DNA of 42,346 nt, taken from Richelia intracellularis (GTDB taxonomy: Bacteria; Cyanobacteriota; Cyanobacteriia; Cyanobacteriales; Nostocaceae). The notes under the pieces were generated by a model. The model was not told the origin of the DNA, ran no database searches, and saw nothing but the letters and a program-made list of their open reading frames with translations. Of this stretch, positions 1-42,346 are shown piece by piece (position 1 is the stretch's first letter; every line of letters begins with the position of its first letter). The position numbers and the translations under genes were made by a program. The stretch spans positions 1 to 42,346 of the forward strand of contig CBZS010000841.1 in the NCBI GenBank assembly GCA_000613065.1, in the 5' to 3' direction.

Positions 1-196
1 CGGGGAAATTCTGGGGTACGCTGTCCCAGGAAAATCGGCTTAAATGGTAGCTATACCCGCAATCGTCAGCAGTACGGTAGGATCTTCCGGAACCAGAGAA
101 GCACTTGTTAACTACTTGGTGTCCCCGTTGACTATAAAAGTCAAGGAACTTTTGACGAATTTCGTTACCACTGAGTTTTTGGGGATGGTCAGTCAT
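1..196 (-). pseudogene. alaS: alanyl-tRNA synthetase N-terminus, frameshifted, cut by window edge
   Basis: Reading the minus strand from an ATG at 196-194, the first frame has the AlaRS N-terminal signature (LSGNEIRQKFLDFYSQRGH). A second frame continues with SASLVPEDPTVLLTIAG, and a third with FKPIFLGQRTPEFP, which runs off the window. All three join into the normal order of the class II AlaRS catalytic domain, separated by two apparent 1-base insertions: one near the AACAAG stretch (about 97-103) and one in the ATAG that replaces an expected ATG (about 43-47). AlaRS charges tRNA-Ala and is essential, so this is either a decayed duplicate, an end fragment, or a region with base errors. The plus-strand ORF over it is a shadow. 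The assignment rests on recognised family motifs; the frameshifts are seen directly. Confidence 0.8.
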
Positions 197-735
197 GGGA
201 GTTTATCTAAAGGTAATATCAAGCAATATAATTCATATTTGTCGGGTCAAAAAACCCTTACCAACAAAGTATGCCGTACCATTGGCTATCTATGCTACTA
301 GCTCATAAATAACTACTATATACTCAATAAAGAGTGAATTTTCCTAACTCTTCTCATCCTAAATTATCTTCAGTATATGCTTGCTATCTCCCCACAAACT
401 TGAAATATCTACAGGCATGGACATATTACTTAGGACAGCATTTTTGGGTCAGAGAACTATAAACAAGAAAATTTTCTAACTATCTTGGCTACTACTATAC
501 AACCACTACTCAGTATAATCTCTTATACAAAAAGCTTGTTCCGTGAAAATAAAAGCAAATTCCAGTTGATCTGTGTGAAAAGATGATGAAACTAGATTTA
601 CAAAAACTTTATGTGCCACTATGTAAAGCTGCACATTGCCACTCATACTGGGGCAGCAAAGATTAAACTTTCCATAAAGGTGCTGATTTTTTAGTATCCG
701 TAGACTTACGTAAATTGGACAAAAATAGCAAGATT
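197..735. other. intergenic region, no supported gene
   Basis: AT-rich spacer between the alaS fragment and the HMA gene. The only thing noticed is a 27-codon ORF at 583-666 (+), M-M-K-L-D-L..., ending with two Cys and two His (CKAAHCHSYW). It has no clear ribosome binding site and no recognised family. A stretch at about 419-470 resembles one at about 14714-14765 at roughly 70 percent. Confidence 0.4.
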
Positions 736-930
736 ATGACTTTCAAACTAAAAGTTCCTGATATAGCTTGTCAGGGATGTGCCGATGGAATTACTGAATT
801 TCTTCTGACTTTGGAACCTGATGCCAAAGTGCAGATAGATTTATCCACTAAGATGGTGACTATAGAAACTTCAGCATCCCTAGAAAATATTCAGCAAGCA
901 ATCATTGAAGCGGGATATACAATTGAGTAA
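736..930 (+). CDS. HMA-domain heavy-metal-binding protein (CopZ-like)
   Basis: A 64-residue single-domain protein with the heavy-metal-associated fold. A beta strand (FKLKVPDI) leads into the metal-binding CxxC in IACQGCADGI, followed by VQIDLSTKMVTIE and a C-terminal helix ending EAGYTIE. The family carries Cu(I) or Zn(II) to P-type ATPases or regulators. No ATPase or metal regulator is visible nearby, so the metal and partner are unknown. I chose the ATG at 736; a TTG at 715 in the same frame would add seven residues not typical of the family. No strong ribosome binding site is seen for either start. The GMxCxxC of classic copper chaperones is here IACQGC. Confidence 0.85.
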   Translation: MTFKLKVPDIACQGCADGITEFLLTLEPDAKVQIDLSTKMVTIETSASLENIQQAIIEAGYTIE

Positions 931-1713
931 TTATCAATCATTTAATTACTAGGGTTAAATTACTGATATATCATAATTGGGTTTATGTATTGTTTTTGTA
1001 TATTAACTCATCATATCAGTGCATATCCATAAAACTGAATAGGTTCTTTTCTAGTTGCTTAATGACAACTAATTAGTTTTAGTAATACCATCCATTTGAC
1101 TTTTCCAATTATAGTGGGCAGATTTTATATGGATTGCAACAGATTCATGAGATGCCCCCATTCATAGAAATGTCATTGATAAAAATTTTATCTGCATTGC
1201 TAGTGACCTCGGATTTTACTGAAATCTAAAATAAAAAGAGTGGAAAGGTGCCGATATCTCGTACATAATACTTACTACTTTCCAGAGAGAAAATTTACTG
1301 CGACATATCCCTTTTATAGATGCGGACCAAGTATTTATGCTGTGATACTGGGATAATTTTACCCTGGAAATTGCGGTGATACTTTTATACTTGAGAAAAA
1401 TCTTCAGTATTTCTACTGTTTTAAATTAATAATGTCAAGACAGACATTATGTATCAGAAACAAGTTTATAACTACTGCGATCAAGGTAACTATGAAGAGG
1501 AGATAAATCAATGCCCAAATAATGAGAGTTGTAATATCTACACCACAAAGATTCATCTAGATAAAACATTTAGGTTATTATATAGACATATAGCTCCTAA
1601 GTAAGAATACTTGCGTATTCCATATACAGTATTAATAAGGAATATCTAGGAAAGCAGAAGATTTTATTCAGGGTCATTCCCATTACAATTGAAATAAGGC
1701 AAGAATTACCACA
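931..1713. other. long intergenic region, one small ORF only
   Basis: About 780 bases without a recognised gene. Several frames show short protein-like stretches but none can be tied to a family. The only ORF worth listing is the 51-codon frame at 1449-1604, given separately. No rRNA, tRNA or terminator is evident. Confidence 0.4.
1449..1604 (+). CDS. possible small hypothetical protein (51 aa)
   Basis: ATG at 1449 to TAA at 1602-1604 gives a 51-residue frame, MYQKQVYNYC..., with three cysteines, an acidic middle and a basic C-terminus (LLYRHIAPK). I do not recognise it. It lies about 110 bases upstream of the diguanylate cyclase gene on the same strand and has no clear ribosome binding site, so it may be chance or a remnant. 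Confidence 0.2.
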   Translation: MYQKQVYNYCDQGNYEEEINQCPNNESCNIYTTKIHLDKTFRLLYRHIAPK

Positions 1714-2700
1714 ATGAATATTTCTATTCTGGTCTTTGGAAGCGATCATTTTCTGACTGAACTTCCGGATCAGATCTACGAAAAAACCACATTTAATTTA
1801 GAGGCGAACGCTAATCTTAATCAAGCAGTTTCACTAATTCAAGCTACCCCTCCGGATATTGTTTTAATACAAGCTAGCTTGGATGGCAGTATGGAACTGT
1901 GCAGTTGGCTGAAGGAACAAACAAAACTATCTTTAGTACACTGCATCCTATTAGAGGATCGTGTTGAACTGATTGCTCTCAAACAACAAGGTAACTGGGA
2001 ATGGGACCAACAAATGAATGTATCAGCACTCCAGCAAGGAGCAGATGCTTACATCTGGCAAAAACCAGAGCAAAAAGATGCTAGTCACCCCCTACTGTTG
2101 GCTCAAATAGGTGTTGGTGTACGTAAGGTACAAAAATATCGAGATCTGATTCGGACTAATGACTTATTATCTGCGATCGCTCTAGCAGATTCGTTAACAG
2201 AACTTAATAATCGCAGAGCTTTAGAATGGGATTTACCACGGCAAATTAGTAAAGCTCGTAATAATGACACCCCATTCAGCTTGATTATTTTGGATGTAGA
2301 CTACTTCAAGAGGGTTAATGATACCTATGGGCATTTAGTAGGCGATCGCTTGCTACAACTTTTGTGTACCCGAATTCGGCACAATTTACGGTTCCAGGAT
2401 ACTCCTTTTCGTTATGGTGGTGAGGAATTTGTTGTGCTTTTAAGCAATACGGCTTTCCAAGAAGCAATGGTGGTAGCAAATCGTTTGAATCGCATAGTTG
2501 GCGAGCAACCTTTTGCCATCAATAATACCTTGGCGATTGATGTTACTATCAGCCTGGGTATGGCTTGCCTGAAGCCCGAGGATGACATGAAAGGTGTTAG
2601 TTTACTAGACCGTGCTGATAAGTACCTGCTAAAGGCAAAATCTAGCGGGCGTCATCGCGTAATTAGTTATGAACATCACCGGGCGTTGATTTCTTCTTGA
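1714..2700 (+). CDS. diguanylate cyclase with degenerate receiver domain
   Basis: A 328-residue two-domain protein. Residues 1-140 resemble a response-regulator receiver, but the acidic pocket is replaced (LVFGSDH) and the phospho-acceptor position in PDIVLIQASLDG is Gln53 rather than Asp. The conserved Lys117 (QKP) remains. Residues 155-325 are a GGDEF domain with the DSLTELNNRRA start, the metal-binding region LDVDYFKRVND and the active-site GGEEF at 235-239. RFQD at 226-229 fits the inhibitory I-site RxxD five residues before GGEEF. The protein should make cyclic di-GMP from two GTP with product inhibition. Control by phosphorylation is unlikely given Gln53. It is soluble, has no partner kinase nearby and appears monocistronic. 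Confidence 0.9.
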   Translation: MNISILVFGSDHFLTELPDQIYEKTTFNLEANANLNQAVSLIQATPPDIVLIQASLDGSMELCSWLKEQTKLSLVHCILLEDRVELIALKQQGNWEWDQQMNVSALQQGADAYIWQKPEQKDASHPLLLAQIGVGVRKVQKYRDLIRTNDLLSAIALADSLTELNNRRALEWDLPRQISKARNNDTPFSLIILDVDYFKRVNDTYGHLVGDRLLQLLCTRIRHNLRFQDTPFRYGGEEFVVLLSNTAFQEAMVVANRLNRIVGEQPFAINNTLAIDVTISLGMACLKPEDDMKGVSLLDRADKYLLKAKSSGRHRVISYEHHRALISS

Positions 2701-2842
2701 TATCTGTCTGTATAGGCGAATAAAAACCATCTTAGATGGAAAATGGGGCATGTAACCGGTTTTATGTAATTAATAGAAGATAAAATCCCCTCACTAATTA
2801 CCAAATCCCATCTCATCTGTAACTCAACTGCCAATCGCAAAA

Positions 2843-3529
2843 CTATTTTTGTGGCAGATAGACTTCAATTGTTTGTATGCATTCTGAAACTGATAGACGT
2901 TTACCCATAGCATCAACTAACCCTTGATATGCTGACCAATTTTCTTGTAGCAAGTTTTGAGCTTGTAGGGAATGGAATCTTTGTTTTTGTAGATAAGCAG
3001 ACTCCGGAAATCCCGAAACTTGTAAGACTTTTGCCAGCTTTTGCCGATCATCCAATCCACCCATTACATCCTGAAAAACTAGCTTTTCCGCCACAATCCC
3101 TGCCATACAGATAGTACAGTAGCGGTCGAAGATGTGTGTATCTAGAGTTCTTTCGTCTAGCTCATTGAATAATTGGCGATCATCAACGGTTACTCCTCCT
3201 TGTCCAGGTTCTTTCTGTCTCCATGCTTCCCAGGCAGTAAGGGTATAATTTAGAACTTGAAACCCCAATAAGTAAGCCACAAGAAAGTGACCAGCTTCAT
3301 GATGAATAATCCTTTCTCTATGTTTAGGGGAGAAATTAGCAATCCCATCTAAAACTAATTTACTACCTTGACTGTGGCAAATAAAACTATCAATACTGGC
3401 AACAGATAAAACCGTAAGAGTTGTTAGTGCGGGAATTGTGGGAGATAAATTGATTAATGGACCCAATAGAATTGAGAAAGTCATTAAGAAAACGGATATG
3501 GCGATAAAATTCAGGCTGATTTGACTCAT
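2843..3529 (-). CDS. membrane M41-like zinc peptidase without AAA domain
   Basis: A 228-residue protein with two N-terminal hydrophobic segments (about 7-28 and 32-50), then a soluble domain with the zinc-metallopeptidase motif HEAGH at 77-81 in IIHHEAGHFLVAYLLGF. This matches the peptidase half of FtsH-type (M41) proteases, but there is no AAA ATPase domain. Such stand-alone FtsH-like proteins occur in cyanobacteria and plastids. A third zinc ligand is not certain: an acidic candidate lies in the MAGIVAEKLVF region. Proteolysis without an ATPase would need a partner or act only on unfolded substrates. It appears monocistronic. Confidence 0.75.
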   Translation of the reverse strand: MSQISLNFIAISVFLMTFSILLGPLINLSPTIPALTTLTVLSVASIDSFICHSQGSKLVLDGIANFSPKHRERIIHHEAGHFLVAYLLGFQVLNYTLTAWEAWRQKEPGQGGVTVDDRQLFNELDERTLDTHIFDRYCTICMAGIVAEKLVFQDVMGGLDDRQKLAKVLQVSGFPESAYLQKQRFHSLQAQNLLQENWSAYQGLVDAMGKRLSVSECIQTIEVYLPQK

Positions 3530-3709
3530 TCACAGTAGTATTAACATTACTATCTATCTCTAATGTATTATGTGGCGATTGCCATATTGGAAATTATAAC
3601 TAGATCTGGGTAAATATAATGAGAGCTAAACCTTCATGGGACAAGAAGCAATAGCTTGGTTGTCAAAAAATCAAATAGGAGTTCAATCTCTGTGGATAGT
3701 ATGAGATAA

Positions 3710-4054
3710 TTGCAGCCATTTACAGGTGCATTATGGATATTGCTATGGAACAAGTTAATTTTTTCACTGATCGACCAAATTATGTTGCAAAATATAATCA
3801 TGTATGGCGCGTTCGCAATTTATTTTGTGATGACCATATGCTTTTTTAAAGAGTGGCTGTTTTTCCTAAATGAAGACGAGGAAAGTAAGTCAGATAAACC
3901 CATATTACAAGTAATACTTCTAATTCTGGCTAGTGTTCTCTGGCCCCTTGTAGTTCCATTTGCCTACTTGGAATTATTGGGTTTTCATAAAAAACACCGG
4001 GAAGTTATTGATATGCTGCTCGATATGTCTAACTCCCAAATGATGGATGATTGA
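3710..4054 (+). CDS. small two-helix membrane protein, unknown
   Basis: Conserved-looking hypothetical protein. The longest frame starts at a TTG at 3710. The more convincing start is the ATG at 3782 (MLQNIIMYGAFAIYFVM), giving about 90 residues. Two hydrophobic segments flank an acidic loop (LNEDEESKSDKP), and the C-terminal tail is hydrophilic and ends NSQMMDD. Function is unknown. A different frame over 3733-3849 also reads as protein-like (MEQVNFFTDRPNYV), so the 5' end could hold a frameshift. It stands alone between convergent minus-strand genes. Confidence 0.5.
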   Translation: MQPFTGALWILLWNKLIFSLIDQIMLQNIIMYGAFAIYFVMTICFFKEWLFFLNEDEESKSDKPILQVILLILASVLWPLVVPFAYLELLGFHKKHREVIDMLLDMSNSQMMDD

Positions 4055-4241
4055 TAAAAACTAGACTGAGCAAAAGCTCCCCAAAGTTACTTTTTATGGG
4101 AAACCAGTCTACAAAGCTGATTTCACAATACCGCACTTTATCTACAGATAAATCTGTAGAAAATAAATAATGCTTTGAATACCCTACAAGAAAGCTGTGA
4201 GAACATCCATGGGATAATAATTATAAATTTCTCAGTCTCAA

Positions 4242-5543
4242 TTAAAATCGCCCATTACCTTGGATAATATGCTTCACAGTCGTCAAACTTTCCCAACTAA
4301 TTAATCCCCGACGATTTCCTTTTTGGTTAGACATGCCTAAAAATATGGAATCACCACGGGAAGGATTGCGACAAAAACGAGGTGAAGCATTGATATAGGT
4401 AGAAGCACTGTTTACTCCCAAGGCAAATTGACGGCTTTCTTGGTAAGAATCCGTAACAATGCCGTCTGCATGACCGCTACTATATTCATTAATCCAAGCG
4501 ATCGCATGTTCTAAATCATCTACCAACTTAAAAGCAACTATTTTTTTTAAATAAGCATATTCCCACTCAGTATATTTAGCTAGATGTAATTGGGGAAAAG
4601 CTTCCACTAAATCCTGATCGCCCCTCAACTCAAAGCCTTTTTCTTGTAAACAATTACACAATATCGTCAAGGATGATGGCACACATTGGCGATGAATAAG
4701 TACTTTCTCAATGGCATTTACCGGATCAGGTTGGCTGGCATGGCTATCAATAATTACCCAGCGAACCATTTCCATGCTGGCATTGGGTGACCAATAAAGG
4801 TAACAGTTACCCATAGCTGACTTTAAAACCGGATAGGTAGATTGTCTAACAACCTGCTGAATTAGGCTAGAACGTCCATAGGGAATGGCTAAATTGATAT
4901 ATTGGTCTTGGGTAATAACGTCGCGGACAGAAGTACCATGTTCCTTAGTAATGAGTTGCAAGGAGCCCTCTGGTAGACCTGCTTCAGCTATAGCGAGGGA
5001 TAGAGCATGACCAATAGCTATATTGGAATTACTAGCTTCCGCACTACCTTTGAGAATAATACTATTGCCTGTTTTAATGCATAAACCAGCAGCGATCGCT
5101 GCGAGGTCCGGAAATGCTTCATAAATAAAAGCAATTACACCCAATGGCATGAGCTGAGAATAACTTTGGGAATCTTCCAGTTGATAATCAGCACTTCTAA
5201 CTTTTCGTAGGGGATCTGATAGTTCTCCTAATCGTTGTAAAATTTCCACCGTATTTTCTAAACGACTGGGAGTCAACTTGAGCCAATCTAAAATTAATTC
5301 TGGCACAGCCATTTCTCGACTAGCTTCTAAATCCAAAGTATTGGCTTCCAGAATTTCATCGGCAGAATTTTTGATTGCTTCTGCCATCGCTAATATAGCG
5401 CGACTGCGATCGCTACCTTTGCTAATGGCTAAACTCAAAGCAGCATCATAAGCACGCTTGGCATTGGTAATTATTTCTGGGCGTTCGTCAAAAGCATCCA
5501 CTGTCAAATTATTTTGGATTTTAGATTTTGATACATGGCTCAT
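4242..5543 (-). CDS. ProA-like protein (gamma-glutamyl phosphate reductase family) lacking catalytic Cys
   Basis: A 433-residue protein that aligns along its length with ProA, the NADPH-dependent gamma-glutamyl phosphate reductase of proline synthesis. It has the PLGVIAFIYEAFPDLAAIAAG block, KTGNSIILKG, INASPRFC and the C-terminal ESLTTVKHIIQG. At the active site, where ProA has RPxVCNAxE, it reads QPDPVNAIE (271-279), so the catalytic Cys is Val275. The nearest Cys is Cys287, outside the motif. The frame is intact and well conserved, which argues for a working paralogue with altered chemistry or a non-catalytic role rather than a pseudogene. No proB lies nearby. The name proA should not be transferred without checking for a Cys-containing copy elsewhere. 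Confidence 0.8.
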   Translation of the reverse strand: MSHVSKSKIQNNLTVDAFDERPEIITNAKRAYDAALSLAISKGSDRSRAILAMAEAIKNSADEILEANTLDLEASREMAVPELILDWLKLTPSRLENTVEILQRLGELSDPLRKVRSADYQLEDSQSYSQLMPLGVIAFIYEAFPDLAAIAAGLCIKTGNSIILKGSAEASNSNIAIGHALSLAIAEAGLPEGSLQLITKEHGTSVRDVITQDQYINLAIPYGRSSLIQQVVRQSTYPVLKSAMGNCYLYWSPNASMEMVRWVIIDSHASQPDPVNAIEKVLIHRQCVPSSLTILCNCLQEKGFELRGDQDLVEAFPQLHLAKYTEWEYAYLKKIVAFKLVDDLEHAIAWINEYSSGHADGIVTDSYQESRQFALGVNSASTYINASPRFCRNPSRGDSIFLGMSNQKGNRRGLISWESLTTVKHIIQGNGRF

Positions 5544-5594
5544 TCACGAATATATTTGTGATAGCTTACTACTGAGATATGAATAGTAATTTAT

Positions 5595-6002
5595 TTAACG
5601 CCTGTAAGTCAACCACACCATCAGTGCTGGTAAAACAGCTAAAAGAACTGCAACCAAAGCCCAAGCAATGATATTAGAACCACTGGCTAATCTTAGTGCT
5701 AATGGTAGCCATATAATCACTAGCACGAAAATTATACCAAGTGCTACTGGCATATAGCCTTCTCCCAACCGAGAATTTCTTATTTGCCAAGTAGAACCAT
5801 TCCAGCGCCAAGTCCGTTTGTAGGGGTATGTGGTGGAAAGTTGCTCTAGTGCATGAGCATTATCTTCAACAACAAAAATTTGCTGACAGCGAACGCAACC
5901 AAATGCTTCTGTCAGGGTGATAGGAACTAATTTACCCCGGCGACGACAAGGACAAGGGTACTCCGTATTCAAGTCTATTTTTTCGGCTTTTTGAGATTGC
6001 AC
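5595..6002 (-). CDS. zinc-ribbon membrane protein, conserved hypothetical
   Basis: A 135-residue protein starting at a GTG (6002-6000). The N-terminus holds a Cys4 cluster (YPCPCRRRG then CVRCQ) typical of a small zinc ribbon. The middle is Trp/Arg-rich (KRTWRWNGSTWQIRNSR), and two transmembrane segments follow (about 84-104 and 110-131) with an Arg-Arg end. It lies 51 bases upstream of the ProA-like gene on the same strand, so the two may be co-transcribed. Function is unknown; I know this type only as a cyanobacterial conserved hypothetical. Confidence 0.65.
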   Translation of the reverse strand: MQSQKAEKIDLNTEYPCPCRRRGKLVPITLTEAFGCVRCQQIFVVEDNAHALEQLSTTYPYKRTWRWNGSTWQIRNSRLGEGYMPVALGIIFVLVIIWLPLALRLASGSNIIAWALVAVLLAVLPALMVWLTYRR

Positions 6003-6504
6003 AAGCGTTCAGAGAATTTCAGAGAATTTATACTAAGAACGGTTAAAAGCTGGACTATAGGTTAGATGCTGTGGTGGCGCTCGACTCTTCTCATAATGTT
6101 TTTCATAACATTAGTGACTTAGGGTAATTGTCACCTATTCCAATATATTTTGGATAAATTGAGTTACAAAAACTCTCCTAAATTTGAATTGCAAACCCTG
6201 ACATATCGAGCTATCGAGCGTTCATAGAATTTATTTGTTCCACATCTCTCGATTTTTAGATTAACATTAACCACCAAATCATGAGTTACTGGCGTTAAGA
6301 AATTTTGTGGGGCTTGAGACTCTTGCTATAGATTAATGTCAGGGAAGAAATGTATTTGGTGTATTACAATATAAAAATCATGGGTATCAAAGCAAAGGAA
6401 TCAATGACTTATTTCTGATTGTGGTATCTACACCTCGTGGCGACAAGCTAACTCACGAGCTATAAATTAGGTGAAGACAAACATACTTGAAAGGTAAAAT
6501 CTCT
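6003..6504. other. intergenic region, nothing recognised
   Basis: About 500 bases between divergent genes with no supported ORF. A short inverted repeat, CTCGTG...CACGAG, at about 6432-6457 lies roughly 50 bases before the YbjN start and could be regulatory; this is weak. Confidence 0.3.
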
Positions 6505-6996
6505 ATGAAAACTTACCAAGCTAACCCGGATTCCCCATCCAGTGAGGAATTAATTAGTCAAATAATCCCAGATACCAGTAATATCAACCATATCGAAGTC
6601 ATATAAAATGCGAGGGGCACCCTAGCACAGAAAGGTTGTGCCATGGTTAGTCGCCCCCCAGAAGGTGGATACTTATGGAAGTTTAACCATGGCAGTGTCG
6701 ATGTATTTGTCCAATTGACGGGCACTACAGACGAAGACACTTTAACTGTGTGGTCTGCGCTACTACACCTACCTGCAACAGATGAAAGCAAACTGAACCG
6801 ACAATTACTAGAGATGAACTGTAGTAGTACTTTGGAAGCTCGTTTCGGTATCATTAAAAACGAAGTTGTTGTACTAGCTACTCATGCCTTAGCTGAGATA
6901 TCCCCTGATGAAGTTTCACGTTTGGTAACTGTAGTCGCAACTGTCGCTGATGATAACGACGAAGATTTACAATCGACATTTGGACTTGTTTCATAG
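6505..6996 (+). pseudogene. YbjN-family protein interrupted by one in-frame TAA
   Basis: An ATG at 6505 opens MKTYQANPDSPSSEELISQI...NHIEVI, then TAA at 6604-6606. The same frame continues NARGTLAQKGCAMVSRPPEGGYLWKF to a TAG at 6996. Without the TAA this is one YbjN-domain (type III chaperone-like) protein of about 163 residues, as in other Nostocales. Only one codon is broken, no frame shift is present, and the rest looks conserved, so the lesion is recent, or the 117-residue part starting at ATG 6643 is still made by re-initiation. Biochemical function is not known; proteins of this family are often light- or stress-linked. Confidence 0.75.
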
Positions 6997-7025
6997 TTTT
7001 TTTTCTCTTCATTTAGAAGGGTTTA

Positions 7026-8373
7026 GGTGATTTTTGAAAAATAAATTACCAGCTAAAGCGGTTGAATCAAGATATCCCATTTAGGGAACAGTGGATTTCG
7101 CTGTAATCTAGACTCTACTTGTTTCATAGCTTTCTTTGTTAGAGAAATCCCTTTTTGGGAAACAGTTTTACTTAAACTCAAAATAGGATATAAGCCTTTC
7201 CAAGTCATACTCCAAGCCCAGGAAACCATGACTTCAACATCAACAAGCTTGCCCCCCCCCCCCGATTCCAATGCTGGTCAAGAATACCCCAACAACCCTC
7301 TATGGGATTGTATTTACTATGGTAAGGAGCATAGTAAAGCAATTGAATTGGTATATTTAGCAGATCAACAAACTCAACCATCCTTTTTAAAATTGAGTTC
7401 TTACTCCACTACTTTCCGGACCATTATCAACTTTTATTTGTATCAGTTCGGTATCCTGCTTTTGTTCTGGTGTCATTGTCTTCCACCATTGAATTAGACT
7501 ATTAACAATAAAATTCCTGGTTTTATAAGAAGAACTACCAAAGTTAATATAGAATAATTGCCCACTATCTTCATCAATAATCGCACAGAGACTATATTTT
7601 TCTGTGGATCCAATATCATGATCCTCAGCTTGATTGTCTCCTCTGGTTTTTCCACCACGAGAATAACCCCCGAGATTAACGGTAGCTTTGCAATCCATGC
7701 TTAGTCCTTTGACTTTGAGCCTTGTTTGTTGATTGCGGCTGAAATTCTTTGATGTTGTTGAAGATATCATCAGTTTGTGCAATTTTTTTGAGGTTTGGCT
7801 TTTACTACTTTACGAAGACCATAGCCCATTCGATTCAATACTTGTGCCATTGTACTGGGGGAAGGCAATTGCTCCTGGCTAAATCCCTGTTCTTTGAGTT
7901 TTTCTAGTGCGGATGTTGGAGTTAACCGGGTATAGGCTAAGGAAGTTTTAAATGTTGGGTCTTGTTGAGAATCAGATTGTGCAATTTGTCCCAGGGATAA
8001 TGCTAGAACAGAAGAGGTTGTTTCTCCTGGCAACGCTTTGCTGTGCTAAAGGCTCATTGTAATGCCACACAGATTATCCCTGTTCTTTTTTGCGCTAACC
8101 CTAACTCTATATTTTCTCTACCCCAACCGAATACTGTTTGTGCTAACCTTGCTCTACCTTGGCAATATTTCAACGTCATCTGAGCTTGAAAGCCCCGACG
8201 TTCTACTCCATTCATTTTGGATGCTCCCAACGGCAAGTCTTCTATTTGTGATCTTGTTAATGATTTGGGTTCCTGTGGTGGGTCTAGCATACTCCAAAAT
8301 ACTTGCCCCTGTTTTTTTTACTCATCAACATTACATCTTACTTTCATTGGTAAATTCTTTCTTATAAATCACC
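7026..8373 (-). mobile_element. ISAzo13-family insertion sequence, copy A (1348 bp, decayed)
   Basis: The ends are imperfect inverted repeats: the low end reads GGTGATTTTTGAAAAAT and the high end, reversed, GGTGATTTATAAGAAAG; both continue to TTACCA. TTA flanks both sides (7023-7025 and 8374-8376). The same element recurs at 28398-29745 and 39537-40875. The transposase inside is frameshifted. Confidence 0.85.
7053..8290 (-). pseudogene. ISAzo13-family transposase, broken (copy A)
   Basis: Four minus-strand reading segments (8290-8054, 8033-7770, 7782-7387, 7271-7053) together give an ISAzo13-family DDE transposase. The order is a helix-turn-helix region (QLPSPSTMAQVLNRMGYG), VNLGGYSRGGKTRGDN, the DNGPESSGVRTQF aspartate motif, a YYPPYHSKYNPIE type end and LQRNPLFPKWDILIQPL. 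Several frameshifts separate them, including an 11-base run of C (7253-7263; G on the coding strand) just after the catalytic Glu region. It cannot make an active enzyme as read. Confidence 0.85.
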
Positions 8374-8446
8374 TTAGCATTGCTAAATCCTTCCAATCTG
8401 TCTTACTCTTTTCTTAGATGGTATATGTAAGATCCGAAATCAAAAA

Positions 8447-9208
8447 TTGAGTGATAAATTAACAAAACACAGCCAAAATCACAGCTCAAAACCAGTCTGG
8501 CGGGTCATTCCATTGCTGAATGCCACCGGTAATGTACAGATGGCAATTGACAGATGGTTATTACAAAAACACCAACATGGAAAACATCCACCTACTTTAA
8601 GATTTTATACTTGGTCACCAGTAGCCATTTCCTTGGGTTACCACCAACAGAAATATCCCCTAGAGTGGCATAATTTAACTTGGCAAGGTACAAAAATAGA
8701 CTTAGTACGCCGCCCCACAGGAGGAAGAGCAGTACTGCATCAAGGAGATTTAACCTATGCTGTTATCACATCTGGATTGTCAGCTAGTCGTATTCAAGCT
8801 TATACAAAAATTTGTGAATTTTTAATTCAAGGTTGGCGAACCCTAGGTATTAATTTGCACTATGGTAAGGCCGGTAGGGGTTATATTCATAACCCAAATT
8901 GTTTTGCCACCGCCACGGGTGCGGATTTGGTGATGGATAATGGTTGTAAAGTGATTGGTAGTGCCCAATTAAGAAAGGATGACTTTATTTTGCAACACGG
9001 TTCTATGGGTTTAAACCGGGATAATAATCTTTTTTCCCAAGTATTTGGTACCGAACCTGTAAACAGCATTCAACTTCCCCAACACCTGACTATAGCAGAA
9101 ATTACTGATGCTTTAATTGCAGCCGCTCAAAATTGTTTTACCATACAAGTTGAAGTAAAATCACTTTCTCCGGAAGAATGGGAAGATATTTTAAGGAGTG
9201 AAGAATAG
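8447..9208 (+). CDS. LipM-like octanoyl/lipoyl transferase (biotin/lipoate ligase family)
   Basis: A 253-residue member of the biotin/lipoate A/B protein ligase superfamily. It shows RRPTGGRAVLH at 88-98, the acyl-binding Lys168 in CKVIGSAQLR, and LQHGS at 182-186. NCF at 151-153 places a Cys (Cys152) where LipM-type octanoyltransferases carry their thioester cysteine, so a lipoyl-acyl transfer role to lipoyl domains or GcvH is likelier than ATP-dependent ligation. The start is a TTG at 8447; no in-frame ATG lies before Met32, and the ISAzo13 copy ends 73 bases upstream. Whether it is the main lipoylation enzyme or a paralogue cannot be told here. Confidence 0.8.
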   Translation: MSDKLTKHSQNHSSKPVWRVIPLLNATGNVQMAIDRWLLQKHQHGKHPPTLRFYTWSPVAISLGYHQQKYPLEWHNLTWQGTKIDLVRRPTGGRAVLHQGDLTYAVITSGLSASRIQAYTKICEFLIQGWRTLGINLHYGKAGRGYIHNPNCFATATGADLVMDNGCKVIGSAQLRKDDFILQHGSMGLNRDNNLFSQVFGTEPVNSIQLPQHLTIAEITDALIAAAQNCFTIQVEVKSLSPEEWEDILRSEE

Positions 9209-9274
9209 TGGGATAGAGTAGACAATGACAAAAGTGTACAATCATCAACTAACAACATTCCCCATAAAACTGAG

Positions 9275-9559
9275 ATGTCAGGCAAACAACAAGAACATCC
9301 CTTATATAATCGCGATCGCCCTTTGGTAAATAATTTATTAACATCAGAAGTAACGGATTATAATCTTGCTGAGTTAGCCAGATTGCGAATCCGTTACCAA
9401 GGTTTTCCAGGTGCTATAGATCTTCAAAAAGATTTAGATAAAGTTTTAAAGCAATGGAATCTCACAGAATCTGAGCTATTTGCTAAGACTCGCTCCATCC
9501 ACAATATCGCTCGCATTTATCAAAGTCGCGGGAAAAAAGAAGAACAAGACTGGAATTAA
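9275..9559 (+). CDS. DUF3288-type cyanobacterial conserved protein
   Basis: A 94-residue soluble protein with the conserved block DYNLAELARLRIRYQGFPGA (residues 29-48), then DLDKVLKQWNLTESELFAKTR and an acidic, Lys-rich tail. I recognise it as the cyanobacterial DUF3288 family from memory; no function is established that I know of. It follows the LipM-like gene by 66 bases on the same strand and may be co-transcribed with it. Confidence 0.7.
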   Translation: MSGKQQEHPLYNRDRPLVNNLLTSEVTDYNLAELARLRIRYQGFPGAIDLQKDLDKVLKQWNLTESELFAKTRSIHNIARIYQSRGKKEEQDWN

Positions 9560-9586
9560 AAAATGCACCCATAACTCTGGTTTCAC

Positions 9587-10255
9587 TTAAGCAGGAGCAA
9601 AAGCCCTTGGTGGAATTGGCACTAATTTCGGAGTAGATAAACAAGTTCCTTGTCTGTACCACGTACCTTCAACCTCGAAAATTTCAAAATGGGTAGTTAA
9701 AATAGCCCAAGACCGTTCATTTAAACCTGCTGAATATGTCCAAGTAATCTGGCTATTCTCCCGCAGTTTTTGTTCCAATTGTGCTAAATCCTCTGGTAGC
9801 CAAAATCGACTCATTACCCTTTGAATAGCAACTTCTGGAGGAGTATCTAGCATATCAGCCATGGGCTGATTAATAATGATCTGCTTGCGGTTATCTTCGC
9901 GGACAATACTTATTGGGCGCTCATTCTCCGCTGCATTCACCATCCGACACAATAAATCTACCGGTACTTGCAACTGGCTACAGAACACCGAACCACCAGA
10001 ACGCAATATATTTTTCGCTGTTTCCTCCGGTGCGCGTGCCATCCACCCATAAAATTCAATTGGTTGTTTACAACGTCTCCAACCTATACGTACTTTACCT
10101 TTAATTTTGGCAGCAGTTTCACTCAGAGCTTCTCCATAACTTTGAGCTAAATCCGTAGCATCCCGTTTAGTTGGTGCAAGGATAGATACACCCTCATAAG
10201 AAATCTTGTAATTCCATCCTGGTAAGTTTAATACCTTAAGAATACTTACACTCAC
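9587..10255 (-). CDS. PAS-like domain protein, downstream partner of RHH regulator
   Basis: A 222-residue protein. Residues 1-105 are unrecognised: a strand-rich start, then VRIGWRRCKQPIEFYGWMAR and Cys-containing GSVFCSQLQVPVDLLCRMV. Residues about 108-205 look like a PAS fold, with RPISIVREDNRKQIIINQPM, RFWLPEDLAQLEQKL and RSWAILTTHFEIFEVEG. No output domain follows, so it could sense a ligand or redox cue and act through a partner. Its ATG (10255-10253) lies inside the 3' end of the upstream RHH gene (20-base overlap), implying translational coupling and a shared role. Confidence 0.55.
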   Translation of the reverse strand: MSVSILKVLNLPGWNYKISYEGVSILAPTKRDATDLAQSYGEALSETAAKIKGKVRIGWRRCKQPIEFYGWMARAPEETAKNILRSGGSVFCSQLQVPVDLLCRMVNAAENERPISIVREDNRKQIIINQPMADMLDTPPEVAIQRVMSRFWLPEDLAQLEQKLRENSQITWTYSAGLNERSWAILTTHFEIFEVEGTWYRQGTCLSTPKLVPIPPRAFAPA

Positions 10256-10691
10256 CTTCTCTTGACCCTCCAGAATCTTTATATACTTTTACACTGGTAG
10301 AATTGCTAGATACGGAAAGTTTAAAAGTTTCTTGCCAAATCTTTTTTTGTTCCTCCTCAGGAAGAGATAAGGCTGACCCAATAATAGCAAAATCCCCTGG
10401 TGTTGGTAGGACTTCCCCTTTCGCCAACGCTGATAAGTTTTTTACACCGTAGCGCTTGAGCTTTGTCATGTTTTTTCGTACTAAATCAGCAACAGTCTTC
10501 GCAGTTGCGTTTTCTGGATTGAGGGACTGACACGCTCTAAGTTTAGCTACCCACTCATATAAAATCTCTTCCAGCACTTCACTTTGAGAAAACCCTTGGT
10601 GGGCACAAATACTTTTGAACTCCCTAGCCAGCTCTACTGGTACGTAGCCACTGACTTGCTTATAATCATCTGAACGCCTTCTGTCAGTCAT
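10236..10691 (-). CDS. ribbon-helix-helix regulator with second HTH-like segment
   Basis: From ATG 10691-10689 this is about 151 residues (a GTG at 10715 would add eight). An early block, QVSGYVPVELAREFKSICAH followed by GFSQSEVLEEILYEWV, fits a ribbon-helix-helix (CopG/Arc-like) DNA-binding domain. Farther on, LKRYGVKNLSALAKGEVLPT and IIGSALSLPEEEQKKIWQ resemble the later helices of an XRE-type helix-turn-helix. The C-terminus is Ser/Lys-rich and overlaps the next gene by 20 bases. The likely role is repression of its own operon and perhaps of the divergent gene at 11147, through TGACA repeats in the shared upstream region. Targets are unknown. Confidence 0.6.
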   Translation of the reverse strand: MTDRRRSDDYKQVSGYVPVELAREFKSICAHQGFSQSEVLEEILYEWVAKLRACQSLNPENATAKTVADLVRKNMTKLKRYGVKNLSALAKGEVLPTPGDFAIIGSALSLPEEEQKKIWQETFKLSVSSNSTSVKVYKDSGGSREGECKYS

Positions 10692-10715
10692 ATGGTTGGA
10701 CTGTATTAATATCAC

Positions 10716-11146
10716 ACTTACTATTTTCTATCATGACATCTAAAAACAAAGGCATTTTATATTTTTTTTAATGACATATTGACATGAAAAAATGACAAGA
10801 GGTAATATATAAATTACAAGCAATAAAGAAATACGTGAGGAAAAGATTGAAGACCCTGGCAGCTAGCTTGCGGCTTTGATCGCTAGCTCATAACTTTAAA
10901 TTAGGAATCCGAGGGTTTTGCCCTCTTGGTTATACAGTATATATCTTTGTACTTACTTATGCAATTCCTGTGAACTGAAGTACTTGTTTTTTGTCTAACA
11001 GAATATGTCACGGAGGTATATAGAAATCAGCACCAATGTGTTTGGTGTTATGTAATTGGTAGCTGAATTCCTTGCACTTAAGTCTTTCTGTTTTATTGTA
11101 TTTGCGGGCTTGAAGTCATACAAGTATCGAACCCAAATAAAAAATT
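10716..11146. other. divergent intergenic region with operator-like repeats and hairpins
   Basis: About 430 bases between the RHH operon and the gene at 11147. It holds TGACA repeats (10734-10798) and, on the plus strand, two hairpins: AGCTAGC...GCTAGCT near 10861-10887 and GAGGGttttgCCCTC near 10911-10925. No ORF is supported. A small RNA read rightwards through the hairpins is possible. Confidence 0.4.
10734..10798. promoter_or_regulatory. TGACA direct repeats, candidate operator
   Basis: TGACAT occurs at 10734-10739, 10772-10777 and 10780-10785, and TGACAA at 10793-10798, upstream of the RHH regulator start. The two middle copies begin 8 bases apart. Ribbon-helix-helix proteins often bind short direct repeats cooperatively, so this may be the autoregulatory operator. 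This is inference from position and repetition. Confidence 0.35.
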
Positions 11147-11461
11147 ATGACAAAATTAACCTTTGACCAATTTATTCATCCATTGTCAGAATTTCCTCAA
11201 GTATCAAATATGGCAGCAATGGATGAGCCAGTATTAGATTTATATACTATGGCGGGGGTAATACTATATACAGCTTGCGCGAATAATAATCCTAAAGCAA
11301 GAGAGAGAACTCTGGAAACATCAGCACTGAATGCAGGGTTGGTGGATGTAAATCTGTTGTTTAATCGTTGTAGCAAAGGCGATCGCGGGTCAATTCTGGA
11401 AATGATTAGTTTGATAGTTTCGGGTATGGAGGCAGAGTTTGAGGAAGTTAAGACTGTTTAG
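11147..11461 (+). CDS. hypothetical protein (104 aa)
   Basis: A soluble, mildly acidic 104-residue protein starting MTKLTFDQFIHPLSEFPQVS. It has a hydrophobic helix (DLYTMAGVILYTACANNN) and a C-terminal helix (GDRGSILEMISLIVSGMEAE). I do not recognise the family. It is transcribed divergently from the RHH/PAS pair and followed by a clear terminator, so it is a single-gene unit. Confidence 0.5.
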   Translation: MTKLTFDQFIHPLSEFPQVSNMAAMDEPVLDLYTMAGVILYTACANNNPKARERTLETSALNAGLVDVNLLFNRCSKGDRGSILEMISLIVSGMEAEFEEVKTV

Positions 11462-11541
11462 AGAAGGGAGTATACGTTTTGGATGATTTTATTATTTTGA
11501 TCTTCCCCTCCCATTGATACATTAACAAAGAGCGAATAATA

Positions 11542-11577
11542 AGCCTTACTTCACCTCAGTAAGGCTGTTTTTTTTGC
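11542..11577 (+). terminator. rho-independent terminator
   Basis: The perfect 8-bp stem AGCCTTAC / GTAAGGCT with a 9-base loop is followed by G and a run of about ten T, 80 bases after the stop of the 104-aa gene. Confidence 0.85.
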
Positions 11578-11837
11578 TAACATTACTTCTTGAGTACGGG
11601 ATTATCCTATTTTCCAAATACTCCCAAGGCCTGGAAATCTAGAGCGTCGATATCAGTCATTAAGATTAATAATTTGAGGTAATGTTGTCATTTCTTATAT
11701 TTCCCTGCTCCCCTAACCGAATGAGGTACTATCGAATAATTTAAGGGTGATGGTGATGGATATAAGATCCAAAATTTTAAATGCTGTATTTAGGGTAAGA
11801 TCCTGTTCTAAACACTTCAACATGGGGAGAAACTAGG

Positions 11838-12563
11838 GTGGCTCCTACACTCGGCGTAAATATTGACCACATTGCGACTATTCGCCAAGCCCGCAAGACA
11901 GTGGAACCAGATCCAATTGCGGCAGCTGTATTGGCAGAATTAGGTGGTGCGGATGGAATTACAGCCCATCTACGGGAAGATAGACGACACATTCAAGAAC
12001 GGGATGTGCATTTGTTAAGACAAACCGTGAGGACTCACTTAAATTTGGAAATGGCAGCTACTGATGAAATGGTAGCGATCGCTCTCGATATTAAACCAGA
12101 TTATGTCACTTTAGTGCCAGAAAAACGGGAAGAAGTAACTACAGAAGGTGGTTTAGATATTGCTGGTCAAGTTGCTAGAATAGGTGAGGTCGTCAATAAA
12201 TTACAAGGTGCTGATATTCCTGTAAGCCTATTTATTGATGCTGAACCCGCACAAATTAGAGCTTCCCAGACAGTGCGGGCAAAGTTTATTGAATTACACA
12301 CTGGACGATATGCAGAAGCTAAGAATGAAGTTACTCGCAAAAAAGAATTAGATTTTTTGGCTGCGGGATGTGAACAAGCAATTGCAGATGGATTACGAGT
12401 AAATGCTGGACATGGACTCACCTACTGGAATATTTATCCTCTGGCTTGTCTTCCTGGTATGGAAGAATTAAATATTGGTCATACTATTGTCAGCAGAGCT
12501 GCATTAGTAGGGATGGAAAGGGCTGTGCGAGAAATGAAGCAAGCCATGAGAGGAGAACTTTAA
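11838..12563 (+). CDS. pdxJ: pyridoxine 5'-phosphate synthase
   Basis: A 241-residue PdxJ, a TIM-barrel enzyme that condenses 1-deoxy-xylulose 5-phosphate with 3-amino-2-oxopropyl phosphate to pyridoxine 5'-phosphate (vitamin B6). Recognisable blocks are [71 protein letters not shown] and the phosphate-binding VNAGHGLTY with [12 protein letters not shown]. Start is the GTG at 11838, with GGGGAGA about 8 bases upstream. Length matches the family. It stands as its own unit ahead of the SnoaL-like gene. Confidence 0.97.
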
Positions 12564-12669
12564 TCAGTGAACATTTAATTAGTAGCTGGTAACTGATAAT
12601 TGAAGAGAGGGAATATCACTGCGGAATCTGGAAATTTGTCATGTCTTCCATCACAAAATACAGAATCCT

Positions 12670-13395
12670 ATGAGCGCAACACAATCTAATGATCTACCAC
12701 TGTGGGTACAAGATAGGGATCAGGTAATTGAATACAGTAAACAGGCTAATATCGAGTGGCGTAATGGTACTCCCCCAGACTATAGCCGCTCCAAACAAAA
12801 TCTTGTCCAGGAAAGTTTATATAATCATGTGGAAGGTTCCTTAGAAGCTATCGTGCAAAATCTAGTGAGAACCTTTGAAATGGAGGTATCTTTTAAAACG
12901 AATCCCCAGCAATGGTTGTCTGTCATCAATGAGCAATTTCGTGTTAGTACTAATGGTGGTAGGGAGTTTACTGCCGAAGAATTAGGTGCGCAAGGTACTT
13001 ACAATGTCTTCATGGCAGATTCAGAACATTACAAGTCTTCTGAAGAAACCTTTGAGTCTTCCCACCAGATATTCCATTCTACATTCCCCCAAGGATTTCC
13101 CTGGGAAGTGATAGAAGTTTATTCTGGACCACCTAAAGTTACCTTTAAATGGAGGCACTGGGGACATTTTCAAGGAGAATATAGGGGTTTTGCACCGACT
13201 GGGGAAACCGTAGAAATTGTCGGTATGACTGTTGCCCGTGTTGCAGGTGACTTAAAAATTATTTCCATGGAGCACTATTTTGATAATAGTTTGTTCCTTG
13301 AGAAGTTGACTGCAGGAGGCAAAGTAGAAGATAGTTCTAATCTCCTTAGTCGTTGCCCTTTCAGTGGATGGATAAATAAATTCAAAAAGAGTTAA
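12670..13395 (+). CDS. SnoaL-like (NTF2-fold) protein
   Basis: A 241-residue soluble protein. After an N-terminal helix (LPLWVQDRDQVIEYSKQAN), residues about 55-215 read like an SnoaL/ester-cyclase NTF2 fold, with FRVSTNGGREFTAEEL, VTFKWRHWGHFQGEYRGFAP, TGETVEIVGMTVARVAG and IISMEHYFDNSLFLEKL. The C-terminus carries SRCPFSGWINKFKKS. The fold is used by polyketide cyclases and many binding proteins; the substrate is unknown. It begins about 105 bases after pdxJ. Confidence 0.65.
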   Translation: MSATQSNDLPLWVQDRDQVIEYSKQANIEWRNGTPPDYSRSKQNLVQESLYNHVEGSLEAIVQNLVRTFEMEVSFKTNPQQWLSVINEQFRVSTNGGREFTAEELGAQGTYNVFMADSEHYKSSEETFESSHQIFHSTFPQGFPWEVIEVYSGPPKVTFKWRHWGHFQGEYRGFAPTGETVEIVGMTVARVAGDLKIISMEHYFDNSLFLEKLTAGGKVEDSSNLLSRCPFSGWINKFKKS

Positions 13396-13403
13396 TTTTT
13401 TTT

Positions 13404-13428
13404 GGGTACAGTAGGTTTCGCTGTACCC
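13404..13428. other. perfect 8-bp hairpin between SnoaL-like gene and ycf54
   Basis: GGGTACAG and CTGTACCC flank a 9-base loop just after the SnoaL-like stop, preceded by eight T. There is no T-run after it on the plus strand, so it is not a classic terminator for the gene before it. It may mark the ycf54 leader. Confidence 0.4.
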
Positions 13429-13470
13429 TTAAGTATAAATTATTTAATAGTGAGCAAGCGAGCAATAAAC

Positions 13471-13800
13471 ATGCAAACATATTATTACGTTTTGGCAAGC
13501 CAACATTTTTTACTGGAAGAAGAACCTTTAGAAGAAGTACTGCGGGAACGTGTGCGTAACTACCACGAGCAAGAAAAAGAAATCGATTTTTGGCTAGTTA
13601 AACAACCCGCATTTCTGGAGACTCCTTCCATGGGGGCAATTAAGGCAAAATGTCCCCAGCCAGCAGTTGCAATTATCTCTACTAATTCTCAATTTATTAC
13701 TTGGTTGAAATTGCGATTAGAATACGTCTTGACGGGAGAATTTACAGCTCCTAATGACGAAATTTATGATGCATTAGCATCATTAGCTACTGTTTCTTAA
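13471..13800 (+). CDS. ycf54: Ycf54, Mg-protoporphyrin IX monomethyl ester cyclase accessory protein
   Basis: A 109-residue protein starting MQTYYYVLASQHFLLEEEPL and containing EIDFWLVKQPAFLE, KCPQPAVAIISTN and FITWLKLRLEYVLTGEF, the conserved Ycf54 pattern of cyanobacteria and plastids. Ycf54 is required for assembly or stability of the oxidative cyclase (AcsF/CycI) that forms the fifth ring of chlorophyll. The in-frame upstream GTG/TTG extension contains the hairpin and is not conserved, so ATG 13471 is chosen. No other chlorophyll gene is adjacent. Confidence 0.93.
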   Translation: MQTYYYVLASQHFLLEEEPLEEVLRERVRNYHEQEKEIDFWLVKQPAFLETPSMGAIKAKCPQPAVAIISTNSQFITWLKLRLEYVLTGEFTAPNDEIYDALASLATVS

Positions 13801-13976
13801 CTGAGAACAGCTCGATTCTAGAATCCAAAACTTCTTGGTAAATAATTGTTTCACATCATCACTAGTAACTGAATGCACTGTATTTTTTTTGACAGTATAT
13901 TCAGTTACTATCAAAATATTACTGAGCCATTCCCAAAATATTTGTGAACAGTATCCTTTCAGTGAAAAAATATCCG

Positions 13977-14642
13977 ATGTATTTATCTTTCAGGCAAAAA
14001 TTTCACAAATTACCTAGTTTTTTAACTACTAGTTTTTTGTTATCAACCTTGGGCGCAATTAGTATTATTCAACCGACCGCAGCCCAAACGAACAAAACAT
14101 CTATCCCTGTGTGTCAAGCACCAAATCCAGGGGAATACCTTTTACTTGTAATTAGCCCCTCTAAAAATAACCAGAATGAATTACGCCGGGTTTTACCATT
14201 AAATACGAACAGTGTGGTTTGTACATACCTCAAAGATACGGTAACTCGTATAGGAGGATTCAGAAAAATTGACGATGCTAACCGTTGGGCTAGGTATGTG
14301 AAAGATTCAGCAGGTTTATCTGCTATTATTACTACTCGACCCACACATGCCAGCCAAACTCAAGTAGATAATGCTAAGTTTCAACCACGGCAGTTAGGAA
14401 GGGGTTATGCAGTTTTAGTTGACTACTTAAAACGCCCAGAAATAGCTCACCAGATACGGGAAGTTATGGGCGGTGATGTGGGTTTTGCCTCTTATGGCCA
14501 GCGTCCCTATTTACTAGCCGTTTATACTACCAATCAAACAGATGCATATCAGGCTCTAAAAAAACTTAGCGATCGAGGCTTCATTGCTTCAATCGTTGAT
14601 AGCAGCAGAGTAGTGTTACTACGCTCAATTGTCAGCTTGTGA
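13977..14642 (+). CDS. secreted SPOR-like protein
   Basis: About 221 residues from ATG 13977 (a GTG at 13944 would add eleven). A basic start (YLSFRQKFHKL) is followed by a hydrophobic signal (FLTTSFLLSTLGAISII) and a likely signal peptidase site near QPTAAQT. The mature part has two related stretches: GEYLLLVI...DDANRWARYVKD and GYAVLVDY...PYLLAVYTTNQTDAYQALKK. This aromatic-strand-plus-helix pattern resembles SPOR (peptidoglycan-binding) domains. Role is probably cell envelope; exact function unknown. Confidence 0.6.
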   Translation: MYLSFRQKFHKLPSFLTTSFLLSTLGAISIIQPTAAQTNKTSIPVCQAPNPGEYLLLVISPSKNNQNELRRVLPLNTNSVVCTYLKDTVTRIGGFRKIDDANRWARYVKDSAGLSAIITTRPTHASQTQVDNAKFQPRQLGRGYAVLVDYLKRPEIAHQIREVMGGDVGFASYGQRPYLLAVYTTNQTDAYQALKKLSDRGFIASIVDSSRVVLLRSIVSL

Positions 14643-14795
14643 TTCCTGATACTTGGCAGTCCAAAAGAGATATAAATTTTTTATTTTAACTCCTCACTCA
14701 CAAAAATATAGTAATGGACATATTGCTGAGGACAATATTGTTTGGCTAGAAAACTGCAAACAAAAAAGTCCGAATTATCTTATAAACTGCTATAC

Positions 14796-15251
14796 CTAGT
14801 AAGCATACCTAGCCAGCCAGGCAATAGTAATCCCTAAAGCTGAACCAGCAATAACTTGAAATGGGGTGTGTCCTAATAACTCCTTGAGGCGATCTTGATT
14901 AAACTCGGGATGCTCGTAAAATAGCTCGTCTATCATTTGATTGAGAATCCGAGCTTGTTTTCCTGCAGCTTGCCTTACCCCAGCAGCATCATACATGACA
15001 ATAATGGCAAATACTGTTGCCAAAGCAAATTCTGATGATGACCAGCCTATGGTTTGCCCTACACCTGTAGCTAAGGCAGTTACCAACGCAGAATGGGAAC
15101 TGGGCATACCTCCTGTAGTTACCAATACTCGTAGATCTAATTTTCGATTCCGAATTACTTCAATAATTAACTTTAATAATTGAGCAATTACACAAGCTAC
15201 CAGGGCAACCAGCAGCACCCGGTTGTCTAATATGTTGCCAATGTCCTGCAT
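14796..15251 (-). CDS. divergent PAP2 family membrane protein
   Basis: A 151-residue integral membrane protein of the divergent PAP2 (DUF212) family. It starts MQDIGNILDNRVLLVALVAC and contains the signature TTGGMPSSHSALVTALATG (about 46-64), MYDAAGVRQAAGKQA and LGHTPFQVIAGS near the end, with several transmembrane helices. It may be a lipid or isoprenyl phosphate phosphatase, but the reaction is unproven. It lies downstream of crtE on the same strand with a spacing of about 230 bases; this order with crtE and folD is common in cyanobacteria. Confidence 0.85.
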   Translation of the reverse strand: MQDIGNILDNRVLLVALVACVIAQLLKLIIEVIRNRKLDLRVLVTTGGMPSSHSALVTALATGVGQTIGWSSSEFALATVFAIIVMYDAAGVRQAAGKQARILNQMIDELFYEHPEFNQDRLKELLGHTPFQVIAGSALGITIAWLARYAY

Positions 15252-15485
15252 GGTTCTTTGGTGAGATTAGTAAACAATCATCAGTGGTATTTGCACAACC
15301 ATAGCTTATACCATTTTGGATTTTGGATTGTAGATTACCTTGCGAGTGGTGCAGTAGCATCTATGAATTTTAGCTGAAATAGCTACTGGATAAACTTTTC
15401 ACATGCAATTGGTATTCTATAGATACAAGCCACAAACCATATCGAAAATGAGTGAATGCCATTCTACCATGGAACACTAATACAG

Positions 15486-16418
15486 TTAGCGATCGCGGCT
15501 AACTATAAAATGTCCTAGTGCTAATAATGGCTGGGCTTTTTCACCAAATGGTTTTAATTGGGCACAAGCTTCAGCAATTAGTTGTTCAGCTTGTTTTTTA
15601 GATTCTTCAATTCCCCATAAACTGGGATAGGTAACTTTTTGCGCCTGCTGGTCTTTACCAATACTTTTACCTAGCTTTTCCTGCGTTGCGGTGATATCTA
15701 AAATATCATCGATGATTTGAAAGGCTAATCCAATGTTTTGGGCATAAGCGGATAATCTTTGTAAATCTTCTGGTGTACCCCCTGCTAACACACCCCCGGA
15801 AACCACACATATTTCCAGTAAAGCCCCGGTTTTATGCCTATGGATGTAATTTAGGGTTTTTAAGGAAGTATCAGACTTACCTTCTGATTCTAAATCTACT
15901 ACCTGACCGCCAACTAAACCAGCAGCACCCACGGCTTTTCCTAATTTGGCAATAACTTGTAAAACTTGCTGGGGAGGAACATTCTGAGTTTGTGCAGCGA
16001 TATATTCAAACGCATAAGCTAACAAACCATCACCGGCTAAAATTGCAATGTCCTCTCCATAAACTTTGTGATTTGTCAATTTTCCCCGGCGATAATCATC
16101 ATTATCCATGGCGGGTAAATCGTCGTGGATTAGAGACATGGTATGGATCATTTCCAAAGCGCAAGCTGTGGGCATTGCCATATCAGTAGTACCACCAAGC
16201 ATTTCGGTAGTTGCCAGGCATAAAATGGGGCGTAGACGCTTACCTCCAGCTAACAGGGAGTAGCGCATGGCTTCATAAATCGTCTCTGGATACTGCATGG
16301 GTAAGGCTTTTTCCAGAGCAGCTTCACATAGTTGTTGTTTTGCCTTTAAATAAGCAACTAAATCAAATTTGCCATCCCTGGTAGTTTCTGGAAGATTATC
16401 CGCTGTTATCATCCTCAA
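15486..16418 (-). CDS. crtE: geranylgeranyl diphosphate synthase
   Basis: A 310-residue trans-prenyltransferase. The first Asp-rich motif is [10 protein letters not shown] (99-108) and the second DDILD (237-241). GGKRLRP at 58-64 binds isopentenyl diphosphate. Small residues before the first motif (SLIHDD) fit a C20 product, GGPP, the precursor of carotenoids, phytol of chlorophyll, and quinones. Start is ATG 16418. folD lies 145 bases upstream and the divergent PAP2 gene downstream. Confidence 0.93.
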
Positions 16419-16563
16419 ATCCTTAAAGTGTGTAGATTATTGTTACTAATTTTGCAATTGGGAAAGTTGCCTTTGGTGGGAACCCAACGCTAGTTGTCCT
16501 ATAAAATTGGCTCCACAGAACTAAACTTCAGCAATTTGTAGAGTTTTGGTGTTGTGGGAGTAA

Positions 16564-17442
16564 TTAATTACTCCCCCGTTGCTGGTAACTACTCACTGTA
16601 TTTTGCAACAACATTGCTACCGTCATCGGACCAACACCTCCAGGAACGGGGGTGAGAAAATGCGCTACCTTTTCTACTGAGGCAAAATCAACATCACCTA
16701 CTAACCTACTTTTGCCGTTGGAAACAGGGATGCGATTTATTCCCACATCTACCACAACTGCGCCCGGTTTCACCATTTCGGCAGTAATAAATTCTGGACG
16801 ACCTACAGCTGCAATGAGAATATCAGCACTTTGAGCCATTGTGGGCAAGTTTTTAGAGCGGGAGTGAGCAATTGTCACTGTTGCATCTGCTTCTAGTAAC
16901 ATTAATCCTAGGGGTTTACCGACTAAAATACTTCTTCCCACCACCAAGGCTTTTTTTCCTTGTAAGGAGATATCATATTCTTGAAACAGTCGCATCACCC
17001 CAGCAGGTGTACAACTACGTAAACCTGTTTCTTGGCGGACTAATTTACCCAAATTTACTGGATGCAGTCCATCCACATCCTTCTCTGGAGCAATATGGTG
17101 CAAAATTGCTACAGAATCCAGATGTTTTGGTAAAGGTAGTTGCACCAAAATTCCGTCAACTTTCTCATCTTGGTTTAGTTGCTGAATTACTTCTATAATT
17201 TCTTCTTGACTAGTTTCTGTGGTGAAATGTTTACCAAAAGAAGCAATCCCTACTTTGGCGCAAGCCTTTTCTTTCCCAGCAACATAAGCTGCAGAAGCTG
17301 GATTATCTCCAACCATGAGTACTGCTAAACCAGGAGGTCTACCTATTTGAGGTTGCAATTGCGCGATCGCCTGTAACAATTCGTAGTGGATTGCGGTGGC
17401 TAAGGCTTTCCCATCAAGTAATTGGGCTGTTTTTGTTTCCAT
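16564..17442 (-). CDS. folD: bifunctional methylenetetrahydrofolate dehydrogenase/cyclohydrolase
   Basis: A 292-residue FolD that interconverts 5,10-methylene-, methenyl- and 10-formyl-tetrahydrofolate using NADP. Visible motifs are [15 protein letters not shown] with the catalytic Yxxx[28 protein letters not shown], the nucleotide-binding [11 protein letters not shown] and the C-terminal [15 protein letters not shown]. Length is normal. It supplies one-carbon units for purines and formyl-Met. Upstream lies a 20-bp tandem repeat array, beginning about 220 bases from its ATG. Confidence 0.96.
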
Positions 17443-17664
17443 GCGACTGTCTTTTTAATTACGCTCATCCCGACACAAAAAAGAGCAATGCCTAGGCTAT
17501 CGCTTCACTTTTGTTGAACAATTAAGCCATACTATATATATTCTCAGATTGCTTGCTCTAGTTAGCTTTTAGCAAGAAAAAGTTTATTTAATTACTCCCT
17601 GGAGTTATGAGTTCTTGAATCATTTGAAAATGTTTACCACATAATAAAAATTCAATCTATAAAA

Positions 17665-17924
17665 ATGGCAACAAGATAAATATTATGGCAACAAGATAAA
17701 TATTATGGCAACAAGATAAATATTATGGCAACAAGATAAATATTATGGCAACAAGATAAATATTATGGCAACAAGATAAATATTATGGCAACAAGATAAA
17801 TATTATGGCAACAAGATAAATATTATGGCAACAAGATAAATATTATGGCAACAAGATAAATATTATGGCAACAAGATAAATATTATGGCAACAAGATAAA
17901 TATTATGGCAACAAGATAAATACT
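17665..17924. repeat. 20-bp tandem repeat, 13 units
   Basis: The unit ATGGCAACAAGATAAATATT is repeated head to tail thirteen times from 17665; twelve units are identical and the last ends ATACT. Each unit contains a five-codon mini-frame, ATG GCA ACA AGA TAA. Perfect identity implies recent expansion by slippage or gene conversion. Confidence 0.97.
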
Positions 17925-17965
17925 TATGTAAAAATCGGCTCTGTTAGTGCAGTTCGTATAAGAAA

Positions 17966-18340
17966 GTGAAAAATTTTTACATTTCTTTGGGTAATTTACG
18001 TTGGATATTTATCTATACTTTATTGCTGGGAATTATCAGTTGTGGCTATTTAAATCCTAGGGGTTTTAAGGCTATTGGTGCTCAAATAACTCCCATTAAC
18101 CAGCTAAAATCTAAGCAAAACCCAGATATTGTATATATTCAAGGAAAAGTAGAGAAGGCGATTCCCCTTCTAAAAAAAGAGGCATATCAAGTTAACGATG
18201 GTACTGGCAAAATTTGGATAGTAAGCAATCAGACTGGAATTAAACAGGGAGAATCTTTACTAATAAAAGGTAAAATCAGTTACAGAAGTATACCCTTGGG
18301 TGGTAAAGAATATGGCGAACTGTATGTAGAAGAAGAGTAA
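17966..18340 (+). CDS. OB-fold-like lipoprotein
   Basis: A 124-residue protein from GTG 17966. Residues 11-26 form a lipoprotein signal ending in the lipobox IISC (Cys26). The mature part (about 40-124) reads like a small OB-fold: IVYIQGKVEKAIPLL, YQVNDGTGKIWIVSNQTG, GESLLIKGKIS and a C-terminal acidic end. This is like periplasmic nucleic-acid-binding-fold proteins of unknown role. It starts 41 bases after the tandem array, which may sit in its promoter or leader. Confidence 0.6.
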   Translation: MKNFYISLGNLRWIFIYTLLLGIISCGYLNPRGFKAIGAQITPINQLKSKQNPDIVYIQGKVEKAIPLLKKEAYQVNDGTGKIWIVSNQTGIKQGESLLIKGKISYRSIPLGGKEYGELYVEEE

Positions 18341-18369
18341 TAATTGAAACTTATTGCAAAATAAAGCTT

Positions 18370-18804
18370 ATGAAGCACCAATCAGTAGGAGTGGCGATCG
18401 CTATTCTTTATCAAGATAACAAGTTTTTAATGCAGTTAAGGGACAATATCCCAGGTATTCTTTATCCAGGCTATTGGGGACTATTTGGAGGACATATGGA
18501 AGAGGGAGAGAGTCCCCGCCAAGCTATTCAAAGAGAGGTGTTAGAGGAAATTAATTACGAACTACCAGGCACTTTTTCTGAGTTTGGGATGTACTCTGAT
18601 GACAAGGTAATTCGTCATGTTTTTCATGCACCACTGTCAGTTGAGCTAGACAAGCTCACCCTTAATGAAGGTTGGGACATGGGTTTACTCTCCTCAGAAG
18701 ACTTACATCGCGGTGACTGTTACTCTGCGAACGCTCAACAAGTTAAACCCCTCGGACCCCTACATCAACGTATCCTTTTAGATTTTATAGCGAAGGTAAT
18801 GTGA
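18370..18804 (+). CDS. Nudix hydrolase
   Basis: A 144-residue Nudix protein with the Nudix box starting at Gly41, GHMEEGESPRQAIQREVLEE (41-60). The usual Gly near the end of the box is Asn62. Family members cleave nucleoside diphosphates linked to another group (ADP-ribose, oxidised dNTPs and so on); the substrate cannot be told. It follows the lipoprotein gene by 29 bases on the same strand, so the two are probably co-transcribed. Confidence 0.85.
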   Translation: MKHQSVGVAIAILYQDNKFLMQLRDNIPGILYPGYWGLFGGHMEEGESPRQAIQREVLEEINYELPGTFSEFGMYSDDKVIRHVFHAPLSVELDKLTLNEGWDMGLLSSEDLHRGDCYSANAQQVKPLGPLHQRILLDFIAKVM

Positions 18805-18930
18805 AAAGACAATGGTTGGTCAAGGGAATTCCAAGTAGGAGAATAATCAATGCCTCGGAATGGAAGGGACTGCTGACCAAGACAGGGAAAAGAGAAAGTA
18901 AAGCAATTAGTTAAAGTCCAGAAATTGATT

Positions 18931-18974
18931 AATTTATAAATATGTTGGTGTTACTCAAAACATATTTATAAATT
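18931..18974. other. 16-bp perfect inverted repeat with 12-base loop
   Basis: AATTTATAAATATGTT (18931-18946) and its exact complement (18959-18974) surround GGTGTTACTCAA. It could be a 3' stem-loop of the Nudix transcript (no T-run follows) or a protein site. Confidence 0.6.
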
Positions 18975-18995
18975 TATGTCACTAATCTAAAATTC

Positions 18996-19086
18996 TGCGT
19001 TGCTGAATCAGGGGATAATTTCACTAAATTTTCAACGATTTCTCAATGGTTTCAAACCCTAATTCATCCCGCACTTATGCAACGCC
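18996..19086. repeat. 91-bp MITE-like element, copy 1
   Basis: Starts TGCGTTGCTGAATCAGGGG and ends GCGGGATGAATT-type sequence with GCAACGCC. The ends are inverted repeats (GGCGTTGC / GCAACGCC). Four other full-length copies of the same 91-bp length lie in this window. Confidence 0.85.
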
Positions 19087-19175
19087 TAAAATTCCTATGC
19101 TTTCAATTCACATATGATGGAAAATCTTGATTGTTCATTTTGAACCAAATTAATATTTCTAGCGCAAATTGAATT

Positions 19176-20313
19176 GGGTATGACTCTTTTAGTAAGACTG
19201 GGAGTGGAACTTAGACAGGTATTGGAAGAGGTGGAGGGGTAGAACAACGAGCTTTGAGAACTTGCTTGCTCAAAGGAATACCACTAGAGTAGAAAGCCAG
19301 GTGATTCTGTTTATGTTCTTGTTGTAGATGAAACTGCTTGTAGATGAAACTGCCAATACTCATCCCAATCGCCACTGATCTATAAAGAACCCAGGGGTAA
19401 AACAGCCTCAGCACCCCTCATGGTCCATCTAGCCGCAGTGATATCCATCCTGTGTGTCTTTAATCAGGTGGCGACAAGTACCCTCAATCACCCCCGTGGC
19501 GATGGGGAATCCAGGTTTTAATTAATCCTCGGTCATATTTGAGGTATTTGACATTCTTAAGTAAATATCTAGGACAGGTATCCACGGGTTTACGTACTTG
19601 GGGGATGAGTCTGGGTAAAGTGGCACTGGGGCGCATACCTGGAGCAAGTGAACTTGATTTACCTTGAAGGATAAGCTGTAAACGTTTGCTCACCCAACCT
19701 TCTGCCTGTGTTGAAGTCTGAGAATAAAAGAGAAATGCACCTTTCCACAAATACTCAATCACATGGATAACATCGCGGTCTTAGTCCATGAGAATATTGC
19801 TGTGCTGGTAGATTAAACTCCCCATCCAAAGGAAATAGGGTATTTATCTTTCTTCCTACATAACCGATTCTATTGGCGATTACTGTGGCAAATAATGTGG
19901 TCAATTTCCGCGAGAATTTTTTCTTGTGTGTTCTGTTTACTGAGTCTGTGCCTAGCACACTCTCCCTCTATTTAATCTTGAGTGCGTTTATCAAAATATC
20001 TTTGTTTGTAACAACCGTCTCAATAGTTAGTATCCATTCTCAAGTAACTTACTCTCTATCAGGGAATGTTCTAACCCACAAATGCTGTCTGAGTCTAACC
20101 AACTAACTATCTCTTCAAATAGTTCTCGTGCTTGTGACCAAAACATACCTTGATTTGATGTAGATCCTTGCATATGGTGTGGAACTGTTCCTGTTTTTTC
20201 ACTTTTTACAAGCCAATTGCATCAAGTACATTTTTGGCTGTCAATACTACTCTGGTTGACTTGTAATTTATGATTCTTATATCATAATCCGTACTACCAA
20301 AAGAGTCGCACCC
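19176..20313 (-). mobile_element. ISKra4-family insertion sequence, copy 1 (about 1.14 kb, decayed)
   Basis: The low end GGGTATGACTCTTTTAGTA and the high end, reversed, GGGTGCGACTCTTTTGGTA are terminal inverted repeats. Related copies are at 29753-30868 and 38517-39507. AAATT-like bases flank both ends but a clean target duplication is not certain. Confidence 0.8.
19211..20146 (-). pseudogene. ISKra4-family transposase, broken (copy 1)
   Basis: Minus-strand frames together give an ISKra4-type transposase. It starts MFWSQARELFEEIVSWLDSD (20146), then shows FPLDGEFNLPAQQYSHGLR, VIEYLWKGAFLFYSQTSTQA, KPVDTCPRYLLKN, a VIEG-type region, RWTMRGAEAV-like text and the end CSTPPPLPIPV. Multiple stops and frameshifts interrupt it. 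The plus-strand ORFs here are shadows. Confidence 0.75.
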
Positions 20314-20618
20314 AAATTGTGTAATTTGCATTTACTGCAAATTTGCCGCTTCTACCAGAAATTTTCTGATGAGAAAAATGAATTTAGTTGAATTTAAAGA
20401 TGCATATCCCTGATAAAGCCACTGAATTATGGTTTACAAATGCTATAAAATCTGAAGTTTTATATAAATCTAGTTATAGGTAAAACTCATTGATGATTGA
20501 TGATTTTTGCTCGGGAGAACAAATATTGTCTTGTAAAGTAGAATTTAAGAAGACAACAAACGTGAGTAATTTCACTGAAGTTGATGCTGTTCAATTATTA
20601 GCTGGTGGGTGACGAGTA
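20314..20618. other. intergenic region upstream of the coiled-coil gene
   Basis: Contains the inverted repeat AATTTGCA-tttac-TGCAAATT (20323-20343), a plausible operator. A 16-codon frame from GTG 20562 to TGA 20612 ends 6 bases before the next ATG and could be a leader peptide. No other gene is seen. Confidence 0.4.
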
Positions 20619-22172
20619 ATGAGTGAAGCACAAAACCCAAATTACAAAGCTGTGAACGAGTCGTTAAATGCTCCTAATTCTCCATTATCGGGACATTCTT
20701 GTCCTTTCTATTCTGTTATACCCCAGCAGCAAATAACAACTCCCCAATTACCACCGGCATCAGAAATAACTAAGAATGAACCATTAACTATAGATATATC
20801 AGTAAATAAAGATACACCCCAAGCTGATTGGGTTGCTGAACCTGATCAACAAAAGCAAGCCTTAATTGATGACGAGTTCCAGAAACTTTTAGAATTAAAC
20901 GCAAAGTTGCGTAAAGATAATGATCATTTATACCAGAAAGTTGAGGAGTTAAAACAGGCTTTAGCTAACACTGAAGAAGCTTTGCAATTGCACAAAAAAC
21001 GCTCCAGTGTTACAGAGTCGATGTTTAACCAGCAAACCCAAGAAGTAAATGCGGCACAGGAGCAAATCAAAACTTTGTTTGCTGATTTAGATAAAGCAGT
21101 ACAAAATGCAGAACGTCAAAAAAGTTTAGCAGAAAATTACAGGGCACATTTAGAACTAAGTCAACAACGTCTAGCTCAATTAGAAAGGGAATGTTCTGTG
21201 GTACAAGCAAACTGTGATGAACAAGGGCACCGATTACTAAAATCAGAAAATAGTTGTCGAGAATTGCGTACTAGGCTGATGCGGCAACAACGTCAAACAT
21301 TACAATTTAAAGCAGCTTTAGAAAAATGTTTGGATGCACCTGTACCTACTACAGATATCTTAGATAATGGAGTCACTGAAGGTTCTGCTCTCAATCCCAA
21401 TTGCTCCGAATTTGCTAGTACATTATTTCCCCACACTCAGCCGATTCAACCTTGGTCTGCAAATACAGAATCTAGTGCAGATGATTTACACCATACTTGG
21501 GAAGAGTTATGTTTACCATCACCGGATGAGGTGGAAACTGATTCAGAAGCTACATCTACAGAATCTGCAAGTTGGCACTTTGAACCCACGTCAAACAGCA
21601 ATACACCAACAGATGAATACTCTTCTATAGGGAATGACGAAGATGACTCAAATATTGTTGTAAATAATACTTCAAATGACCACCCATGGGATGAAAAATT
21701 AGATAGGGCAATACAAGCTTTGTTGGCGGATCACAACTTATCTGTATTAGAATTTGAAGCGTTCGCTTCATCAGAATCTAGTTCCCCATTAACTCATCAT
21801 GTCGATGTAGAGCTCGGCTCCACTACATCTGGGGAATTGGAGGAACAAAATGATACCCATTTAACAACAGAGGCTGAGGAAATCAACTCGACCTTACCTA
21901 TTGTTGAAAATCTAGAGAATAACCCTATTACACCTATTGTTGAAACTTTGGGAGCATCTGCTACTGAAGATTACTGGTCAGATATACCTCAGATCTCTGC
22001 TTTAGATGTATTAGAGAATACTCAATCCGATAACTCCTGGAATAATTATGATGAAGAACAAGCTTCTCCCTCCCCAGTAGTTTATCCACAACGTCCTCCC
22101 AAAGGAAGAAAGTCTTTGGCATCAGTAGAACTACCAAATTTTCCTTCTGGGAAAGAACCAATCAAGGATTAA
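20619..22172 (+). CDS. coiled-coil protein, hypothetical (517 aa)
   Basis: Residues about 1-80 are Pro/Asn-rich and disordered. Residues 85-235 are a long coiled coil rich in Leu/Gln/Glu heptads (EFQKLLELNAKLRKDNDHLY through RLMRQQRQTLQFKAALEKCL). The rest is an acidic, Ser/Thr-rich low-complexity tail with a basic end (YPQRPPKGRKSLASVELPNF). No enzymatic motif, signal peptide or membrane segment is seen. It is probably a structural or scaffold protein. It converges on the DciA gene with only 2 bases between stops. Confidence 0.6.
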   Translation: MSEAQNPNYKAVNESLNAPNSPLSGHSCPFYSVIPQQQITTPQLPPASEITKNEPLTIDISVNKDTPQADWVAEPDQQKQALIDDEFQKLLELNAKLRKDNDHLYQKVEELKQALANTEEALQLHKKRSSVTESMFNQQTQEVNAAQEQIKTLFADLDKAVQNAERQKSLAENYRAHLELSQQRLAQLERECSVVQANCDEQGHRLLKSENSCRELRTRLMRQQRQTLQFKAALEKCLDAPVPTTDILDNGVTEGSALNPNCSEFASTLFPHTQPIQPWSANTESSADDLHHTWEELCLPSPDEVETDSEATSTESASWHFEPTSNSNTPTDEYSSIGNDEDDSNIVVNNTSNDHPWDEKLDRAIQALLADHNLSVLEFEAFASSESSSPLTHHVDVELGSTTSGELEEQNDTHLTTEAEEINSTLPIVENLENNPITPIVETLGASATEDYWSDIPQISALDVLENTQSDNSWNNYDEEQASPSPVVYPQRPPKGRKSLASVELPNFPSGKEPIKD

Positions 22173-22174
22173 AT

Positions 22175-22726
22175 CTATTCTTGGAATTTTTTTGCTACAC
22201 AAAGGGAGCAGACTTGCCAACGCTCTATTTCTCCTGGGGGAGTAGGACATTGACACTGGGGACACAGGGGCAAATTTTGCGATCGCTGGCGAATCTTCTC
22301 TCTCCAATTAGCAAAGGCATCATTGACGGTGATTTTACCTTGGCGATCGCTATTAGCAATATCAACGATGCCAATATAAGTAGGATGGTCCCGGGGTGAA
22401 TCATTCAGTTCACGGGTTTGACTGATTTGGGGGCGTTGCCAACCAGCAGTAGCAAAACGAACATCTCGAACAGAAGCAGTTAGAACGGAGTTAATCTTTA
22501 CCAATAGTTGCTGACGTTCAAAAGTAAGATTTTGAGCCCAAGCTGCGCTTGGAGTGGCAACTCGTAGTACCCCCCTTTGAATTGATATTGGTTGGGTATG
22601 TGCTGCGATCGCTTCTCCTACAATTTCGCTCCATGACCCTAGTAGAATTTGTAACGGTTCTTCTGCTGCTAATTTTGTTTGAATTTGTAAACAATCTAGA
22701 ACATCATTGACAGATTTCCAAGACAT
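22175..22726 (-). CDS. DciA-like (DUF721) protein with C-terminal zinc ribbon
   Basis: A 183-residue protein. Residues 1-90 match DUF721/DciA (MSWKSVNDVLDCLQIQTKLA, LLGSWSEIVGEAIAAHTQPI, GVLRVATPSAAWAQNLTFER, LLVKIN). DciA is the ancestral loader of the replicative helicase DnaB in bacteria without DnaC or DnaI. The C-terminus adds a Cys4 cluster (C155, C158, C173, C176: CPQCQCP and CSLC), probably a zinc ribbon, not part of the core domain. Residues 100-150 form a linker. It is placed alone, convergent with the coiled-coil gene. Confidence 0.75.
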   Translation of the reverse strand: MSWKSVNDVLDCLQIQTKLAAEEPLQILLGSWSEIVGEAIAAHTQPISIQRGVLRVATPSAAWAQNLTFERQQLLVKINSVLTASVRDVRFATAGWQRPQISQTRELNDSPRDHPTYIGIVDIANSDRQGKITVNDAFANWREKIRQRSQNLPLCPQCQCPTPPGEIERWQVCSLCVAKKFQE

Positions 22727-22748
22727 GATGAGGTGTAATTGAATTTTC

Positions 22749-22822
22749 GGCGTTGCTGAATCAGGGCATGATTTAACTAAATTTCCAACAATTTATAGCG
22801 TTGCATGTTTGCGGGATGAATC
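22749..22822. repeat. MITE-like element, degenerate copy
   Basis: Starts GGCGTTGCTGAATCAGGGC and keeps ATTTAACTAAATTTCCAACA-type text, then GCGGGATGAATC, but the middle is altered and the right end GCAACGCC is missing. It is a decayed relative of the 91-bp element 100 bases downstream. Confidence 0.6.
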
Positions 22823-22922
22823 AACAAAATACAAGTATTTATTTATACTTCAAAAAATGAAGTAACAATCGAATAGAGTGCTGAAGCATATCTACCAATT
22901 TAGAGTCGCATAATGTTTTTCG

Positions 22923-23013
22923 GGGGTTGCTGAATCAAGGGATCATTTCACTAAATTTTCAAAGATTTCTCAATGTTTTTAAACGCTAATTCATCCCGCA
23001 CTTATGCAACGCC
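22923..23013. repeat. 91-bp MITE-like element, copy 2
   Basis: Begins GGGGTTGCTGAATCAAGGG and ends TTATGCAACGCC, just 15 bases after the 3' end of the ABC1 kinase gene, where its hairpin could act as a transcript end. Confidence 0.85.
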
Positions 23014-23028
23014 GAATTTTCTTCTGGA

Positions 23029-25014
23029 TTACCCTTGATCAAAATTATTCTGACTCACACTATATTCTTCTGCTGTTAATAGCTCCCGAATCATTTTAGT
23101 GATTGCTTTTTGTAATAATTGGGATGTAATCTGCTGTCCCAAACGTTGTACCCCAGGATTGACAAGAGCCTGAGCCATTTGGGTAACAATTTGTGTGGGG
23201 TCGAAACCGCGGCTTTCTTGCAAAATGTCGCCAATCCTTTTGATGTGTTTTAGGGTTTTTTGTTGTTCGTCTGTGGCTGCGGGTGCTTGATTGATGGCAG
23301 TAATTCCTACCCTTTCCCTTAATAAATAAGTAAAGTTATATAAGATATTCTTGCTCAATGCATCTAAGCTTCTTATCATCTCATCCACTAAGCTATCGCG
23401 GATAAATGCACCTCTTTCCGATGAGAGAAAATCTACAGCTTGATCTAGGGCTAATGATAAGTCATAGTCTTGATTCTTCCGGGCATTTTTCAAAAGGTTT
23501 TCTAACCGATTCCACCGGAAGCTACCTTCTTTGAATAACAAGTCCCTTAACGATGTTCTTAATTCTGTGGCAGGATCTGTTAACAGACGCTTAGCTACAT
23601 AAGGGTATGCTTCGCTGAGAACTTTAAAGTTAGGATCGATATAAATTGCAATCCCTTCCAATGTTACTAGGGAGCGAATAATCAAAGCGTAATAGGGAGG
23701 TACGCGGAAGGGATATTCATACATCAAAGCCGATAAGTCATCGGTAATACTTTTAATGTTTAAATCTGCCACGCTAGCACCTTGGGCATCTGCAAAGACT
23801 TTACCAAAGGCAGGGATAATGGGAGTTAAGTCTGTTTCCGGTGACAAAAACTCTAGCTTAACATAGTCATACGCCAAACCTTCAAAGTCCCGGTTAACTA
23901 CATGAACTATCGCTTCAATTAAACCATAACGCTGGGGTGGTTTTACCTCGCTCATCATACCAAAGTCCAGGTAAGCCAGTTTCCCTTCTGGGGTAGCTAA
24001 CAAGTTTCCTGGATGGGGATCGGCATGGAAAAAGCCGTGTTCTAATAATTGCCGCAGAGAACACTGTACCCCCACTTCAATTAAATAACGAGCGTTTATC
24101 CCCTGCGCTTCAATTTCCCTTGCCTGGGTTAATTTTGTCCCATTAATCCACTCCATTGTTAATACACGACGATTTGTATATTCCCAGTAAATTCTTGGGA
24201 CATATATGTCTTTTATCTGACCATATAATTCATAAAAGCGTTCCGCATTTTCCCCCTCATGGATGTAATCCATCTCTTCAAAAATGCGATCGCCTAATTC
24301 ATCCAGGATACCCACTAAGTCACTACGGATGCGTTTAAACTTCTTCTTCGCCCATGCTGCCAATCGTCGCAGTATATACAAGTCAATGGTAATACTTTCT
24401 CGTAAGTCGGGGCGTTGAACTTTTACCGCTACTTCCTCACCCGTACTCAATTTACCTTTATATACTTGTCCCAAAGATGCTGCAGCAATAGGTTGGGGTG
24501 ATAATTCGGTATAAACTGCCGTCGGATGTTGACCCAGTTCTTCTTCAATAAATTGATAAGCAATTTCATTAGGAAAAGCTGGTAGTTGATCTTGTAACCG
24601 GGTTAACTCTTCTAAATACAGTGGGGGAACTAAATCGGGACGGGTAGATAGGGCTTGCCCGATCTTAATATATGCTGGCCCTAACTTTGTCAGCAGTCTC
24701 CGCAAATTTACGGCATGGCGGCGTTCATTTTTTACAGAGGCCCCTCGTTTCCCATCCCACCATAAACCCAATATAAAGGCCACAGTCGGAGTTAACACCT
24801 TAACTATCCGTTGTAAAACTTGTAAGGGACGACGTTGATAATGGGCTGCTATTTCTTCAGCATCATATTGCAAACCCTCTGGTTCTACGACTGTCTTTGC
24901 CAAGCGAGGATGCTTTCGCAGCGATAAACGCCCAGAAGATGTCTGTACGCCAATTTCAGGCGTTTTTTGAGGTCTATCTGCCTGGGAAGAAGGAGTATCT
25001 GTCTTCGCAATCAT
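23029..25014 (-). CDS. ABC1/UbiB-family atypical kinase
   Basis: A 661-residue ABC1 (AarF/UbiB/COQ8) protein. The family's KxGQ motif is KIGQ at 117-120. The Ala-rich loop is AAAS at 177-180, the VAVK lysine is at about 198, and the catalytic and metal regions read HADPHPGNLL and YLDFGMMSE. The C-terminus is long and helical. Members support quinone or prenyl-lipid metabolism; in cyanobacteria and plastids several copies exist, so a ubiB name is not safe. Its promoter region is shared with recN, transcribed divergently about 400 bases away. Confidence 0.9.
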   Translation of the reverse strand: MIAKTDTPSSQADRPQKTPEIGVQTSSGRLSLRKHPRLAKTVVEPEGLQYDAEEIAAHYQRRPLQVLQRIVKVLTPTVAFILGLWWDGKRGASVKNERRHAVNLRRLLTKLGPAYIKIGQALSTRPDLVPPLYLEELTRLQDQLPAFPNEIAYQFIEEELGQHPTAVYTELSPQPIAAASLGQVYKGKLSTGEEVAVKVQRPDLRESITIDLYILRRLAAWAKKKFKRIRSDLVGILDELGDRIFEEMDYIHEGENAERFYELYGQIKDIYVPRIYWEYTNRRVLTMEWINGTKLTQAREIEAQGINARYLIEVGVQCSLRQLLEHGFFHADPHPGNLLATPEGKLAYLDFGMMSEVKPPQRYGLIEAIVHVVNRDFEGLAYDYVKLEFLSPETDLTPIIPAFGKVFADAQGASVADLNIKSITDDLSALMYEYPFRVPPYYALIIRSLVTLEGIAIYIDPNFKVLSEAYPYVAKRLLTDPATELRTSLRDLLFKEGSFRWNRLENLLKNARKNQDYDLSLALDQAVDFLSSERGAFIRDSLVDEMIRSLDALSKNILYNFTYLLRERVGITAINQAPAATDEQQKTLKHIKRIGDILQESRGFDPTQIVTQMAQALVNPGVQRLGQQITSQLLQKAITKMIRELLTAEEYSVSQNNFDQG

Positions 25015-25420
25015 GAATTCACCACCACATTGGCATCAGTATGTTAAGTATTGTAACAATAGGTTGAGAGTAATGCATATACTTCTATCAAGAGGGTACA
25101 GAGAAATATATAGTCTTTTACTTTTGCTTATATCTCTAGTCTAGAAGTAAAGATTTTCCAGTTAACTTTACTTCCTAATCTCTTACCTAGGATAATTACT
25201 TACACCCAGTACTCATAATAAGAATGGATATATACAAAATATATTGAACTCAAACTAAGCTAGTTTTGATAAAGTAAAATGACCCTGTCTAATTCAATGT
25301 TAACGGTTTATGACAAGGAAACAAGGGGAAGCTTTTACAAGTACCAACTACCAACTATCAAAATTCCCCATTCCCCATTCCCCATTCCCTAGTATCTGCC
25401 ATAACGGAGAATGAAACCGA
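25015..25420. other. divergent intergenic region (ABC1 kinase / recN)
   Basis: About 400 AT-rich bases with no ORF. Should hold promoters for both genes; no certain LexA site was found. Contains the heptamer array at 25364-25389. Confidence 0.5.
25364..25389. repeat. TTCCCCA heptanucleotide tandem repeat
   Basis: Three perfect TTCCCCA units plus TTCCC, 32 bases before the recN start. Short heptamer arrays of this kind are typical of heterocystous cyanobacteria. Confidence 0.85.
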
Positions 25421-27166
25421 ATGTTGTCTGTGTTGCGAATTGAAAATTTTGCCTTAGTCGATCGCTTGGAACTTTCGTTCGGTGATGGGTTAAATGTATT
25501 CACTGGTGAAACTGGTGCTGGTAAGTCAATTATTTTAGATGCTATTGATGCGTTACTGGGCGGTAAAGTATCCAGTCGGTTGGTAAGAACCGGCAGCAAC
25601 CGAGCAATTGTAGAGGCTACTCTTATTGTTAATGCGGCAGTGGCTGCTTGGTTAAGCGAACAAGAAATAGACTTGATAGATGAAAATTACGTAGTTGTTA
25701 CTAGAGAAATTACCATCAACACCAGTAATATCCGCAGTCGAACCCGGTTAAATGGGGTATTAGTAAATCGGCAAATGATGGCAGAAATGCGCGAACGCTT
25801 AGTCGAAATCACCGCTCAAGGACAAACTGTACAAATAGGGGAATCAACCCAGGTAAGGGAATGGTTAGATGCTTACGGGGGTAAGCGGATTTGCCAGCAA
25901 AGGCAAGCTGTAGCAGGTGCTTTCAGCCGATATAAACAAGCATCTCAGTTATTAGAAAAACGACGCACTTCTGACAGAGAAAGGTTACAAAAACTAGATT
26001 TACTCACCTATCAAGTACAGGAATTAGGTGAGGCAAATTTAGGTGAAAGTAATGAGTTAGAGCAACTACAACAGGAACAACAACGACTGAATCATGTAGT
26101 TGAACTACAGCAAATGAGTTATAGAGTTTACCAAGCTTTATATCAGAATGATGCCGAAACTCCTACCGCTACAGATTTACTGGGTGATAGTGAAGCAGAA
26201 TTAACAGATATGGTTGACTATGACAGTCAACTCCAGCCTCTATTGGATATGGTACGGGATGCTCAAGCTAGCATTGCTGAAGTTGCTAGACAGGTAAACA
26301 AGTATGGGGAAAGTTTAGAAGCAGATCCCCAACGTTTGGAGGAAGTAGAAGAAAGAATACGGCAATTAAAGCAAATTTGTCGTAAATATGGTCCTACCCT
26401 AGACGAAGCAATCGCTCACTATCAAGGTATCCAAGCAGAGCTAACTGAACTCAATGATAGCGAACAATCCATTGAAAATTTAGAAGTACAGGAGCAGGAA
26501 TGTTGGCAAAAGCTCACTAAAGCCTGTCAAAAGTTAACAAAACTACGATACAGCGCAGGTAACACTCTGGAGTCGGAAATAATTGGGGAACTCAAACACC
26601 TTGCCATGGACAAAGTCCAATTCCAGGTAGAAATCACTCCTACAACCGCCACAACTGCTGGTGCAGATAAAATCACCTTCATGTTTAGCCCCAATCCTGG
26701 GGAGCCCTTACAACCCTTCTCAGCCATCGGTTCTGGGGGAGAGATGAGCCGCTTCCTATTAGCCCTCAGAGCCTGCTTCTCCCAAGCAGATGGGGTAGAA
26801 ACCATGGTATTTGATGAAATTGACGTAGGCGTATCTGGGAGAGTTGCCCAAGCGATCGCAGAAAAATTATACCAACTCAGCCAAAGACACCAGGTCTTAT
26901 GTGTTACTCACCAGCCCTTAGTCGCAGCTATGGCAGACCGACATTTTCAGGTATCCAAACAAGTTATCAACCAGAGAAAGGGTAAAAAAGAGAACAATGG
27001 CAAAGGAGAAGAACGTACCGTGGTGCGAGTTACCGTTTTAGATAACGTAAAAAAACGTAGGGAAGAATTAGCACAACTCGCGGGTGGTAAATCTGCACAG
27101 GATGCGATCGCTTTTGCAGATTCTCTGTTAGCCCAAGCTGCAAATTACCGCGATAAATCAAATTGA
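25421..27166 (+). CDS. recN: DNA repair protein RecN
   Basis: A 581-residue SMC-like ATPase. It opens MLSVLRIENFALVDRLELSF and has Walker A GETGAGKS at 29-36. Two coiled-coil arms occupy the middle (about 155-375). The C-terminal head has the signature SAIGSGGEMSRFLLALR and Walker B VFDEIDVGVSG, then CVTHQPLVAA. RecN acts early in double-strand-break repair, bridging DNA ends with RecA. A basic Lys-rich insert (about 517-530, RKGKKENNGKGE) is less typical. Length is at the upper end of the family. It is monocistronic. Confidence 0.95.
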   Translation: MLSVLRIENFALVDRLELSFGDGLNVFTGETGAGKSIILDAIDALLGGKVSSRLVRTGSNRAIVEATLIVNAAVAAWLSEQEIDLIDENYVVVTREITINTSNIRSRTRLNGVLVNRQMMAEMRERLVEITAQGQTVQIGESTQVREWLDAYGGKRICQQRQAVAGAFSRYKQASQLLEKRRTSDRERLQKLDLLTYQVQELGEANLGESNELEQLQQEQQRLNHVVELQQMSYRVYQALYQNDAETPTATDLLGDSEAELTDMVDYDSQLQPLLDMVRDAQASIAEVARQVNKYGESLEADPQRLEEVEERIRQLKQICRKYGPTLDEAIAHYQGIQAELTELNDSEQSIENLEVQEQECWQKLTKACQKLTKLRYSAGNTLESEIIGELKHLAMDKVQFQVEITPTTATTAGADKITFMFSPNPGEPLQPFSAIGSGGEMSRFLLALRACFSQADGVETMVFDEIDVGVSGRVAQAIAEKLYQLSQRHQVLCVTHQPLVAAMADRHFQVSKQVINQRKGKKENNGKGEERTVVRVTVLDNVKKRREELAQLAGGKSAQDAIAFADSLLAQAANYRDKSN

Positions 27167-27495
27167 GTGGGTCAATGCATACAAAACTTTACAAAAATTA
27201 TTCAACCATCTAATTTCCGTAAATTTTTCATTGGTATCTTAGATTTTTCGGCGTTGCATAAGTGCGGAATGAATTAGGGTTTGAAACCATTGATAAATCG
27301 TTTAAAATTGAGTGAAATCATCCCGCACTTACGTAACGCCTATCTTAGAAGTTCTTTTCTATGCAGCTTCATCTTAAATTGATACAAGTGATTGGATTCT
27401 GAAATATAAATGTAGTTCAGGGTGGGTATAAAGCCAACATATCAGCCATTGATAGCTTAAGTTGGCATCCACACCACAAGGGTTACCCCTACTCC
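27167..27495. other. intergenic region between convergent recN and rpiA
   Basis: About 330 bases without an ORF, occupied mainly by the 91-bp MITE-like copy at 27250-27340. Confidence 0.6.
27250..27340. repeat. 91-bp MITE-like element, copy 3
   Basis: Begins GGCGTTGCATAAGTGCGGAA and ends CGCACTTACGTAACGCC. Both ends here carry the ATAAGTGCGGG-type arm, making it a more symmetrical palindrome than the others. Confidence 0.85.
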
Positions 27496-28209
27496 CTACA
27501 TTTCCCTTACCACAGGTTTACCATCCTTAACTTTGCCAATTAAGATAACATCAGCACAATTGACGAAAATGCCATTTTCTAAGACACCGGGAATGTTATT
27601 CAGGACTTTCTCTAAATTTACTGGGTCGGGGATGTCATCAAATCTCACATCTACCACTAAATTACCTTGGTCTGTTACCACCGGACCAGCTTTTTTTACA
27701 CCCATACGTAGTTCTGGCTTTCCACCAAGTTCCTTAATGGCGTTCATTACTGGAGTTACAGCCATGGGTATGACTTCAACCGGAACTGCAAATACAGAGC
27801 CTAACTTCTTGACTAATTTACCTGCATCTACAACCACTACAAACTGATTGGCAAGGTAATCAACTACCTTTTCACGGGTATGTGCAGCACCACCACCCTT
27901 AATTAAATTCTTCTGTGGATCTACCTCATCTGCTCCATCAATGGCAATATCAATATGGTTAATAGCATCTAAAGTAGTCAAAGGAATACCATACTGCTTC
28001 GAGAGAACTTCCGCTTGGAAAGAAGTAGGGACACCCACAATATTCTGGACTTCTCCACATTGCAGACGTTCACCAATATACTGAATTGCATAAGCGGTAG
28101 TTGAACCCGTACCCAAACCCACAATCGAATTTGACTTTACCAGGGATGCGGCTGCTTTGCCGACTTCTTGCTTCATTAATGTTACGGGATCTGGTGCGTT
28201 CATTCCCAA
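27496..28209 (-). CDS. rpiA: ribose-5-phosphate isomerase A
   Basis: A 237-residue RpiA that interconverts ribose 5-phosphate and ribulose 5-phosphate in the pentose phosphate and Calvin cycles. Motifs are [12 protein letters not shown] (phosphate loop), [19 protein letters not shown] with the catalytic acids, and the KLVKKLG region. The C-terminus is normal ([15 protein letters not shown]). The frame reads from M-G-M-N-A-P; an internal Met three codons in could also start. It is a single gene, and the MITE-like copy lies downstream. Confidence 0.96.
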
Positions 28210-28309
28210 AAACTCCAGAAAAACTTACTATCCTATCTTAAGTGGAAAGAGCAAAGAAGCGATCGCAATCAAAATTTAAAATAGAGTCGTCCCCAATCTC
28301 AACGCAACC

Positions 28310-28397
28310 ATGGCTCAACTCAAAACCCCACTCACCCTGGAAGAATTTATGACTCTATTCGGAATTGAGAACACTCATGAGCTGATGGAGTCTTTAA
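28310..28397 (+). pseudogene. Uma2-like (DUF820) gene start, cut by ISAzo13 copy B
   Basis: ATG 28310 opens MAQLKTPLTLEEFMTLFGIE followed by NTHELMESL, like the N-terminus of the Uma2/DUF820 restriction-endonuclease-fold proteins abundant in cyanobacteria. After 29 codons the frame runs into the insertion sequence at 28398 and no remainder is found beyond it. Function of Uma2 proteins is unclear. Confidence 0.55.
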
Positions 28398-29745
28398 GGT
28401 TATTTATAAGAAAGAATTTACCAATGAAAGTAAGATGTAATGTTCATGAGTAAAAAAACAGGGGCAAGTATTTTGAAGTATGCTAGACCCAGCAGAGGAA
28501 CCCAAATAATTAACAAGATCACAAATAGAAGACTTGCGGTTGGCAGCATCCAAAATGAATGGAGTAGAACCTCGGGGCTTTCAAGCTCAGATGACGTTGA
28601 AATATTGCCAAGGTAGAGCAAGGTTAACACAAACAGTATTCGGTTGGGATAGAGAAAATATAGAGTTAGGGTTAGCGGAAAAAAGAACAGGGATAATCTG
28701 TGTGGCATTACAATCAGCCTTTAGCACAGCAAAGCGTTGCCAGGAGAAAGAACCTCTTCTCTTGTGGCATTATCCCTGGGACAAATTGCACAATATCATT
28801 CTCAACAAGACCCAACATTTAAAACTTCCTTAGCCTATACCCAGTTAACAGCAACATCGGCACTAGAAAAACTCAAAGAACAGGAATTTAGCCAGGAGCA
28901 ATTGCCTTCCCCCAGTACAATGGCACAAGTATTGAATCGAATGGGCTATGGTCTTCGTAAAGTAGTAAAAGCTAAACCTCAAAAAAAATTGCACAAACTG
29001 ATGATATCTTCAACAACATCAAAGAATTTCAGCCGCAATCAACAAACAAGCCTGAAAGTCAAACGACTAAGCATGGATTCCAAAGCTACGGTTAATATCG
29101 GGGGTTATTCTCGTGGTAGAACAACCAGAGGAGACAATCAAGCTGAGGAGCATCATATAGGATGCACAGAAAAATATACTCCCTGTGGGATTCTTGATGA
29201 AGAAGATAGTGGGCAATTATTCTATATTAAGTTTGGTAATTCTTCTTATAAAACCAGGGATTTTATTGTTGATACTCTAATTCAATAGTGGAAGACAATG
29301 ACACCAGAACAAAAGCAGGATACCGAACTGATACAAATTAAAGTTGATACTGGTCCGGAAAGTAGTGGAGTAAGAACTCAATTAAAAAAAAGGATGGTTG
29401 AGTTTGTTGATCTGCTAAATATACCAATTCAATTGGTTTACTATCCTCCTTACCATAGTAAATACAATCCCATAGAGGGTTGTTGGGGTATTCTTGACCA
29501 GCATTGGAATGGGCCGGGCGAAGCTTGTTGATCTTGAAGTCATGGTTTCCTGGGCTTCGAGTATGACTAGGAAAGGCTTATATCCTATCTTGAGTTTAAG
29601 TAAAACTGTTTACCAAAAAGGGATTTCTCTAACAAAAAAAGCTATGAAAGAAGTGGAGTCTAGATTACAGCGAAATCCACTGTTGCCCAAATGGGATATC
29701 TTGATTTAACCGCTTTAGCTGGTAATTTATTTTTAAAAAATCAGC
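28398..29745 (+). mobile_element. ISAzo13-family insertion sequence, copy B (1348 bp, decayed)
   Basis: Starts GGTTATTTATAAGAAAGAAT and ends with the complement of the GGTGATTTTTGAAAAAT-type end (TTTTTAAAAAATCAGC). TTAA lies directly outside both ends (28394-28397 and 29746-29749), a possible target duplication. It is followed within 7 bases by ISKra4 copy 2. Confidence 0.85.
28480..29709 (+). pseudogene. ISAzo13-family transposase, broken (copy B)
   Basis: Reading pieces are 28480-28830 (with an early TAA after MLDPAEEPK), 28737-29288, 29298-29531 and 29494-29709. Together they span the full transposase, ending LQRNPLLPKWDILI. Copy B lacks the 11-base G-run found in copies A and C; the corresponding place reads GGGCCGGGCG. 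A TAG (W to stop) follows DTLIQ at 29286. It is inactive as read. Confidence 0.85.
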
Positions 29746-29752
29746 TTAAATT

Positions 29753-30868
29753 GAGTGCGACTCTCTTAGTAAGACGGGGAGTGCAACTTAGACAGGTATT
29801 GGAAGAGGTGGAGGGGTCGTAGAACAAGGAGCTTTGAGAACTTGCTTGAGCAAAGAAATACCACTAGAGAAAGTACAAAGCCAGGAGATTACGTTTATGT
29901 TCTTGTTGTAGATCAAACTGCCAATACTCATCCTAATCGCCACTGATGTATAAAGAACCCAGGGATAAAAAAGCCTCAGCACCCCTCATGGTCCATCCAG
30001 CGTCAATATCCTCCTGTCTTTAATTATATGGCGAGAAGCACCCTCAATCAGCCCCGTGGCGATGGGGAATCCAGCTTTTAAGTAATCGTCATATTTGAGG
30101 TATTTGGTATTGTTAAGTAAATATCTAGCACAGGTATCCACGGGTTTACGTTCTTGGGGGGTGAGTTTGGGTAAAGTCGCACTCCGGCCCATACCTGGGG
30201 CAACTGAACTTGATTTACCTTCAAGGATAAGCTGTAAACGTTTGCTCTCCCAACCTTCTGCCTGTATTTAAGTCTGAGAATAAAAGACAAATGCAGCTTT
30301 CCACAAAAACTCAATCACATGGATAATATTCCTGTCTTAGTCCATGAGAATATTGCTATGCTGGTAGATTAAACTCCCCATCCAAAGGAAATAGCCTATT
30401 TATCTTTCTTCCTCCATAACCAATTCTATTGGCGATTACTGTGCCAAATAATGTGGTCAATTTCCGCGACAATTTTTTCTTGTGTGTTCTGTTTACTGAG
30501 TCTGTGCCTGCACACCCTGCCTCTATTTCATCTTGAGTGCGTTTATCGAAATATCTTTGTTTGTAACAACCGTCTCAATAGTTCCTATCCATTCTCAAGT
30601 TACTTACTCTCTATCTGGGAGTATTCTAACCCACAAATGTTGTCTGAGTCTAAGCAACTAACTTTCTCTTCAAATAGTTCTCGTGCTTGTGACCAAAACA
30701 TACCTTGATTTGATGTAGATGCTTGCATAGGGTGTGGAACTGTTCCTGTTTTTTCACTTTTTACAAGCCAATTCCATCAAGTACATTTTTGGCTGTCAAG
30801 ACTACTCTGGTTCACTTGTCATTTATTATTCTGATATCATCCTCCGTACTACGAAAAGAGTCGCATCC
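29753..30868 (-). mobile_element. ISKra4-family insertion sequence, copy 2 (decayed)
   Basis: The low end GTGCGACTCTCTTAGTAAGA and the high end, reversed, GGATGCGACTCTTTTCGTAG form terminal inverted repeats like those of copy 1. It adjoins ISAzo13 copy B tail to tail, and its other end abuts an IS1634-type transposase fragment. Confidence 0.8.
29788..30701 (-). pseudogene. ISKra4-family transposase, broken (copy 2)
   Basis: Frames on the minus strand give MFWSQARELFEEKVSCLDSD-like text from 30701, then KPVDTCARYLLNNTKYLKYD, DYLKAGFPIATGLIEGASRH and the end CSTTPPPLPIPV. There are many stops and frameshifts; the middle around 30300-30500 is the most damaged. Confidence 0.75.
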
Positions 30869-30879
30869 AAATGAGTTTT

Positions 30880-31212
30880 GTTGATTTTTTCAACCAACTA
30901 CTTGGAAGTTATCCCCAAGAAATAATCAGCGCAGGCCAAGTGGTCAAAGCAATGATTATCAATGGCTTAGGCTTTATCAGTGCACCATTATATTTATTTG
31001 AGAAGTTCTTCGAAGGGATTGCAACGGAATATTTATTGGGAAAGGGAATACAACCAGAACATTTTAACGAAGAATGCTTGGGCAGAGTCTTAGACAAACT
31101 ATATGATGCAGGATTAACGGAAATTTTTATCCGAGTCGCACTATCAGCAGCAGATAGATTTGGAGTGAAAATGGACAGCTTCCACTTGGATTCAAGTTGA
31201 TTTGATGTACAT
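30880..31212 (+). pseudogene. IS1634-type (DUF4277) transposase fragment
   Basis: A plus-strand frame reads NQLLGSYPQEIISAGQVVKA, MIINGLGFISAPLYLFEKFF, GIATEYLLGKGIQPEHFNEE, CLGRVLDKLYDAGL and DRFGVKMDSFHLDSS, then a TGA in place of a Ser codon and FDVHGDYEY. This is the N-terminal region of IS1634-type transposases. The start of the gene is lost at the ISKra4 copy 2 junction (the ATG at 30871 is probably accidental), and the remainder is cut by the IS5-type element. A mini-element with the same N-terminus is at 35715-36068. Confidence 0.8.
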
Positions 31213-32081
31213 GGGGATTATGAGTATATCCCACTAAGATGTTTTTGTTAATGCAAATATGGATTGTTGCAAGAGACAAAAAAGTATCAAAACAAGCTGA
31301 AATTCTTTCCCATCTGACAATAAGACGATGATATTTTTTTTGAAACCATAGGAAACAACGTTCTTTTTGTCAGATGGGACGGAAATTTTAATGGGTCTGC
31401 CCTTGCTCTTCTTTGTCTTCCAAACCCGCTTGGGCCATTGCGGCCTAATACCACCACGTCTACGTAAAGCAGCACGATTATCCTTAGAATCGTACGTAGG
31501 CTTTGTCAGCAGTAAGCACTTTCACTTTCAGGGATTTACGGGGTCTACCGCGTTTGTTGGTCTTAACCTTTACACTGTCTAGAAGTGGTATCACCTGATC
31601 TGTTTCACTACCATTGGCAGGTGTGGTGCGATTGATTGGATAAAGGCATTCCTGAGCCTTCAGTAAGAGTGTGTATAAAAAAAACCTTTCCTTTCCCACC
31701 GTAAGGAACACCATCAGCACTGCCCTTTCCAGGCGGAAAAAGACCCGTCCACCGCGCCATAACTCCAGTTTCTTAACCTTTTTTCTTGTCCAATCCCCAA
31801 TATTCTTGCTTGTAAAGCCTCTAAAGTCCCGTCCAACTGCCAACGTTTGAGCCATCGATGTGCAGAGCTCTTTGATGCCCATATTTCTCCTTTTGGAACG
31901 TCACACCAACGACACCCTGTTATTAATATATACAGTAAGGTCTTGAGTACATAACGAAATGAAGAATGTGGCATTCCTGGTTCGCGTTTCTCTGGCGGTT
32001 TCGGAAAAATATCCTCAAACAAAGACCACTCCAAATTACTCAGTCCTTCAAAACCTCCAGCCATCAGATGATATAACCCCT
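31213..32081 (-). mobile_element. IS5-family insertion sequence (decayed)
   Basis: Extent is judged from the transposase plus weak inverted ends (GGGGATTATG at 31213 and, reversed, GGGGTTATATCATC at 32081). The ends are approximate and no target duplication is clear. It sits after the IS1634-type fragment and before leuD. Confidence 0.6.
31240..32064 (-). pseudogene. IS5-family transposase, broken
   Basis: Minus-strand segments are 32064-31714 (MAGGFEGLSNLEWSLFEDIF, TGCRWCDVPKGEIWAS, YGAVDGSFSAWKG), 31882-31484 (INRTTPANGSETDQVIPLLD, NKRGRPRKSLKVKVLTADKA) and then other frames with LRRRGIRPQWPKRVWK and RLIVRWERISACFD. The order is that of IS5-family DDE transposases with the catalytic Asp, Asp and Glu regions in separate frames, so at least three frameshifts are present. 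Confidence 0.8.
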
Positions 32082-32273
32082 CTTATTCAACAGGCATATT
32101 ATCACCTTCTGCTATTAGTGCGATAGACTCATGTTTCTCTGGTCTGATATTCCCACAGCAACTACTTTTTCTCTTTTTTGAGGAAACCCTAATTAGCGAG
32201 CGCAAAACCACCACAAGCAAAACTGTATTCTCACTGCCTTATTCTCTTCAAGTGTATCTAGGGAAATTTCTAT

Positions 32274-32867
32274 CTAACTCCAGCTTACATATGGTAACTT
32301 TGCAGCAGTTGCTTTTACCTGTTCACTATGGGATACCAATTGACCGCAAGCATCCCAAGTGCCAGAAACAAACATATTTTTTGCTCCCTCACCCATAGAA
32401 ACGGGAGCGACAAAATCACCACAACTAACTTCCATGGTTTCCAAGTTGACTGTCATACCTACTTGAGGATTAGCTGTAACAATTTCTTGTAATTGCTTGA
32501 CGATACTAGGTTCTGCTGTTAAGCAAGGAATACCAATGGCGACACAGTTACCAAAAAAGATTTCGGCAAAACTTTCGCCAATTAATGCTTGAATTCCCCA
32601 TTTTGCGATCGCTTGGGGTGCATGTTCCCTAGAAGAACCACAGCCAAAGTTGCGATTAACTAATAAAATATTGGCAGCTTGGTATTGGGATTGATCGAAG
32701 GTATGCTTACCTTCTAGAGCATTTCTATCATCTGCGAATGCATGTTCTCCTAAGCCATCAAAGGTGACACAGCGCAAAAAACGAGCAGGAATAATGCGAT
32801 CAGTATCAATATCGTTACCGACTAAAGGGATACCACTTCCAGAAACAGTTTTAACTTCACTAACCAT
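32274..32867 (-). CDS. leuD: 3-isopropylmalate dehydratase small subunit
   Basis: A 197-residue LeuD. The swivel-domain motifs [20 protein letters not shown] and [20 protein letters not shown] are present, and the N-terminus [15 protein letters not shown] is typical. With LeuC it isomerises 2-isopropylmalate to 3-isopropylmalate in leucine synthesis. It lies about 110 bases downstream of leuC on the same strand as one operon. Confidence 0.96.
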
Positions 32868-32976
32868 GGAGAATGTTGAATTTTAGATTTTGAATTGTAG
32901 TTATGAATGAAAGCCTTTGTGGGGGCGAATAGCATTCGCCCTGAATTTGGAGTTAATTAAGTTAAGTTATCAAAAA

Positions 32977-34383
32977 CTAATTCAATAACTGACGCACATC
33001 AAAGACCTCCCCTTTGATAGCTGCAGCTGCAACCATAGCAGGACTCATAAGTAAGGTACGTCCAGAAGCAGAGCCTTGTCTACCTTTGAAGTTACGGTTG
33101 GAAGATGAAGCACTAATCTGCCTACCTTGTAACTTATCAGGATTCATTGCCAAACACATGGAACATCCCGGTTCACGCCATTCGAATCCGGCTGCTGTAA
33201 AAATTTGATCTAACCCTTCTGCTTCTGCTTGTTTTTTCACCCGTTCAGAGCCAGGAACTACAAAGGCTTTTACGCCCTCAGCTACATGCTGACCTTTTGC
33301 TACCTTTGCTGCTTCCCGTAAGTCGCTAATTCTTCCATTGGTACAGCTGCCAATAAAGCAGACATCTATTTTAGTACCTTGAATTGGCTTACCTGGAGCA
33401 ATATCCATGTAACTGTAAGCTTCCTCTGCAATGAAGCGATCCTCTTCATGGAGTTCTACCGAGGTAGGTACGAACTGATCCACTCCCATTCCTTGACCGG
33501 GAGTAATACCCCAGGTAACAGTAGGGGTAATATCAGTAGCATCAAATACTACTACATCATCATATTCCGCATCAGGGTTACTACGGATAGACTTCCACCA
33601 AGCAACAGCTTTATCCCAGTCTCTTCCATTGGGAGCAAAATCTCTATTTTGCAGGTATTCATAAGTAATGTGATCGGGATTGATATAACCGCTACGGGCT
33701 CCACCTTCGATCGCCATGTTACAGACAGTCATCCTTTCTTCCATACTCATTTGCTCAAAGGTCGTACCTGCGTATTCATAGGCATAACCAACACCACCTT
33801 TAACACCAAGAGTACGGATAATATGGAGAACTACATCTTTGGCGTAGACCCCCGGTTGTAGAGTGCCATTCACTTCAATTTTGCGAACCTTTAACTTAGA
33901 TAGAGCCAGGGTTTGGGAAGCAAGAACATCCCTAACTTGACTCGTCCCAATACCAAAAGCGATCGCGCCAAATGCACCATGGGTAGAGGAATGACTATCG
34001 CCACAAGCAATAGTCATTCCTGGTTGGGTAAGTCCCTGTTCTGGAGCGATAACATGGACAATACCTTGGTTTCCAGAACCAATATTATGGAAAGTTATAC
34101 CGTTTTCTTGGCAGTTTGTTTCAAGGGCTTGCATCATTTCTTCTGCAAGGGTATCTGCAAAGGGACGGGCTTGATTGGTGGTAGGGACAATATGGTCTAC
34201 CGTTGCGATCGTACGTTCTGGAAGTAAAACCTTTAACCCCCTCTCCCGTAACATTGCAAAAGCCTGGGGACTAGTGACTTCGTGAATTAAATGTAGTCCG
34301 ATGAATAGTTGCGTTTGTCCTGAAGGAAGTGTACCAACGGTATGCAAATCCCAAACCTTATCAAACAGGGTTCCCTTGCTCAT
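32977..34383 (-). CDS. leuC: 3-isopropylmalate dehydratase large subunit
   Basis: A 468-residue aconitase-family protein. Its 4Fe-4S cluster Cys ligands are in [10 protein letters not shown] and [11 protein letters not shown]; other family blocks are [32 protein letters not shown] and the substrate-binding [16 protein letters not shown] near the end. It starts [20 protein letters not shown], typical of LeuC. It works with LeuD just downstream. The operon is flanked by IS remnants on both sides but is itself intact. Confidence 0.97.
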
Positions 34384-34419
34384 ACTTGAATTTATATTTC
34401 AGCGATCCGGTCTTTAGAT

Positions 34420-34440
34420 ATTACCAAAAGAGTCGCACCC
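34420..34440. mobile_element. orphan ISKra4 terminal repeat
   Basis: TTACCAAAAGAGTCGCACCC matches the left end of ISKra4 copy 1 (CTACCAAAAGAGTCGCACCC at 20294-20313) at 19 of 20 bases, but no transposase is attached. Confidence 0.6.
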
Positions 34441-34498
34441 TTTTAGATTTTAGATTTTAGATTTTAGATTTTAGATTTTAGATTTTAGATTTTAGATT
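34441..34498. repeat. TTTTAGA heptanucleotide tandem repeat (about 8 units)
   Basis: Eight perfect 7-base units beginning right at the orphan ISKra4 end, then a T-run. Shorter copies of the same motif lie near other gene ends (for example 32880 and 35530). Confidence 0.9.
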
Positions 34499-34583
34499 TT
34501 TTTGAACAGTTTGTGGCGATGATTTCCATCCACAAAAGTTTTCAAGACGAATTTTAGATTGAATGGACAATGTTCCTATTTCC

Positions 34584-34674
34584 GGTGTTACTGAATCAGG
34601 GGATGATTTCACTAAATTTTCAACGATTTCTCAATGGTTTCAAACGCTAATTGATCCCGCAATTATGCAACGCC
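34584..34674. repeat. 91-bp MITE-like element, copy 4
   Basis: Begins GGTGTTACTGAATCAGGGGA and ends AATTATGCAACGCC; same length as the others, with two base changes in the left end. Confidence 0.85.
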
Positions 34675-34741
34675 CTATTTCCTAGTTCACAGTAGACAGT
34701 CAAAATTTTATTCCCTTGTGTGCCCTGCTTAATCTCTCAAC

Positions 34742-35494
34742 TTACAACTTTAATCCCGCTAATCCTAAGTAACGAATTCCATTGGGTGACACATCAAAGC
34801 GGCAGGGTAATACCTCTAAACCAAGAGCGAACGCTTCCCTTAACAGTTTGCCATACAAAGGATCGGTCGTATCTCCAGGAGCAAATTCAGTACAATCACC
34901 ACGATTAATAAAGTAAAACATGACTGCCCTACTTTTTGGTAATAATGCCATTAATTCCCGTAAATGCTTTTGTCCTCTAGTTGTTTCTGTATCTGGAAAT
35001 AATGCTAATTTTCCATCGCACCAGGTTGTATTTTTAACTTCCAGATATATATCCCTATTTTCTAGAGTAGAGTTATTAGTCTGCTTATGAGGTGGATACA
35101 AGTAAAAATCAACTCGACTCTTTCTATCTTTTCCATAAACCACCTCTCCCTTTATTTGGCTATAATTTCCCAGCTCTGGAAACAAATTGTTTTCCAGGGC
35201 TGACTTCACCACCTTATTTGGTAAAGCAGTATTAACTCCCACCCAAGTAGGTTCATCATTATCATCAACCTGAATTAGCTCTAAAGTGTAGGGTAATTTG
35301 CGTTTGGGATTATTACTCAAAGAAAGTTGTACCTGAGAACCAGGGGTAGAAACTCCTGTCATTGGTCCTGTATTAGGACAATGGGCTGTAACTATTTCCC
35401 CAGAAGTTAACTCCACATCAGCGAGAAAACGCTTGTAGCGTTTTAGCAACATTCCAGGATAGAGGGTAGGGTAAGGATAAAGCCAATCAATCAT
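34742..35494 (-). CDS. sfsA: SfsA-family nuclease/sugar-fermentation stimulation protein
   Basis: A 250-residue SfsA protein. Conserved blocks are LLKRYKRFLADVELTSGE, AHCPNTGPMTGVSTPGSQVQ, YLEVKNTTWCDGKLALFPDT and FFINRGDCTEFAP with LPCRFDVSPNGI near the end. The family has an OB-like N-terminus and a restriction-nuclease-like core with an E-x-K motif (EVK). DNA/RNA nuclease activity is reported for it, and older names link it to sugar metabolism. It is a single gene on the minus strand. Confidence 0.92.
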   Translation of the reverse strand: MIDWLYPYPTLYPGMLLKRYKRFLADVELTSGEIVTAHCPNTGPMTGVSTPGSQVQLSLSNNPKRKLPYTLELIQVDDNDEPTWVGVNTALPNKVVKSALENNLFPELGNYSQIKGEVVYGKDRKSRVDFYLYPPHKQTNNSTLENRDIYLEVKNTTWCDGKLALFPDTETTRGQKHLRELMALLPKSRAVMFYFINRGDCTEFAPGDTTDPLYGKLLREAFALGLEVLPCRFDVSPNGIRYLGLAGLKL

Positions 35495-35714
35495 TTTTGG
35501 ATGCTTCTCAAGCGAAGTTGAGGTATGGATTTTGGATTTTAGATCACTTTGGATAATAATAATTGCTGGGTGTCCATTACCTCATGACTTCAATTTAGAA
35601 TTGCATTGGCTGAAACCCTAAAAATAATAGATATCCCAGGTATATAAAAAAGGTTCTGGATAATACATAAGAAGTTTATACCAAATGTCTTGTGTATTTC
35701 TCCTTTTTACTTTT

Positions 35715-36068
35715 AACCCACATTCCGCAGGTGCGATCGCAAAATGTTGTATTTTTGAAATATGAGTTTTTCAGAATCACAAATCAAAGTACAAGAGATC
35801 GTTCACTTAGGCATAGTGGCAGGAATTATTGATGAGATAAGTTTGGTTGAACAAATCAACCAACTGCTTGGAACTCATCCCCAAGAAATAATCAGCTCCT
35901 ACTTTACGTTGGGTGTTTCAGTGTTTCATGTCAATTCATTTATTAACGATCGCTTGTTTGAAACAGATTTTCAAGCTCAGTGAGGAGCGGTGCTGGATTC
36001 TACAGTTTTTTGGTGCTCCGTGTCGTAAATATTATCTTTTTTGCTAACTAACCTGCGGAATGTGGGTT
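35715..36068 (+). mobile_element. 354-bp mini-element with perfect 18-bp TIRs (IS1634-derived)
   Basis: AACCCACATTCCGCAGGT (35715-35732) and its exact complement (36051-36068) bound a 354-bp unit. TTA lies next to both ends. Inside is a 73-codon frame (35762-35983) whose first 50 residues match IS1634-type transposase N-termini, then a deletion joins to an unrelated-looking tail. It is non-autonomous and could only be moved by a full-length relative. Confidence 0.85.
35762..35983 (+). pseudogene. internally deleted IS1634-type transposase
   Basis: Starts MSFSESQIKVQEIVHLGIVA and goes on to VEQINQLLGTHPQEIISS, matching the DUF4277 N-terminus. After Ser-Ser it jumps to YFTLGVSVFHVNSFIND and a stop. 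About nine tenths of a full transposase (including all DDE residues) is missing. The short frame itself is open and could still be translated as a truncated DNA-binding peptide. Confidence 0.7.
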
Positions 36069-36098
36069 TAACATTTACACTTTTACCCTCATAAAACC

Positions 36099-37163
36099 AT
36101 GCCATCCACCAACAAACTAACAAAATGGCTAACTATAGCTTTAGCATTTCCCCTCATAATTCTTAATGGTTGGGTATTACTTCAAGTAATAGATTACTTT
36201 CAGCCCTTATTGAGTATCGTTGTAGCAGCAATTCTTCTTTCTTTTGTCTTAGATTATCCCATTCAAATTTTTCAAAAGCAGGGAGTAAACCGTTACTTTG
36301 CGATCGCAGGAGTTTTCTTGTTAACGGTTATTCTAGTTGTGGGATTAACCTTAACTCTAGTTCCCCTGATTTTAGAACAGATTGATGAACTTGCCCGCAT
36401 TCTCCCGGCTTGGATTGATTCTGGTACACAACAACTAAAAGCATTACAAAATTGGGCAACTAACCAACCCCTTCCAACAAATTTAAGTAATTTACCTGGT
36501 CAAATTTTAGATAAATTGTCAAATCAATTACAAAATTTTACGGGTACAATTGTCAGTTTTGCGGTGGATACTATTGGTACATTTGTCAATGTTCTGCTGA
36601 CAACTGTGTTAACCATATATATGCTGTTAAATGGAAAAAGTTTATGGGATGGTTTATTTCAGTGGTTGCCACCGCATCTGAGTCTTAGAGTTAGACAATC
36701 ATTACGAGAGGATTTCCATAACTATTTTATTGGGCAAGCAACAGTCGGTGCAGTTTTATCAGTTGTTTTGATATTAATTTTTCTCACATTGCAAGTACCC
36801 CTAGCCCTACTTTTCGGTTTAGCTATCGGTTTTTGTGCTTTATTCCCATTTGGGACTGGTATTGGTATTACCATTGTCAGTTTATTAATTGGCTTAAAAA
36901 ATTTTTGGTTGGGAGTAGAGGTATTAACCGTATCCGTAGCTATAGATCAAGTCAATGCCAATTTTGTTGCTCCACGTTTACTAGGTAGTTTAACGGGCTT
37001 AAATCCTGTATGGGTAGTTATTTCATTATTAATAGGGATTAAATTAGGTGGTGTATTGGGCTTGTTATTAGCCATACCTGTAGCTAGTTTTATTAAAGAT
37101 ATAGCAGAGAGTTGGCGCAAGGGTGAGTTAAGCGAAGAATTTTTATTTACAGTAAATAAGTAA
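36099..37163 (+). CDS. AI-2E/PerM family membrane transporter
   Basis: A 354-residue polytopic membrane protein of the AI-2E (TqsA/PerM) family. N-terminal hairpins (LTIALAFPLIILNGWVLLQV, LSIVVAAILLSFVLDYPI) are followed by the soluble loop LARILPAWIDSGTQQLKAL and a C-terminal block of several helices with FGLAIGFCALFPFGTGIG, IDQVNANFVAPRLLG and LNPVWVVISLLIGIKLGG, the family's conserved core. Substrates vary (autoinducer-2, Na/H, others) and cannot be set here. It starts 30 bases after the mini-element, whose right end lies in its leader. Confidence 0.88.
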   Translation: MPSTNKLTKWLTIALAFPLIILNGWVLLQVIDYFQPLLSIVVAAILLSFVLDYPIQIFQKQGVNRYFAIAGVFLLTVILVVGLTLTLVPLILEQIDELARILPAWIDSGTQQLKALQNWATNQPLPTNLSNLPGQILDKLSNQLQNFTGTIVSFAVDTIGTFVNVLLTTVLTIYMLLNGKSLWDGLFQWLPPHLSLRVRQSLREDFHNYFIGQATVGAVLSVVLILIFLTLQVPLALLFGLAIGFCALFPFGTGIGITIVSLLIGLKNFWLGVEVLTVSVAIDQVNANFVAPRLLGSLTGLNPVWVVISLLIGIKLGGVLGLLLAIPVASFIKDIAESWRKGELSEEFLFTVNK

Positions 37164-37441
37164 TATGGCTCACTAGATTACTCGGAATTACCACGCCACC
37201 CAGAGGTTTAGTTGTCATGCCAAACCCGATACGGCGATGAAATATGACCATAATCCCTCTAAGTTGCAAAAAAAAGCAGATGACCGAGATATTGTTATGT
37301 CATACAATTAGTATACTTATCGCAGCTATGAAAAATAGCGTTCGCTATGGCAACTAGGCTAATTTTTGCCCGGTTTTCTCTTCCCAAAGCAAGAGTTTCA
37401 AGTGTTGTTTAAAATAAACTGTCCCAATAGGCACGGTTAAT

Positions 37442-37906
37442 TCATTCAACTCCTGATATCCACTTATACAAAGCTTTGTGTTTAGAATCGATATCTTCCA
37501 CAGAAGTATAATAGCTTTCCCAACCAACTTTCGGTAGTCCAACAAAGAACATAAGATTCAGTGGATAATGTTCACTGTCTGTAGATTTACGAAAGTCATC
37601 TCGAAATAGATAAACTGCTTTATTGAGTGCTATTGCAATACCTAATTCCACCATTATACCTTCATCAGGAGGTGTACCATTGACAATAGCAAATATCCCA
37701 TCACAATTTTTGACATCACTTAAATCTGCTTGAGCAACTTTGTAAGCCCAGCCAAACTTTGAGAAATCCAGTTAATTATTCCGTTCAAAGGGTTCCCAAA
37801 CTTTCGCTCCCAAATATTTCAGCTTAGAAATAATGTGAGGAAGCACTAGCTCTTTCTGTTGAGCTGAAAATCCATAAAAGTTCGCTAGATAAATCTTTTT
37901 ACTCAT
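37442..37906 (-). pseudogene. nucleoside 2-deoxyribosyltransferase-like gene with in-frame TAA
   Basis: ATG 37906-37904 opens MSKKIYLANFYGFSAQQKEL and runs to WEPFERNN, then TAA at 37774-37772. The same frame goes on LDFSKFGWAYKVAQADLSDV, CDGIFAIVNGTPPDEGIMVE and LGIAIALNKAVYLFRDDFR to a TGA at 37442. Joined, it is a 154-residue nucleoside 2-deoxyribosyltransferase fold protein with the D-G-x-x-x-D-x-G-x-x-x-E type active-site region (GTPPDEGIMVELG). One codon is broken, apparently a C to T change of CAA. A small frame downstream (about 37354-37441) is unrecognised. Confidence 0.8.
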
Positions 37907-38290
37907 TGTTCTCTCTATGATGCACTGCTTTTTTCAGATACTCCCTAACGAACAAGATGGATTGACGTTAATCCCCTATTTATGCTCAAGGTGGTATGCC
38001 ATTAGAATGGTTTCGAGTCAGGTAGGAAAGATGGAAAGGTAATCCTAAAAAACCCATGATAAAGCTTAAAGCAGGGAAAGCAATCGCTCATGGGTTTTTT
38101 TCACCCGCATAATCGTCTAGGTTGGGAAAAGTCTTAACAGTAGTACACGTGGATTATTTGTATTTGCGAGCGCTCATGGGAACACCTAAGTATATTAATC
38201 ATGTTAATTAATAGAATAAAGGCAATAAGAACTAAGTACTTTTTCAGCTAGGCTTGAGACCAAAGTCTTCTGTTACGAAACCAACTTTAA
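37907..38290. other. intergenic region with strong inverted-repeat terminator
   Basis: No gene recognised in about 380 bases. The terminator-like hairpin at 38047-38100 has no ORF leading into it from either side, so a small RNA is possible. Confidence 0.4.
38047..38100. terminator. bidirectional terminator-like hairpin
   Basis: AAAAAACCCATGA (38047-38059) pairs perfectly with TCATGGGTTTTTT (38088-38100) around a 28-base loop. T-runs on both strands allow termination either way. Confidence 0.7.
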
Positions 38291-38419
38291 ATGAAAATAA
38301 TCTTTACTATTACTATCAGTGGTCTTGCTGTCACCGTAGTCAGCGTTTTGATATCTTGTGGAAATCGTTCCCTAATAAAAATCTGCAAATTTATTGAAAT
38401 AGTAGATGCAGAAATATAA
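38291..38419 (+). CDS. short lipoprotein-like ORF, possibly truncated
   Basis: A 42-residue frame: MKIIFTITISGLAVTVVSVL followed by ISCGNRS, a lipoprotein signal with lipobox LISC at 20-23. The stop lies 6 bases before the MITE-like copy at 38426, so the rest of the gene may have been lost. Confidence 0.35.
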   Translation: MKIIFTITISGLAVTVVSVLISCGNRSLIKICKFIEIVDAEI

Positions 38420-38425
38420 GTTGAT

Positions 38426-38516
38426 TGCGTTGCATAAGTGCGGGATGAATTAGCGTTTTAAACCATTGATAAATCGTTGAAAATTTAGTTAAATCATCCC
38501 CTGATTCAGCAACGCC
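38426..38516. repeat. 91-bp MITE-like element, copy 5
   Basis: Begins TGCGTTGCATAAGTGCGGGA and ends CTGATTCAGCAACGCC (opposite orientation to copy 1). It abuts the truncated left end of ISKra4 copy 3 with no gap. Confidence 0.85.
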
Positions 38517-39507
38517 CAGTTCCATACCCGATGGAAGGAGCTACGTCAAATCAAGGTATGTTTTGGTCACAAGCACGAGAACTATTTAAACAGATAGTTC
38601 GTTGGTTAGACTCAGACAGCATTTGTGGGTTAGAACATTCCCTGATAGAGAGTAAGTAACTTGAGAATGGATACGAACTATTGAAAAGGTTGTTACAAAC
38701 AAAGATATTTTGATAAACGCAGTCAAGATTAAATAGAGTGAGAGTGTGCAGGCACAGACTCAGTAAACAGAACACAGAAGAAAAAATTGTCGCGGAAATG
38801 GACCACATTATTTGGTACAGTAATCGCCAATAGAATCGGTTATGTAGGAAGAAAGATAAATACGCTATCTCCTTTGGATGGGGAGTTTAATCTACCAGCA
38901 CAGCAATATTCTCATGGACTAAGACAGCGATGTTATCCATGTGATTGAGTATTTGTGGAAAGCTGCATTTATCTTTTCTTCTCAGACTTCAACACAGGCA
39001 GAAGGTTGGGTGAGCAAACGTTTACAGCTTATCCTTGAAGGTAAATAAAGTTCAGTTGACGCAGGTATGCGCCGGAGTGGGACTTTACCCAAACTCACCC
39101 CCCAAGAACGTAAACCCGTGGATACCTGTGCTAGATATTTACTTAACAATGCCAAATACCTCAAATATGACGGATTACTTAAAAGCTGGATTCCCCATCG
39201 CCACGGGGGAGATTGGGTGTGCTTGTGGCGACCTGATTAAACAGAGGATGGATATCACTGGGGCTAGATGGACCATGAGGGGTGCTGAGGCTCTTTTGCC
39301 CTTGGGTTCTTTATACATCAGTGGCCATTGGGATGAGTATTGGCAGTTTCATCTACAACAAGAACATAAACGCAATCACCTGGCTTTGTACTCTAGTGGT
39401 ATTCCTTTGCTCAAGGAAGTTCTCAAAGCTCGTTGTTCTACTACCCCTCCACCTCTTCCAATAACTGTCTAAGTTCCACTCCCCGTCTTACTAAAAGAGT
39501 CGCACCC
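38517..39507 (+). mobile_element. ISKra4-family insertion sequence, copy 3 (left end missing)
   Basis: The right end is intact, TACTAAAAGAGTCGCACCC. Compared with copies 1 and 2, about 120 bases at the left end are missing; homology begins right after the MITE-like copy. ISAzo13 copy C follows tail to tail after a 29-base gap. Confidence 0.8.
38558..39472 (+). pseudogene. ISKra4-family transposase, broken (copy 3)
   Basis: Plus-strand pieces start MFWSQARELFKQIVRWLDSD (38558), then after stops show YLWKAAFIFSSQTSTQAEGW, KPVDTCARYLLNNAKYLKYD, RWTMRGAEALLPLGSLYISG and HWDEYWQFHLQQEHKRNHLA, ending PPPLPITV. The C-terminal third is one open frame, the best preserved of the three copies. Confidence 0.75.
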
Positions 39508-39536
39508 AAAGTCTTTATAAGGTTAAGGTGATTTTT

Positions 39537-40875
39537 GAAAAATAAATTACCAGCTAAAGCGGTTGAATCAAGATATCCCATTTGGGCAACAGTGGATTTC
39601 GCTGTAATCTAGACTCGACTTGTTTCATAGCTTTCTTTGTTAGAGAAATCCCTTTTTGGTAAACAGTTTTACTTAAACTCAAGATAGGATATAAGCCTTT
39701 CCAAGTCATACTCGAAGCCCAGGAAACCATGACTTCAAGATCAACAAGCTTCGCCCCCCCCCCCAATTCCAATGCTGGTAAAGAATAGCCCAACAAACCT
39801 CTATGGGATTGTATTTACTATGGTAAGGAGGATAGTAAAGCAATTGAATTGGTATATTTGGGAGATCAACAAACTCAACCATCCTTTTTAAAAATTGAGT
39901 TCTTACTCCACTACTTTCCGGACCATCATCAACTTTAATTTGTATCAGTTCGGTATCCTGCTTTTGTTCTGGTGTCATTGTCTTCCACTATTGAATAAGA
40001 GTATCAACAATAAAATCTCTGGTTTTATAAGAACTGAACTACCAAAGTTAATATGGAATTGCCCACTATCTTCTTCATCAAGAATCCCACAGGGAATATA
40101 TTTTTCTGTGGGATTCTTGATGCTCCTCAGCTTGATTGTCTCCTCTGGTTTTTCCACCAAGAGAATAACCCCCGATATTAACCGTAGCTTTGCGATCCAT
40201 CCTTAGTCCTTTGACTTTGAGGCTTGTTTGTTGATTGCGGCTGAAATTCTTTGATGTTGTTGAAGATATCATCCGTTTGTGCAATTTTTTTTGAGGTTTG
40301 GCTTTTAGTACTTTACGAAGACCATAGCCGATTCGATTCAATACTTGTGCCATTGTAATGGCGCAAGGCAATTGCTCCTGGCTAAATCCCTGTTCTTTGA
40401 GTTTTTCTAGTGCGGATGTTGCTGTTAACCCGATATAGGCTAAGGAAGTTTAAAATGTTGGGTCTTGTTGAGAATCAGATTCTGCAATTTGTCCCAGGGA
40501 TAATGCCACAAGAGAAGAGGTTGTTTCTCCTGGCAACGCTTTGCTGTGCTAAAGGCTGATTGTAATCTCACACAGATTATCCCTGTTCTTTTTTCCCCTA
40601 ACCCTAACTCTATATTTTCTCTACCCCAACCGAATACTGTTTGTGCTAACTTTGCTCTACCTTGGCAATATTTCAACGTCATGTGAGCTTGAAAGCCCCG
40701 ACGTTCTACTCCATTCATTTTGGATGCTGCCAACCGCAAGTCTTCTATTTGTGATCTTGTTAATGATTTGGGTTACTCTGGTGGGTCTAGCATACTCCAA
40801 AAGACTTGCCCCTGTTTTTTTACTCATGAACATTACATCTTACTTTTATTGGTAAATTCTTTCTTACAAATAAAC
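39537..40875 (-). mobile_element. ISAzo13-family insertion sequence, copy C (1339 bp, decayed)
   Basis: The low end is GGTGATTTTTGAAAAATAAA; the high end, reversed, is GTTTATTTGTAAGAAAGAAT, with two changes. TTAA lies outside both ends (39533-39536 and 40876-40879). Confidence 0.85.
39554..40793 (-). pseudogene. ISAzo13-family transposase, broken (copy C)
   Basis: Pieces are 40793-40440 (with a TAA after MLDPPE), 40371-40078, 40160-39975, 39978-39706 and 39796-39554. The DDE segment reads DDGPESSGVRTQF and YYPPYHSKYNPIEVCW. An 11-base C-run at 39754-39764 (G on the coding strand) sits in the same place as in copy A. Inactive as read. Confidence 0.85.
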
Positions 40876-40985
40876 TTAAAAATTAATCTGATACTGAATA
40901 CAATACTCATGGGGGAAATTCCGACACAATGAAAATTGAGTATGGGAGAACAGTCAATGTATACGTAACTCCCTAGTTCTAAAAC

Positions 40986-41465
40986 TTAAGCTTTGTTGAG
41001 CTTGGCGTAACTAAAGGTAAGATTGAATTGCTCACACCAAATTGCTACGGATTGATAATTATTCAGGTTGATATTGCCAGGCATTCCATAGCGTTAAGCA
41101 CCATTGAAGCTTTTAAAAGCAGACAAGGTAATGTAATCTCTAGCTCCTAGGTTCACGAGTACAGTACCTCTACGATGAAGAACAACCTTAACCTTGGGAC
41201 CACTAGCTGTAGTGAAAGCTTTGTCGAACTCCAGATAGCGTTTACCATTGAAGTTAACAATCTTAGCTATACCTTTGGTGGGGTGGTCTTGTTCTGTTGT
41301 CACAAAGCTACGGGATGCTAGTAGTGAAGTGGGTTTGGCTGCAACTGTGGTAGTTTGTGTTGCTTTAAGTACTTGGGCTGGTTATGCATTAATTGCTAAT
41401 TGTCCAACACCACCGAATAATACAACAGATGCGATCGCGGAAGCTGCTAATTTATTAAGTCTCAT
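40986..41465 (-). pseudogene. secreted DM13-domain protein with two in-frame TAA codons
   Basis: ATG 41465-41463 opens a signal peptide, MRLNKLAASAIASVVLFGGV followed by GQLAINA, then TAA (41384-41382) and PAQVLKATQTTTVAAKPTSL. The DM13 domain runs from EQDHPTKGIAKIVNFNGKRY through LEFDKAFTTASGPKVKVVLH and ITLSAFKSFNGA to a second TAA (41096-41094), then RYGMPGNINLNNYQSVAIWC and EQFNLTFSYAKL to a TAA at 40986. All parts are in one frame, about 160 residues. DM13 domains are thought to act in redox or electron transfer outside the cytoplasm. The second TAA stands where a Gln codon is expected. Confidence 0.85.
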
Positions 41466-41781
41466 TTTTTTGTTACCTCAGTTGGTTTGTCTCTCCTTGC
41501 TTGATTACTAATATCGAACACAACTCTGATGGACTAGTGATTGGTATATTTTTAACGGTTAAAAAGTTGACTTTTTAAAATATGTGAAAATTGAGAGTCA
41601 ATAACCTGTTTAACTTCTTCTGCTTATCAGTATTAGCCGTAGCAATGCAGTTACAGATTGCTGCCTTAAAATCTGTAAAATTAGCATAGTACTTAGAAGA
41701 TGTTTTAAAAGGTGGGAGGTATCGTAAAAAAGTTCACAAGGCATATGCTCAGAATTATAGAAAACAGCACCCCGTGAGCAA
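41466..41781. other. upstream region of the DM13 gene
   Basis: No gene. Holds the 20-base inverted repeat TTAAAAAGTTGACTTTTTAA (41559-41578), a possible operator or hairpin about 95 bases upstream of the DM13 ATG. Confidence 0.4.
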
Positions 41782-42346
41782 ATGACTAAGAATTATCCTA
41801 GCAATTTAACGTGGGAACAGTGGGAGTTAATCCCAGAGCTGTTTCCAAAGGCAAAACCAGCTGGTCGTCCACGTACAACAATATATATATACGCAGTAGT
41901 AAACGCGATTTTATACCTACTGTGTCAAGGATCTACATGGCGGGCATTACCAGGAGATTTACCACCTTAGTCTACAGTCTATGGCTATTTCAGAAGATGG
42001 CGCAAAGACCGTACTTGGCTTTAGCTTCATGACAAACTATATCAATGGGTTTGGGTAGCAGCCAGTCGAGAACCAAGTCTATCGGAAGCAGCCTTTGATA
42101 GCCAATCAGTTGAAACCGCAACCATGATTTGTATGGATCTTGGTTTCGACCCAGGAAAACAAATACATGGACGTAAGCGATTTATTACGGTTGACTTGTT
42201 AGGGGTAGTTTTGCGAGTATTGGTTACTTCTGCAACTGTGCCAGAACGTCGAGGGGCTAAACTTGCACGTTCTGGCAGGTTTATCAGATGAAAGATAAAG
42301 TTAAAAGACTGCACACTATCTGGATGGATGGAGGATATCGGGGGGG
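41782..42346 (+). pseudogene. IS5-family transposase, broken, cut by window edge
   Basis: ATG 41782 opens MTKNYPSNLTWEQWELIPEL and goes on to LYLLCQGSTWRALPGDLPP, then TAG for an expected Trp, STVYGYFRRWRKDRTWL, TAG for an expected Gln, LHDKLYQWVWVAASREPS, FDSQSVETATMICMDLGFDP, HGRKRFITVDLLGVVLRV and VPERRGAKL in the same frame. A frame change follows near 42275, and KRLHTIWMDGGY is in another frame. It is a clear IS5-family transposase, distinct from the one at 31240-32064. Confidence 0.85.

Follow-up and report, generated by a model that had tools for sequence, protein, structure and literature searches.

The folD–lipoprotein spacer and its tandem array

The window analysed here, a stretch of 42,346 nucleotides from the filamentous cyanobacterium Richelia intracellularis, carries a tandem array between folD and a lipoprotein gene, which diverge from it on the minus strand (start 17442) and the plus strand (GTG 17966), respectively, as the first-pass annotation had placed it. 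The features of the locus are as follows.

16564–17442, minus strand: folD, start at 17442, divergent neighbour of the array (Pfam THF_DHG_CYH)
17658–17663, plus strand: −10-like TATAAA adjoining the first unit (L090 and L091 also have TATAAA, L092 has TCTAAA), a putative promoter
17665–17904, plus strand: 12 identical copies of the 20-bp unit ATGGCAACAAGATAAATATT, every one containing the mini-ORF ATG GCA ACA AGA TAA (Met-Ala-Thr-Arg-stop)
17682–17911, minus strand: 11 promoter-like sites facing folD (TTGCCA, 18 nt, extended CATAAT), made by unit junctions
17905–17925, plus strand: variant 13th unit of 21 nt (ATGGCAACAAGATAAATACTT), retaining the ancestral 21-nt ATG-to-ATG spacing of the sister genus
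17926–17931, plus strand: ancestral start of the lipoprotein gene, placed by alignment, its ATG now running straight into TAA (L090–L092 have ATG CAA)
17932–17965, plus strand: former N-terminal codons, out of frame, with one extra base relative to the sister genus and TAG at 17945–17947 in the present frame
17966–18340, plus strand: intact lipoprotein gene under purifying selection, read from a putative restart GTG; its product has lipobox IISC and an OB-fold domain
18370–18804, plus strand: NUDIX hydrolase gene, conserved downstream neighbour

TRF reports a period-20 tandem array at 17665–17928 with 13.1 copies, 99% matches and a score of 519. The unit listing resolves it into 12 identical copies, each carrying the mini-ORF that the first-pass annotation had read in every unit, and a 13th (17905–17924, ...ATACT) with one change from the other 12. 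The earlier description of thirteen perfect units thus holds for twelve and fails for the last, which is better taken as a 21-nt unit (...ATACTT) followed by the old ATG of the lipoprotein gene. A chance origin of the array is excluded by the 12 exact copies. The units are head-to-tail and near-identical, as in a VNTR, and the copy number likely varies from isolate to isolate. The source genome is a draft of 5.49 Mb in 857 contigs, and a search of this assembly with up to two mismatches, a check that the annotation had suggested, found the unit at no second site; in a repeat survey of the window plus 100 own contigs (596 kb, ~11% of the genome), the next-best tandem repeat scored 172 versus 519 for the array.

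The folD–lipoprotein gene order is widely conserved: most of the retrieved cyanobacterial loci have it, usually with the NUDIX gene next in line. In the stretch that separates folD from the array, TATTCTCAGATTGCTTG at 17539–17555 matches the motif TTATCTTCTCAGATTG, which is kept in the folD–lipoprotein spacer across several related genera and is possibly a promoter element of one or the other gene.

Single-copy state and coding ancestry of the unit

In the nearest genus that retains the lipoprotein gene, represented by three genomes (L090, L091 and L092), the repeated segment is present once (e.g., TAAAAATGGCAATATGACAAACATTTATGC), directly before the old ATG of the lipoprotein gene, and the window, when its array is reduced to a single unit, can be aligned to this copy from the −10-like box to just before the GTG, with no gaps across the unit. 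The single copy in the sister genus thus demonstrates expansion of the segment, though not polymorphism in copy number. In L090 and L091, the left-end ATG lies 21 nt from the gene ATG; in the window, the last unit keeps 21 nt and the other twelve have 20 nt. A comparable array occurs in none of the 81 other folD–lipoprotein spacers (82 examined), where the relatives have short and mostly heptamer-type repeats, and a 103-nt probe searched against 100 relatives returned the window, a single copy in G032, short weak matches and nothing else. The array is carried by one genome only, and the earlier claim that it must be young agrees with the single copy in the three nearest-genus genomes, the lack of an array in the other spacers and the identity of the copies. 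Alternatively, selection or recurrent conversion could keep the 12 units identical in the leader of a constrained gene. A phage origin was considered and rejected, as the two-unit junction was not found in viral contigs.

The same comparison bears on whether the copy number is an assembly error, with the true number different and possibly few. The draft state of the genome and the tendency of short-read assemblers to mis-size arrays speak for such an error, but the unit is single in relatives with diverged sequence, both array ends have the expected ancestral flanks, and perfect arrays are usually collapsed rather than expanded by assembly, so that we regard it as very unlikely.

In the more distant presumed Nostoc genomes, the segment is an open part of the lipoprotein reading frame (MKLATKQA...; MGTDLMKLATKQAVKQKFAQ...; MGTDLMKLATKQAVKQKFAQSVAFMQQ...), the ancestral N-terminal codons reading K-I/L-A-T-N/K-Q-A.... 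In this frame, the window has K-M-A-T-R-stop, where the sister genus has K-I-A-T-stop or K-M-A-I-stop. Since the segment is coding in presumed Nostoc, each ATG GCA ACA AGA TAA is a relic of the eroded N-terminus of the lipoprotein gene and not a designed element, and the mini-ORF as such is a by-product of the descent of the unit from decayed coding sequence. Other genera have independent stop or frame-shift breaks of the same N-terminal region. In the g8 genus (L095, L098, L099, L103 and L107), a conserved 15-codon ORF, MKIVTSQALMPKLAQ-stop, lies directly before the lipoprotein start and is apparently a detached, still well conserved N-terminus; the loci L104 and L099 closely resemble each other, but one has ~190 bp inserted between this ORF and the lipoprotein start relative to the other. 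We considered whether the g8 ORF is instead a separate conserved leader peptide and rejected this, because the segment is in frame in presumed Nostoc and in another frame at some loci, for which a repeatedly truncated N-terminus is the simpler reading. A regulatory uORF or leader peptide would have a conserved separate peptide, and MATR-stop is found only in the window.

Leader and present start of the lipoprotein gene

The old frame of the lipoprotein gene is broken, as its ancestral start is now ATG-TAA, with another stop and one inserted base further on. In the present frame, the sequence is open only past the TAG, and the first usable start is GTG 17966, with TTG 17987 as an alternative; GTG 17966 corresponds to a Val codon in the relatives. 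Since the old start now reads ATG-TAA, we infer from the sequence that the gene restarts at GTG 17966, ~13 codons downstream, or at the nearby TTG.

Downstream of the start, the gene body is free of stops. The dN/dS on the window branch is ~0.25 for the lipoprotein gene, 0.11 for folD and 0.13 for the NUDIX gene (three-way arithmetic from pairwise values), and that of the lipoprotein gene is 0.16 for the sister-genus pair L090–L092; the value of ~0.25 indicates that the lipoprotein gene was constrained for most of the window branch. A homologue occurs in 212 of the 218 family genomes. The lipobox lies in a signal sequence, and the protein also has an OB-fold-like domain, with a sub-threshold match to the NirD/YgiW/YdeI OB-fold model (NCBIfam) and weak OB-fold Pfam matches in 24 of 32 homologues. 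Its AlphaFold2 model has a five-stranded domain (mean pLDDT 77.7), which Foldseek matched to OB-fold proteins, namely tRNA-synthetase anticodon-binding domains, Stn1 and HIN.

The gene was undetected in G001, the sole other sequenced genome of the genus (3.2 Mb, ~90 contigs, 88% complete), although folD and NUDIX were both found there, so at least one close relative can do without it. The loss could reflect the reduction of this genome, but a 382-kb contig carries both flanking genes. Near position 133740 of this contig (G001:C64, locus L120), ~1.3 kb of apparently non-coding sequence separates the intact folD and NUDIX genes. The genome of the diatom symbiont Richelia HH01 is ~3.24 Mbp (PMC8969518).

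The array itself probably lies in the leader of the lipoprotein gene, after the −10 box, as suggested by two features of the sequence: the repeated segment derives from the old N-terminal codons, and the weak −10-like TATAAA, for which the sister genus has TATAAA or TCTAAA, adjoins the first unit. Upstream of the array, a −35 element is not conserved in the alignment with the sister genus. The suggestion that the array alters promoter spacing of the lipoprotein gene is consequently less likely, while capture of ribosomes by each unit, also raised in the first-pass annotation, is possible. The unit lacks a clear Shine-Dalgarno sequence, and the neighbours folD and NUDIX lack one as well, so the units could initiate without one. 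A structured RNA element would be expected to belong to a known family or to fold better than shuffled sequences; the Rfam search of the window gave no match, and RNA folding of the array was weaker than that of shuffles on both strands (z +1.1 and +2.9).

Proposed birth of the array, and its likely effect

Based on these comparisons, we propose, and hold to be rather likely, that slippage recently amplified a single-copy segment of a decayed leader into the array, and that the array is near-neutral or mildly repressive; the slippage mechanism, the transcription of the array and any expression effect are inferred. The source would be the last 20–21 bp ahead of the ancestral ATG, once coding and interrupted by a stop in the lineage of the window. 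The ATG at both ends of the 21-bp ancestral segment may have provided the microhomology for a first duplication, and one base would then have been lost to give the 20-bp unit, which expanded; duplication across ATG...ATG, one-base loss and expansion would form the simplest path. Lying within the transcribed leader of the lipoprotein gene, the array would either have no effect on the gene or mildly repress it by lengthening the leader and adding 13 start-stop mini-ORFs to it, and it may be tolerated because the lipoprotein gene is becoming dispensable, as its absence from G001 suggests.

Alternatively, slippage could add or remove units in the leader and so change how well the mRNA of a surface lipoprotein is translated or how stable it is, giving the population heterogeneity of a contingency-type locus. 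The units are identical and placed between the −10-like box and the start, the lipoprotein is exported, and the uspA2 5′ UTR of Moraxella catarrhalis offers a studied precedent (PMC4679880); however, the gene is lost in the genus-mate G001 and its start is damaged in the window, and the unit length switches no frame, because each mini-ORF closes inside its own unit. We therefore judge such tunable expression unlikely. Somewhat less probable still is a newborn translational rheostat, in which the 13 mini-ORFs from the dead N-terminus of the gene would load ribosomes before the restarted gene, with slippage resetting the dose.

The array could also be a set of new tandem promoters that strengthen transcription of folD, the lipoprotein gene being a bystander. 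The 11 sites facing folD have 10 of 12 consensus matches plus a TG extension, and such a site arises in only 0.9% of shuffled tandem units on either strand, a statistic chosen post hoc; however, they amount to one independent match repeated 11 times, to a consensus that is E. coli-like, and the folD leader would exceed 200 nt, which makes this reading unlikely too. It is also conceivable that a protein or small RNA binds the units; spaced 20 bp, or two helical turns, apart, they lie on nearly one face of the DNA. Against this, the unit comes from coding codons with no dyad symmetry seen, it recurs nowhere else in the genome, and the window has no Rfam match, and we hold it to be most improbable.

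Taken as amplification of a decayed leader, the array is a known kind of thing with an unusually clear ancestry. Borg perfect tandem repeats arise recently and independently and have A-rich, SNP-free units, and one intergenic Borg array consists of 20-nt units plus a near-perfect 21-nt unit (PMC9879509). The Richelia array is likewise A-rich, with 20-nt units and a 21-nt unit, which makes this the closest precedent in form, but Borgs have many such arrays, whereas Richelia has one in the genome sample, on a bacterial chromosomal contig. As a leader array, its closest studied precedent by analogy would be uspA2, in which AGAT repeats vary from 6 to 23 copies among strains with an effect on expression; both are perfect arrays between a promoter, here a putative one, and the start of a surface protein gene (PMC4679880). 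The uspA2 unit is, however, a tetranucleotide with demonstrated variable number and expression effect, whereas the Richelia unit is decayed coding sequence. The birth of a perfect array at an eroding gene start is here a clear worked case, in which the single-copy state, the origin of the unit and the decay of the gene are all readable from relatives; if the array affects expression, it would exemplify how a leader array is made from what was once coding sequence of the same gene.

A search of the literature returned nothing relevant on tandem repeats in Richelia or on repeat-bearing upstream ORFs in cyanobacteria. Heptamer tandem repeats are typical of heterocyst-forming cyanobacteria, and tandem repeats of this heptanucleotide STRR kind occupy the same folD–lipoprotein spacers in the relatives; in contrast to their 7-bp units, the Richelia unit has 20 bp, is confined to one locus of its own genome rather than dispersed, and descends from the adjacent gene. 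The window also has heptamer repeats, namely TTTTAGA × 8.6 (34441–34500) and ATTCCCC × 3.9 (25363–25389), and in a Nostocaceae MAG (L011), arrays of 43–46 bp units (GTAGGGGCGCAAAGCTTGCGCCC...) lie near folD at 2292–2719 and 4359–4678.
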